Shown here in pieces: positions 1 through 49,190 of a stretch of 49,190 nt of DNA (its first letter is position 1; each line of letters begins with the position of its first letter). The notes under the pieces are model-generated. The model did no database searches. It was not told the DNA's origin and saw nothing but the letters and a program-made list of their open reading frames with translations. The stretch covers positions 1-49,190 of the forward strand of contig JAFGLR010000027.1 of NCBI GenBank assembly GCA_016927955.1, written 5' to 3'. A program made the position numbers and the translations under genes. This DNA is from Dehalococcoidales bacterium (lineage in GTDB: Bacteria > Chloroflexota > Dehalococcoidia > Dehalococcoidales > JAFGLR01).

Positions 1-31
1 TCCCCCTTTTAAGGCAACCACTATTTATCAT
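1..31 (-). CDS. Possible start of the next element gene (partial)
   Basis: Reading leftward, an AGAGG ribosome-binding site sits about 5 bases before an ATG at 31, and the frame is open to the edge of the window (MINSGCLKRG). It follows the stop of the 877-residue gene by about 40 bases on the same strand, which fits a continuing operon. Only ten codons are visible, so the call is tentative. Confidence 0.3.
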   Translation of the reverse strand, partial: MINSGCLKRG

Positions 32-72
32 TGTTTGCCTCTGTTACGGGGAGTATATCTTTTTTGGCACTG

Positions 73-2706
73 CTATGCAACAGAACCTTCTTTCTTTGTT
101 GCTACCACTCGGTAACATGTTACCTCCCGTTTATGAATAATACAGACCGGTATTTTTAATTGAGCCGCCGTTTTTAAGTCCTGCGGCGATGGTGAGGGGT
201 TAGTAGGATGCTCATGTACCAGGGCGTGTATTTTGCCGTTATCGCAGGTCAGCGGGATGCTGATAGAGTGAGCCTCGCCGGTAATATCCGCCTGTTTACG
301 GAGCTGCCCGCCGGCCTTACATACCAGGTAACCCGTCTCTTCTTCGAGCCTAACCTGCACCGAATTTGAGATGGCCTTCTTGACCTTTGCCGGCACCGTT
401 TCATTCATCTGTGGTAGTACTTCTTTCTCCGCTGCGCCGTTTTCCACCGGTACGCCCATTTTCCTGAACTGCTCGACTTCCTGCTCGTATATTGTGCGAT
501 TTTCTTTGTCCAGTCGGATAATCGTCTTATGGACCGTCGGCTTGCCGTGGCAATGTCCGCCGACCCAATGCTGCCCTTTACGGCAACAAATAAAGACCAT
601 CAAATGCGGGTCCGGTTTCAATACCCGGAACGTGCCCGGCCGGCACTCTTTGGAATCGATATAATGCTTGACGATAGAATTAGGATAAATCTCGATTAAC
701 TTCGGCACCGGCTTTTCGTTCAACTTAACGATGTCCTGGATACTAAAAAGACTTTTGTAATGCTCATTTTCATCCGCGGCGATATGATTAAATACCCGCC
801 CGACTTCCTTATAGCCGCCCTGGGCGGCCTCTTTCGCCAGCTCTTTATACCGGCGGACCGCACCCTGCTCGTCTTCCATTAAATACTTGACCGCAGCGAT
901 TAACCGGCTGGTATTTTCCCGGTTGAGGTCGAACAGCTCCGCCAGTACCATCAAAGACCGGACTGCACTATCGAATAGGTGCTCTTTGGTCGCTCTGGAT
1001 TCCGGCATAAAGCTGCCCTGGGCGGGCGGTGGGCTATCGATGACTTTCTGTGCATAGCCGGACAATATACCGGCGATTCGCTTGCCGGACCGGCTGTGCT
1101 CATCCAGAGCCTTGAGTATTTTCTCCTGGAACGGGTTTAATTCCCGCTCCAGCATCGATGATTGATTGAGATATTTCTCCACGGTCATGCCAGGCGTTTT
1201 TTTAATTCCGCTGTAAACGGAGACGGCCTTCGCCATATCATCGCCGATGATATAATCCGGGTCCCGCTGGCCGGATAGTGCCATGCTTTCCGCTTTGGCC
1301 AGCATGCCGAGACTTCCTGTAATGCCATTAAAGATATTCTTGACGTTGACGTCGGTCGACTCGAAGTATTTCTCCGCTAACCGGAGGCCTGTATCGCCTT
1401 TAAACGTGGCAACGAATAACGCCATCGCCGCTCTCCGGACGCCGTCCTGGGATAACTGGCCCTGGGCATCTACGAGTCTTGCTTGCTCATTCGCCGGCAG
1501 CTTGTTTAAAAAAGCTGTAACAAAAGATTTGTTCCGCGCGGACCGTATCGCGTCTTCGATTCCCTCGCCCTCGAGGACGTTTAAACCGTTTAGCATTTCG
1601 GAGGTTATCTTATCCGCGTCGGTACGGGCTTTCTCGATAGCCGATGATTCGATGGCGGCCGGGGCGTTGGCTTCCTGGGCGAAATCCTTTAGCGACACTT
1701 TGGTCAGCAGCTCCCGGACGAGCACCGGCATTTTTAGCTTTTCGACTTGTTTCGTCTCTATACCATAAGCCGGTGCGATTTTTAGCAGTGCCTTGCGGTA
1801 AGCGGCATATTTGTCCGGGAAATTGCCGGCTGCTAAAAGCAAAGCCATAGTGCGACCGTTTCCGCTTAACACGTTATAATGAGCATCGATAATCGGAGCT
1901 CCCCGGTCGATGCTCTGAAAATCGACCAGTAGTGCATCAGGTTCTAAATTTTGGCTTATATTCTGCACCTGGAGCCGCTGGGCTGCCCGTTCCCGAATAC
2001 GTGGTTGCAATTCCGCCGGATATTTCGGGTTAGGTGTGAAAGTATGCGGGTCATGTGACACGTTCAGCTTATCGCCCTCGATAATACGGTACTCAAAATC
2101 GTATTTTGTGACGCCGGTCTGGCCGAAAGCGGTGGTTTTATTGCTGACGGTCCGCTTTTTAGCGTCAACTTGCTTCAACAACTCGTCGATGGTGTCCGGC
2201 AGCGACTTTATGGACGGTGATATCGCCTCTGTTTTCTCAGTATGTGTTACCGTGAAAGAGCAGGTATTGCTTTTACAATTGCCCTTGACCTTGACCATTG
2301 GGTATTTTTCGAAGAGATTTGCGATAACGTCCTCTTTTAAATGGGCTTTCGCATTGCAACTATAATAAACCGGCTCGATTTGCTTTCGCCAGTTCCGCGA
2401 CCATTTCTCGAGGTCGGGCCAGGTGCCGCCCTTACAATAAATCGTCTTGGCTTTGTTGTGGTATTCGAGGGCTTCGGTATTAAGGTCGGCCAATATTTTG
2501 CGGTGTGCCTCGTCCATCAAGGCCGTTTCCCGGGCCAGCGATGACACCATTAATAGGTGTTTCCCGAGGCAGTATTCCGGTGGGTCCAGCTCTACCTGGT
2601 TACACGGGCAGGAATCGTCGCCGGCGTGCAATGTAACATGGGAAAGCTCCTCGATTAATGCCCGGTACTGCCAGGTTAACATGTCGGCCGATGATTTTGT
2701 TTTCAT
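73..2706 (-). CDS. Polyvalent-type protein: ddrB/ParB-like, ferritin-like and JAB (JAMM) domains
   Basis: This is an 877-residue multidomain protein. Residues about 205-365 match the ddrB/ParB-like domain of phage and plasmid proteins: an N-P-x-Y-P-x-E-L-Q-P-R segment near 226-236, the nucleotide-loop motif SGNGRTMAL at 281-289, then PVLVREL and FAQEAN. Residues about 610-660 look like a ferritin/rubrerythrin helical pair, with an E-x6-Y-type helix and a DENEH motif at 645-649. Residues about 785-870 resemble a JAB/MPN metalloprotease, with H831-x-H833-P and S840-x2-D843 giving the H-x-H-P-x5-S-x2-D zinc and catalytic set. The N-terminal 150 residues contain several cysteines. Such chains in mobile elements were described as polyvalent proteins, proposed to enter the recipient with the DNA and counter host defences; that role is inference here. 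It is the last complete gene of the element operon in the window. Confidence 0.7.
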   Translation of the reverse strand: MKTKSSADMLTWQYRALIEELSHVTLHAGDDSCPCNQVELDPPEYCLGKHLLMVSSLARETALMDEAHRKILADLNTEALEYHNKAKTIYCKGGTWPDLEKWSRNWRKQIEPVYYSCNAKAHLKEDVIANLFEKYPMVKVKGNCKSNTCSFTVTHTEKTEAISPSIKSLPDTIDELLKQVDAKKRTVSNKTTAFGQTGVTKYDFEYRIIEGDKLNVSHDPHTFTPNPKYPAELQPRIRERAAQRLQVQNISQNLEPDALLVDFQSIDRGAPIIDAHYNVLSGNGRTMALLLAAGNFPDKYAAYRKALLKIAPAYGIETKQVEKLKMPVLVRELLTKVSLKDFAQEANAPAAIESSAIEKARTDADKITSEMLNGLNVLEGEGIEDAIRSARNKSFVTAFLNKLPANEQARLVDAQGQLSQDGVRRAAMALFVATFKGDTGLRLAEKYFESTDVNVKNIFNGITGSLGMLAKAESMALSGQRDPDYIIGDDMAKAVSVYSGIKKTPGMTVEKYLNQSSMLERELNPFQEKILKALDEHSRSGKRIAGILSGYAQKVIDSPPPAQGSFMPESRATKEHLFDSAVRSLMVLAELFDLNRENTSRLIAAVKYLMEDEQGAVRRYKELAKEAAQGGYKEVGRVFNHIAADENEHYKSLFSIQDIVKLNEKPVPKLIEIYPNSIVKHYIDSKECRPGTFRVLKPDPHLMVFICCRKGQHWVGGHCHGKPTVHKTIIRLDKENRTIYEQEVEQFRKMGVPVENGAAEKEVLPQMNETVPAKVKKAISNSVQVRLEEETGYLVCKAGGQLRKQADITGEAHSISIPLTCDNGKIHALVHEHPTNPSPSPQDLKTAAQLKIPVCIIHKREVTCYRVVATKKEGSVA

Positions 2707-2709
2707 AAC

Positions 2710-2922
2710 TCAATCCTTTGCTGCACTATCCGCCATTGCGAAAATTAAATTGGTTACCTCTTGGATGGCCTTCCTTTTCTCCCGGTTTTCCCGTTTACGT
2801 AATCGAGCGTTCTTTCTCCGTGCCTCTCTGCCCTGGGCGGCGGCCAGTTGCCGCTTAGCCCGGGCCAGTTCCGTTTTAAGGCTGGCTACCGGGGATGACC
2901 GCTTTGGTAAATTGCTCGACAT
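2710..2922 (-). CDS. Small basic coiled-coil protein of the element
   Basis: This 70-residue frame is rich in Arg, Lys and Ala. Residues about 14-50 look like one continuous basic helix, suggesting a coiled coil or nucleic-acid contact. The ATG lies inside the last 47 bases of the preceding gene in another frame, with an AAGGCGG ribosome-binding site about 8 bases before it. The stop is 3 bases from the start of the 877-residue gene. The tight packing supports a real gene, but the protein has no recognisable family. Confidence 0.55.
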   Translation of the reverse strand: MSSNLPKRSSPVASLKTELARAKRQLAAAQGREARRKNARLRKRENREKRKAIQEVTNLIFAMADSAAKD

Positions 2923-3748
2923 CGATGCCCGCCTTCTTCATTTTTTCCATCGTCTGGTATAATTGCCATGCCCGCCCGAAATCTCCGGCAAAGACTTCCT
3001 GTTTCGCCGGCATAAAGATGTCTTTTAATGTTTTAACGCCCTCCGCGTTTTCCGAGACGAGTTTCAGAATTTCCCCGATAATGCTCATACGTCCGGACTG
3101 CGGCACCGGCCCGCCCGGATTGCCAGCTCCGCTGCCGGCTGCTGGCTCTTCTTTGACGGCATCAATAAGTGATTGCTTCAATGCCTCGCCATTTTTTTTA
3201 AACACCTCTTCAGATGCCGCGTCAATCATATCCGGCAACTTTTTCAGATATTCGGCGATAGCAGTATTTATTTTGCCGGCCATCGTCTCCGCCATCGTCC
3301 CGGCAATACGGTACTGGACTTTATCGATAAGCTCATTTTCTACCGGGTGAGGAATGATTGCCGGAAGCTCTTTTAAAATCGGCGGTAATAATGCCGCGAC
3401 TAATTCATCCAGAGTCGGCATAACAATTAATTTCTTAACCTCAGCGGCCACTTCCGCCGCGGTCGGTACCGGTTTAGCATCCATTCCTTGTAAAGTGGGC
3501 GGTAATGTTTTAATAACCTCAGCGGCGATATCGGCAGCCGTGGGTGGTTCTTTCGAAGGTGGCAGCCGCTTTAATACTTCGTCACAAATACGGTCAAGCT
3601 CGGTCTGGCCTAGCTCCGCAGCTGGAGCCGGTGACGGCTGCCGCTTGGCAACCTCAGCAGCAATAACATCGATTAAACTATCAATGTCGATAAAATTGCC
3701 ATACTTGGCTTTTATCTCTTCGGGGGTCATTTTCTTTTTAGGAACCAT
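2876..3748 (-). CDS. Unknown element protein with degenerate Pro/Ala helical repeats
   Basis: This 290-residue protein has no recognised family. Its first half repeats a loose unit of the form AAEVAAEVxKxLPP: LDRICDEVLKRLPP, AADIAAEVIKTLPP, AAEVAAEVKKLI and LDELVAALLPPILKELP, spaced by roughly 25-35 residues. A glycine/proline-rich linker near residues 205-218 separates this from a C-terminal helical part. No signal peptide or membrane segment is visible. The pattern suggests an amphipathic helical scaffold or structural protein. It sits in the middle of the element operon and overlaps the next gene by 47 bases. Confidence 0.6.
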   Translation of the reverse strand: MVPKKKMTPEEIKAKYGNFIDIDSLIDVIAAEVAKRQPSPAPAAELGQTELDRICDEVLKRLPPSKEPPTAADIAAEVIKTLPPTLQGMDAKPVPTAAEVAAEVKKLIVMPTLDELVAALLPPILKELPAIIPHPVENELIDKVQYRIAGTMAETMAGKINTAIAEYLKKLPDMIDAASEEVFKKNGEALKQSLIDAVKEEPAAGSGAGNPGGPVPQSGRMSIIGEILKLVSENAEGVKTLKDIFMPAKQEVFAGDFGRAWQLYQTMEKMKKAGIDVEQFTKAVIPGSQP

Positions 3749-3763
3749 CGCTCACCTTCTTGC

Positions 3764-4150
3764 TTATTTCGTTAAGGTAACCTTGATAACTCCCGGTTGG
3801 CCGCTGGTATCCGGCCCTGGTACGGTCGGAACGGTTACGGATTCTCTTATATCCAACTCCTCGTGCAGTAACGCCCGGCCTTCCGGTGTCAGGCTTTTAA
3901 CCCATTCGCTGAAATAAACCGCGCGGTCTTCCGGGGAAAAATCGGCGATAGACTTCGGGGTTTTGGCCAACTCTTCTTTTAGAGTGGCGTTTTCGGTTTT
4001 CAGGGCATCGATATCGGCGTCTTTCTGTTTGATTATTTCTTCATTCAAAGTCGCGGAGGGTTGCTTGAACTGGTTTAATACTTCCTCCGGTACCGACAAG
4101 TACATCGTCCCGTCCTGTCTCTTCAAGATTGGAATTTCTAATTTGTCCAT
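3764..4150 (-). CDS. Unknown element protein with central coiled coil
   Basis: This 128-residue protein has no recognised family. The start at 4150 has a strong GGGAGG ribosome-binding site 6 bases upstream. Residues about 33-65 (LNEEIIKQKDADIDALKTEN onward) form a predicted coiled coil. An acidic helical part follows (SPEDRAVYFSEWVKSLTPEG), then a Pro/Gly tail. The first 37 codons overlap the end of the zinc-finger frame. The order of a small coiled-coil protein followed by helical proteins and a polyvalent-type protein suggests virion or transfer-associated factors, but nothing in the sequence proves it. Confidence 0.6.
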   Translation of the reverse strand: MDKLEIPILKRQDGTMYLSVPEEVLNQFKQPSATLNEEIIKQKDADIDALKTENATLKEELAKTPKSIADFSPEDRAVYFSEWVKSLTPEGRALLHEELDIRESVTVPTVPGPDTSGQPGVIKVTLTK

Positions 4151-4289
4151 TATTTGCCTCCCTGGTATTCACTATTTCATTCGCCTCGCTCGGGCGCATA
4201 TCGTGGCTGAAAATTAGATGGTATAACAGATTAGCTTTACGCGAGAAAGCCGTAGGGCACAGGGTACACACAACATACCTCTTACTCAT
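4041..4289 (-). CDS. C2H2 zinc-finger protein, first gene of the element operon
   Basis: This 82-residue protein contains one classical C2H2 finger at about residues 8-29. The spacing is C-x2-C-x3-F-x5-L-x2-H-x4-H, which keeps both the metal ligands and the two hydrophobic core positions. It lies directly behind a good TTGACA/TATGGT promoter and opens the leftward operon, so a DNA-binding regulator role is plausible. Its C-terminal 37 residues overlap the next gene, whose own ribosome-binding site is strong. No clear ribosome-binding site precedes this ATG. Either the overlap is genuine or the functional part is only the first 45 or so residues. Confidence 0.55.
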   Translation of the reverse strand: MSKRYVVCTLCPTAFSRKANLLYHLIFSHDMRPSEANEIVNTREANNGQIRNSNLEETGRDDVLVGTGGSIKPVQATLRDFE

Positions 4290-4333
4290 TTGCCAGTTAT
4301 CCGATACATCCGATAAATCCCATATTTAGCTAA

Positions 4334-4363
4334 ACCATAGAACAATAGTGCTAATATTGTCAA
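4334..4363 (-). promoter_or_regulatory. Sigma-70-type promoter of the element operon
   Basis: On the minus strand TTGACA (4363-4358) and TATGGT (4339-4334) are separated by 18 bases. They point at the zinc-finger gene that starts at 4289, giving a leader of about 35-40 bases. The -35 is contained in a 21-base segment that recurs imperfectly about 95 bases away (near 4450), which could be a repeated operator. Confidence 0.55.
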
Positions 4364-4517
4364 GGTTTGAGGCTAAAACTGCAAATCCTTCCAATTTTAA
4401 CGTGTTTTTAGGCATTTATGCGCCGGTAAACGGTTTTTCAAATCAGTTATTGTCAAGTATTGAGCCTGACACAACAGATAAACTGGCGGCGGGGGTGTAT
4501 GTATGCGCACGGAGTGA

Positions 4518-4592
4518 TAAGGAAAGTGTAAGGAAAGTGTAAGGATTTTAGAAGTGAGACGACATAATAATGTAAGGAAAGTGTAAGGAATA
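4518..4592 (+). repeat. 11-bp tandem repeats (iteron-like), two clusters
   Basis: The unit TAAGGAAAGTG occurs at 4518-4528 and 4529-4539, with a partial third copy from 4540. It recurs at 4573-4583, again followed by a partial copy from 4584. Two clusters of the same exact 11-mer, in phase with one helical turn and 44 bases apart, are what one expects of iterons at a replication origin or of arm-type sites for a tyrosine recombinase. Which of these applies cannot be decided from sequence alone. Confidence 0.7.
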
Positions 4593-4712
4593 TTGAGAGT
4601 AATAATAATTTACTTAAAGCTAAAAATATTAATTCCTTCCATTCTTATCACTAAAATTTAATACCCACCCCTCTAATGCACGGTGTTAACCGGCGCAGTA
4701 AGTAGAGTAAAC

Positions 4713-4732
4713 ACCATTGAAAAATGGTTTTT
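4713..4732 (+). terminator. Small hairpin with T-run near the end of the recombinase gene
   Basis: ACCATT (4713-4718) pairs with AATGGT (4723-4728) around a GAAA loop and is followed by TTTTT on the plus strand. On the minus strand, that of the recombinase, it comes right after the stop but has the T-run on the wrong side. The stem is only 6 bp, so it is a weak terminator at best. Confidence 0.3.
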
Positions 4733-4737
4733 GAGAT

Positions 4738-5685
4738 TTATTTTATATGTAGATTATCGACCGGGCTAAATGGACGTTGTTTTATCGCGGCCTCTTCGCA
4801 GCTGATAGTTTTTACATATTTATACGTCATATCCCGGGTACTGTGGCCCATTAAGTTCTGAACATCCAGCTCATTGGCACCGTTCCGCAGCGACATTGTC
4901 CCGAATGTATGCCGGAAAGTATGCGGCGAGCACCGGACGTCCTGGAGACGGGCCAGCCGGGCCAACTGCTGAATTGCCGATTGCACACCGCGCCACTTTA
5001 GCGGCCGGCGTTCCTCGTTAACCCATAAACAACCGAGACCGTCTTTCCGGAGCAGCAGGTATTTAACCAGGGCCAGCGCCGATTTCTTGCCGAAAGATAC
5101 CAATCTCTCCTTTTGCCCCTTCCCCATGACCCGGATAAAAAAGCGGTCGAAATCGATGTCCGCGAGCTGTATGCCGGCCAGTTCTGACAAGCGCAGACCG
5201 GTATCGGTAAAAAGTAAGACGATAGCCCGGTTACGGACCCCGAGAAAAGTACCGGCAGGGCAAAGGTTTGCCAGGGTTTCGATATGCTCCGGTCGAAACG
5301 GCTTGATAATGGTCTGAGGCACTTTAGGCGGCCGCATGGGCGACATCGGGTTTTTTTCGATAACCTTAATTTCGTCGCTGGCCAGCCAGTTAAACCAGAC
5401 GTTAAGAGTGCCGTAATGGCTGTGGACCGTCCCTGGCTTGTGATTTTCCTGCAGCGCGGCAATATAAAGCCGGACGTGCATCGTGGTGACCTGGTCGAGG
5501 TAGTAAAGCCTGCCGTGGTGGCAGCACTCGATGAACTTTCCGATTTTTTGGGCGTAATCGATTAGAGTTTTCGGGGATAGCCCGTCTGTTTTCCGGGAAA
5601 GTAAAAATAATTTTAGATGCGTGGCCAGTTTGCCATCATTAAGGTTTACCAGGGAAGGGGACAATATAGATTTAGAATCAAACAC
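4738..5685 (-). CDS. Tyrosine recombinase (phage-type integrase, XerC/D-like)
   Basis: This enzyme would insert and excise the element by strand exchange at tRNA-Pro. It has an N-terminal SAM-like core-binding domain (about residues 18-110) and a C-terminal catalytic domain. The catalytic set is complete, numbered from the GTG start: R165 in TGLRLSEL, K near 189-192 in GKGQKER, H255-x2-R258 in HTFRH, H281 in LMGH, and Y290 nine residues later. I place the start at GTG 5685 (315 residues) because GGAGGAG lies 8 bases upstream. The longer ATG-initiated frame from 5724 would run through the repeat cluster and has no such site. The position beside the 3' end of tRNA-Pro supports an integrase rather than the housekeeping XerC or XerD. 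Confidence 0.9.
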   Translation of the reverse strand: MFDSKSILSPSLVNLNDGKLATHLKLFLLSRKTDGLSPKTLIDYAQKIGKFIECCHHGRLYYLDQVTTMHVRLYIAALQENHKPGTVHSHYGTLNVWFNWLASDEIKVIEKNPMSPMRPPKVPQTIIKPFRPEHIETLANLCPAGTFLGVRNRAIVLLFTDTGLRLSELAGIQLADIDFDRFFIRVMGKGQKERLVSFGKKSALALVKYLLLRKDGLGCLWVNEERRPLKWRGVQSAIQQLARLARLQDVRCSPHTFRHTFGTMSLRNGANELDVQNLMGHSTRDMTYKYVKTISCEEAAIKQRPFSPVDNLHIK

Positions 5686-5803
5686 CGCTGTAACTCCTCC
5701 ATTAATGTGCGTTAGAGCACACACGGCTGAGTGTGAGATTTTGCCGTATTAATGTGCGCTAGAACGCATATTTTCCGGCTACCAGCGGCATTTTAGAATC
5801 AAA
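5671..5803. repeat. Nested direct repeats between integrase start and tRNA-Pro (attachment or operator sites)
   Basis: Two pairs of direct repeats are nested here. TTTAGAATCAAA is exact at 5671-5682 and 5792-5803. Between them, a 23-bp unit starting ATTAATGTGCG occurs at 5701-5723 and 5748-5770 with 19 of 23 positions identical, and each copy is itself partly palindromic (TGTGC...GCACA; TGCG...CGCA). The outer copy ends one base from the tRNA. Integrase core or arm sites, or operators controlling the integrase promoter, are the likely roles. Confidence 0.6.
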
Positions 5804-5804
5804 G

Positions 5805-5878
5805 TCGGGGTGGACGGATTTGAACCGTCGGCCACCTGAACCCCATTCAGGTGCGCTACCAGGCTGCGCTACACCCCG
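5805..5878 (-). tRNA. tRNA-Pro (anticodon GGG)
   Basis: A full 74-base cloverleaf is readable on the minus strand. The acceptor stem is CGGGGTG/CACCCCG with discriminator A at 5805. There is a D-arm with GCGCAG...GCGC, an anticodon stem CCTGA/TCAGG with loop ATGGGGT placing GGG at 5844-5842, and a T-arm with GGTTCAAATCC. The CCA end is not encoded, so it must be added after transcription; a CCA-adding-type enzyme gene is at 39.5-40.8 kb. The 3' end abuts the integrated element, whose integration left an intact tRNA. Confidence 0.95.
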
Positions 5879-6044
5879 TCAACCAGCGTTTTTATATTAG
5901 CATAATTACCGTTCATTTTTAAAGTCAGCCCAACGTACGAATGTATTACCATCTTATTCGGGACAAATAAAACGTTATCCCGATATGAAATTGTTCGCCG
6001 AATTGAAATCGTCCCCTATTTCGGTTATAAATATAGTTATACAA

Positions 6045-6072
6045 TTGTTGGAAAGTATTAAGATATTATAAA
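6045..6072 (+). promoter_or_regulatory. Candidate promoter for the PpiC-hom-thrC-folE run
   Basis: TTGTTG (6045-6050) and TATAAA (6067-6072) are 16 bases apart and about 30 bases ahead of the GTG at 6104. The stretch 5879-6044 behind the tRNA shows no gene. This would be the first rightward promoter of the chromosomal part. Confidence 0.4.
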
Positions 6073-6103
6073 CGGGATTTATCTGTAGTTACGGAGAGAT
6101 AGA

Positions 6104-7393
6104 GTGTCAAAAAAACAAATCGAAAAAATGCAAAAAGAGTATACCAAGCCCCAGCTTTCCCGCTGGCAGCAGCAAAAAAAACGCCAGCGGATAATTATGT
6201 TCAGCGGCATCGCGTTAATTGCGGTGGTTATAATAGGACTTTTTACGGCATGGTTTATGGAAGAGCAATGGCCGTATTATAAAACGGTTATAAATGTTAA
6301 CGGCGAAAAGATAACCATGAGACAATATGTTAATACACTAAAAGCTATGAGTGAAGGTCAAGACGAGAATCTCATTTATAATTATGCCATGCAGGTGGAT
6401 TCTTTAATGGCGCAAACTGAAATACTTAAGCAGGCAGCCGCTGACGTAAATATTACGGTTACTAATGAAGAAGTTAATACCAAACTCAAAGAATATAACC
6501 TCACTGAAGGCTGGGCAACATATATTAGAATGCAGCTGCTCTCCGGAAAAATGCTAGAAGAATATTTTATACCTCAAGTACCTGCAACCGTAGAACAACG
6601 TGACATCGAGGTGATGTTTTTAGAGAGTGATGCCCAGGTTAATGCAATCAGAGCGTTACTTGATGAAGGGCAGAGTTTTGCAGACCTGGCTGCACAATAT
6701 TCCCTGGATGATTATTCAAAGAACCAAAAAGGTGCGATAGGGATGCACCCTAAAGAAATATTTATAAATTTACTTGGCTCAAATGTTCCCGGGGAATATG
6801 CCTTTTCCAGTGATACCGGCAGTCTGAGCCAGGGGCGTCCCGATGCCGACAAAGAAAAAGCGGTAGGTTACTGGTTAATTATGCTTATTGAAACAGGCAC
6901 CGGAGAATATGAGGGTCAGGCTAATGTTAGGGCAATGTTGCTGGGCAGCGAAGCGGAAGCTAATCAGGTACGTAAGGATATTGTAGAAAACGGGCAGGAT
7001 TTCGGCACTATAGCTGACGAGAAATCTCAGTATAGCTCCGGCGGTAAAAATGGTGGTCTAATCGGGTTTGTCAGTGAAGATTCGGAGATATTCAGCGCTG
7101 CATTTAAAAATGCTGCTTTTAGTCTGGAAATCGGTGAAATTAGCCAGCCGGTTAAAGATATTACTATGACCACTAAAGGCGGCTCCTGGTTAATAAAAGT
7201 AGTTGGTGCTGACAGTGATGCAGCAATTTCAGATGAGGATAAAAACACAATAGCCAATGCTTTATTTGAGCTATGGTTCCTATCGGCACAAGCTAATGCA
7301 GTAGTTGTCGATTCAATATCGGCTACGGATGTAATTAATGGTAATGAGGGAGCTCCTATTTTCTGGGCTATATCTAAAGTAATTGGTGATTAA
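6104..7393 (+). CDS. Membrane-anchored PpiC/SurA-type peptidyl-prolyl isomerase
   Basis: This 429-residue protein has a basic N-terminus (residues 1-29), one hydrophobic segment at about 30-50 that would anchor it with the bulk outside the membrane, and a SurA-N-like helical part (about 60-160). Two parvulin (PpiC) domains follow, at about 165-265 and 272-368. The second is better preserved, with SSGGKNGGLIGFV and a FSLEIGEISQPV segment matching the parvulin GGxLG and LxxGxxSxPV signatures. The family assists folding of exported proteins. The start is GTG with GGAGAGATAGA before it; no lipobox cysteine is seen, so it is not a PrsA-type lipoprotein. It sits 8 bases upstream of hom, with which it is probably co-transcribed, although no functional link is apparent. 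Confidence 0.8.
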   Translation: MSKKQIEKMQKEYTKPQLSRWQQQKKRQRIIMFSGIALIAVVIIGLFTAWFMEEQWPYYKTVINVNGEKITMRQYVNTLKAMSEGQDENLIYNYAMQVDSLMAQTEILKQAAADVNITVTNEEVNTKLKEYNLTEGWATYIRMQLLSGKMLEEYFIPQVPATVEQRDIEVMFLESDAQVNAIRALLDEGQSFADLAAQYSLDDYSKNQKGAIGMHPKEIFINLLGSNVPGEYAFSSDTGSLSQGRPDADKEKAVGYWLIMLIETGTGEYEGQANVRAMLLGSEAEANQVRKDIVENGQDFGTIADEKSQYSSGGKNGGLIGFVSEDSEIFSAAFKNAAFSLEIGEISQPVKDITMTTKGGSWLIKVVGADSDAAISDEDKNTIANALFELWFLSAQANAVVVDSISATDVINGNEGAPIFWAISKVIGD

Positions 7394-7401
7394 GGGGTAT
7401 C

Positions 7402-8706
7402 ATGAAGAATATTGGTATCGGGCTAATGGGGCTTGGCACTGTTGCCGGGCAAGTCGTTCAGGTGCTATTGGACGAAAAGAAAGCCAAAGTATTAGCCGAT
7501 TACGTCGGTTCGCCGGTAATCTTAAGGAAGGTTAAGGTAATCGGCGTTGATTTGGAGCGCCCGCTGGCTAAAGCTATCGACTCGAAGCTAATGACCACCG
7601 ATGAAGAAGAGTTTTTCAATACTGATGGCATAGATATCGTTGTTGAAGCTATCGGCGGTGAAAAACCTGCTTTTGAATATTTAAAGCGGGCTTTAACCGG
7701 GGGTAAACATGTTGTTACTTCAAATAAAGAGGTTATCGCCAAGCATGGTGTTGAACTATGGTCTCTTGCGGCACAGAATAATGTAGGGCTTCATTACGAA
7801 GCAAGCGCCGGAGGCGGTATTCCCTTGATCGCACCTTTCCAGCGTGATTTAGTAGCCAACCGGATTATTAGTATTCATGCGATTATCAACGGGACCACCA
7901 ACTATATACTATCACGCATGGCTAGAGAAGGCGTGGAATTTGCGACTGCTTTAAAAAAGGCCCAGGAGTTAGGCTATGCGGAATCAAACCCGCGCAATGA
8001 CCTTGATGGTATAGATGCGACTTATAAGCTGGCGATACTGGCTTCACTGGCGTTCCATTGCCAGGTACGGCCGCATGATGTTTACTGCGAGGGTGTTTCG
8101 AAACTGACCAAACGTGACTTTCAATACGCTAAAGAACTTGGTTATGCTGTTAAGTTGCTGGCGATTGCCCGGCAGGATGACAATACCATTCAGGTACGAG
8201 TCCATCCGGTCTTCCTTCCGGAGGATGCGATGCTGTCCAGTGTAGATGGTGTTTTTAATGCTATTCAGGTAGAAGGTGATTTGGTTGGTAAGTTACTATT
8301 TTATGGTCAGGGAGCCGGAGCATTTCCCACCAGCAGTGCGGTAGTCGCTGATATCGCTTCGGCGGCTAAAGATATAGTATTTAAGGTGGGAGCCGGCGGC
8401 TGGAATATAGAAACCGGTAAAATCATACGTCCAATGGCAGAAGTAGAAACCAGATATTATTTAAGAATGGAAGTTAGCGACCAGCCCGGGGTACTGGCTA
8501 AAATATCTCAGGTCCTCGGTGACCATATGATAAGCATTAATTCGATGTTGCAAAAAGAAGCTAACAGCATTACCGGAACGGCTGAAATAGTCATCATGAC
8601 TCATCTGTCTAAAGAAAAATCCGTTCAGGATGCCTTAAGTCAGCTTAAAAAGTTGCCGGTTGTTAAAGAAATATGCAACTTCGTCCGTATCGAAGACGTT
8701 ATTTAA
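7402..8706 (+). CDS. hom: Homoserine dehydrogenase
   Basis: Reduces aspartate semialdehyde to homoserine with NAD(P)H, the branch-point step towards threonine and methionine, in the cytoplasm. At 434 residues it has the usual monofunctional length. The N-terminal nucleotide-binding loop is GLMGLGTVAG (residues 7-16). The catalytic core contains TSNKEV and the family region GGGIP followed by NGTTNYIL. A C-terminal ACT domain begins near residue 350 (YYLRMEVSDQPGVLAKIS), the usual site of threonine feedback control. AAGGGG precedes the ATG. thrC follows after 23 bases, so the two form a threonine unit. Confidence 0.95.
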   Translation: MKNIGIGLMGLGTVAGQVVQVLLDEKKAKVLADYVGSPVILRKVKVIGVDLERPLAKAIDSKLMTTDEEEFFNTDGIDIVVEAIGGEKPAFEYLKRALTGGKHVVTSNKEVIAKHGVELWSLAAQNNVGLHYEASAGGGIPLIAPFQRDLVANRIISIHAIINGTTNYILSRMAREGVEFATALKKAQELGYAESNPRNDLDGIDATYKLAILASLAFHCQVRPHDVYCEGVSKLTKRDFQYAKELGYAVKLLAIARQDDNTIQVRVHPVFLPEDAMLSSVDGVFNAIQVEGDLVGKLLFYGQGAGAFPTSSAVVADIASAAKDIVFKVGAGGWNIETGKIIRPMAEVETRYYLRMEVSDQPGVLAKISQVLGDHMISINSMLQKEANSITGTAEIVIMTHLSKEKSVQDALSQLKKLPVVKEICNFVRIEDVI

Positions 8707-8729
8707 CTTCATGGTTGGGGAGAATTTGA

Positions 8730-9779
8730 ATGAAGACCGGAGTCCTTGCTAAATATCGTGAATATTTACCTATTACTGCAAAAACCCCGATATTTACTAT
8801 CGGAGAAGGTGATACTCCTTTAGTCCGTACTTTAGAACTGGAAAAAGAGCTTAAAGTAGGCGAGTTATATTTTAAACTGGAAGGGTGTAATCCGACCGGT
8901 TCGTTTAAAGACCGTGGTATGGTCATGGCGGTTGCTAAGGCGATAGAAGACGGCAGTAAGGCCATTGCCTGTGCTTCTACGGGAAACACCAGCGCCTCCG
9001 CAGCAGCCTTTGCGGCTTATTGCGGTTTGAGTTGTGCTATTATATTGCCCAAAGGCCATATTGCGATGGGTAAGTTAGCTCAGGCAATCGTCTATAATGC
9101 CAAGATAATCGCAATAGACGGCAATTTTGACCAGGCATTGGAAATTGTGCTGGCACTGACCGAGAAACACCCGATTTCTCTGGTAAACTCGGTTAACCCT
9201 TACCGTATAGAAGGCCAGAAAACCGCATCCTTTGAAATTATCGAATCACTCGGTGAAGCCCCTGACTACTTGTTTATTCCGGTAGGGAATGCCGGTAATA
9301 TCACCGCATATTGGAAAGGGTTTGTAGAATACCACAAGTTGGGTAAATCTAAAATTAAACCGAAAATGATGGGTTGGCAGGCGGAGGGGGCTGCCCCTAT
9401 TGTTCACGGTTACCCGATTAAGAATCCGGAGACGGTGGCAACTGCAATCAGAATCGGTAATCCGGCCAGTTGGAAGAAGGCTGAGACGGCTCGTGACGAG
9501 TCAGGCGGTATTATCGATATGGTCAGTGATGACGAAATCCTGGCCGCTCAGAAACTAATGGCCGCTAAAGGCGGCATATTCGGGGAACCGGCGTCTGCCG
9601 CTTCACTAGCCGGTCTGGTCAAAATGGTTCGGAAGGGTGCGGACTTTTCTAGAAAGAGAATCGTCTGTGTCGTTACCGGTAATGGTTTGAAAGATACGGA
9701 TATAGCGCTGAAACACGCCGCACCGTTTATTGAATTACCCGCTGACCTAAAACTGGTAGAAAAATCTCTGGGTTATTGA
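8730..9779 (+). CDS. thrC: Threonine synthase
   Basis: PLP enzyme converting O-phosphohomoserine to threonine. The 349-residue length fits the short, bacterial/archaeal class of the fold-II family. The PLP lysine is K60 in [12 protein letters not shown]. The serine/threonine-rich loop [15 protein letters not shown] follows, and the phosphate-binding glycine loop is PVGNAGN. A GGGGAG ribosome-binding site precedes the ATG. It lies directly behind hom. Homoserine kinase is not in this window. Confidence 0.95.
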
Positions 9780-9811
9780 TGAGCTTATAAAATGGATATA
9801 GGAGTCTGATT

Positions 9812-10378
9812 GTGATAAATATAAATAAATTAAAGAAAGCAACGTCATCAATAATCGAAGCCATCGGCGAAGACCCTGAACGTGAGGGATTAAAAGATAC
9901 TCCCCGGCGGGTGGCGGATATGTATGCCGAATTATTCGCCGGATTAAAAGTTAATCCCACAGAAGAGTTAAAGACAGGTTTTGAGCAGGGTCACCGTGAA
10001 ATGGTGATTGTACGGGATATTCCTTTTTACTCGATGTGTGAACATCATTTGCTGCCGTTCTTTGGAATAGTGCATGTAGGTTATATTCCAAATAAGAGTG
10101 GCCGGATTGTTGGTATAAGTAAAATAGCCAGGGTAGTCGATATTATCGCCCGCCGTCCGCAGGTTCAGGAACGTCTGACTACCGATATTGCTGATACGGT
10201 TATGGAGGGACTTAAGCCTTCAGGTGTTGCTGTCGTCGTTAAGGCAGAGCATATGTGTATGATAATGCGGGGTGTGAAGAAGCCGGGTAGCAGCATCATC
10301 ACATCCGCAATACGCGGCAGTTTTTTGAAACATGACGCCAGCCGTGCGGAATTTTTCTCTTTAATTCAGAACAAGTAA
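9812..10378 (+). CDS. folE: GTP cyclohydrolase I
   Basis: Opens the imidazole ring of GTP to give 7,8-dihydroneopterin triphosphate, the first step of tetrahydrofolate synthesis. The 188 residues cover the whole conserved fold: [13 protein letters not shown] near the N-terminus, the zinc and active-site motif [12 protein letters not shown] (residues about 72-83), and the second zinc cysteine in [11 protein letters not shown]. The start is GTG at 9812, preceded by AGGAG. It is the last gene of the rightward run and converges on the acyl-CoA dehydrogenase genes with only 23 bases between. Confidence 0.95.
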
Positions 10379-10401
10379 AAGACAAACCAATTATCGTTAA
10401 T

Positions 10402-11535
10402 CTACTTGACCTTGGATTCAGCTAAATTATCCAGATGGAAATGGCTGGTACCCATGTCTATCTCTGTTGTTTTAGCCCGTTTGTAGTAAATTGACATGTC
10501 ATGGTCTTCGGTAAACCCGATGGCCCCGTTTATCTGCATACATATTGCCGAAGCATGACGGACACCTTCATTCACCAAAGCTTTGGCAATATGGACTTCA
10601 TCTGCTGCGGGTAAGCCTTCACTGAGCCGCCAGGCTATCTCATTTACTACCAGAGAGCTGCCATCGACTTCTATCAACATATTAGCGCAATTATGCTGGA
10701 TAATCTGGAAACTGCCGATGTGTTTGCCGAAGGCCTTTCTCTGTTTGGCGTAATCCAGGGTAAGGTCCATCATAGCTTTGGCTCCGCCAATCATATCGGC
10801 ACATCTGGCCACGGTTACTTTTTCCAATATTTTTTCCATTAACGGCCAGCCCTGATTCAAGCTACCGAGTATATTGGCAGACGGTACTTTAACCTTATCG
10901 AAGATAACTTCACACTGCTTATCGCCGGAAATAGTATTAAGCATATTAATGGTAATGCCGGGGGTTTTGCTGTCGATGATAAATAGGGTAATACCGTCTT
11001 CAGGCTTGCCGTCATCTTTAGTCCGGACCGCACATACCATATAGTCGCTGACATGTGCATCCGGTACGAAAAGTTTCGTCCCCTGAATAATATAATCATT
11101 ACCTTCCGGTAAAGCTTTAACCTTAATGCCATCGGCTTTATAGCTGGCACTGGTTTCTAATAGGGCCAGCGTGAGTAATAGCTTACCCTCGGCCATTTTG
11201 GACAAATATTCTTTCTGCTGTTCTTCATTGCCGGCTTCCATGATAGATAACCCGCCCAGTAGGACTGTTGAGAAAAACGGACCGGGTAAACAGGCTCGCC
11301 CCATTTCCTCTAACAAAACAACCAAATCGAGGAAACTGCCATCAGCCCCGCCGTATTTTTCCGGCACGATTAAGCCCATCCAGCCCATTTCGCTCATCTG
11401 CTGCCAGAGCTCGTTGGTGTAGCCTTTTTCATCTTTAGCCATCTGGCGTACCAGGCCCTTCGGACAGTTAGTCTTTAAAAAGTCTTTAGCGGATGTTCGT
11501 AGCATTTCTTGCATTTCGCTTAATGTAAAATCCAT
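10402..11535 (-). CDS. Acyl-CoA dehydrogenase, small/partner subunit
   Basis: A flavoprotein of the acyl-CoA dehydrogenase family, 377 residues from the ATG at 11535. I prefer this start over the upstream one because AGGAAAGAGAG stands just ahead and the longer frame would overlap the previous gene. It has the N-terminal helical, middle beta and C-terminal helical domains, and keeps the FAD-contacting QRKAFGKHIGSFQ and QINGAIGFTEDHDM segments. The general-base glutamate is missing at both usual places: the helix reads EKVTVARC rather than a ...ER motif, and the C-terminus reads DMGT rather than YEGT. Together with the adjacent catalytic-looking paralogue this suggests one chain of an alpha2beta2 enzyme like the mycobacterial FadE/ChsE pairs. 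The substrate is unknown. Confidence 0.8.
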   Translation of the reverse strand: MDFTLSEMQEMLRTSAKDFLKTNCPKGLVRQMAKDEKGYTNELWQQMSEMGWMGLIVPEKYGGADGSFLDLVVLLEEMGRACLPGPFFSTVLLGGLSIMEAGNEEQQKEYLSKMAEGKLLLTLALLETSASYKADGIKVKALPEGNDYIIQGTKLFVPDAHVSDYMVCAVRTKDDGKPEDGITLFIIDSKTPGITINMLNTISGDKQCEVIFDKVKVPSANILGSLNQGWPLMEKILEKVTVARCADMIGGAKAMMDLTLDYAKQRKAFGKHIGSFQIIQHNCANMLIEVDGSSLVVNEIAWRLSEGLPAADEVHIAKALVNEGVRHASAICMQINGAIGFTEDHDMSIYYKRAKTTEIDMGTSHFHLDNLAESKVK

Positions 11536-11558
11536 AGGAATACTCTCTTTCCTGTTTA

Positions 11559-12740
11559 CTATTCGTTCGGTAATCCCAGACCTTGGGTAGCAACGACGTT
11601 GCGGTCGATTTCTGAAGTACCGGCCATCATTGTATAAGATGAAGTATCCAGATAGTAGTAGGACGGCCAACCGTTTAACGGAGCGTATTTTGAGTTACCG
11701 CACAGGCCGCCGTAATTGTTTAACACCTGTACCCCGAAATCAGCAGCACGTTGCGCCAATTCACAATTGTACATCTTATCCATAGCGACTTCGTAAGTTG
11801 AAGGGCTATCTTTCGCCATAATACACATAGCCCGGTAGTGAATCATCTTGGCCATTTCACACTCGGAATATAAATAAGCCAGGCGGTCGCGGAATGCGGC
11901 ATCAAGCTTAATACCAGCTTCCTTCAAGTAGGCTACGAGCCCGTCCAGATAACTGCGTACCGCAGGATAAAACATCTGGGCGAAGCGCTCATAATCAAGC
12001 GTCATCATCGTAACATACCAGCCCTTGTTCAAGCCGCCAACCATATTTTCTTTCGGGACGCGCACGTTATCAAGAAAGACTTCGTTGAACTCGTGCTCGC
12101 CGAGTATATTCACCAGAGGTCTGACTGTAATGCCTGGTGTATTCATATCTAAAGCAAAATAGCTGAGCCCGCGGTGACGGGCGAGATTCATATCTGTCCT
12201 GGTCAAAACGAAACCCATCTGGGTCTTATGGGCACCTGTATTCCATGTCTTCTGTCCGTTAAGAACATAGTAATCGCCGTCTAAAGTAGCTGTTGTCTTT
12301 AACGAAGCCAAATCCGAGCCGCTATCCGGTTCGCTTAGCAATTCGCACCAGTAGGTTTCTCCCTTAGCGATGCCGGGCAAGTATTTCTTTTTCTGCTCCT
12401 CGGTGCCAAACTTAAGGAGTGTAGGCGCAAAGAAAGTAACACCAATATGGTCAACGGCAGGAACGTTATAATAAAGGATTTCTTCCCAGGCGATATTCTG
12501 AAGAAATAACGAGTTTTTGCCTCCGTAGGCTTCCGGCCAGCTTAAAGAATGCCAACCCTTAGCGCCGAATTTAGCTCGCATACCGCTTACGTATTCCCAA
12601 TCTTTGCCTTCGTGAGTTTGAACTGACGGTGTAAAAGTAACACCGAATTTCCACCTCAAGTCCGCCGGAAATTCTTTTTTAATAAAATCCCTGACTTCTT
12701 CGCGGAAGGACTCTTCCTGTTGGCTGTATCCAAAATCCAT
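11559..12740 (-). CDS. Acyl-CoA dehydrogenase, catalytic-type subunit
   Basis: A 393-residue acyl-CoA dehydrogenase of the FadE type, starting at ATG 12740 behind AGGAAAGTGAGG; the longer frame from 12794 lacks support. The middle domain has the flavin/acyl-CoA region LLSEPDSGSDLASLKT and NGQKTWNTGAH. The C-terminus reads MAGTSEIDRNVVA. A glutamate in LDYER (E251) occupies the position of the catalytic base in isovaleryl- and long-chain-type dehydrogenases, while the alternative YEGT glutamate is absent. It lies 23 bases ahead of its partner gene on the same strand. Likely role: alpha,beta-dehydrogenation of a bulky or branched acyl-CoA. The natural substrate cannot be told from the sequence. 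Confidence 0.85.
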   Translation of the reverse strand: MDFGYSQQEESFREEVRDFIKKEFPADLRWKFGVTFTPSVQTHEGKDWEYVSGMRAKFGAKGWHSLSWPEAYGGKNSLFLQNIAWEEILYYNVPAVDHIGVTFFAPTLLKFGTEEQKKKYLPGIAKGETYWCELLSEPDSGSDLASLKTTATLDGDYYVLNGQKTWNTGAHKTQMGFVLTRTDMNLARHRGLSYFALDMNTPGITVRPLVNILGEHEFNEVFLDNVRVPKENMVGGLNKGWYVTMMTLDYERFAQMFYPAVRSYLDGLVAYLKEAGIKLDAAFRDRLAYLYSECEMAKMIHYRAMCIMAKDSPSTYEVAMDKMYNCELAQRAADFGVQVLNNYGGLCGNSKYAPLNGWPSYYYLDTSSYTMMAGTSEIDRNVVATQGLGLPNE

Positions 12741-12905
12741 ATCGTGCCTCACTTTCCTATTTGAAAGCCAGAATAACCCGCACCGGTTAAGCAATTAATC
12801 TAAGTAGGCGGGGTTATAAACATTCACAGATAATCGTATCAAAAGTTACGTACAGCGTCAATTTTCAGGATGTTGTAGGAAGAATATTCCGAGGCAAAAT
12901 AGAAA

Positions 12906-13709
12906 TTATAAGACGACACTATCCCATATAATATCATTTATATCAAAAACCGGTCCGTCTTTACAGACCTGTTTAAGGCCTTGTTTCGTTCGTATCGTAC
13001 ATCCGAAACAAACTCCGACGCCACAGGCCATTCTAACTTCTAAGGATACCTGAGTTGGTTTTCCTTCGATACCCAATGACTTACTTCGTTCCATCATATT
13101 CATGTACATTGACATCGGGCCGCAGGCAAATATCTGGTCGATACCGTTAATATACTGGGGAATAAGGTCGGTAACCAGTCCTTTATATCCGACACTACCG
13201 TCATCAGTAGCCGGTACCGTTTTAATTTCCGGAGGTATCGGATAACGATTTCGTACTGCCGTTCCATATAATAATGTAACCGAGCACATACGGCTCAGTG
13301 CTTCCTGAGCTAAGAAAAAGAGTGGAGCGAGACCCATACCGCCGGCAATGAGTAACAGATTTCTCGATGTACGTTGAATTGAGAAGCCACTACCGAGCGG
13401 ACCGAATATTTCAACAATATCACCTACTCGTCGTTCGGCTAACCAATCTGTTCCTTTGCCATCTTCCCAAACGGTATAGAATAGAGCCAGATCACTTTTA
13501 CTATAAATACGGAAAATACTGAATGGTCGCGGCAAAGTAGAATCTGCCCCGCACTTTACCATTACGAATTGTCCCGGTCTGGCTTCTTGGGCAATTTCAG
13601 GTGCTGCAAGCCAGATTAAGCGTGTTTCACGGCTGCTCTTGCCGTGGTTACGCTTTAACTCGGGTAAAATGCGTATATTATTGATTACCTTAGTCTGTAC
13701 TTGTTTCAT
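12906..13709 (-). CDS. pyrK: Dihydroorotate dehydrogenase electron-transfer subunit
   Basis: FAD and [2Fe-2S] protein that passes electrons from the catalytic PyrD subunit to NAD+ in the PyrDB-type enzyme. The 267-residue chain has the ferredoxin-reductase fold: FAD-binding RPFSIFRI (residues about 62-69), an NAD-binding region LLIAGGMGLAPLFFLA, and the C-terminal cluster motif MACGVGVCFGC with a fourth cysteine in QVCKDGPVF. It follows pyrC after 70 bases in the pyr operon. No pyrD lies next to it, which is unusual for this subunit. A general NAD:acceptor reductase role is the alternative, but the C-terminal signature is that of PyrK. Confidence 0.85.
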   Translation of the reverse strand: MKQVQTKVINNIRILPELKRNHGKSSRETRLIWLAAPEIAQEARPGQFVMVKCGADSTLPRPFSIFRIYSKSDLALFYTVWEDGKGTDWLAERRVGDIVEIFGPLGSGFSIQRTSRNLLLIAGGMGLAPLFFLAQEALSRMCSVTLLYGTAVRNRYPIPPEIKTVPATDDGSVGYKGLVTDLIPQYINGIDQIFACGPMSMYMNMMERSKSLGIEGKPTQVSLEVRMACGVGVCFGCTIRTKQGLKQVCKDGPVFDINDIIWDSVVL

Positions 13710-13779
13710 TATTGTAGCATATAGAGTTAAAGATTCCCTCGTATTTTACCGTTTCTTAACTATAAAAGTAAAAATCCGG

Positions 13780-15099
13780 TTACAAAATATTATATCCAAC
13801 CTCTTTAAATACTACCTTACCGCCATAAATGGAGGCTATTACTTTACCTTTTAGTGTTTGTCCTACCAGCGGTGTATTTTTACCTTTAGATATGAATTTA
13901 TCGGGGTCCACCATCCAGCTTATTTGTGGGTCGAATATAGTAATGTCTGCTGATTTGCCAACTGTTAACGTACCCAGGTTACCGTAGTCTTTTCCCATGA
14001 CTTTTACCGGGCCGATAGTTAACTTTGCGATAATATCAAGCAGTGATAATTTACCAGTATGTAAGAGGTTCATCAGGCTTCCCAGTGACGTTTCAAAACC
14101 GCTGATACCGAAGGCTGCATTAATAAAATCGCATTCTTTATCAGCTTTAGTGTGAGGTGCATGGTCGGTGGCGATAGCATCAATAGTCCCGTCCGTTAAA
14201 CCTGCTATCAGGGCATCGATATCCTTTATAGTACGCAGGGGAGGATTTACCTTAGCGTTAGTGTTATATCCGAGAGCCATTTCTTCAGTCATCGTCAGGT
14301 GGTGCGGTGTTACTTCGGCGGTAATATTCACACCGTCTGCTTTCGCTTGCCGTATTAGGACTACTGAGCCCGCGGTACTGGTATGAGCTATATGCAGCTT
14401 GCCGCCGGTCTGTTTGGCTAAATCGATATCACGTCTCACGATAGATTCCTCGGCCTCGGCCGGGATACCTTTTAAATCCAGCTTACGGGCAATTTTACCT
14501 TCATTAATTTGACCGTCTATAGCAAGCTTTTTATTTTCACAATGTTCAATAATTGGAAGTCCGAGTGTTTTAGAGTTAGTAAGTGCTTCAATTAGTGAAG
14601 CATCGTTCATAACCGAATCGCCGTCATCACTGAAAGCAACTGCTCCGGCATGGCTCAATTCAGTCATATCTGTTACAGTTTTGCCTTTACGGTCTTTAGT
14701 AATACAACCGATAGGGAGTATTCTAATTGAGCCTTCTTTACGTGCTACAGTCTTTACATAACCTATAGCTTTTTCATTGTCCAGAGGCGGTTTAGTATTC
14801 GGCATACAACAAATTGTAGTATAACCACCCTTCGCTGCCGATCGAGACCCGGTAGCAATAGTCTCTTTTTCTTCATAACCGGGCTGTCGCAGGTGGCAGT
14901 GTAAATCGATGAATCCGGGACACACTATCATTTCTTTAGCATCAAAAACCCTGTAGTCTGAACAGGGTACTCGGTCCACTTGCCTACCGACCCAGCCGAT
15001 TTTGTCACCTGTAATCAATATACTACCTATCATATCGATTCCATTAGCCGGATCGATGATACGTCCGTCTCTTATTAACAATGGTTTGGTGGTATTCAT
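13780..15099 (-). CDS. pyrC: Dihydroorotase (class I type)
   Basis: Zinc amidohydrolase closing carbamoyl-aspartate to dihydroorotate, third step of UMP synthesis. At 439 residues it is the longer, class I form. Metal ligands are visible in DLHCHLRQPG near residue 65 and in the later histidines of IEHCEN and IAHTST. The catalytic aspartate lies in ATDHAPH, followed by the family signature AFGISGFETSLG. Four bases separate it from pyrB, so the two are surely co-transcribed and probably coupled. Confidence 0.95.
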   Translation of the reverse strand: MNTTKPLLIRDGRIIDPANGIDMIGSILITGDKIGWVGRQVDRVPCSDYRVFDAKEMIVCPGFIDLHCHLRQPGYEEKETIATGSRSAAKGGYTTICCMPNTKPPLDNEKAIGYVKTVARKEGSIRILPIGCITKDRKGKTVTDMTELSHAGAVAFSDDGDSVMNDASLIEALTNSKTLGLPIIEHCENKKLAIDGQINEGKIARKLDLKGIPAEAEESIVRRDIDLAKQTGGKLHIAHTSTAGSVVLIRQAKADGVNITAEVTPHHLTMTEEMALGYNTNAKVNPPLRTIKDIDALIAGLTDGTIDAIATDHAPHTKADKECDFINAAFGISGFETSLGSLMNLLHTGKLSLLDIIAKLTIGPVKVMGKDYGNLGTLTVGKSADITIFDPQISWMVDPDKFISKGKNTPLVGQTLKGKVIASIYGGKVVFKEVGYNIL

Positions 15100-15103
15100 T
15101 TAT

Positions 15104-16522
15104 TTAAGTGCCTGAAAGGTTAGCTTCCGCTTCTTTTTTTACTCTGATATCAGCCTTAAATCCGGCGGCTTCTGCATCTTTTGCCGAGTTAAATATTAGT
15201 AAATTTTCGGGTTTGATATGTTGCGACCAGTGACTGCCGGCGCTATGATATTTTTTACTGACGAGCATTCCCTCATGCCATTCGGTACTCGCTACGTATT
15301 TCGGCTCAAAACCATGTTCGCAGTAGTTACAACGCAGGGTCAGCGGTTTAAAGTTTACGATTTTAAAATCAGGTTTCAAGTATCTTATTTCGGTAGCTTG
15401 AACCGAAACGCACTTTTTATTCGGACATTTAATACCGGTATCCTGTTTATAAATCGGATATTCGTACTTGGGTGCGCTTGTTTCATTTTCAGTTATTTTA
15501 GTATCTTTCATCCCGAGTAACAGGGAAACCAAAGCCATGCGTACCGGCACTCCCTGAGCAGCCTGTTTGAAGTAGAGACTACGGGGGTCGCTGTCCAGTT
15601 CGTAAGCAAGTTCATCGACACGAGGTAACGGGTGCATTACCATTGCCCGGCGGAACGATTTATCTTTTAACAGTTCTTTATCTACGACCGGATATTTGTC
15701 TTTCAATTGCTGTTCTGCATCGTTGAATCTTTCTTTCTGAGGACGTGTTACATAGAGGGCATCCAGACCGGTCTTAAGCTCAAGTTCGATATCAACACCC
15801 GGCATCATAGCCAACTGGTGCGGTTGGTTTGGTGTAGTATAAATGGCATTTAGCGGAAAGCGGTCGGTTTTTGCTTTTTGCTCCGGCGTCATTTTCTCGA
15901 TATCGCCTCCATACTCGGCAATTAGTTTTTGTATTACATGTTCGGGTACTTCAAGACCGGGGCTGGGGCAAAACAAAATATTCGCACTGAATTTAGCTAA
16001 AGCGAAGATAAGGGAATGAATTGTCCGGCCGTATTTTAAATCACCCCAGAGAGCAATATTCATTCCGGCAATAGATCCTCTTTCTTTACGTATCGTGTAG
16101 AGGTCGCATAGAGTCTGGGTGGGATGCTGGTGACCGCCGTCACCGCCGTTAATTACCGGAATACCGGAATAATCGGCTACCACTTTAGCGGCACCTTCCC
16201 AGGGATGACGGATAACGATAATATCGGCGTAACTGCCGATAACCCTGGCCATATCGGCGATGCTTTCGCCCTTAGCCAGCGAGGTCGCTCCGATATCGAC
16301 AGCACTAATAACGCTTCCACCCAATCGGTGCATTGCCGTCTCGAAAGAGAGACGTGTACGGGTGCTGGACTCAAAGAACAGGCTTGCCATCACCTTACCT
16401 TTACATACATCGAGTTGGTTGGTAATAGATTCGGCCATCTCATCAGCCAGATTGAAAACTCCTTCCATTTCACCGACGGAAAAATCATCTACGGTAATCA
16501 GGCTGCGGTTTTTCAGAGTCAT
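15104..16522 (-). CDS. pyrB: Aspartate carbamoyltransferase fused to PyrI-like zinc domain and Ada-like tail
   Basis: Condenses carbamoyl phosphate with aspartate. The 472 residues exceed the usual 305-340 by about 130. Residues 1-340 are a complete catalytic chain with STRTR at 53-57, HPTQTL at 133-138 and HPLPR at 297-301. Residues about 364-410 carry C366-x4-C371 and C398-x2-C401 in the setting CPNKKC...CNYC, which closely resembles the zinc domain of the PyrI regulatory chain; the nucleotide-binding half of PyrI is absent. Residues about 423-461 (KYHSAGSHW...KPEN...AEAAGFKAD) resemble the Ada metal-binding module with its cysteines lost. A PyrB-PyrI-type fusion is known in Thermotoga maritima. 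The start overlaps the pyrR stop by 4 bases. Confidence 0.9.
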
Positions 16523-17094
16523 CTATTCACCTCCGTTGGTACGGCATTTTTACCGGCTGGAATTATAATAATAACTTCATCTTTGCCATCGGTTTCAATC
16601 AGTCTGACCCGTATCTTTTCTTCATGGGCGCTGGGTACATTCTTGCCGATATAATCAGCCCGAATGGGTAATTCCCGGTGGCCGCGATCTATCAAAACGG
16701 CCAGTTGAATGGATTTAGGTCTACCCAGGTCGATAACAGCATCCATCGCTGCCCGGATGCTTCGTCCGGTGTAAAGCACATCATCGACAATGACGATATT
16801 TTTACTTTCAATATTTGTGGGAATTATAGTTTTGCCGACCACCGGTTTTTGATTGTAGTTATAGTGGTTTTGGTCATCACGGTATTGACCGATATCTAAT
16901 GAACCTACCGGTATATTGGTATTTTCTAACCTTCCGATATTTTCTGCCAGCCTGTGTGCCAGGGGAACACCACGGGTGCGGATACCGATTAGTATAAGAT
17001 TCTCGACATTGTAGTGCCTTTCAATAATTTCGTGGGAAATTCTTGCGAGCGTGCGGCGGATATCATCCGGGGTCATTATGGTTTTTTCAGACAT
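16519..17094 (-). CDS. pyrR: PyrR, pyr operon RNA-binding regulator / uracil phosphoribosyltransferase homologue
   Basis: PyrR binds pyr mRNA leaders when UMP or UTP is high and reduces expression of the operon; many members also have uracil phosphoribosyltransferase activity. The 191 residues include the PRPP-binding motif [19 protein letters not shown] and the basic residues of the RNA-binding face ([24 protein letters not shown]). It is the first gene of the operon. A PyrR-type RNA hairpin and a second hairpin covering its own ribosome-binding site lie just upstream, so it probably represses its own translation together with that of pyrB and pyrC. Confidence 0.95.
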
Positions 17095-17098
17095 TAAA

Positions 17099-17127
17099 AT
17101 ACCTCTTACCGAACCGGCAAGAGGTAT
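17099..17127 (-). promoter_or_regulatory. Hairpin hiding the pyrR ribosome-binding site
   Basis: On the minus strand ATACCTCTT pairs with AAGAGGTAT around an inner CCG-GTT-CGG stem, forming an almost perfect 13-bp hairpin. The 3' arm contains AAGAGG, the only ribosome-binding site before the ATG at 17094, 5-6 bases away. There is no proper T-run, so it looks like a translation block rather than a transcription terminator. Confidence 0.7.
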
Positions 17128-17148
17128 ATCCGTTAGCTTTCCTTATGT

Positions 17149-17182
17149 CCCCCTTGCCAGTCTCTCCGGGCTGGCTTAAAGG
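17149..17182 (-). promoter_or_regulatory. PyrR-binding RNA element of the pyr leader
   Basis: The minus-strand leader has CCTTTAAGCCAG, then CCCGGAGAGA, then CTGGCAAGG. This forms a GCCAG/CTGGC upper stem with a GAGAGA-containing loop, an internal purine-rich bulge (TAA opposite AA), and a lower CCTT/AAGG stem. This is the conserved shape and sequence of PyrR-binding loops (ends in ...CAAGG, loop with GAGA). It lies about 55 bases before pyrR, in the position expected for pyrimidine-responsive control. Confidence 0.8.
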
Positions 17183-17332
17183 TTCAATCCTGGTTTATCT
17201 TAACGTATATTTCCCAATTAATCAATACCTGACATAAATATTTCTTTATAATCATAAATCATATTTGGTAAACACAAGGGATAAAATGTAAAATTATAAA
17301 TATAAAATAACCAACATTCGAAAGGAATTAAT

Positions 17333-18877
17333 GTGCTCTCTGCCGACCTTATTCTGAAAAATGCCATAGTTATTACAATGTCACCCGAACGGCCTCAAGC
17401 TGAAATGGTAGCGATAGCCGGAGATAAAATATTAGCGGTTGGAGACAAAAATGAAACCAGTATTTTAACCGGCAAAAATACCAGGATGATCGATTGTGGG
17501 GGTAAAACATTAGTCCCTGGTTTTAACGATGCCCATTGTCATATATTTTCTATGGCTATTAGTCTGTCCAGTATTGACGTTAGCCCCTGGTCGGTGAAAT
17601 CAATAGGTGATATTAAAGAGCTTATTAGAACACGTGTTCGAGAAATACCGCCTGGAAAATGGATTTCCGCTACCGGCTATAATGAATATAACCTGGCGGA
17701 CAAAAGGCATCCCAACCGCTGGGACATTGATGAAGCTGCTCCTGATAATCCTGTCGTGGTATCCCATCGGTCACTACACTCATGTATTCTAAATAGTCGA
17801 GCATTATCTTTAGCTAATTTGACAAAAGAAAGTATCGAGCCTCCCGGTAAGGTGTTTGAGCGTGATCCGAAAACCGGAGAACTAAGCGGTGTTCTGTACG
17901 AGATGCTCGGTTATATTCGGGCTAGCGTTTTACCTCCCCTGAGTGAAACAGAACAAGACCAGAGCCTAACCGACACTTCGCGGCATTATTTGGCCAATGG
18001 GATTACGTCAGTACAGGACGAGTCTATCAGTAATATTCCGGCAAGATGGAATTTATTGAAGCGTCTGCAAAATGAGGGAAAGTTTGCTTTACGAGCTTCC
18101 ATGACCGCTGGGACAGATTCCTTTAACGATTTTATAAAAGGCGGTTACCCGCGTTCCGGTGATAAAAATCTCCGTTTCGGAGGTTTGAAAATCATTCTGA
18201 ATCAAGCTACCGGTAAGTTATTTCCCTCTCAGGAAGATTTGAATACCTATGTTTTGGGTGCTAACAAAAAAGGATACCGGGTAAGTATTCACGCAGTTAC
18301 GGCAGAGATGGTTGAGGCGGCGATAATAGCTTACGAATATGCCCGGGAGCATAATCCAGAAAACACTATGCGAAACCGCATCGAACATTGTTCCGAGTGT
18401 CCGCCGGAATTAATGGCACGTCTGCGAAAGTTAGGTATAATCATAGTCAGCCAGCCGCTGTTCTTGTATTACAGTGGGGACAGATATTTAGAGACGTTGG
18501 CTCCAGAAACACAACCGTGGTTATACCGTTTTAAGACTTTTATCGACAGTGGGTTAATAACTGCGGCCAGTTCCGATTCTCCGGTGGTACCGGATAATCC
18601 GCTTATAGGAATGTATGCTGCAGTTACCCGTAAAACAAAAGCCGGCAGGAAGGTAAACTCTAAAGAATGCATTAATGCTCAACAAGCTCTACAGATGTAC
18701 ACTATCAATGCCGCTTTTGCGTCCGGAGAAGAATATGTAAAAGGCTCACTAACTCCCGGGAAATTGGCGGATATGGTAGTATTAAGTGATAATCCGCTGA
18801 CCGTATCGCCGGAGAAAATCAAAGACATTAAAGTTGAGATGACGATAGTTGGGGGAAAGTTGGTCTGCGAAAAGTAA
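17333..18877 (+). CDS. Amidohydrolase family protein, YtcJ-like
   Basis: A 514-residue metal-dependent hydrolase of the amidohydrolase 3 (YtcJ) group. The N-terminal beta part is followed by the first metal motif in FNDAHCHI (residues about 63-70). Later histidines appear in SIHAVTAEM and NRIEHCSECP, and the catalytic-type aspartate lies in ASSDSPVVPDNP. The C-terminal GKLADMVVLSDNPL is typical of the superfamily. The start is GTG behind AAAGGA. Substrates of this group are mostly unassigned (N-acyl amino acids, formamides and others have been reported), so none is named here. It is divergent from the pyr operon. Confidence 0.8.
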   Translation: MLSADLILKNAIVITMSPERPQAEMVAIAGDKILAVGDKNETSILTGKNTRMIDCGGKTLVPGFNDAHCHIFSMAISLSSIDVSPWSVKSIGDIKELIRTRVREIPPGKWISATGYNEYNLADKRHPNRWDIDEAAPDNPVVVSHRSLHSCILNSRALSLANLTKESIEPPGKVFERDPKTGELSGVLYEMLGYIRASVLPPLSETEQDQSLTDTSRHYLANGITSVQDESISNIPARWNLLKRLQNEGKFALRASMTAGTDSFNDFIKGGYPRSGDKNLRFGGLKIILNQATGKLFPSQEDLNTYVLGANKKGYRVSIHAVTAEMVEAAIIAYEYAREHNPENTMRNRIEHCSECPPELMARLRKLGIIIVSQPLFLYYSGDRYLETLAPETQPWLYRFKTFIDSGLITAASSDSPVVPDNPLIGMYAAVTRKTKAGRKVNSKECINAQQALQMYTINAAFASGEEYVKGSLTPGKLADMVVLSDNPLTVSPEKIKDIKVEMTIVGGKLVCEK

Positions 18878-18903
18878 AATAGAATTAAATAACAGGGGTA
18901 GCT

Positions 18904-19401
18904 ATGGAACTAGATAGTATCATCCGACTCTTAATCAGTATTTTGGTCTGTTTGGTAGCAGCGGCAACCGGTAGTCTGTCTACTATTAAGGCAGTGCAAA
19001 AATGGTACCCCGGATTAAGGAAACCGCGTTTCACACCGCCTAATTGGGTTTTTGGTCCGGTCTGGTTCGTACTTTATGTTCTTATGGCCGTATCAGTATT
19101 TTTTGTCTGGCAAAAAGGGATAGCCGCAAATGAAGTACTTATTGCGTTTGTTTTATTCTGGATACAGCTGGCAGTTAATGCTGCATGGTCGTTTGTTTTT
19201 TTCGGGTTAAAGTCCAAGGGTGGTGGTATTATTACGATAATAATTTTATGGCTCCTCATTTTAGCGACAATAATAGCCTCTTTAAAGGTTTCGGTTTTGG
19301 CAGGATATTTGCTAATTCCATATATAGTGTGGGTTAGTATTGCTACGTACCTTAATATTGGCGTATGGCTGCTGAATAAAACAGGGGAAAAAAACGCATA
19401 A
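18904..19401 (+). CDS. TspO/MBR family membrane protein
   Basis: A 165-residue protein with five hydrophobic segments, the fold of tryptophan-rich sensory protein / peripheral benzodiazepine receptor homologues, which bind porphyrins. The family signature is present: W-Y-P-x-L-x-K-P-x-F-x-P-P-N-W-V-F-G-P-V-W near residues 36-58. The last segments contain PYIVWVSIATYLNIGVWLLN. AGGGG precedes the ATG. It follows the amidohydrolase gene by 26 bases and may share its transcript. The role in this organism is open; in other bacteria TspO is linked to tetrapyrrole handling and stress. Confidence 0.9.
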   Translation: MELDSIIRLLISILVCLVAAATGSLSTIKAVQKWYPGLRKPRFTPPNWVFGPVWFVLYVLMAVSVFFVWQKGIAANEVLIAFVLFWIQLAVNAAWSFVFFGLKSKGGGIITIIILWLLILATIIASLKVSVLAGYLLIPYIVWVSIATYLNIGVWLLNKTGEKNA

Positions 19402-19502
19402 TAACGTAGTTATTTCATTTTTCGTAAATAGTATCATTGAGAAGTAATATTATCTTGAACTTTCTCTTTAATTGCCTTAAACTTAATTTAGAGGTAAGAA
19501 TA

Positions 19503-19736
19503 ATGCCGATTTACGAGTATTACTGTCCGGAATGTAAAGAAAAATTCGAAAAATTGTGCCGTCTCAGTCAGGCAGATGAAGCGGCCGAATGTCCTAAATG
19601 TAAAACAAGTTCGAAACGGGTTTTATCGAAGTGTGCCTCATTTTCTAAAGATTCCAGCGGGGCTACCACTTCTGTCGCTGGCGGCGGGGGTTGTTCCTCA
19701 TGCGGTTCTTCCAGTTGTACTTCTTGCCATAATTAG
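19503..19736 (+). CDS. FmdB-type putative regulatory zinc-ribbon protein
   Basis: A 77-residue protein with the N-terminal FmdB zinc ribbon: MPIYEYYCPECKEKFE, followed by CPKC. The two C-x2-C knuckles are C8-x2-C11 and the pair near residues 31-34. The tail is glycine/serine-rich with clustered cysteines (CSSCGSSSCTSC), as in many members. I use the ATG at 19503 behind GAGGTAAG rather than the longer frame from 19437. The family is widespread and its function is not settled. birA starts 10 bases after its stop. Confidence 0.85.
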   Translation: MPIYEYYCPECKEKFEKLCRLSQADEAAECPKCKTSSKRVLSKCASFSKDSSGATTSVAGGGGCSSCGSSSCTSCHN

Positions 19737-19746
19737 AAGAGATATT

Positions 19747-20523
19747 ATGGTTTCACTACCTGAATCTATTAGAAAGAATTTATCCACTCATATTGTCGGA
19801 CGGAATATTTTATACTTCCCCTCGGTTACTTCTACTAATGATGTTGCCAAAGAAATAGCCCGGAAACAAGTTATCGAAGGCACGGTGGTTATAGCTGACG
19901 AACAAACCGCCGGGAAAGGCCGACTTAATCGTACATGGACTTCGCCCGAAGGCGTTATCGCTTATTCGGCTATACTTAATCCTTCGGTTGCCCAATTGCC
20001 TCTTATGATAATGATTGCCTCTCTGTCCGTAGTTCACGCTATTAGAAATATTACCGGCATAAAAGCCCGAATCAAATGGCCTAATGACGTACAGATTGAT
20101 GGCAAAAAGGTTTGTGGCATATTGATTGAAAACAGTCTGCGTGGCGGTAAGGTGGAATACTCAGTCATCGGTATCGGTATTAATGCCAATGTAAATACCG
20201 TTGAATATCCGGAAATTGCGGAAACTGCTACCAGTTTGTCTTTTATATCCGGCCGGGAAATTCCCAAAGTGGATTTAATACAGGGATTGATGATTGAGTT
20301 GGACAAACTATATTTATCTATGCACAATAGTAAATCGATATTTGAAGAGTGGCGGGATAATCTGGTAACTATCGGGCAATATGTTCGGGCGGTATCCGGT
20401 GATACAGTTTATGAAGGTACCGCCGAATCGGTCAAACCGGACGGAAGTCTGCTGATTAAGCAAGCAGGTGGAAATATCATTCAGGTAGTACAAGGCGATG
20501 TTACTTTAAAACATAAGACCTGA
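19747..20523 (+). CDS. birA: Biotin-[acetyl-CoA-carboxylase] ligase, without HTH domain
   Basis: Activates biotin with ATP and attaches it to the carboxyl carrier protein. The 258 residues cover the catalytic domain and the SH3-like C-terminal domain but no N-terminal DNA-binding domain, so it is a ligase only and not a repressor. The biotinyl-AMP loop is AGKGRLNRTW, and KWPNDV (residues about 111-116) and GILIEN are conserved. The start is ATG 19747 behind AGAAGAG. The stop codon lies inside the strong hairpin that ends the unit. Confidence 0.92.
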   Translation: MVSLPESIRKNLSTHIVGRNILYFPSVTSTNDVAKEIARKQVIEGTVVIADEQTAGKGRLNRTWTSPEGVIAYSAILNPSVAQLPLMIMIASLSVVHAIRNITGIKARIKWPNDVQIDGKKVCGILIENSLRGGKVEYSVIGIGINANVNTVEYPEIAETATSLSFISGREIPKVDLIQGLMIELDKLYLSMHNSKSIFEEWRDNLVTIGQYVRAVSGDTVYEGTAESVKPDGSLLIKQAGGNIIQVVQGDVTLKHKT

Positions 20524-20548
20524 GCCGTTCGGCTCAGGTCTTATGTTT
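20509..20548. terminator. Bidirectional terminator between birA and the SPFH gene
   Basis: A perfect 18-bp inverted repeat (left arm 20509-20526, right arm 20531-20548, loop GTTC) ends in A-rich and T-rich flanks, so it can work in both directions for the converging genes. It contains the last codons and stop of birA, so the gene end and the terminator share sequence. Confidence 0.85.
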
Positions 20549-20557
20549 ATTAGATAG

Positions 20558-21325
20558 TTATTCTTCCGGTGGTTTTTGTGGTTTAGATACAAATGCCTTC
20601 AATAATTCGATTGGTAATGGGAATATAATGGTGTTAGTCTTCTCGGAAGCTATTTCTGTCATTGTCTGCAAATAACGCAGTTGGATAGTGGCTGGTTCCT
20701 GTCCGATGATTTTAGCCGCATCAGCTAACCTCTGAGAAGCCTGGAATTCACCGTCAGCGTGAATAATCTTGGCACGGCGTTCACGTTCGGCTTCTGCCTG
20801 GGCTGCCATCGACCGCCTCATCGACTCAGGTAATTCAACATCCTTGATTTCAACGATGGTTACTTTAACACCCCATGGGTCGGTCTGCTCGTCAATCATC
20901 TTTTGCAGTATTTGATTGAGCTTCTCACGCTGGGTTAATAGTTCATCAAGTTCAGATTGTCCAAGAACATTCCTTACGGTTGTCTGGGAAATCAGAGAGG
21001 TTGACCGGATATGGTCTAACACTTTAACGACTGAGGCTTCCGGGTCGACGACTCTGAGATAAACAACCGCATTCACTCTTACGGTTACGTTATCTTTGGT
21101 TATGATATCCTGCGGCGGAACATCCATGGTAATAATACGCAGGTCGACTTTAACCATCCTATCAAAGAAAGGGATAATCATGAAGAAACCCGGTCCCTTG
21201 GCACCCGTTAAACGGCCAAGGCGGAAAATTACACCTCTTTCATATTCCTGCACGATCTTAATAGAGAGAGATAGAAGTATGATGATAAATATTGCTACAA
21301 CAACCCAAATAATGATTGGACCCAT
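20558..21325 (-). CDS. SPFH/stomatin-like membrane protein (slipin)
   Basis: A 255-residue protein with an N-terminal membrane segment (about residues 5-27) followed by the SPFH/band 7 domain: VQEYERGVIFRLGR, GPGFFMIIPF and MDVPPQDIITKDNV. An Ala/Glu-rich helix (AAQAEAERERRAKI) and a C-terminal oligomerisation segment follow. Such proteins assemble on the inner membrane in microdomains. I choose ATG 21325 because AGGAGG lies 5 bases ahead; the GTG two codons earlier is too close to that site. It is preceded by a NfeD-like gene, the usual partner. Confidence 0.9.
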   Translation of the reverse strand: MGPIIIWVVVAIFIIILLSLSIKIVQEYERGVIFRLGRLTGAKGPGFFMIIPFFDRMVKVDLRIITMDVPPQDIITKDNVTVRVNAVVYLRVVDPEASVVKVLDHIRSTSLISQTTVRNVLGQSELDELLTQREKLNQILQKMIDEQTDPWGVKVTIVEIKDVELPESMRRSMAAQAEAERERRAKIIHADGEFQASQRLADAAKIIGQEPATIQLRYLQTMTEIASEKTNTIIFPLPIELLKAFVSKPQKPPEE

Positions 21326-21365
21326 ATACACCTCCTGTATTTAATATATTTATGCCTTAGATAGA

Positions 21366-21662
21366 TTAAGTGGTCTTATTATTATCCGGTTTTACTACGT
21401 ATAAAACCAGGTCTTTGACTTTTATAATAGTTACCGTCTGATTTTCCTCGATATTCCCTGACTCGGAAATGGCTTCCCAGCGTTCACCGCGGAAAAACAC
21501 CTGACCGGTTGGTGTTAATGGAGTTCGGGTAGTGGCTGTCTTGCCGATAAGTTCTTCACGACCGGTGGTTACCTGTCTGCGGTGTGCTGCAACTACCCGC
21601 TCTATGACAAACGCCAGTGCCAGTACTACGAGGACTATAATAACAATTATAGTGGCGGTCAC
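21366..21662 (-). CDS. Short NfeD-like protein with OB-fold domain
   Basis: A 98-residue protein with one N-terminal membrane segment (about residues 3-23) and a C-terminal OB-like domain with the NfeD signature G-K-T-A-x-T-x-L-x-P-x-G-x-V and FFRGERWEAISESG. It lacks the ClpP-like protease part of the long NfeD form. The start is GTG 21662, with GGGGAGG 8 bases before it. It is 40 bases upstream of the stomatin gene. NfeD and stomatin are regularly paired and are thought to work together in membrane quality control. Confidence 0.85.
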   Translation of the reverse strand: MTATIIVIIVLVVLALAFVIERVVAAHRRQVTTGREELIGKTATTRTPLTPTGQVFFRGERWEAISESGNIEENQTVTIIKVKDLVLYVVKPDNNKTT

Positions 21663-21828
21663 TCGGATTGCCTCCCCTAGACTTAGATTACCCCAATAAT
21701 CAAGTAATCGTTAATACACTATTGTTAATTAATCTATGCAAACGCATTATAATCAGGTATTAATAATAATGCAACTGGTAAGGTGACAATGTTAGTAATC
21801 TGCATCAAAGTTCCTGGTAATAGTTATA

Positions 21829-21858
21829 TTGAATCATTATCTTAATTTGGTGTAAAAT
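21829..21858 (+). promoter_or_regulatory. Candidate promoter of the his operon
   Basis: TTGAAT (21829-21834) and TAAAAT (21853-21858) lie 18 bases apart, about 27 bases before the hisZ ATG. The rest of the 220-base divergent gap is AT-rich with no gene. No T-box or histidine leader peptide could be recognised. Confidence 0.4.
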
Positions 21859-21885
21859 CAAATCACTGTCTAAGATGGAAATACG

Positions 21886-23166
21886 ATGAAAGTACAAAGA
21901 TGCAAAGGTTTCCGCGATTTATTGCCTATCGAGATGGAAAAATTTCGCCTTGTCGAGGCAGCGTTTCGCGATTGTTGTGCCGGGTGGGGCTACCAGGAGA
22001 TTAGAACCCCTACTCTGGAATACCTTTACTTGTTTACCTCAACCGGCACTCTGACACCGCGGCAGCTGAATAAAGCTTATTCTTTTTTGGATTGGGATGG
22101 CTGGAGCGGAGAGCGTGTCGTTTTACGTCCGGAAGGGACTATCCCGGCAGCTCGTTTTTATATTGATACTGCAAAAGATTCGGAACTGGCAAAATATTAC
22201 TACGTAGCCAACTCATTCGTTTTCGATGAGACGGGCAAGCAGAGCCGGGAGAGATGGCAGTGCGGTGTCGAGTTAATCGGAGTCAGTTCGCCCGTAGCCG
22301 ATGTGGAATTAATCACAATGGCTATAGAAGTATTGCGTAATCTAAATCTGGGGGATATTGAATTACAGCTATCTCATGCCGGTTTAATTCAGGCTTTAAT
22401 ATCCAGCCTTGGAATAGATAGGGAGAAGCAGACCGAAATAACCGACCGTATTTTAGATGGCGAAATAGAGGCTCTAACCGGTATTAAAACGGAAAACAAA
22501 GCGGTCAGCCGCAACATATCTGCTCTAATCAATATGCAGGGGAAATCGGGCAGTCTGTTAAGGAACCTGAAGTCTCTATATTCGCGAGAGCTTCCGGCAG
22601 TGGTAAAACCTTTAGACGATTTAATCAATATCGTTGATTTATTAGAAAGTTTGGGGATAAAGTATAAAATCGATATTGATTCCGGGCGTGGTTTTGAGTA
22701 TTATACCGGCTTTGTTTTCCATGTAACCGTGAAAGGCGAACGGGTCGGCGGCGGCGGCCGTTATGATGCTCTAATACCGTTAATGAGTCAGCAAGATATA
22801 CCGGCTTCAGGTTTTGCTCTTTATCTCGACCGGTTGATAAACATGGTCGAAATTAAATCAGATTCATCGATATTACCCGGTGTCGTAATTAAAGTATCGG
22901 AAAAAGACGGCGAATCGGTTAAAACCGGATTTAAATTGGCTGCTATTATTCATCAACATGGCGGCAAAGCTGAGATGGATATAGGGGCTAAACATCCGGT
23001 TGGTTTTAACTGGGTGGCCGATGTTACCGGAACTCCGGTAATTGTTCTAACCAATCATATAAACCGTAAAAAATATAAGGTAAATAGTGCTTCGGAAATG
23101 CTCGAGATACTGGAAAATGAAAAAACAAGTAAAAATCGCTCTACCAAAAGGTCGTCTTCTCGCTGA
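21886..23166 (+). CDS. hisZ: HisZ, ATP phosphoribosyltransferase regulatory subunit (HisRS paralogue)
   Basis: A 426-residue class II aminoacyl-tRNA synthetase-like protein. Motif 2 is seen in LRPEGTIPAARFY, and the histidine-binding motifs appear as RGFEYYTGFVF and GGGGRYD...GFALYLDRL. HisZ has no tRNA-charging activity and forms the histidine-sensing part of short-form HisG enzymes. The position directly before hisG, which it overlaps by 50 bases, and the altered motif 1 favour HisZ over a true histidyl-tRNA synthetase. Unlike many HisZ proteins it keeps a C-terminal region of about 90 residues resembling the anticodon-binding domain. Its last 16 codons lie inside hisG. Confidence 0.85.
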   Translation: MKVQRCKGFRDLLPIEMEKFRLVEAAFRDCCAGWGYQEIRTPTLEYLYLFTSTGTLTPRQLNKAYSFLDWDGWSGERVVLRPEGTIPAARFYIDTAKDSELAKYYYVANSFVFDETGKQSRERWQCGVELIGVSSPVADVELITMAIEVLRNLNLGDIELQLSHAGLIQALISSLGIDREKQTEITDRILDGEIEALTGIKTENKAVSRNISALINMQGKSGSLLRNLKSLYSRELPAVVKPLDDLINIVDLLESLGIKYKIDIDSGRGFEYYTGFVFHVTVKGERVGGGGRYDALIPLMSQQDIPASGFALYLDRLINMVEIKSDSSILPGVVIKVSEKDGESVKTGFKLAAIIHQHGGKAEMDIGAKHPVGFNWVADVTGTPVIVLTNHINRKKYKVNSASEMLEILENEKTSKNRSTKRSSSR

Positions 23167-24523
23167 AACCTCCCGGCTACTACAGGCAGCCGGTTGGGGG
23201 CTAAACGATTATACCAAAGACACTCGACTGTATCATCTCCAATCTACTACTTATCCGGACCTTATAGCTAAGGTATTTCAAGAGAGAGATATTCCCGTTC
23301 AGGTCGCTATCGGGAACTATGATTTAGGTATCTGCGGTCTGGATTGGGTAGAGGAACAACTGGTTAAATATCCCAGCAGCGCTTTGGTGAAAATCGAAGA
23401 CCTCGGTTATGGTCAGGGTATTCTCTACGTCGTAGCCGGACGATTTAATATGCTTAGCGATATACGGGGCAGTGCCGAGCACATCCGTATTGCCAGTGAA
23501 TATCCGAATTTGGCAGAGTCTTTCGCGGCACAGAACAGGTTGCGTAGCTTCAGCGTGTATCCGGTTTGGGGTGCGGCGGAAGCATATCCGCCGGAGAGTG
23601 CCGATTTAGCCATGGTTTCCGATGGTAAAATTGGGAGGGAATCTTCGGAAAGTTTATCTGTAATTGGTAAGGTATCGAATTTCAGTGCTTACTTAATAGC
23701 GAACCGTGAGAGTTGGGAAAACAGTGACCTCGGCCGTTTTCTATCAAGTCTGTTTGAGAATAGACCGGCGGCTAAACCATACCCCACTTTAGATATCGGT
23801 AAAACCAGCAATAGTAAGGTAAAATATGCTTTTCTTTCAAGTGATATTATACGCATCGCGATACCTGACGGACATCAGCAATCCCCAACCATTGATTTGT
23901 TACAAGCCGCGGGCATTCAATTAGAAGGTTATAACAGTTCCGGCGGCAATACGAGGCCGAAATCTAATCTTGAGGGTGTAGCATTTAAGGTTATCCGTCC
24001 TCAGGATATGCCATTACAGGTGGCTAACGGTAATTTCGACCTTGCAATCACCGGCAGGGACTGGCTCAGGAATCACTTATATCAATTTCCGACCAGTCCG
24101 GTGGAGGAGTTATTAGACTTAAAATCAGGTTGGGTTAGAATCGTGGCAGTTGTCAGTAATAACCTGCCTGTTGATGATACTAATACATTAAGAAGTTATT
24201 GCTCGGAAAACCCAAAGGTATTGCGTATAGCTTCCGAATATACTAATATAGCTGATAAGTATGCCCGGGACAATCATCTCGGTATGTACCGCATTATTCC
24301 TACCTGGGGGGCAACCGAAACATTTATCCCGGATGATGCCGATATGCTGATTGAAAATACCCAGACCGGTAAAACGCTGGCTCGGCATAATCTTAAGATA
24401 GTCGATACGCTTTTTGAATCGACAGGTTGTCTGATTGGTAATACGAGTATTCGGAAGAATAAAGTAAAAGCCGAACGAATTAACAGGGTAATCACGATGT
24501 TGAGGGGTGCCCTGGGAGCTTGA
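23117..24523 (+). CDS. hisG: ATP phosphoribosyltransferase with two tandem HisG catalytic units
   Basis: First enzyme of histidine synthesis, joining ATP and PRPP. The 468 residues are twice the short-form length (about 205-230). Unit A spans about 4-197 and unit B about 245-443. They align throughout: LPKGRL versus IPDGHQ; LLQAAG in both; IPVQVAIGNYDLGICGLDW versus MPLQVANGNFDLAITGRDW; RIASEYPN versus RIASEYTN; PVWGAAEAYPP versus PTWGATETFIP. Motifs are divided: A keeps the N-terminal LPKGRL but its PRPP loop has decayed (MVSDGKIGRE), whereas B keeps the loop ENTQTGKTL (413-421) but has lost PKGR. No long-form regulatory domain III is present; HisZ is next door. The start is ATG 23117; the frame open from 23087 has a less likely start. 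Confidence 0.88.
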   Translation: MKKQVKIALPKGRLLAETSRLLQAAGWGLNDYTKDTRLYHLQSTTYPDLIAKVFQERDIPVQVAIGNYDLGICGLDWVEEQLVKYPSSALVKIEDLGYGQGILYVVAGRFNMLSDIRGSAEHIRIASEYPNLAESFAAQNRLRSFSVYPVWGAAEAYPPESADLAMVSDGKIGRESSESLSVIGKVSNFSAYLIANRESWENSDLGRFLSSLFENRPAAKPYPTLDIGKTSNSKVKYAFLSSDIIRIAIPDGHQQSPTIDLLQAAGIQLEGYNSSGGNTRPKSNLEGVAFKVIRPQDMPLQVANGNFDLAITGRDWLRNHLYQFPTSPVEELLDLKSGWVRIVAVVSNNLPVDDTNTLRSYCSENPKVLRIASEYTNIADKYARDNHLGMYRIIPTWGATETFIPDDADMLIENTQTGKTLARHNLKIVDTLFESTGCLIGNTSIRKNKVKAERINRVITMLRGALGA

Positions 24524-24524
24524 A

Positions 24525-25853
24525 ATGGAAATAATTAAAGGTATGGCTGCCGCCCGGAAACGGTTGACTCGGCAGACTCAGACCGCATACGGAGAGGTTT
24601 CTCCGGCAGTAAAAAACCGACTGAAAGAAATATTTAAAAGAGAAATCAGCCCGGAACAAGCTGTTGCTCAAATACTCGAAGATGTTCGTACTAGAGGCGA
24701 TGTGGCACTGGTGGAATATACTTTGATAATTGATAAGGTTAAGTTAATATCATTGGAAGTAAGTAAAAGGCAGATTGCCGAGGCTTACAAAAAAGTTGAT
24801 AGCAAGCTGGTTGATGCTTTAAAGGTGGCAGCCGGTCGTATCCGCCGGTTCCATAAGGAACAAAAAGATAGTATCTGGCACGAGGTAGGCGGTAGGGAAT
24901 GGGGGCAAGTTATCCGCCCGCTTAACCGCGTTGGGTTTTATGTGCCCGGTGGTATGGCCAGTTATCCTTCGACGGTTTTAGCTACCGTTGTCCCGGCCAA
25001 AGTTGCCGGGGTAAAAGAAACCATTATAGTTACACCGCCTCAGCCTGGCGGTATTGTTCCGGTGAATACCATTGTGGCGGCCGATATTGCCGGAGCCGAC
25101 CGTATTTTTAATATAGGCGGGGCTCAAGCTGTTGCCGCCCTGGCTTATGGTACCAAAACCGTGCCTCGTGTCGATAAAATCTGCGGGCCGGGTAATGTAT
25201 TCGTAATGCTGGCGAAAAAACAGGTCTTCGGTACAGTCGCTATCGATGCTTTACAGGGACCTAGCGAGGTACTCGTTATTGCCGATGATACGGCTAATCC
25301 GAAATATTGTGCGGCCGACTTGCTGGCTCAGGCGGAACATGACACGCTGGCCCAATCGATATTTATTACTACCTCGGTTGGTATAGCGAATAAGGTTAAG
25401 AAAGAATTAGAAAAACAGTTGGCCGTTTTACCCCGGAAAAATATCACTTCGGAATCAATGGAAAAGAACGGGGCTATTATTGTTGTTACAGATGTCGATG
25501 AGGCAATAGAACTGGCTAATTTATTCGCTCCGGAGCACCTTGAGCTAATGGTTACCGATGCCAAGAAGTATGTGTCTAAGATTACTAATGCCGGTTGTAT
25601 ATTTGTTGGTGAGTATGCTACCGAACCTATCGGAGATTATGTAGCCGGACCGAGCCATGCTTTACCCACCGGCGGTACGGCTCGATTTAGTTCGCCATTG
25701 AATATTCTGGATTTTTTGAAAATTATAGATGTGGTTAAAGTAAATAAAACCGGTATCAAGAAATTGGGTAATATTGCAATGACGATAGCTCGTGCCGAAG
25801 GTTTGGAAGCCCATGCCAGGGCCGTTGAAAAACGGCTGGAGGACTTAAAATAA
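24525..25853 (+). CDS. hisD: Histidinol dehydrogenase
   Basis: Zinc enzyme that oxidises histidinol to histidine in two NAD+-dependent steps, last of the pathway. At 442 residues it has the usual length. The motifs are GPGNVFVMLAKKQV, DLLAQAEHDTLAQSI (glutamate/histidine of the active site), FAPEHLEL (catalytic E-H) and PTGGTARFSSPL. The start at 24525 lies one base after the hisG stop, with GGGAG ahead; the longer frame would overlap hisG. It ends by sharing one base with hisC. Confidence 0.95.
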   Translation: MEIIKGMAAARKRLTRQTQTAYGEVSPAVKNRLKEIFKREISPEQAVAQILEDVRTRGDVALVEYTLIIDKVKLISLEVSKRQIAEAYKKVDSKLVDALKVAAGRIRRFHKEQKDSIWHEVGGREWGQVIRPLNRVGFYVPGGMASYPSTVLATVVPAKVAGVKETIIVTPPQPGGIVPVNTIVAADIAGADRIFNIGGAQAVAALAYGTKTVPRVDKICGPGNVFVMLAKKQVFGTVAIDALQGPSEVLVIADDTANPKYCAADLLAQAEHDTLAQSIFITTSVGIANKVKKELEKQLAVLPRKNITSESMEKNGAIIVVTDVDEAIELANLFAPEHLELMVTDAKKYVSKITNAGCIFVGEYATEPIGDYVAGPSHALPTGGTARFSSPLNILDFLKIIDVVKVNKTGIKKLGNIAMTIARAEGLEAHARAVEKRLEDLK

Positions 25854-26950
25854 TGCCGGAGGGAATTGAAAAATATGTCCGTAAGGAATTGCTTACGTTT
25901 GGTGCCTATAGTTCGCCGAAGGCGTCCGACAAACAAGCGGAGCAAGCCGGTATTCCTTTAAAAAAAATAATTAAAATCGACCAGAATGAAAACCTTTTTG
26001 GCCCGTCACCGCGCGTTAATCGTATTTTAGCGAAAAATAACAGCTTTAACATATATCCTGATGCCGAACAGACTGCCTTTCGTAAACAGCTATCGGAGTA
26101 TACCGGTGTCGGTCCTGAATGTATCGTTGGAGCTAGCGGCAGCAATCAACTTCTTGACCTGATAACCCGTCTTTTTGTCGGTGAAGGGGATAGGGTTGTT
26201 AATTGCGTACCGACTTTTGATATATACCGTTTCAGCACACAGGTATGCGGCGGCAAACTCGTTGAAATTCAACGGGATGAGAACTTTGCTATAGATGTAA
26301 AAGCTATGCGGCGAGCGGTGGATAAAAAGACTAAACTGATATTTTTGGCTAATCCCAATGCACCTACAGGTAATTTGACACCCCGTAAAGATTTAATCGA
26401 GGTATTGGAGATAGGGATACCGACGTGTATCGATGAGGCTTATTATGAATTCAGCGGGGTAACTGTCGTTCCTTTAATGAAAAGGTATCCGAATTTAATG
26501 GTTGTCCGTACTTTCAGTAAGTGGGCCGGTCTGGCCGGTCTTCGGGTAGGGTATGGACTATTTCCACCGGCGGTTGCTGATTTACTACATCGGATAAAGA
26601 TACCCTATAATATTAACGTAGCTGCTCTGACTGCGGTGCAAGAATCGATGTTGGATTTAGATTACCTGATGAACAGGGTTAAAGTCATTGTCGCCGAAAG
26701 GGATAAGCTATATGCCGGGTTGAAAAAAATGCCATGGTTAACCCCTTATCCTTCAAAGGCCAACTTCATTCTTTGTAAGTTGCTAAAAGGTAATGCGGCC
26801 GAATTGCAGGATAAGCTGCAGGAAAAAGGCATTCTGGTACGTTATTTTGCTAAGCCGAGGCTGGAAAACTGTATCCGTCTCAGCATCGGTAAACCGGAAC
26901 ATACGGATATAGTTCTCCAGACCTTGCGGGAAATAGGATCTTCGTGGTAA
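25853..26950 (+). CDS. hisC: Histidinol-phosphate aminotransferase
   Basis: PLP aminotransferase making histidinol phosphate from imidazole-acetol phosphate. The 365-residue chain is a fold-I family member with GASGSNQLLDLI (phosphate cup), NPNAPTGN, IDEAYYEF, and the PLP lysine in RTFSKWAGLAGLRVGY, followed by the arginine of CIRLSIG. Its ATG overlaps the hisD stop (TAATG), showing translational coupling. Confidence 0.95.
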   Translation: MPEGIEKYVRKELLTFGAYSSPKASDKQAEQAGIPLKKIIKIDQNENLFGPSPRVNRILAKNNSFNIYPDAEQTAFRKQLSEYTGVGPECIVGASGSNQLLDLITRLFVGEGDRVVNCVPTFDIYRFSTQVCGGKLVEIQRDENFAIDVKAMRRAVDKKTKLIFLANPNAPTGNLTPRKDLIEVLEIGIPTCIDEAYYEFSGVTVVPLMKRYPNLMVVRTFSKWAGLAGLRVGYGLFPPAVADLLHRIKIPYNINVAALTAVQESMLDLDYLMNRVKVIVAERDKLYAGLKKMPWLTPYPSKANFILCKLLKGNAAELQDKLQEKGILVRYFAKPRLENCIRLSIGKPEHTDIVLQTLREIGSSW

Positions 26951-26972
26951 TCTAGTACCCTTGAGGTGAATT

Positions 26973-27554
26973 ATGAAAGCCAGAAAAGCAATCATTAAAC
27001 GCCGGACTAAAGAAACCGATATTAATCTGGAATGGAACCTGGACGGCACCGGGGATAGTAATATTAAGACCGGCATCGGCAGTTTCGACCATCTTCTTTC
27101 GCAGGTGGCAAAGCACGGCACATTTAACATAACATTAGCAGCCAGCGGGGATGACCAGCATCACCTTATTGAGGATGTAGCCCTTTGTATGGGCAAAGCT
27201 TTTAATAAAGCTCTGGGCGAAAAGATAGGTATTGTCAGAATGGCTGACGCTACCGTGCCGATGGATGAAGCTTTAGCGATGGCGGCTATCGACATTAGCG
27301 GCAGGGGATACTCCGTAATAGAACTACCGCTTAAAGGTAATGATATGGGTGGGTTTCCATCTGATTTGATTCGGCATTTCCTCGAATCATTTGCCACAGA
27401 AGGGAAAATCACTCTGCACGCCCGGATTCTTTATGGAGTTAATGACCATCACAAGGTTGAGGCTCTCTTTAAAGCACTGGGGAGGGCTTTAAAACAAGCT
27501 ACACGTATCGATGAACGCATTGGCTTACCCAGTACTAAAGGATTGTTAGAATAG
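26973..27554 (+). CDS. hisB: Imidazoleglycerol-phosphate dehydratase
   Basis: Manganese enzyme that dehydrates imidazole-glycerol phosphate. At 193 residues it is the monofunctional form without a phosphatase domain. Metal motifs are [34 protein letters not shown] and [22 protein letters not shown] precedes the ATG. It is the last gene of this his unit; hisH, hisA, hisI and hisE are not here, and hisF is 19 kb away. Confidence 0.95.
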
Positions 27555-27569
27555 TTTCTGACACTTTTG

Positions 27570-27592
27570 GTATCTCCTGACTTTAGAGATAC
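27570..27592 (+). terminator. Weak hairpin after hisB
   Basis: GTATCTC (27570-27576) pairs with GAGATAC (27586-27592) around a 9-base loop shortly after the hisB stop, in the gap between the converging hisB and LUD genes. It has no T-run. A CTGACAC/GTGTCAG pair around it (about 27558-27650) may form a larger fold. Confidence 0.3.
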
Positions 27593-27652
27593 TGCTCCGG
27601 CTACGGATTGTTTCAATTCGCAGTATTATAATTAAACTGCCGGTGTCAGGGA

Positions 27653-28378
27653 CTACTTAGAAGGTGGCGGTGGAAGAGAAGCCATTTCCTTTTGCCATGC
27701 AGCAAGATAAGCTGAACTTATTCTCTTTTTCCGTACTTCCGGCCAATGCGGGTCCCAGCCCAGACCCAGGTCCTGACCGACAATAAATATAACGTATTCA
27801 GTCATTACCGGCTTTCGATGAATTATCGTAGTAATATTACAAATACGCTGCGGTGATTTACAATCGTGACACCGTCCATCAGCAGCACAAGGTATTTTTA
27901 ATCCCACTGTTCTGCCCAAGTTCATGCCGTGGTATGGGGCGATAACATTCTTTATCCTGTCGGTTGCTTCATCGACATTACTGACAATCTTATTCTGTCC
28001 GATAATGAGTATGACCTTCTTCGGTCCAAATACCATTTTAGCTACCCGGTTACCCACGCCGTCTACATTTACTAGTTTTCCGTCCAATGTAACCGCATTG
28101 CTGCTGCTTAAAAGTATATCGCCCTGTTCTCCAGAATTATTCGTTTCATAACCAGGGACCCCAATCACTTTAATTCCCCTTCCAGTAAGCATGTCCCTGA
28201 GTCCAATTTGCCGCAGAGTCATAGAGCCACCTATATCAACCTTTGCCTCAAAAGGTATAATATCGAGCACTGCTTTAACTACTGAGTCCGCATCTTTTAC
28301 AAACTCTACAATGTCAAAGTGATTCGCTTTTAACGATTTTACCACTGTATTTATATCTTGGTTAATTTTTACTGTCAT
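27653..28378 (-). CDS. LUD-domain protein (LutC/YkgG-like, former DUF162)
   Basis: A 241-residue protein with the NagB-like fold of the lactate-utilisation domain: a glycine-rich GGSMTLRQIGLRDMLTGRG segment, DGVGNRVAKMVFGPKKVILI, and a cysteine group CAADGRCHDCKSPQRIC near residues 175-191. In lactate oxidation complexes LutC acts with iron-sulfur partners LutA and LutB, but here the gene stands alone, so lactate use should not be assumed. The start at 28378 has an ideal AAGGAG 6 bases upstream and a good promoter behind it. Confidence 0.8.
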   Translation of the reverse strand: MTVKINQDINTVVKSLKANHFDIVEFVKDADSVVKAVLDIIPFEAKVDIGGSMTLRQIGLRDMLTGRGIKVIGVPGYETNNSGEQGDILLSSSNAVTLDGKLVNVDGVGNRVAKMVFGPKKVILIIGQNKIVSNVDEATDRIKNVIAPYHGMNLGRTVGLKIPCAADGRCHDCKSPQRICNITTIIHRKPVMTEYVIFIVGQDLGLGWDPHWPEVRKKRISSAYLAAWQKEMASLPPPPSK

Positions 28379-28479
28379 TTCAATCTCCTTTAAAAACACA
28401 TCATCGTAGTTCCGTTAAAGTGTTATGAAGGTAAATCTCCTATGACTTTACTCTAAGATAATAAAGTAAAGGTGAACAA

Positions 28480-28507
28480 ATTATACATGATAAATATAGA
28501 TGCTCAA
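28480..28507 (-). promoter_or_regulatory. Promoter of the LUD-domain gene
   Basis: On the minus strand TTGAGC (28507-28502) and TATAAT (28485-28480) are 16 bases apart, about 100 bases before the ATG at 28378. The gap to purC therefore contains an independent promoter. Confidence 0.5.
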
Positions 28508-28526
28508 GATTGGTTATTCTTATTGA

Positions 28527-29444
28527 TCACTTTAAATTCTGTCCGGTTAACCTATAAAAAGCCTGCTTATATCTTGCACTCGTACTTTCGATAACTTCCG
28601 ACGGTAGCTCTGGTGCGGGCGGTTCTTTGTTCCAGCCGGTTTGCGATAACCAATCTCTTACCGGCTGTTTATCATAGCTGTCCTGTGATTTACCTACCTG
28701 ATAGGTTTTCGTATCCCAGAATCGCGATGAATCAGGTGTCAGCAGTTCGTCGATTAGAACGAGGTTCTCTCTATCGTCTAACCCGAATTCCATTTTAGTA
28801 TCGGCAATAATAATACCTCTTTGTCGAGCGTATTCACGGGCAAATTTATAAATGGCAATACTTACCTCTTTTATTTGTGTAGCCATATTTTCACCAACCA
28901 GTTCAACTACTCCGTCCGGTGTGAGTGGCATATCATGACCGCTATCGGCTTTAGTCGTTGGGGTGAAAAGCGGTTCGACCAGTTCCTGACTTTCTTGCAG
29001 ACCTTTAGGCAGGTTTATACCGCAGGTTGCCCCCGAATTAAGATACTCGCTCCAGGCAGACCCGGCAATATAACCTCTAACAACGCATTCAATAGGCAGA
29101 CGTTTAGCTTTTTTAACAATCATGGAGCGTCCGGCCAGATATGGCGGATAATCAAACCTCTTCGGCGGCTGTAGATAGACATCAAGTTGTTTAATATTAG
29201 TGACCGTTTCAACCATATGGTTAGCAATAATATCGGAGGTCTGCTTGAACCAGAAAGCGGAAATTTGATTCAATACGGCACCTTTATCCGGTATGCCGTT
29301 CGGCAAAATAACATCAAAAGCAGAGATGCGGTCGGTAGCGACAATTAATAGATAGTTGTTCAAATTATAGGTGTCACGTACTTTGCCCTTAATAAAAAGC
29401 GGGAGCTGTAATTCGGTTTCGGTAACGATGGTACTCTTTAGCAT
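28527..29444 (-). CDS. purC: Phosphoribosylaminoimidazole-succinocarboxamide synthase
   Basis: ATP-dependent ligase joining CAIR and aspartate, in purine synthesis. The 305-residue length is that of the longer SAICAR synthase type. Motifs include GKVRDTYNL near residue 20, ATDRISAFD, ECVVRGYIAGSAW, the aspartate-rich DTKMEFGLD and LIDELLTPDSSRFW. The start is ATG 29444 behind AAGGAA. It is separated from purB by about 77 bases and read in the same direction. Confidence 0.95.
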   Translation of the reverse strand: MLKSTIVTETELQLPLFIKGKVRDTYNLNNYLLIVATDRISAFDVILPNGIPDKGAVLNQISAFWFKQTSDIIANHMVETVTNIKQLDVYLQPPKRFDYPPYLAGRSMIVKKAKRLPIECVVRGYIAGSAWSEYLNSGATCGINLPKGLQESQELVEPLFTPTTKADSGHDMPLTPDGVVELVGENMATQIKEVSIAIYKFAREYARQRGIIIADTKMEFGLDDRENLVLIDELLTPDSSRFWDTKTYQVGKSQDSYDKQPVRDWLSQTGWNKEPPAPELPSEVIESTSARYKQAFYRLTGQNLK

Positions 29445-29521
29445 ATGATTCCTTTATAATAATTATTCGTAATAATTTATCTAAGAGAATATAGTTGCCG
29501 CACTGGTGATATGGATAAATA

Positions 29522-30871
29522 TTAGATTGACCTTGGCGCCAGTCCGCCGGTTTCAATCAGTTCGGATTGCCACTGTATTTCGGTTAACCCCAACCGCTTG
29601 AATATTTCATCGACGAAACGGGTATAATATTTCTCGTCAAAAAGGGATTTGATATCTTCCGGCGGTAAAACAGCCTTAACTGCGGCATCGGCTTTGAGTA
29701 GGGTCATAAAATTACTCTTACCCTTCCAGGCTTTCATGGCGTTTCGTTGCACGAGTTTATAGGCATCTTGCCGGCTCAGTCCTTTTTCGATCAAAGCCAG
29801 CATCACTCGTTGTGAAAAGATTAGTCCTTTTGTCAGCATAAGATTATTGTTCATCTGTTTCACATTGACCGTTAAGTTACTCATCACAGAAGTGAATAAG
29901 CTCACGATATAGTCCAGAGCCAGACAGGAATCGGGTAAAATTATACGTTCCGAGGATGAATGGGAGATATCCCTTTCATGCCACAAGGCCATGTTTTCCA
30001 TTGCGGTTACTGCATGACCGCGTATTAGTCTGGCTAAACCACAGACCCGTTCGCTGAGTTCCGGATTCCGCTTATGAGGCATCGCCGATGAGCCGGTTTG
30101 TCCGGCACTGAATGGTTCTTCTGCTTCGCGTACCTCGGTTTTTTGTAGGGCCCTTATCTCCGTAGCAAATTTCTCCAGGGAACCGGCGATTATTGCCAAA
30201 GTAGTTACGAACTGAGCATGCCGGTCACGCTGTAAAACCTGATTGGAAACCGGAGCCGGTTGAAGACCGAGTTTGCTGCAAGCAATTTCTTCTAACTGCG
30301 GTGATAGTGTGGCGTAAGTTCCGACCGCACCGGAAATCTTACCGACAGATATTGTATTTTTAGCGTCCAGAAGCCGTTGGTGGTTACGCCGCATTTCTTC
30401 GACCCAATTAGCCAGTTTTAATCCGAAGGTTATAGGTTCGGCATGGACACCATGCGTTCGGCCTATCATGACCGTATATTTATATTTGATAGCCATACGT
30501 CCGAGTACGGTAATGAGGTCTTTTATATCTTGAAGTAATATATCACTGGCTTCCATAAGTTGCAGGCTGAGTGCAGTATCCATTACGTCTGAAGATGTCA
30601 TCCCGAGGTGGATATATCTTGAATCCTCACCCACGCTTTCTGCCACAGCACCCAGGAAGGCGGTCATATCATGGTGAGTTTCCTGGAGAATTTCTTCCAT
30701 CCGCTGAAGGTTACACTGGGCCAATTTGATTTTCGTCATCGATTTTTTGGGGATAACACCAAGCTCTGCCCATGCATTACATACAGCAATTTCTACGTCG
30801 AGCCATTTATTGAACTTGTTTTCGTCGGCCCAGACCCGGGCCATTCCGGGACGGCTATATCGTCCAATCAT
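29522..30871 (-). CDS. purB: Adenylosuccinate lyase
   Basis: Removes fumarate from SAICAR and from adenylosuccinate. The 449-residue protein of the fumarase/aspartase superfamily has the signature GSSAMPHKRNP (mobile catalytic loop), TSSDVMDTALSLQL, and IGRTHGVHAEPITFG with the conserved histidine. Its start overlaps the purE stop by 4 bases, so the two are translated together. Confidence 0.95.
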   Translation of the reverse strand: MIGRYSRPGMARVWADENKFNKWLDVEIAVCNAWAELGVIPKKSMTKIKLAQCNLQRMEEILQETHHDMTAFLGAVAESVGEDSRYIHLGMTSSDVMDTALSLQLMEASDILLQDIKDLITVLGRMAIKYKYTVMIGRTHGVHAEPITFGLKLANWVEEMRRNHQRLLDAKNTISVGKISGAVGTYATLSPQLEEIACSKLGLQPAPVSNQVLQRDRHAQFVTTLAIIAGSLEKFATEIRALQKTEVREAEEPFSAGQTGSSAMPHKRNPELSERVCGLARLIRGHAVTAMENMALWHERDISHSSSERIILPDSCLALDYIVSLFTSVMSNLTVNVKQMNNNLMLTKGLIFSQRVMLALIEKGLSRQDAYKLVQRNAMKAWKGKSNFMTLLKADAAVKAVLPPEDIKSLFDEKYYTRFVDEIFKRLGLTEIQWQSELIETGGLAPRSI

Positions 30872-31332
30872 TTGCTTTCCCCCTGCAGGCTCCGGCGATA
30901 GTTTTCGTAAGCCTTACGTATTATAGGATATTTGATACCCAGTATTTCTGCTGCCAGAAAGGCAGCGTTTTTTACACCGGCACTACCAACGGCCACACAG
31001 GCTACCGGTATACCTGCCGGCATTTGTACGATGGAATAAAGGGCATCAACACCCTTTAAATCGCTGCTGGCTAGGGGTACTCCGATAACCGGCAATGTTG
31101 TCCAGCTTGCGATGACTCCTGGTAAATGTGCCGCTCCTCCTGCTGCCGCAATAATAACTTCGATATCCCGTTTCCTCGCACCCTGGGCAAATTCTCTAAC
31201 CTTATCCGGGTTCCGGTGTGCTGAGATAATTTGAACTTCAAAATCTATCCTTAGCTGCTTAAACAATTCCAGCATTGGCTGGACGGTCTCAGAATCTGAT
31301 TTGGACCCCATTACCACGGCGATTAACGGCAT
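30868..31332 (-). CDS. purE: N5-carboxyaminoimidazole ribonucleotide mutase, PurE catalytic subunit
   Basis: Small 154-residue flavodoxin-like enzyme moving the carboxyl group of N5-CAIR to give CAIR. The motifs are VVMGSKSDSETV (phosphate loop), IISAHRNPDKV, and AAGGAAHLPGVIASWTTLPVIGVP. A purK gene is not in the window, so the class I assignment is from sequence only. GAGGTG stands ahead of the ATG, and the end overlaps purB. Confidence 0.95.
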   Translation of the reverse strand: MPLIAVVMGSKSDSETVQPMLELFKQLRIDFEVQIISAHRNPDKVREFAQGARKRDIEVIIAAAGGAAHLPGVIASWTTLPVIGVPLASSDLKGVDALYSIVQMPAGIPVACVAVGSAGVKNAAFLAAEILGIKYPIIRKAYENYRRSLQGESK

Positions 31333-31402
31333 CTTTTCTACACCTCGTGAATATTTAATAAAAATAGTACCTAAAACACTAATAGAAATATGAGCTTGAG
31401 TC

Positions 31403-32668
31403 TCAATCCTCTTTTATTAAAGCAATATCTTTACGGTAATGGCAACCCTCAAAGTTAATCAACGAAATGTTATTATAGACTTTTTCTCTTGCTTCAGCAA
31501 TACTTTTCCCTGAAGCTGTTACTACCAGTACCCGGCCGCCGCTAGTTACTACTTTACCCGAAGCGTCTAATTTGGTTCCGGCGTGGAAAACAGTAATATC
31601 ATTAGCCAAGCGGTTTAGACCATTAATCGGCAATCCGGTCTTATACGTACCCGGATAACCGCCTGAGGCCATTACAACGCCAACACAGGGATTATCACTC
31701 CATTCGATTTTCAAATCGAATAAGCGGTTATTAATAACCGCGAGCATAATTTCGACGAGGTCGGTTTTCAGCCGGGGCAATATTACCTCCGTCTCCGGGT
31801 CGCCAAAGCGGGCATTGAACTCCAGCACTTTGGGCTGGTTATTATCAACCATGAGACCGCCGTAAAGAACACTTTTATAAGGCCGTCCTTCTTTATCCAA
31901 TGCTTTAACAGTAGGTGCCATTATGGTGTCCTGGATTGTTTTAGCCAGCGCCGGAGTGTAAAAATAGGACGGGCTGTAGCTGCCCATTCCTCCTGTGTTC
32001 GGTCCCCGACCACCTTCGAAAACTGTCTTGTAATCACAAGCTGGAACCATCGGTACGATAGTATTCCCATCGGTAAAAGCGAAGGTACTAATTTCTTTAC
32101 CGTCTAAAAACTCTTCAACGATAATTTTATTCCCGGCAGCTCCCAATGTCCGTTTATCCATAAAATCATTAAGTGCTGCCATGGCTTCATCAATGGTTCT
32201 GGCGACAACCACACCCTTTCCGGCGGCTAACCCATCAGCCTTAATTACTACAGGTGGGTGTTGCGTTTCAAGGTATTTCTTAGCTTCGACATAATTAGAA
32301 AAGCTAACGCTCTTCGCACAGGGGATACCGTACTTTTGCATAAGGTTTTTCGAAAAGACCTTGCTGGATTCGATTTCCGCCGCAAGTTTATTCGGACCGA
32401 AAATCGGAATACTCGCTGCCTGAAATTTATCTACAATCCCCTGAGAGAGCGGGCCTTCCGGACCCACTACTACCATATCGATATTCTTAGTCCGGGCAAA
32501 TTTTAATAAGCCGTCGATATCCGTAGCGTTGAAGTTGATGTTTTGAGCTATCTTTGCCGTACCGGCATTACCGGGAGCAACAAAAATCTCTTTGGCTTTG
32601 GAACTTTGGACAATTTTCCATGTGAGAGCGTGTTCTCGTCCGCCGCCACCGATAACTAATATTTTCAT
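31403..32668 (-). CDS. purD: Phosphoribosylamine-glycine ligase
   Basis: ATP-grasp enzyme making GAR in purine synthesis. The 421 residues include the N-terminal VIGGGGREHAL, the ATP-binding region PPVVIKADGLAAGKGVVVA, GGRGPNTGGMGSYSPS, and the metal-binding EFNARFGDPETE. It lies between guaA and purE on the same strand, with gaps of 70 and 145 bases, so the purine genes may be separate small units rather than one tight operon. Confidence 0.95.
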   Translation of the reverse strand: MKILVIGGGGREHALTWKIVQSSKAKEIFVAPGNAGTAKIAQNINFNATDIDGLLKFARTKNIDMVVVGPEGPLSQGIVDKFQAASIPIFGPNKLAAEIESSKVFSKNLMQKYGIPCAKSVSFSNYVEAKKYLETQHPPVVIKADGLAAGKGVVVARTIDEAMAALNDFMDKRTLGAAGNKIIVEEFLDGKEISTFAFTDGNTIVPMVPACDYKTVFEGGRGPNTGGMGSYSPSYFYTPALAKTIQDTIMAPTVKALDKEGRPYKSVLYGGLMVDNNQPKVLEFNARFGDPETEVILPRLKTDLVEIMLAVINNRLFDLKIEWSDNPCVGVVMASGGYPGTYKTGLPINGLNRLANDITVFHAGTKLDASGKVVTSGGRVLVVTASGKSIAEAREKVYNNISLINFEGCHYRKDIALIKED

Positions 32669-32813
32669 TACTTTACTCCCGCATTACAATTCAAATCTAT
32701 TAACCTGTTGAACAGAGGTTCCCCCTTGTGGTTATGTAGTGTAATGAAAAAACGAGAATAACTAAGCAGGTAATGTTCTTGGTTTTAACCCACTTAATGC
32801 TCCTGGCCGTTGA

Positions 32814-34499
32814 TTATTCCCATTCTATAGTAGCCGGTGGCTTAGATGTAATATCATATACCACACGATTGACACTCGTGACTTCATTCACGATACGGTT
32901 GGAAATGTGTGCCAGTAAATCGTAAGGTAATCTAGCCCAATCGGCGGTCATGGCATCTTCACTGGTAACGGCTCTGACGGCAACCATATAGCCGTAGGTA
33001 CGAAAATCGCCCATAACTCCGACCGAGTGAACATCAGTCAATACCGCAAAAGTCTGCCATAGGTTGCGGTAGAGTTTGGCTTTCTTAATTTCATTCATAA
33101 CGATGTAATCGGCTGAGCGAAGTATCTCCAGCCGTTCTCGGGTTACCTCCCCGATAATGCGTATAGCCAGGCCCGGCCCGGGGAATGGTTGTCGCCAGAC
33201 CATTTCTTCGGGCATATTAAGAGCGAGGCCTACATTTCTTACTTCGTCTTTAAATAGGAAACGTAGCGGCTCAATAAGTTTTAGCATCATATTTGCCGGT
33301 AGCCCACCGACATTGTGGTGGGTCTTAATTTTTGCGGCAGCTTTACTGGCGGAAACGGCACTCTCAATAACATCAGGATAGAGAGTACCCTGGGCAAGGT
33401 AATCTACCTTGCCGATTTTTTGAGCTTCTTCTTCGAAGACATGAATGAATTCTCCTCCAATAGCTTTTCGCTTTTGTTCGGGGTCAATGACACCTTTGAG
33501 ACACTCTAAAAATCTCTCGGTAGCGTCGGCGTATCTGATATTCATCCCCATGTTCAAGCGGAAAGTGTTGAAGGTTCTTTCGACTTCCTCTCTCCGTAAC
33601 AGACCGTTATTAACGAAAATACAGGTCAACTGGTTCCCAATCGCCCGGTGGATTAATGTAGCCGCAACGGCTGAATCAACACCGCCGGATAGGGCCATGA
33701 TAACTTTACCGCCGCCAACCTCTTTTTTAATGCGGTAAATGGCATCCGTAATGAAATTACCAACTGTCCAGTTTCCTTTGCAGCCGCAAACCTTATAAAT
33801 AAAATTCTTAATAATATCTTTACCTGCGGTAGTATGTACAACTTCCGGGTGGAACTGCAATCCGAAGATGCCTGTATCATTGCCTATTACGGCAATCGGT
33901 GAGTTTTCCGTGTAGGCCAGAGAATGGAATCCCGGAGGCATAGTTTCTATTTTATCGCCGTGGCTCATCCAGACTGTATTATCCGATGTTATATTTGCAA
34001 ATAGCGGCGACTCCGGGTCACTGGTATGGAGTATGGCATGGCCGTATTCACGGGTTTTACCCCGGGCGACTCGACCGCCGAGTTGATGAGCTAAAAGTTG
34101 CATACCATAGCAAATACCAAGTATGGGTAACTTCTTCTCAAAAATATATGAAGGCGCAAGCGGTGCATCTTTATCATAGACACTAGCCGGGCCGCCGGAG
34201 AGTATGAAGCCTTTCGGATTTAACGATTCGATTTTTTCCCAAGGTGTATCGTAAGGTAACAGTTCGCAGTATACGTTACATTCACGTACCCGCCGTGTAA
34301 TCAGCATACTATATTGAGAACCGAAATCCAGAACAACAATGGATTCATTTTCGAGTGCCGGGGTAGGCTCTTTAGCGGGGACCGGCTGTTGGCCGGACAT
34401 CTCTTTAGCGATTTCTAAATATGTGGATACTTCGATGTCTCCACTGGTCGCTATACGATGGCTGGTATCAGGGTTGGGCTTAGTTTCATTATCGCTCAT
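32814..34499 (-). CDS. guaA: GMP synthase (glutamine-hydrolysing) with N-terminal extension
   Basis: Aminates XMP to GMP with glutamine and ATP. The class I glutaminase domain runs from about residue 53 ([11 protein letters not shown]), with the nucleophile in GICYGMQ and the H-P-E triad in FHPEVVHT. The ATP pyrophosphatase loop is [12 protein letters not shown], and the dimerisation/XMP domain ends with the terminal IEWE. The first 50 or so residues are an extra low-complexity, acidic and proline-containing stretch not found in typical GuaA, giving 561 instead of about 510-525 residues. No good alternative ATG lies at the domain boundary, so the extension may be real. Confidence 0.95.
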
Positions 34500-34619
34500 A
34501 TTGCTTGTAATAAAAGCTTATCACTATGCTATACTGACGTCAAGGTAAATATACTTAAAATCGGGTAATATTTTATAGTCGTCTGGATAATAATTGTTAT
34601 GTTGTCAAAGGATTAATAT

Positions 34620-35246
34620 ATGTTCGAGGAAATTGCGGAACCTTTAAAAAAACAAATCGATGACGGCATTAAAATTCTAAAGCAGGGCGGTATAGTAGCC
34701 TTTCCAACCGATACCGTTTATTGCCTTGGAGCATCTATATTTGATGTTAATGCTGTGCGAAGAGTTTTTGAGGTAAAACAAAGGCCGTTTAATATGGCTT
34801 TACCCGTGATAATGACTAACGTCGCACAAATTAATGATGTCGGTATTTCATTACCTGATAATGCCCTGCGTCTGGCACAAAAATTCTGGCCCGGTGCTTT
34901 AACACTTGTCATATATAAATCAAACAAGGTGTCTGATATAGTTACGGCGAAGAAAAATACGATTGCCGTACGGATACCCGCTCATCAGATACCAATAGCT
35001 CTGATTAACGGGTTGGGAGTCCCTACTACCGGAACCAGCGCTAATGTTCATGAGAAACCCAGTCCGGTTACTGCGGCAGAAGTGCGGTCCCAGTTAGGCG
35101 ACAAGGTGGACTTGATTATAGATGGTGGACAGTGTCCCGGTGGCGAAGCGTCTACAATTGTTGATATGACCGGAGAACAGCCGGTTATTTTACGTGAAGG
35201 TCCTATTCCTTTTCACGAAATTATGCGATTTTATAAAATGATATAA
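34620..35246 (+). CDS. Sua5/YciO/YrdC family, threonylcarbamoyl-AMP synthase-like
   Basis: The 208-residue YrdC domain makes the threonylcarbamoyl-AMP used for t6A modification of tRNA. The typical start is seen: GGIVAFPTDTVYCLGASI near residues 23-40, with KQRPFN (the family KxR), FWPGALTLVIY, TIAVRIPAH, TTGTSANVHEKPSP and STIVDMTG. It lacks the extra Sua5 domain. It is divergent from guaA. AAAGGA precedes the ATG. Confidence 0.88.
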   Translation: MFEEIAEPLKKQIDDGIKILKQGGIVAFPTDTVYCLGASIFDVNAVRRVFEVKQRPFNMALPVIMTNVAQINDVGISLPDNALRLAQKFWPGALTLVIYKSNKVSDIVTAKKNTIAVRIPAHQIPIALINGLGVPTTGTSANVHEKPSPVTAAEVRSQLGDKVDLIIDGGQCPGGEASTIVDMTGEQPVILREGPIPFHEIMRFYKMI

Positions 35247-35264
35247 TACTCCCGGAGGATGTTT

Positions 35265-35705
35265 ATGCGTATCGCCATCGGTAATGACCATCGTGGTTTT
35301 GAATTTAAAAAGAAGGTAATAAATATACTTACCGAGTTAGGTTATGAATATCAGGATTTCGGCAGTTATGATACTAAATCGGTAGATTATCCGGATATAG
35401 CCAGAAAGGTCGGGGAGGCCGTAGCGAGCGGTAAATACGACAGGGGTATTTTGATTTGTGATACCGGTATCGGAATGAGTATTGCCGCTAATAAAGTTAA
35501 AGGCATCCGGGCTGCTTTATGTTACGATGCATTTTGTGCTACCAGAGCACGTTTACATAACGATGCCAACGTACTAGCTCTTGCAGCCAGACTAAGCGAA
35601 AAAACAGTACGGGAAATACTAAATAATTTCTTAACGACTGGTTTTGAAGGCGGACGGCATATAAAACGAATAAATAAAATTGAGACAATAGAAGGACAAG
35701 GTTGA
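35265..35705 (+). CDS. rpiB: Ribose-5-phosphate isomerase B
   Basis: Interconverts ribose 5-phosphate and ribulose 5-phosphate, supplying PRPP for the many nucleotide and histidine genes nearby. The 146-residue RpiB/LacAB protein has AIGNDHRGFEFK at the N-terminus, the cysteine motif ILICDTGIGMSIAANK, and GIRAALCYDAFCATRARLHNDANVLALA. I choose ATG 35265 because the GGAGG site directly abuts the ATG two codons earlier. It follows the YrdC gene by 18 bases. Confidence 0.95.
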   Translation: MRIAIGNDHRGFEFKKKVINILTELGYEYQDFGSYDTKSVDYPDIARKVGEAVASGKYDRGILICDTGIGMSIAANKVKGIRAALCYDAFCATRARLHNDANVLALAARLSEKTVREILNNFLTTGFEGGRHIKRINKIETIEGQG

Positions 35706-35748
35706 CAATTTAATCCAGGATGTGAGAATTAAGATTAACCTTGATTCC

Positions 35749-36195
35749 TCATACTAAATCAAAGTTAAGTGCTTTAGTAGGGCAGGCCTCACTGCAAATT
35801 GGGTTTTTACCGACTGCCAAGCGGTCAACGCACATGTCGCAAATCTGCATAATACCGGCGGCGTTAAACTGCGGAATACCTATGGGACATACATCCATGC
35901 AAGTTCGGCACCCGGTACACTTATTACTGTCGACGGTAACTATTCCGTCTTCTTCTCTTTTGGTAATGGCATTCTCCGGACAAGCGTCAAGGCAAGGGGC
36001 ATCAGAGCAATGGAGACAGGATACAGAATGGAATATTCTCAACACATTAGGGAAAGTACCACGGACTTCCTCGGAAACACGGCGTAGTTTTATAGTTCCG
36101 GCTGGAATGCCGTGCCACTGCTGGCAAGCAATTTCACAGGCGTAACACTTGGTACACCGAAAACTATTATGCCGGAATATGTATCTTTTACCCAT
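35749..36195 (-). CDS. Four-cluster ferredoxin subunit of a molybdopterin oxidoreductase
   Basis: A 148-residue electron-transfer protein of the DmsB/PsrB/HybA type. Four cysteine groups are visible: CTKCYACEIAC, CLHCSDAPCLDAC, CTGCRTCMDVC, and CDMC...CSEAC, enough for four [4Fe-4S] clusters. It starts at ATG 36195, two bases after the stop of the catalytic-subunit gene; an upstream in-frame ATG at 36219 would overlap that gene. No signal peptide is present. No membrane anchor subunit follows, so the complex probably stays soluble or docks with another partner. Confidence 0.88.
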   Translation of the reverse strand: MGKRYIFRHNSFRCTKCYACEIACQQWHGIPAGTIKLRRVSEEVRGTFPNVLRIFHSVSCLHCSDAPCLDACPENAITKREEDGIVTVDSNKCTGCRTCMDVCPIGIPQFNAAGIMQICDMCVDRLAVGKNPICSEACPTKALNFDLV

Positions 36196-36197
36196 GC

Positions 36198-38429
36198 TCA
36201 ATCTTTCTCGCACCTGCATATCTTTACCAGAGTTTGTTTTGCCATTTGTGAAAAGAACTTATCAAATAATTTCTCGTCGGTATTATATAAGTTATTAACT
36301 TCGCTGCCGCCGTTGAATATTGAATATCCCGGTAAACCAAGCTCATTACAGGGTTGGTTCCAGCCGCGCTTGGTCATTAAAACCTCCGGTGAGATTCCTT
36401 CGAAATATTCCGCTTTAAATTTACACCAGCCGTAAAGCGATTCGACTTTTACCCAATCCCCGTTTGCGATACCGTACTTCTTTGCCGTTGCCGGGTTTAT
36501 CTTAATCCAGGGGTATGGTTGTAATTCCCTGAGGTAAGGAACATTATGCATAAAGCTGTGATGAGACAAACGATGAGCATGGACGTCACTCAGTATCAGG
36601 GGATACTCCTTAACCAATTCCGGTGTTTCAACGATGCCCTCCGGCGGCCCTTTATATACGGGAAGGTAAGGTAATTTACCGGTGCCTTCATTGTTCTCTT
36701 TACCACCGAGGTATTCATTGTAACACTGTACTTTACAATAAGGCAGGTTTTTAAAGATAGTAGAATATTTCCGGTAGGAGGGTGGTGATGACGGTTCCTT
36801 GCGTTTAATCAATATTCCGTTTGGATTCTGCCTCAATTGCTCGGCAGTTATGCCGAAACCAGCCAGTTGTTCGTTTAAATAGGTTTCTGCATTGCCATGC
36901 CAGAAATACTCCCCGTAACCCATTTTCACGGCTAAATCAAGGTAAATCTGCCAGTCAGACCTTGATTCTTCGAGCGGTTCGACAACCTTGTTAAAAATAC
37001 CTACCCAGGAACCCTCATCGGTTCTTTTTATACCGAAATAATTACTCTGTTCGTAAACAGTACAGGAAGGTAAGACAATATCCGCGAAGTTTAAATGTGG
37101 CGCCCAAAACGTATCGGCAGCAAACATGAAGTCGACTTTCTTTAAAGCTTCAGCCACTTTTCTAGGATTACGGGTCGCAGAGAGTGGGTTAGTATTGGTG
37201 GAGTTCAATATCCGTAAGGGGTAAGGTTTACCGGTTAAGATACTCATCAATCCCTTGTAGTAGGCACTTGTAGGACCGGTTTCCCACTTATCTTTTGTCT
37301 GATACCACTTGGGACTTTCAGGTGCAACCAGTTTATCCAGCATATTTGGAGGAGCCATCTCTTCAAGATTGTTGCCATGCATAGGGAATATTGTATGGGA
37401 TTTGAAGACATGTCCCCCGGGGATATCGATATTGCCGGTAATAGCCGCAATAAGGTAAATTGCCGATGTTGTTGAACTGCCGTCTATAGTCTGGTCACCG
37501 ATACCGTTTCCTGTCTTGATAAAGGCAGGTTTTGTGTTAGCAATTAAATTAGCAGCTTCTTTGATACGGTCGGACGGAATGCCGGTTTTTTCTGCAGCCC
37601 ATTCCGGCGGGAATTTATGAACGTGTTCGGCTAACTTATCAAAACCATAACACCAATCGTTCACAAAACTTGTGTCATATAACTTTTCTTCTATAATCAC
37701 GTTTAAAAAGGCTAATGCCAGGGCACAATCGGTGCCGGGGCGAATTGGTAACCACATGTCGGCTTTTGCTCCTAATGGGTCTAACATGGGACGGATATCG
37801 ATTAATTTAGTCCCATTACTGAGCGCATCAATAATAGCATTAAGTTGACCGGTATTTACGCCGGAGTTTTCTGCATTAGATCCCCAGTTAACAATCAATT
37901 TAGTTTTCAACCAGTCATCCGGAGCCATGGGGAGAAATCCGATGGTTGACCTAGCAGCGGCTTCATGTGGCGTGAAGCAGATGGCACTGTGTAAGAAATT
38001 CGGACTGCCGTAAATATTTAATAACCGACGTCCAAGTGAATTTAATACCGGTGAGAATTCCGGCGATAAAACTCCATAGGCTTCCGGCCCGTATTTAGCT
38101 TTCGTTTCCTTTAGCTGATTTGCGATAGTATCCAGGGCTTCATCCCAGCTAATCCGCTGAAATTTGCCTTCTCCCTTTTCACCAGCTCTTTTTAGGGGGT
38201 ATTTAAGACGGTCAGAGCTATAAACGTACTGGGGACCGGTGTAACCTTTGGCACAAAGTGAAGTACATCCTTTGCCCCAGTTATTAAAAGCGTGCGGATT
38301 ACCTTCGACGCGGACAAACCTGCCGTTCTCAACATAACACAAAACGCCGCAGTTCGTTTTGTACGAACCACAGCCGTGGCAAAAAGTCGGTATAATTTTT
38401 TGTTCTAAACCTTGTTTCGCTCTTTCCAC
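36198..38429 (-). CDS. Molybdopterin-dependent oxidoreductase catalytic subunit (DMSO reductase family)
   Basis: A 743-residue catalytic subunit. An N-terminal [4Fe-4S] site is formed by C17-x2-C20-x6-C27 and C59 in the order CHGC...C...LCAKG. Then come FQRISWDEALD (about 91-101), the substrate-side LHSAICFTPHEAAAR with C151 as candidate Mo ligand, NWGSNAENSG and PIRPGTDCALALA. The C-terminal dinucleotide-binding domain contains INPATAKKYGIANGDWVKVES. There is no twin-arginine signal, so it should act in the cytoplasm, unlike most respiratory members. The sequence does not reveal the substrate; formate dehydrogenase, polysulfide/thiosulfate reductase and acetylene hydratase-like enzymes are all relatives. 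Confidence 0.85.
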   Translation of the reverse strand: MERAKQGLEQKIIPTFCHGCGSYKTNCGVLCYVENGRFVRVEGNPHAFNNWGKGCTSLCAKGYTGPQYVYSSDRLKYPLKRAGEKGEGKFQRISWDEALDTIANQLKETKAKYGPEAYGVLSPEFSPVLNSLGRRLLNIYGSPNFLHSAICFTPHEAAARSTIGFLPMAPDDWLKTKLIVNWGSNAENSGVNTGQLNAIIDALSNGTKLIDIRPMLDPLGAKADMWLPIRPGTDCALALAFLNVIIEEKLYDTSFVNDWCYGFDKLAEHVHKFPPEWAAEKTGIPSDRIKEAANLIANTKPAFIKTGNGIGDQTIDGSSTTSAIYLIAAITGNIDIPGGHVFKSHTIFPMHGNNLEEMAPPNMLDKLVAPESPKWYQTKDKWETGPTSAYYKGLMSILTGKPYPLRILNSTNTNPLSATRNPRKVAEALKKVDFMFAADTFWAPHLNFADIVLPSCTVYEQSNYFGIKRTDEGSWVGIFNKVVEPLEESRSDWQIYLDLAVKMGYGEYFWHGNAETYLNEQLAGFGITAEQLRQNPNGILIKRKEPSSPPSYRKYSTIFKNLPYCKVQCYNEYLGGKENNEGTGKLPYLPVYKGPPEGIVETPELVKEYPLILSDVHAHRLSHHSFMHNVPYLRELQPYPWIKINPATAKKYGIANGDWVKVESLYGWCKFKAEYFEGISPEVLMTKRGWNQPCNELGLPGYSIFNGGSEVNNLYNTDEKLFDKFFSQMAKQTLVKICRCEKD

Positions 38430-38479
38430 TGTATCACCATTCAGAAATGTTTTAATAATACCATAATTTATTACTTTGC

Positions 38480-39484
38480 TTATACCCCGGAACCGCAGAG
38501 TTCGACTACCAGAATATTAAGAGCAAGTTCACCATCATATTTACCGGTCTTGATAGCCATGTCGGTATCCAGTAGTTTTTCATAAAACTGCTTCAATCGC
38601 GGTATCGAATATTTACCGGCCTGCTCTAGTGTTTTTTGTAACGGATAATCGGAAAGTCCGAGTATAGTTTGAATATCCAGTTTACTTTTCTTCCGGGCAA
38701 GTAATTCTTTAGACAGAACAATAAACCTTATCTGGCGATGGAGCATCCATAGTAAATAAGTTGGCGTCGCGCCTCTTTCCATCAATTGCTGGAGTAATTC
38801 TTCAGCAAGACCGGAACTGTTTTCCAGAATCGCATCAACCATAGCAAACACGCTGGTTTCCTGGGCGTGACTGACGGTAGCTTTAATATCCTTTTCCTCG
38901 ATAAACTTGCCGTTAGCGTATAGAGTAAGTTTATCGATTTCATTAGCCATTGCCCAAAGGTCGTTACCAACCAGTTTTGCCATCAGTGCAACTGACGGCA
39001 TTGAAATCTTACCGCCGGATTGAGCCACCCGTTTTTGTATCCAGGCGGCTAGTTCAGCTCTTTTTAATAGAGGAAATGTTTTAACTTGAGCCTTCCCTGA
39101 TAGTTCTTTCAGTAAAGGATTCCGGCCGGTTATTGCAGTATCGACGAGCACCAGTACGGTGGTTTCCGGAAGATTATTCAGACATTCTACCATCTGCTGC
39201 CAGTCTTTATTCCGGTCGGTGTTACGAGAGGATTTTTTTACAGTGGCAGGCCTTGCTTTTGTTTCGAAACGTTCGAGCAGTCCGTATAAGATAACCAGGC
39301 GTTTCTCGGCTAAAAAGGGTACGGTTTCACAGGCGATTTTAAGGTCGGTTAACGATACTTTTTCGCCTTCTATCTCCATGATGTTTGTACCGGCAGCTAT
39401 ATCGTTGCCGACACTCTTTTTAATACTCTCGAGTTCCTGATGTAATGTATAATTATCCAGTCCGTATAAAATATATAACAACAA
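38480..39484 (-). CDS. holA: DNA polymerase III delta subunit
   Basis: Clamp-loader subunit that opens the sliding clamp. The 334 residues have the YILYGLDNYTLHQELESI start, AETVPFL-type region (CETVPFLAEKRLVILYG), the AWIQKRVAQSGGKIS segment, LVGNDLWAMANEIDKLTLY (the most conserved stretch), and the C-terminal collar. The start is a TTG at 39484 with GAGG 7 bases ahead; no ATG is available near the domain start. It lies 47 bases after the nucleotidyltransferase gene on the same strand. Confidence 0.88.
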   Translation of the reverse strand: MLLYILYGLDNYTLHQELESIKKSVGNDIAAGTNIMEIEGEKVSLTDLKIACETVPFLAEKRLVILYGLLERFETKARPATVKKSSRNTDRNKDWQQMVECLNNLPETTVLVLVDTAITGRNPLLKELSGKAQVKTFPLLKRAELAAWIQKRVAQSGGKISMPSVALMAKLVGNDLWAMANEIDKLTLYANGKFIEEKDIKATVSHAQETSVFAMVDAILENSSGLAEELLQQLMERGATPTYLLWMLHRQIRFIVLSKELLARKKSKLDIQTILGLSDYPLQKTLEQAGKYSIPRLKQFYEKLLDTDMAIKTGKYDGELALNILVVELCGSGV

Positions 39485-39531
39485 ATAACCTCGTTTATTA
39501 AAATATTATGAAAGCCGGGAATATTACTGAA

Positions 39532-40812
39532 TTATTGTTTCTTTTTAGCTTCTCGTTCCCGGAGCCAGTTATAAACCAACCGGGTTTCACCCTGCTTGGT
39601 AATTACCTTACCATTGAGCTTTGCCGCGTGTAACAGATGCAATAGTCTATTTATATCCGGACCTTGAGGTACACCCATCCGTTTCAGGTCGTTACCATTA
39701 AGCCTGAGTTTTACGTGGCGAAGCTTAGTTAAATAATTCTCAATATGTTTTTCGATAGCCGTAATATCTGTCGCGATTAAGTTTGTGATTACGGCAAGTT
39801 CCAGATAACCATCGAGTACGAAATAGACCTCGCTATTAGGTAGAGATGGTGTATTCAGGGCACATATTTTCCCCTTTAAATCTATAGTATTTTTTAACAC
39901 TTGTGTCATCGTCCGCTTTAACCGTAAGTAAGCAACTATAGCTGCCAGTTCGTTTGTGTTTAAAGAATATACTAACAATCCTAAGTATACGGTGACCAAC
40001 GACACATCAGATAATCCCATCACTCGGGCTTCGGAATATTTTTCTTTCAGCCACTCAACTCCGGTTAACGCAGGACTAAGTTTAGCCAAAACTCTTAATT
40101 CATCGGCACGGCAGAATACTTTTTCCGGTTCTTTCTCTTTCAGAATGATTTCAATTTCATGGCGGATACGGTCACCTGAGATAGTATCCAGCATATTTAT
40201 GTCGCGCTTGAGTAATTGGAGAGTCCCTGTCTCAATTTTAAATTTTAACCGCTGCTCATAGCGTATGGCCCGCCAGATACGTGTAGCGTCGTCGACGAAG
40301 CTCTTTTCATGAAGAACCCGAATACATCTATTTTTTACATCAGACATACCACGATAAGGGTCAATCAGTTCACCGAAACTGTCCCGGTGCAGCGAAATCG
40401 CCATGGCATTTATAGAGAAATCACGCCGGAAAAGGTCACGGTTGATATTACTGGGGGTTACTTCGGGTAATACGCCCGGCTGGGAATATATCTCGGATCG
40501 TGCCGTCGCTAAATCAATGCTTATATGATTCCATTTGATATTAGCCGTACCAAATGCCTGATGTACGGTTATTTTCATCCGGCTAAGCGGTATTGATTTA
40601 GCCAGAGCAATGGCATTACCCTCGACGACCAGGTCTATGTCAATAGGGGAAAGGCCTAGGAGTAAATCACGTACCGCACCGCCGACTAAGTAAATATTTT
40701 GTCCTTGCCGGGCGGCCGTTTCACCGATTGTATGCAAGAACACTTCGAGTTCAGTAGATAATTGCTTTAATAAACGGCTGGAAAGGTTAATATTTGCTGG
40801 CAATGCTGTCAT
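39532..40812 (-). CDS. Class II nucleotidyltransferase, CCA-adding enzyme / poly(A) polymerase family
   Basis: A 426-residue protein with the nucleotidyltransferase head domain YLVGGAVRDLLLG...DIDLVVEG (two metal-binding aspartates), the RRDFSINAMAISL motif, a RCIRVLHEKSFVDDATRIWRAIRYEQRL region, and a long helical C-terminus. Members add or repair the CCA end of tRNA. This matters here because the tRNA-Pro gene in the window does not encode CCA. Full CCA addition versus A-adding or CC-adding activity cannot be decided from sequence. Confidence 0.85.
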   Translation of the reverse strand: MTALPANINLSSRLLKQLSTELEVFLHTIGETAARQGQNIYLVGGAVRDLLLGLSPIDIDLVVEGNAIALAKSIPLSRMKITVHQAFGTANIKWNHISIDLATARSEIYSQPGVLPEVTPSNINRDLFRRDFSINAMAISLHRDSFGELIDPYRGMSDVKNRCIRVLHEKSFVDDATRIWRAIRYEQRLKFKIETGTLQLLKRDINMLDTISGDRIRHEIEIILKEKEPEKVFCRADELRVLAKLSPALTGVEWLKEKYSEARVMGLSDVSLVTVYLGLLVYSLNTNELAAIVAYLRLKRTMTQVLKNTIDLKGKICALNTPSLPNSEVYFVLDGYLELAVITNLIATDITAIEKHIENYLTKLRHVKLRLNGNDLKRMGVPQGPDINRLLHLLHAAKLNGKVITKQGETRLVYNWLREREAKKKQ

Positions 40813-40881
40813 CCTTCAATGAAATTGTAGTCCAAATTATATCATATCCCGTCAATCGATTCAGCAGAAACAAATGTGCTT

Positions 40882-40910
40882 TTGCGATTTATGACATACT
40901 TGCCTATAAT
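40882..40910 (+). promoter_or_regulatory. Leaderless-type promoter of the UPF0200 kinase gene
   Basis: TTGCGA (40882-40887) and TATAAT (40905-40910) have the optimal 17-base spacer. The most plausible ATG (40921) is only 10 bases after the -10 box, exactly where transcription should begin, and no ribosome-binding site can fit between. Confidence 0.6.
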
Positions 40911-40920
40911 AAATACAATA

Positions 40921-41463
40921 ATGAGAATTGCGGCAATAGTAGGTATGCCCGGTACCGGAAAATCGGAAGTAGCTGAAGTTTTTGAACGAAGCGGTTTTAG
41001 CCGTATTCGGTTTGGTGATATTACCGACGAAGAAGTTGCTAAACGTGGTCTGCCCTTAAATGAAGCAAACGAAAAACTTGTCCGCGAGCAATTGCGACAA
41101 GAACATGGTATGGCGGCTTACGCTATACTTAATTTACCGAAAATAGAAAAAGCATTACAAAAAACGAATGTGGTTATTGATGGGTTATATTCTTGGGAAG
41201 AATATCTTTATTTAAAAGCCAAGTTTACGGATAGTTTTTTTGTGATAGCGGTCTGGACCTCGCCAACCACACGGTATCATCGTTTAACAACTCGAAAAAG
41301 GCGTCCGCTAACAGTCTCCGAAGCTGCTGCCCGTGATAAGTCAGAAATAGAAAATGTAAATAAAGGCGGCCCGATAGCAATGGCCGATTTTACCATAACT
41401 AACGAATCTACTATGGAAGACCTTATTAAACAAACGAAACAAGTAGTTGCTAGAATAAAGTGA
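40921..41463 (+). CDS. UPF0200-like P-loop nucleotide kinase (archaeal-type, dephospho-CoA kinase/AAA-like)
   Basis: A 180-residue P-loop kinase with Walker A in IVGMPGTGKSE (residues 6-16). The downstream pattern is that of the UPF0200 family best known from archaea: RFGDITDEEVAKRG, LREQL-type helix with EHGMAAYA, VVIDGLYSWEEYLYLK, VWTSPTTRYHRL, ERD-like AARDKSEIE and MADFTITNEST. The substrate of the family is not firmly known; a nucleotide or dephospho-CoA kinase is the usual guess. I start at ATG 40921 because the upstream Met would leave an unrelated tail and place the promoter inside the gene. dCMP deaminase follows 7 bases later. Confidence 0.75.
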   Translation: MRIAAIVGMPGTGKSEVAEVFERSGFSRIRFGDITDEEVAKRGLPLNEANEKLVREQLRQEHGMAAYAILNLPKIEKALQKTNVVIDGLYSWEEYLYLKAKFTDSFFVIAVWTSPTTRYHRLTTRKRRPLTVSEAAARDKSEIENVNKGGPIAMADFTITNESTMEDLIKQTKQVVARIK

Positions 41464-41470
41464 GTGAAAT

Positions 41471-41941
41471 ATGAGACCAAATATAGATGAATATTTTTTA
41501 AAAATAGCCTCAGTTGTCGGAGAACGTTCCACCTGCCGGAGACACCATATGGGGGCAGTGGCGGTACGGGACAAGCATATACTGGCTACCGGTTATAATG
41601 GTGCCGCTGCCGGATTAAAGGACTGCCTGGAACTGGGTTGCTTACGCGATGAATTAGAGATTCCGTCGGGTACCCGCCACGAAATCTGCCGGGCAATTCA
41701 CGCCGAACAGAATGTTATAATTCAGGCTGGCCTACACGGTGTGAGTTTGGAAGGTGCGACGGTATATTGTACGCATACGCCTTGTGTATTATGTGCTAAA
41801 ATGCTGGTAAATGCCAGAATTAAACGATTTGTCAGTTTTCGTAAATATAACGATGACGAGTTCGTTGCACTATTTCGGGAAGCGGGAATTAAAGTCGAAA
41901 TAAAGAAAAGGCCACTATACCGAATTACTTATTTGGATTAA
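41471..41941 (+). CDS. dCMP/cytidine deaminase family protein (ComEB-like)
   Basis: A 156-residue zinc deaminase probably turning dCMP into dUMP. The zinc site is complete: HAEQNVI with the catalytic glutamate (residues about 77-83) and THTPCVLCAKML (about 98-109). The early segment STCRRHHMGAVAVRDKHILATGYNGA and the second metal-site region CLRDE...GTRHEICRA are typical of dCMP deaminases. It is packed behind the UPF0200 kinase gene and near dCTP deaminase (dcd), so two routes to dUMP appear side by side. Confidence 0.88.
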   Translation: MRPNIDEYFLKIASVVGERSTCRRHHMGAVAVRDKHILATGYNGAAAGLKDCLELGCLRDELEIPSGTRHEICRAIHAEQNVIIQAGLHGVSLEGATVYCTHTPCVLCAKMLVNARIKRFVSFRKYNDDEFVALFREAGIKVEIKKRPLYRITYLD

Positions 41942-42001
41942 TACGGATAAATAATTATATATGGTATATATGGTATAATAAATCTAAACAGATATAAATA
42001 A

Positions 42002-42910
42002 ATGCAAAACGCTAAATTTATTGTTAATCCCGTTGCGGGTGCCTTATCAACCAAGAAAAAGTGGCCTCTTATCAGCAGTCTTTTAAAACACCTCGGTGTT
42101 AGTTTCGATTATCAATATACTGAAGGTATCGGGCATGCCATTGAACTGGCTAAAGATGCTACTAACAGAGGTTACGACCATGTTGTTGCCGTAGGCGGTG
42201 ACGGTACGATTAACGAAGTTGCTAACGGTATATTAACTTCAAAAAGTATTGCCTCTACTACATTAGGCGTTATCAGCACCGGCACCGGCAGCGATTTTAT
42301 ACGGTCGGTCGGGATTCCTCATGATTATATAGAAGCCTGCTCTTGCCTGTCGCAAGGACAATCAAAGCCTGTCGATATCGGAGTGGTTGAATATCAAAAA
42401 AATAATATACCGATGCAACGGTATTTTATAAATACCGCCGGTATTGGTTTTGATGCGGCTGTAATATCATCTGTCGAAAAATCATCCAAACGCCTGGGTG
42501 GTACCATTCCATTTTTACTCGGAGTATTACGTACTTTGGTTACTTATCGGAATAAAGTAGTAAAGGTAACGATTGGCGATAATGAAGAAAGTAAAAAGGT
42601 CGTTATGGTAATGGTCGCCAACGGAAGGTACGGTGGCGGCGGCATGAAATTCGCCCCGACAGCCCAATTGGATGACGGATTACTGGATATGTTGATTATT
42701 TCCGATATGGGCAAGCTGGAGTTACTGAAAGCATTTCCTACAGTATATAAAGGAACGCATATCAACAATCCAAAAGTAAAATTATTACAGACCGACCATG
42801 TTAAAATAGATTCATTAGAGAAAATTCCGGTTTACGCTGATGGCGAACTACTCGGTGAGGGGCCGATAGTATTCCGGTTGCTTCCGGCCATGCTTAGAAT
42901 CAAAGTTTAA
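42002..42910 (+). CDS. Diacylglycerol kinase-like lipid kinase (YegS/BmrU/DgkB family)
   Basis: A 302-residue protein with the DAGK catalytic domain: FIVNPVAGAL at the start (residues about 5-14), AVGGDGTINEVANG (ATP loop, about 62-75), GTGSDFIRS, NTAGIGFDAAV and the C-terminal beta domain with YADGELLGEGP. Such enzymes phosphorylate diacylglycerol or related lipids at the inner membrane face. A TATAAT (41974-41979) lies 22 bases before the ATG. It converges on dcd. Confidence 0.85.
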   Translation: MQNAKFIVNPVAGALSTKKKWPLISSLLKHLGVSFDYQYTEGIGHAIELAKDATNRGYDHVVAVGGDGTINEVANGILTSKSIASTTLGVISTGTGSDFIRSVGIPHDYIEACSCLSQGQSKPVDIGVVEYQKNNIPMQRYFINTAGIGFDAAVISSVEKSSKRLGGTIPFLLGVLRTLVTYRNKVVKVTIGDNEESKKVVMVMVANGRYGGGGMKFAPTAQLDDGLLDMLIISDMGKLELLKAFPTVYKGTHINNPKVKLLQTDHVKIDSLEKIPVYADGELLGEGPIVFRLLPAMLRIKV

Positions 42911-42920
42911 AACCGGTAAT

Positions 42921-43430
42921 TCAAATATTTTCGCCCTGGTATTTCCCCTGGTAGCCTTCGGTTTCCCCATCCAATTTGAAGAAAACCAACTGGTTGACCC
43001 GTGCGTGTTTTTGCATGACAAAGCCTTGAGGATTATATACTACCAATAGGCACTGAGATCGCCCGGTATAACCGGCGTCCCAGACCGCATTATGTATTGC
43101 CACGCCACAACGTAAGAGACTGGATCTTGGTTTGGCCAGTGCCATAATATTATTAGGCAGGTGGACTATTTCGTTCAAGGTAATCAAGTAATTTCCCGGT
43201 GCCAGTTTCAAATTACCATCTTTATCGAAATCCAATGGTTTGAGTTCCGAAGTGACTCTTTTACTATTTTCCACAGAGATAATTCCCGGCGTTAATAAAG
43301 CAGATACATCCCGCAGTGTTAGGTCGAATCCGTTTGGTTGGAGCTGCTCGTCGAGGTTAATATAATCATCGATAAGCGGTGGCTTTCGCATAATCAAACG
43401 CTTAATTTCATTTTTCGATAATACGGACAT
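42921..43430 (-). CDS. dcd: dCTP deaminase (dCTP deaminase/dUTPase family)
   Basis: A trimeric 169-residue enzyme producing dUTP, or dUMP in bifunctional members. The nucleotide-binding PRSSLLRCGV (near residue 101), the following NAVWDAGYTGRS, and the C-terminal HARVNQLVFFKLDG with QGKYQGEN are diagnostic. The length is slightly shorter than the E. coli type. No dUTPase gene is seen nearby, which leaves open that this enzyme also hydrolyses dUTP. Confidence 0.92.
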   Translation of the reverse strand: MSVLSKNEIKRLIMRKPPLIDDYINLDEQLQPNGFDLTLRDVSALLTPGIISVENSKRVTSELKPLDFDKDGNLKLAPGNYLITLNEIVHLPNNIMALAKPRSSLLRCGVAIHNAVWDAGYTGRSQCLLVVYNPQGFVMQKHARVNQLVFFKLDGETEGYQGKYQGENI

Positions 43431-43528
43431 GTTTAGTTTATGCTCACTCTTTATTAAGCTTTAACGAAGTATATCATTACGGAAGAATTCATGTCCATCG
43501 AATTTGGTAAAAATATTAAATGGTGCTA

Positions 43529-43559
43529 TTGACAGAATCGGTCAAACATAGTTTATAAT
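43529..43559 (+). promoter_or_regulatory. Promoter of the degV-like gene
   Basis: A consensus TTGACA (43529-43534) and TATAAT (43554-43559) with a somewhat long 19-base spacer lie about 50 bases before the ATG at 43608. Confidence 0.55.
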
Positions 43560-43607
43560 TAATCATCTTACCCTGATACTTAAAATTCTAAATGGGAGGC
43601 TGTGGGT

Positions 43608-44444
43608 ATGGTAGTTAAAATAGTTACCGATAGCAGTGCCGATCTGCCTGCAAACATTGCCAAGGAATTAGATATTACTGTGGTTCCGCTATATGTAAGG
43701 TTCGGCGAACAGGTTTACCGCGATAGGGTTGATATCACCGAAGATGAATTCTATAAAAGGCTAACCGAGGATACAGTTCATCCAAATACTATACAGCCAA
43801 GCCCTCAAGATTTTACCAACGTTTATAAGGATTTGGGTAAAGATGCTGATGGTATAGTATCCATCCATATTTCGTCTAAACTTAGCGGCACATCGAATTC
43901 GGCTTTGCAGGCCAAAGAGTATTGTAAGGGAGTTCAGATAGAAGTAATCGATTCCCAGTTACTCTCGGCAGCCCTCGCTTTAATCACGATATCAGCCGCA
44001 AAAATGGCAAAAGAGGGAGCTAAATTGGTAGACGTGGTGAAACACGTTAACAAAGCTATTCAAAACACTTATCTGGAAGGTCTGTTGGATACGCTTAAAT
44101 ACCTGATGCTGGGCGGCCGTATCGGAAAAGCTAAAGCCTTGGTCGGCTCTCTTTTAAATATAAAACCGGTTCTAATTCTTAAGGACGGTGAAGTAATGCC
44201 GGCCGGCCAGGTTAGAAGCCGTTCCAAAGGAATAGAAAGACTTTTTGAGTTCGCTAAAAATGCTAAGAATCCTAAAGGTATATCAATAGCGTATAATACT
44301 ACTCCCGTCGAAGCTCAGGCACTGGCAGAAAGGATTGCCGCAGCGAAAATCTTTGATTTGGATAAAATATTGATGGTTAGAATCGGCCCGATGCTGGGTG
44401 TTCATATGGGACCGGGTACGATTATTGTTGCATACCAAGAATAG
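43608..44444 (+). CDS. DegV family fatty-acid-binding protein
   Basis: A 278-residue DegV protein. The family binds a fatty acid in a cleft between two domains and, as FakB, presents it to the kinase FakA. The signature KIVTDSSADLP opens the chain, with VVPLYVRFGEQVYRD, TIQPSPQDF, SIHISSKLSGTSNSA and LKYLMLGGRIGKAKA following. The start at ATG 43608 has GGGAGG 8 bases ahead; the GTG two codons earlier is less well placed. No FakA-like gene is in the window. Confidence 0.9.
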   Translation: MVVKIVTDSSADLPANIAKELDITVVPLYVRFGEQVYRDRVDITEDEFYKRLTEDTVHPNTIQPSPQDFTNVYKDLGKDADGIVSIHISSKLSGTSNSALQAKEYCKGVQIEVIDSQLLSAALALITISAAKMAKEGAKLVDVVKHVNKAIQNTYLEGLLDTLKYLMLGGRIGKAKALVGSLLNIKPVLILKDGEVMPAGQVRSRSKGIERLFEFAKNAKNPKGISIAYNTTPVEAQALAERIAAAKIFDLDKILMVRIGPMLGVHMGPGTIIVAYQE

Positions 44445-44469
44445 GCAAATAGAATAACACGCGGTTACG

Positions 44470-44510
44470 ATAAGGGCTTGTTGTTATTATGGACAAGCCC
44501 TTATATAATT
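44470..44510 (+). terminator. Terminator after the degV-like gene
   Basis: A perfect 12-bp stem, ATAAGGGCTTGT (44470-44481) with its complement at 44493-44504, is followed by an AT-rich run ending in TTTT. It lies about 25 bases after the degV stop and separates it from the sigma factor unit. Confidence 0.8.
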
Positions 44511-44624
44511 TTGGATTTGCACATATACCCTGAAACTGGTAAATTTGTTTTCGGTAAGGTATGTAATACTTTCCCTATAAAATCCGTATAGATTATTAGG
44601 AGGGAAAGTACTTGGAGAACTTCT

Positions 44625-45179
44625 TTGTTATTCGGAATACACGGGTCTGAAAATGAAGTAAACAAAGTCGCCAGAAGTACTGCTGAAATCTTTGCGGAGC
44701 TTTACGAACAAAATATCTCGAAGGTTCTTAGGTATATTAGCTACCGGGTTTCCGATATGGATACCGCTGAAGACATTACCTCTATTGTGTTCGAAAAAGC
44801 TTTGGGGAAATTTGATAGTTTTCGTGCAGAGAGAGCCAGCTTTTCAACCTGGGTTTTATCCATTGCCCGTAATGCCGTTACGGACCATTACCGTGCTATG
44901 GGGAAAGAGCAAGAATTCCAGCAAAGTAGTATAAGGAGTTCCGTATCTCAGACTGTGTCGCCGGATGATGAGATGGTTAAAACCGAAGAGCTAAACAAAC
45001 TAAAGGATGCTCTCTCCGGGTTAAATGCCCAGGAAAAGGAAATTATTGCAATGAAATTTGGCGGCGAGTTGACAAATAGAGAGATAGCGAAATCACTGGG
45101 CCTTTCCGATTCGAATGTAGGTATTATTATTTATCGTACGGTTAGAAAATTACGGGACTCGTTTGGGGTTGGCAGATGA
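44625..45179 (+). CDS. Sigma-70 family (ECF-type) RNA polymerase sigma factor
   Basis: A 184-residue sigma factor with region 2 (about residues 24-92: LYEQNISKVLRYISYRVSD, the DTAEDITSIVFEKAL core-binding helix, and FSTWVLSIARNAVTDHYR for -10 recognition) and region 4 (about 125-180: LNAQEKEIIAMKFGGELTNR plus the helix-turn-helix EIAKSLGLSDSNVGIIIYRTVRKL). No region 3 is present, hence ECF-like. The start is uncertain: the frame opens with TTG 44625 behind GGAG, while a stronger AGGAGGG site about 20 bases earlier leads into a 12-codon peptide in another frame. The next gene overlaps by 4 bases and encodes its likely partner. Confidence 0.85.
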   Translation: MLFGIHGSENEVNKVARSTAEIFAELYEQNISKVLRYISYRVSDMDTAEDITSIVFEKALGKFDSFRAERASFSTWVLSIARNAVTDHYRAMGKEQEFQQSSIRSSVSQTVSPDDEMVKTEELNKLKDALSGLNAQEKEIIAMKFGGELTNREIAKSLGLSDSNVGIIIYRTVRKLRDSFGVGR

Positions 45180-46012
45180 GCAAAGAAAATAAGGAAGAGA
45201 AATTATTTAACGGGGTGATAGACCGTATCTTAGCCGGTGAGTCTATAAAAATAGATACGGCTGATGATGACCTGCGCTCTACCATTGAATTTGCCATGAA
45301 AATAAAGGAATTACGAACAAGTCCCACCGAACCGTTTAAAGCAAATTTAAAGGCGAAATTGTTACAACAACTTCGCGAAAAAGAAGTTCAGAAAAAAAGA
45401 GTTGGCTGGTGGCCGCGCACCTTCCAACGACGTATAGTCTGGCAATTGGCGACGACTGTAGCAGTAGTACTTATTGCCATAGGGATAACCTGGCGGGCCG
45501 GTTTTTATCAGCCGGGTGACGATATGAATATTATAGCCCAAACGCCGAAATATACCGACGCTGGGACGTTAGAACACACTTTTCCCTTAACAGGTGGTAC
45601 GGCTACGGATTCAGGCACTACCGAAACCTTCACTGTGGCTACAAGGCAAGCAACCGGAATAATGGCAAATGTGGTTACTGATAAACCGGATTATTTTATC
45701 GGAGAAGATGTAAATATTATCGTATCCCTGATAAACAATTTTGCTAATACTATAGAATTTCCGCCATTCCCACCGGTATATATTACTGACTCTAACGGTC
45801 AGGTGATGTATACATCCGATAGCGGTAACGGTGTAAAAGTATTATTAACCGGGGATATTTACGAATATTCGATTATCTGGAATCAATTTGATATTAATAA
45901 CAATAGAAATGTTGCAACGGGTATTTATTATCTGACAGTCGGTAATATTGTTAATGCCAGCAATATGACACAAGTTTGTAATGCTCCTGCCAGTTTTACC
46001 ATTGTGCCATAG
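45176..46012 (+). CDS. Putative anti-sigma/sensor membrane protein with BsuPI-like domain
   Basis: A 278-residue protein with a cytoplasmic N-terminus of about 87 residues, one membrane span (about 88-107), a Thr/Ser/Gly-rich linker, and an outer domain (about 160-260). That domain resembles the BsuPI intracellular proteinase inhibitor fold: NGQVMYTSD, a tryptophan in SIIWNQFD, and the terminal TGIYYLTVGN. The N-terminal part (LRTSPTEPFKANLKAKLLQQL) looks like the helix seen before the membrane span in anti-sigma-type proteins, but no zinc-binding H-x3-C-x2-C motif is present. The 4-base overlap (ATGA) with the sigma gene is the main reason for the anti-sigma call. Confidence 0.65.
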   Translation: MSKENKEEKLFNGVIDRILAGESIKIDTADDDLRSTIEFAMKIKELRTSPTEPFKANLKAKLLQQLREKEVQKKRVGWWPRTFQRRIVWQLATTVAVVLIAIGITWRAGFYQPGDDMNIIAQTPKYTDAGTLEHTFPLTGGTATDSGTTETFTVATRQATGIMANVVTDKPDYFIGEDVNIIVSLINNFANTIEFPPFPPVYITDSNGQVMYTSDSGNGVKVLLTGDIYEYSIIWNQFDINNNRNVATGIYYLTVGNIVNASNMTQVCNAPASFTIVP

Positions 46013-46051
46013 TGTAATAGAGCAAATGTAAGGATCAGATTACGGAATCAA

Positions 46052-46086
46052 AACGGGTGGTAAAATATCTTGCCACCTGTTTTTTC
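46052..46086 (+). terminator. Rho-independent terminator after the sigma/anti-sigma unit
   Basis: AACGGGTGG pairs with CCACCTGTT (one G-T pair, 9 bp) around TAAAATATCTTG and runs into a block of six or more T. It is a textbook terminator about 40 bases after the anti-sigma stop. Confidence 0.85.
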
Positions 46087-46220
46087 TTAATTTATTTACA
46101 ATTAGACCTGAATTAACAAAAGTAAGTTTGATTAATAATAGTGGCAGTTCGATATCAAACAGTGATAATATTTTACTGTTGAGTATATGCCTTGTAAAAA
46201 CTTAAAAGGGAATTAAAGTA

Positions 46221-46985
46221 ATGACTGTGATAAAGATTATGCCATGCCTTGATATGAAAAACGGACGGGTTGTAAAAGGGGTCCATTTTGTTGATATAAA
46301 AGATGCCGGTGACCCGGTAGAAAATGCCGGATATTATGAAAGAGAAGGTGCCGATGAGCTGGCAATGCTTGATATTGCCGCGACCGTGGAAAATCGAAAA
46401 ACCAGACTGGAATGGGTAAGAAACGTATCTAAAGCGATAAGCATTCCACTAACAGTTGGAGGCGGTATTTCTACTCTTGAGGATATTGAACTGGTTCTGG
46501 CGGCGGGAGCGGATAAAGTGTCGATGAACAGTGCGGCGGTTAAAAATCCCGACCTGGTAAAACAGGCATCTAAAAAATATGGCAACGACAAGATTACCGT
46601 GGCTATCGATGCGAGAAGAAATGAAGCGATGCCATCCGGGTTTGAACTGGTGGTTAACGGCGGTACGACACCCGTCCTAAAGGATGCAGTGGTATGGGCA
46701 AAACAATGTCAGGAGTTCGGTGCCGGTATAATCTTGCCCACGAGTATGGACGGCGATGGAACACAAGCCGGTTATGATTTGGAATATACCAATGCAATTT
46801 CGAGTGCGGTTAAATTACCGGTGGTTGCATCCGGGGGAGCGGGTAAGCTGGAACATTTCTATGAGGGTGTGGTAAAAGGTGGAGCTCGAATATTACTGGC
46901 TGCTTCAGTATTCCATTTCCGCTTGTTGAGTATTAAACAGGTAAAAGAATACCTCAGGGATAAAGGAATACAGGTAAACTTATAG
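46221..46985 (+). CDS. hisF: Imidazole glycerol phosphate synthase cyclase subunit
   Basis: TIM-barrel enzyme that with the HisH glutaminase forms imidazole-glycerol phosphate and AICAR, linking histidine to purine synthesis. At 254 residues it has the usual length. The catalytic aspartates are in PCLDMKNGRVVKGVHF (D11 equivalent) and VAIDARR (D130 equivalent). The phosphate sites are GGGIST and ASGGAGK, and MDGDGTQAGYD matches the HisF signature and rules out HisA. It stands alone, 19 kb from the main his unit, behind a terminator; AAGGG lies upstream of the ATG. Confidence 0.93.
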   Translation: MTVIKIMPCLDMKNGRVVKGVHFVDIKDAGDPVENAGYYEREGADELAMLDIAATVENRKTRLEWVRNVSKAISIPLTVGGGISTLEDIELVLAAGADKVSMNSAAVKNPDLVKQASKKYGNDKITVAIDARRNEAMPSGFELVVNGGTTPVLKDAVVWAKQCQEFGAGIILPTSMDGDGTQAGYDLEYTNAISSAVKLPVVASGGAGKLEHFYEGVVKGGARILLAASVFHFRLLSIKQVKEYLRDKGIQVNL

Positions 46986-47013
46986 AGGCATATAAGGACT
47001 ATCCGGCCAGGGA

Positions 47014-47841
47014 TTAAGTTCTCAAATGCTTATCCAGAAAACTCAGGGCTTTATCAAGATTTTCCCGGGAATAGTGAATAGAGTCGAAATGGTTAGCGTT
47101 TTCGACCAAATTAAGCACTACATTTTCTTTACCTATTGCTGCGGTTAATGCCTTGGCAAAATTGACGCTCTGTAAGTAGGGGACGATTTCATCCGCAGTT
47201 CCTGCCTGGAGATAAAACGGTACACTATCTGCAGATATATAAGTCATCGGACTGATGGTTGCACCCCTTTTTGGATATATTGATAGTTTTCCGCCTAATA
47301 TCAAAGACAAGCCGGTAGTTTCATTATCATGAATTGGCATCTTACCCATGCTGACCAATTGCGAATCTATATTATTAAAGTCCATCGGGCTTATTAGTGC
47401 GACTACGGCATTAATCCCGCTGGATTGAAAAGGGTTGCCCATTGATAAATCTTCAAGTTCTTTAACTCCAGCTGTCGTACCCAATAGAGAAGCGAGTACG
47501 CTACCGGCTGATATACCCCAGGCGGCAATCTTAGCAGGATTTAGATTATATAGGGAGGCATTTGCCCTAATCCATCTTACAGAGGCTTTAGCGTCATATA
47601 TTTGTGCCGGGAAAAGAGCTTCATTAGCCAGACGGTAATTAGCAGCGACCACGGCATATCCTTTGTTTAATGAAGTATTAAGAAGATACTTTACCATGTC
47701 TTTACTTCCTTCGGTAAATCCGCCTGGGTGTAGAAATAGAATTACAGGCCAGGGTCCTGCGAGGCTGGATGGAAAATAAATATCCAACTTTTGTCTCGCC
47801 GATTTTTCGGCGTATGCTATATTATGCAATGATTCAATCAT
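47014..47841 (-). CDS. Alpha/beta hydrolase, carboxylesterase-like (BD-FAE/Abhydrolase_3 type)
   Basis: A 275-residue esterase-like protein. The oxyanion motif LHPGGFTEGSKD (HGG-type, near residue 37), the nucleophile elbow GISAGSV (near 110), the acid in AGTADEIVPY, and the histidine in ENANHFD make a complete catalytic triad. No signal peptide is present, so it is cytoplasmic. It converges on hisF with 28 bases between. The substrate is unknown; small acyl esters are typical. Confidence 0.82.
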   Translation of the reverse strand: MIESLHNIAYAEKSARQKLDIYFPSSLAGPWPVILFLHPGGFTEGSKDMVKYLLNTSLNKGYAVVAANYRLANEALFPAQIYDAKASVRWIRANASLYNLNPAKIAAWGISAGSVLASLLGTTAGVKELEDLSMGNPFQSSGINAVVALISPMDFNNIDSQLVSMGKMPIHDNETTGLSLILGGKLSIYPKRGATISPMTYISADSVPFYLQAGTADEIVPYLQSVNFAKALTAAIGKENVVLNLVENANHFDSIHYSRENLDKALSFLDKHLRT

Positions 47842-47937
47842 ATTTTCCTCTGTACTAAATTTAATAAATCAAAGATAGTGGTTATTCGGCAGGTGAGCGT
47901 TACGCGTCAATATAGAAATATTGATTAGAAAAGATAA

Positions 47938-48555
47938 CTAAGCCCTTTTTAAGGTATGGTGGATAACTTTTTGTTGATAAATAGGCCCGATAGGTCTTAA
48001 TCCGGAATGATAAACATTTGCCGGTTGGGATGCTCTGATAGTGTGGTATACAACCTTCTCTTGTTCACTGGGTGCAGCATTATATTGCGGGAAGCTGGCC
48101 CGTAATATATGCCGGGCTGTGTTATTATTCAACCTGCGGCTGTCAGTTATATATTGGCGTTGAAATACTGCTCGGGTCTTCTTGTCCAAATCATCATGCC
48201 ATGGCGTTACATGTTGATTAGTATAACCGTAACGGTTTGTATTTAAGGTGTTCATTTGATAATTATATGAACGGTTGTGAAAATTATCAGCAGTATTCAT
48301 TCGTAGCGCTCGTGCATCATTAACTAAACGGTGAACGATAACAGGTTTTGTTAAGTGGCCAAGGCGTTGGAATCCGGTGACTTCTTTATATTGTAGATAA
48401 CGCCGAACCAGAACTTCCAGGTCGCTTAACTTGTCCTTACGCTGCTTGCGTATAAGGAAAGAAACGGCTAAAAGTACTGCTCCAAAAGGCGTAGTAAACG
48501 GTTCGGGTAATAACAAAAGTGCAACTGCTATTCCCATTAGCCAATTGCGTTTCAT
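47938..48555 (-). CDS. Unknown protein with N-terminal membrane hairpin
   Basis: A 205-residue protein of no recognised family. Residues about 5-35 form one long or two short hydrophobic segments. The rest is basic, rich in Asn, His, Arg and Tyr. Its C-terminus repeats a motif: KVVYHTIRAS near 165-175 and KVIHHTLKRA at the end, with a related VIVHRLVNDARAL near 73. The protein has a strong promoter upstream (see 48600-48629). A short AGAGG lies before the ATG. Confidence 0.6.
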   Translation of the reverse strand: MKRNWLMGIAVALLLLPEPFTTPFGAVLLAVSFLIRKQRKDKLSDLEVLVRRYLQYKEVTGFQRLGHLTKPVIVHRLVNDARALRMNTADNFHNRSYNYQMNTLNTNRYGYTNQHVTPWHDDLDKKTRAVFQRQYITDSRRLNNNTARHILRASFPQYNAAPSEQEKVVYHTIRASQPANVYHSGLRPIGPIYQQKVIHHTLKRA

Positions 48556-48599
48556 GTAAAGGAGCCTCTCTATTAAGAATAATAAACCTACCTATAAAA

Positions 48600-48629
48600 A
48601 TTCTATGGTGTAATTACGCACATTGTCAA
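48600..48629 (-). promoter_or_regulatory. Promoter of the unknown membrane protein gene
   Basis: On the minus strand TTGACA (48629-48624) and TAGAAT (48605-48600) are 18 bases apart, with the ATG at 48555. The 10-bp segment around the -35 (TATTGACAAT) is repeated at 48707-48716 on the other side of an 11-bp palindrome. Confidence 0.55.
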
Positions 48630-48655
48630 TACTTTTTTTATTGGTTAAAACAAAT

Positions 48656-48689
48656 AATTAATTGATATATTATAAAAAATCAATTAATT
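48656..48689. repeat. Perfect 11-bp inverted repeat in an AT-rich gap
   Basis: AATTAATTGAT (48656-48666) is followed after 12 bases by its exact complement (48679-48689). It lies between the end of the HD-GYP gene and the promoter of the unknown membrane protein. It could be an operator or a weak terminator of the HD-GYP gene; no strong T-run follows. Confidence 0.5.
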
Positions 48690-48740
48690 CCCTAATAGCG
48701 GCTAATATTGTCAATATCTTTTGATACGATTAAATAAGTA

Positions 48741-49190
48741 TTAAGAAACTCGGTTAATATCATCGGGCGGTATGTTTAAAAACTTGGCGGCTACTATAGG
48801 GTCAAATTGTGTGCCGGTACATCTGCGGATTTCTTCCATAGCTTCTTTTCGAGTCATTGCGGGACGGTAAGGACGGTCCGAAGTCATGGCATCATAAGCA
48901 TCGGCTACTGCAATGATTCTGGCACCCAATGGTATATCTTCTCCTACCAAATACTGGTTATGACCACTACCGTCATAATGGTCATGATGGTGTTCAATCA
49001 TTTGAACTACTTTTTCTTTAACAACCGGCCGGACGATACCTACTCCTGATTGAACATGTTGCATTATCTGTTCATATTCGACCGGTGTAAGATTATCGGG
49101 TTTATTCTGGATTAGCTGGTCGACCCCGATTTTACCAACGTCATGGAGTAAGCTACCACAACGGAGGTCTTCCAAATCTTCTTTGGACAA
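48741..49190 (-). CDS. HD-GYP domain protein, cut by the window edge
   Basis: The visible 149 codons are the C-terminal part of an HD-GYP domain, the family that hydrolyses cyclic di-GMP. The HD motif appears in LHDVGKIGV. The second metal region is HHHDHYDGSGHNQYLVGEDIP, standing where HHExxDGxGYPxG is usual, and it is followed by GARIIAVADAYDAMTSDRPYR and GTQFDP. The conserved GYP tripeptide reads GHN here, so this is a variant active site. The N-terminus, with any sensor domain, lies beyond position 49190; the first codon seen is at the edge and is not a real start. Confidence 0.88.
   Translation of the reverse strand: MSKEDLEDLRCGSLLHDVGKIGVDQLIQNKPDNLTPVEYEQIMQHVQSGVGIVRPVVKEKVVQMIEHHHDHYDGSGHNQYLVGEDIPLGARIIAVADAYDAMTSDRPYRPAMTRKEAMEEIRRCTGTQFDPIVAAKFLNIPPDDINRVS

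Follow-up and report, generated by a model that had tools for sequence, protein, structure and literature searches.

Tandem HisG proteins of Dehalococcoidia with two diverged units: distribution, residue conservation and a proposed pseudo-heterodimeric mechanism

Described HisG forms and the tandem locus

Only two forms of HisG, long (292 aa) and short (214 aa), were distinguished in a 2021 survey (PMC8305728). The short form (HisGS) works with HisZ and is represented by the enzymes of Psychrobacter arcticus, Acinetobacter baumannii, Lactococcus lactis and Thermotoga maritima. In HisGS dimers each site draws on a subunit's own PRPP loop and Arg56 of the other subunit; in the Psychrobacter arcticus enzyme (PaHisG) this arginine reaches across the dimer to the PRPP/pyrophosphate of its partner (PMC9734150). 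Exchange R56A carries a 42-fold cost without HisZ, and R32A a 25-fold cost that is reduced to less than 4-fold with HisZ (PMC9734150). Arg73 contacts the γ-phosphate of ATP (PMC10795190).

The protein described here resembles HisGS in the two-domain HisG fold of each of its units, which lack domain III, in the adjoining hisZ gene, and in the PRPP-loop and ATP residues kept by its second unit (B). It differs in carrying two units on one chain of 468 aa, as against one catalytic unit in about 210–230 aa; moreover, its first unit (A) lacks the PRPP loop, and unit B reads PDGH(QQ) in place of PKGR. The long form (HisGL, with the PF08029 domain HisG_C) shares the reaction and the catalytic fold and is found in other bacteria of the same class, but the second half of the tandem chain is another HisG rather than a regulatory domain, and hisZ is present. 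Two paralogous modules on one chain, derived from a his gene by duplication and fusion, are also described for HisA/HisF with their duplicated half-barrels, in the accessible part of a review of his gene fusions (PMC1963479). There the halves complete one barrel, whereas the halves of the tandem HisG are whole catalytic subunits, one of them without a site. The same part of that review, whose survey includes Dehalococcoidetes, names seven fused his genes, hisG not among them (PMC1963479). No description of a tandem, double or fused HisG was found in the literature searched, from which subscription journals were mostly absent. Database entries for such proteins are probably named HisG, and what is undescribed seems to be the architecture and its asymmetry.

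The window, i.e. the whole stretch of DNA analysed (49,190 nucleotides, from a Dehalococcoidales bacterium), contains the following features.

21886..23166, + strand: hisZ, HisRS-like regulatory subunit; TIGR00443, 218 bits (cut-off 271.65)
23117..24523, + strand: tandem HisG (ATP phosphoribosyltransferase), units A and B, one chain of 468 aa
23117..23776, + strand: unit A, about residues 1–220; HisG fold with a degenerate PRPP loop; KGR and Arg56 equivalent kept
23144..23155, + strand: PKGR of unit A, residues 10–13; K in 102/118 and R in 84/118 A units
23225..23227, + strand: Arg37 of unit A, equivalent to PaHisG Arg56; R in 102/118 A and 2/118 B units
23615..23641, + strand: degenerate PRPP loop of unit A, VSDGKIGRE; TG.T in 0/118
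23777..23836, + strand: linker, residues 221–240; low model confidence (pLDDT about 57–66)
23840..24520, + strand: unit B, about residues 242–468; HisG fold, PRPP loop intact, proposed catalytic unit
23864..23881, + strand: PDGHQQ of unit B, residues 250–255, at the PKGR place; near-invariant in B units
23996..23998, + strand: Arg294 of unit B, equivalent to PaHisG Arg73 (ATP γ-phosphate); 118/118 B units
24353..24379, + strand: PRPP loop of unit B, ENTQTGKTL, residues 413–421; TG.T in 117/118
24525..25853, + strand: hisD, which follows directly 3′ of the tandem hisG in the his cluster

The tandem hisG is read as one uninterrupted frame from the ATG at 23117 to the stop codon ending at 24523; its start is overlapped over 50 bases by the 3′ end of hisZ, and it is followed by hisD, hisC and hisB in that order, the latter two named from sequence. 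The upstream frame (21886..23166) was assigned as hisZ and not as hisS, because it matches hisS weakly (213.5 bits) and a much stronger hisS (479 bits) lies elsewhere in the genome; its score with the hisZ model is itself under the cut-off of that model. A search of the whole 2.29 Mb assembly gave no second HisG besides the tandem chain. A hisI match and hisF were found in the same genome. A second hisF homologue lies in the window away from the his cluster (46221–46985, + strand; TIGR00735, 311 bits, above cut-off), after sigma-factor-like and anti-sigma-like genes; the stronger hisF (368.6 bits) is on another contig (C92), and the contamination estimate of the assembly is 6.34%.

Each half was scored alone. 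PF01634 (HisG; cut-off 25.5) matches unit A with 78.5 and unit B with 117.1 bits, and TIGR00070 (hisG; cut-off 75.75) with 109.6 and 123.5 bits, respectively. The double-length HisG claimed in the first-pass annotation is thus borne out: both halves pass both cut-offs within a single frame of 468 aa. The units are 28% identical to each other, and a Pfam scan of the chain showed no HisG_C domain (PF08029).

Models of the window chain and of a homologue 35% identical to it (L126) were predicted with AlphaFold2. pLDDT and pTM were 90.4 and 0.87 for the former, with a loose linker at residues 221–240, and 95.2 and 0.91 for the latter. Both models are two-lobed and, given the high pTM, the halves are predicted to be placed confidently relative to each other. 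Foldseek matches were HisG structures, each covering one half.

Distribution and origin of the two units

The tandem pattern was sought in 84,980 species genomes, through which the other phyla were covered. The scan returned 80 loci, all from Chloroflexota and mostly named Dehalococcoidia, with near full-length alignments and 49–61% identity; in every one of them phmmer hit a single open frame. In the order to which the window belongs, six complete genomes, each on one contig, hold one tandem frame of 468–478 aa apiece, in all cases with LPKGRL, LPDGHQQ and ENTETGGT, and in the complete genomes examined from this order the tandem is the only HisG found. Among 49 genomes of the order listed in the class sample, 47 have a HisG match, and each of these has two. 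The double length could in principle stem from two genes joined by an assembly or frame error; the single frame in 80 independent loci and in complete one-contig genomes excludes this.

A search for double-length HisG proteins, as proposed at first pass, yielded 118 tandem or split orthologues and places the architecture across the class Dehalococcoidia, the class being taken from the names of relatives. No tandem occurs in the 162 sampled Chloroflexota genomes outside Dehalococcoidia that have HisG. Three non-class Chloroflexota genomes with two HisG matches proved not to be tandem; their matches lie on separate contigs or are fragments. Two genomes of one family (G119, loci L091/L120; G266, loci L092/L129) carry a tandem and a single HisG each; in G119 the single protein includes HisG_C, the domain of the long form. 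The coexistence may be a replacement in progress. Every tandem locus with enough flanking sequence, the window included, has hisZ upstream. A fusion of hisZ to the tandem, considered for three loci with long frames (L126, L128 and L130), was rejected, as hisZ is a separate overlapping frame there.

A units, B units and ordinary HisG formed three groups in a tree of 125 units, with support of 100, 98 and 99, respectively. Because ordinary HisG is represented by archaeal, long and short forms, the root very probably lies among them; A and B would therefore be sister clades that stem from a single ancient duplication and were passed on jointly. Both fall outside the HisGS group, although one clade with HisGS is not rejected (AU p 0.08). 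Unit A is the faster-evolving half: mean identity is 0.47 for A and 0.575 for B, and the value for A is the smaller one in 99.4% of the 6903 pairs of chains.

Two lineages encode the units apart, in genes that overlap. A GTG start overlaps a TAG stop by 11 bases in one (L106, 1363–1373), and the junction reads TGATG in the other (L118, 2176–2180). The split genes keep the same division of motifs as the tandem chains, which fits a heterodimer. That unit A is a decaying remnant without a role is highly improbable: its faster evolution, the loss of its PRPP loop and the loss of Arg73 in most A units would agree with decay, but A is full-length with near-invariant residues in 118 chains, and in the two split lineages it persists as a separate gene. 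The initial proposal of specialisation rather than decay is therefore supported by clade-specific near-invariant motifs in 118 chains, an old split, and A and B occurring as separate genes.

Division of conserved residues between the units

Residues were counted in the 118 tandem or split orthologues and in 47 ordinary HisG proteins, with PaHisG numbering. No A unit (0/118) has the PRPP-loop signature TG.T, which is present in 117/118 B units and in all 47 ordinary HisG. As a stretch of the alignment the loop ranks 165th of 173 in A, i.e. among the most variable, whereas in ordinary HisG only one stretch is more conserved. Asp/Glu176 is found in no A unit and in all 118 B units, and Arg73 in 16 and 118, respectively; Glu163 and Asp94 are likewise present in all B units. 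These counts exclude, with the refinements given below, that both units keep or both lose all catalytic residues.

The arginine of KGR (Arg32) follows another pattern. It is present in 84/118 A units and 0/118 B units; as no more than 13 of the 47 ordinary HisG have it, B could lack it without necessarily losing activity. In a subclade of A units (L115–L130) KGR is gone and the site reads PAGD or PTGD, with unit B unchanged. At this place B units carry PDGHQQ (D 117, G 118, H 118, Q 112 and Q 114 of 118); PKGR has been exchanged for a new near-invariant PDGH(QQ) and is not merely missing. In the window the two sites read ALPKGRL (residues 8–14) and AIPDGHQQ (residues 248–255). The complementary loss of motifs described in the first-pass annotation is accordingly true in the window, and its PRPP-loop part is general; its PKGR part is not a general rule, given the subclade without the arginine, the low count in ordinary HisG and the replacement motif in B.

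The same residues bear on a composite site, in which the PKGR loop of A and the PRPP loop of B would act together in a dimer geometry unlike that of other HisG. A keeps the KGR lysine in 102 and the arginine in 84 of 118 units despite the loss of its own PRPP loop, and no B unit has that arginine. Such a site is nevertheless improbable: a whole A subclade reads PAGD/PTGD with the same B, Arg32 is rare in ordinary HisG, and B has its own near-invariant PDGH there. Between the two options first put forward, one productive site or a composite one, the data favour a single site in B over a site built from KGR of A and the PRPP loop of B.

The Arg56 equivalent is present in 102/118 A units, 2/118 B units and 36/47 ordinary HisG. 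Its apparent loss in B depends on the alignment chosen: an RRP motif of B lies 2–3 residues downstream of the Arg56 place in a direct A:B profile alignment and with MAFFT, and opposite Arg56-Lys57 in a profile alignment of B with ordinary HisG. Both PDGHQQ (23864–23881) and the RRP after it are near-invariant in B units and not in other HisG; in the window the RRP site reads TRP (about 23951–23959, + strand; unit B residues 279–281).

Unit A has near-invariant positions of its own (Y32, D58, Q62, Y68, E80, R141 and YPPE), and is therefore still under selection. These positions seemingly exceed the needs of a bare scaffold, as would be expected if A were a ligand sensor that exerts allosteric control over B by binding a nucleotide, PRATP or histidine in its emptied site. 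We regard this as unlikely, since A is the faster-evolving half and histidine control is already provided by HisZ in short-form enzymes. To the related version, in which A is a regulatory pseudoenzyme that holds another ligand in the emptied site and gates the one site of B jointly with HisZ, an equally low likelihood is given; if true, histidine synthesis would be under an asymmetric control with two inputs, of a kind unseen in other HisG.

Proposed mechanism and meaning

The reading we prefer, and consider probable from the pattern of conservation, is that of an obligate pseudo-heterodimer in which each chain has one productive site, located in B, completed by A and regulated by HisZ. Unit B would be catalytic, with its intact TG.T loop as the PRPP-binding and its Arg73 equivalent as the ATP-binding element. 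Unit A, proposed to be a non-productive helper and an obligate dimer partner, would be unable to bind PRPP normally; it would pack on B like the second subunit of a short-form HisG, offer a HisZ-binding surface, and lend a residue to the site of B. By homology, this residue is most likely Arg37, the equivalent of PaHisG Arg56, which crosses to the pyrophosphate, and the analogy makes a cross-half role for it plausible. As A keeps the donated arginine without the PRPP loop, and B seemingly shows the reverse, we infer one complete site per chain, in B.

The product of the neighbouring hisZ would activate the enzyme and bring histidine inhibition; both are expected as in HisGS because hisZ lies upstream of every tandem with room for it. 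An ordinary HisG4-HisZ4 octamer has four sites. For the tandem protein, the stoichiometry we infer is an assembly of two chains and four HisZ, with two productive sites.

The status of the tandem hisG as the sole HisG of its genome is counted in favour of the pseudo-heterodimer. Against it may be set the absence of the KGR arginine and of Cys115 from B, the 16 A units without the arginine proposed to be donated, and the alignment dependence of the Arg56 loss in B. On balance, the built-in pseudo-heterodimer acting with HisZ, as originally suggested, finds support at the level of sequence in 118 conserved chains, an old split, the linkage to hisZ and the two split-gene lineages.

A tandem catalytic/pseudocatalytic HisG would be a third architecture beside the two described forms. 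ATP phosphoribosyltransferase is a model for the tuning of catalysis by a partner, HisZ, and by a dimer interface. In symmetric HisG dimers the roles of binding PRPP and of reaching across to the partner are inseparable; the tandem protein would have them on separate halves, and half-of-sites activity and trans-acting residues would therefore be testable by mutations in a single half.
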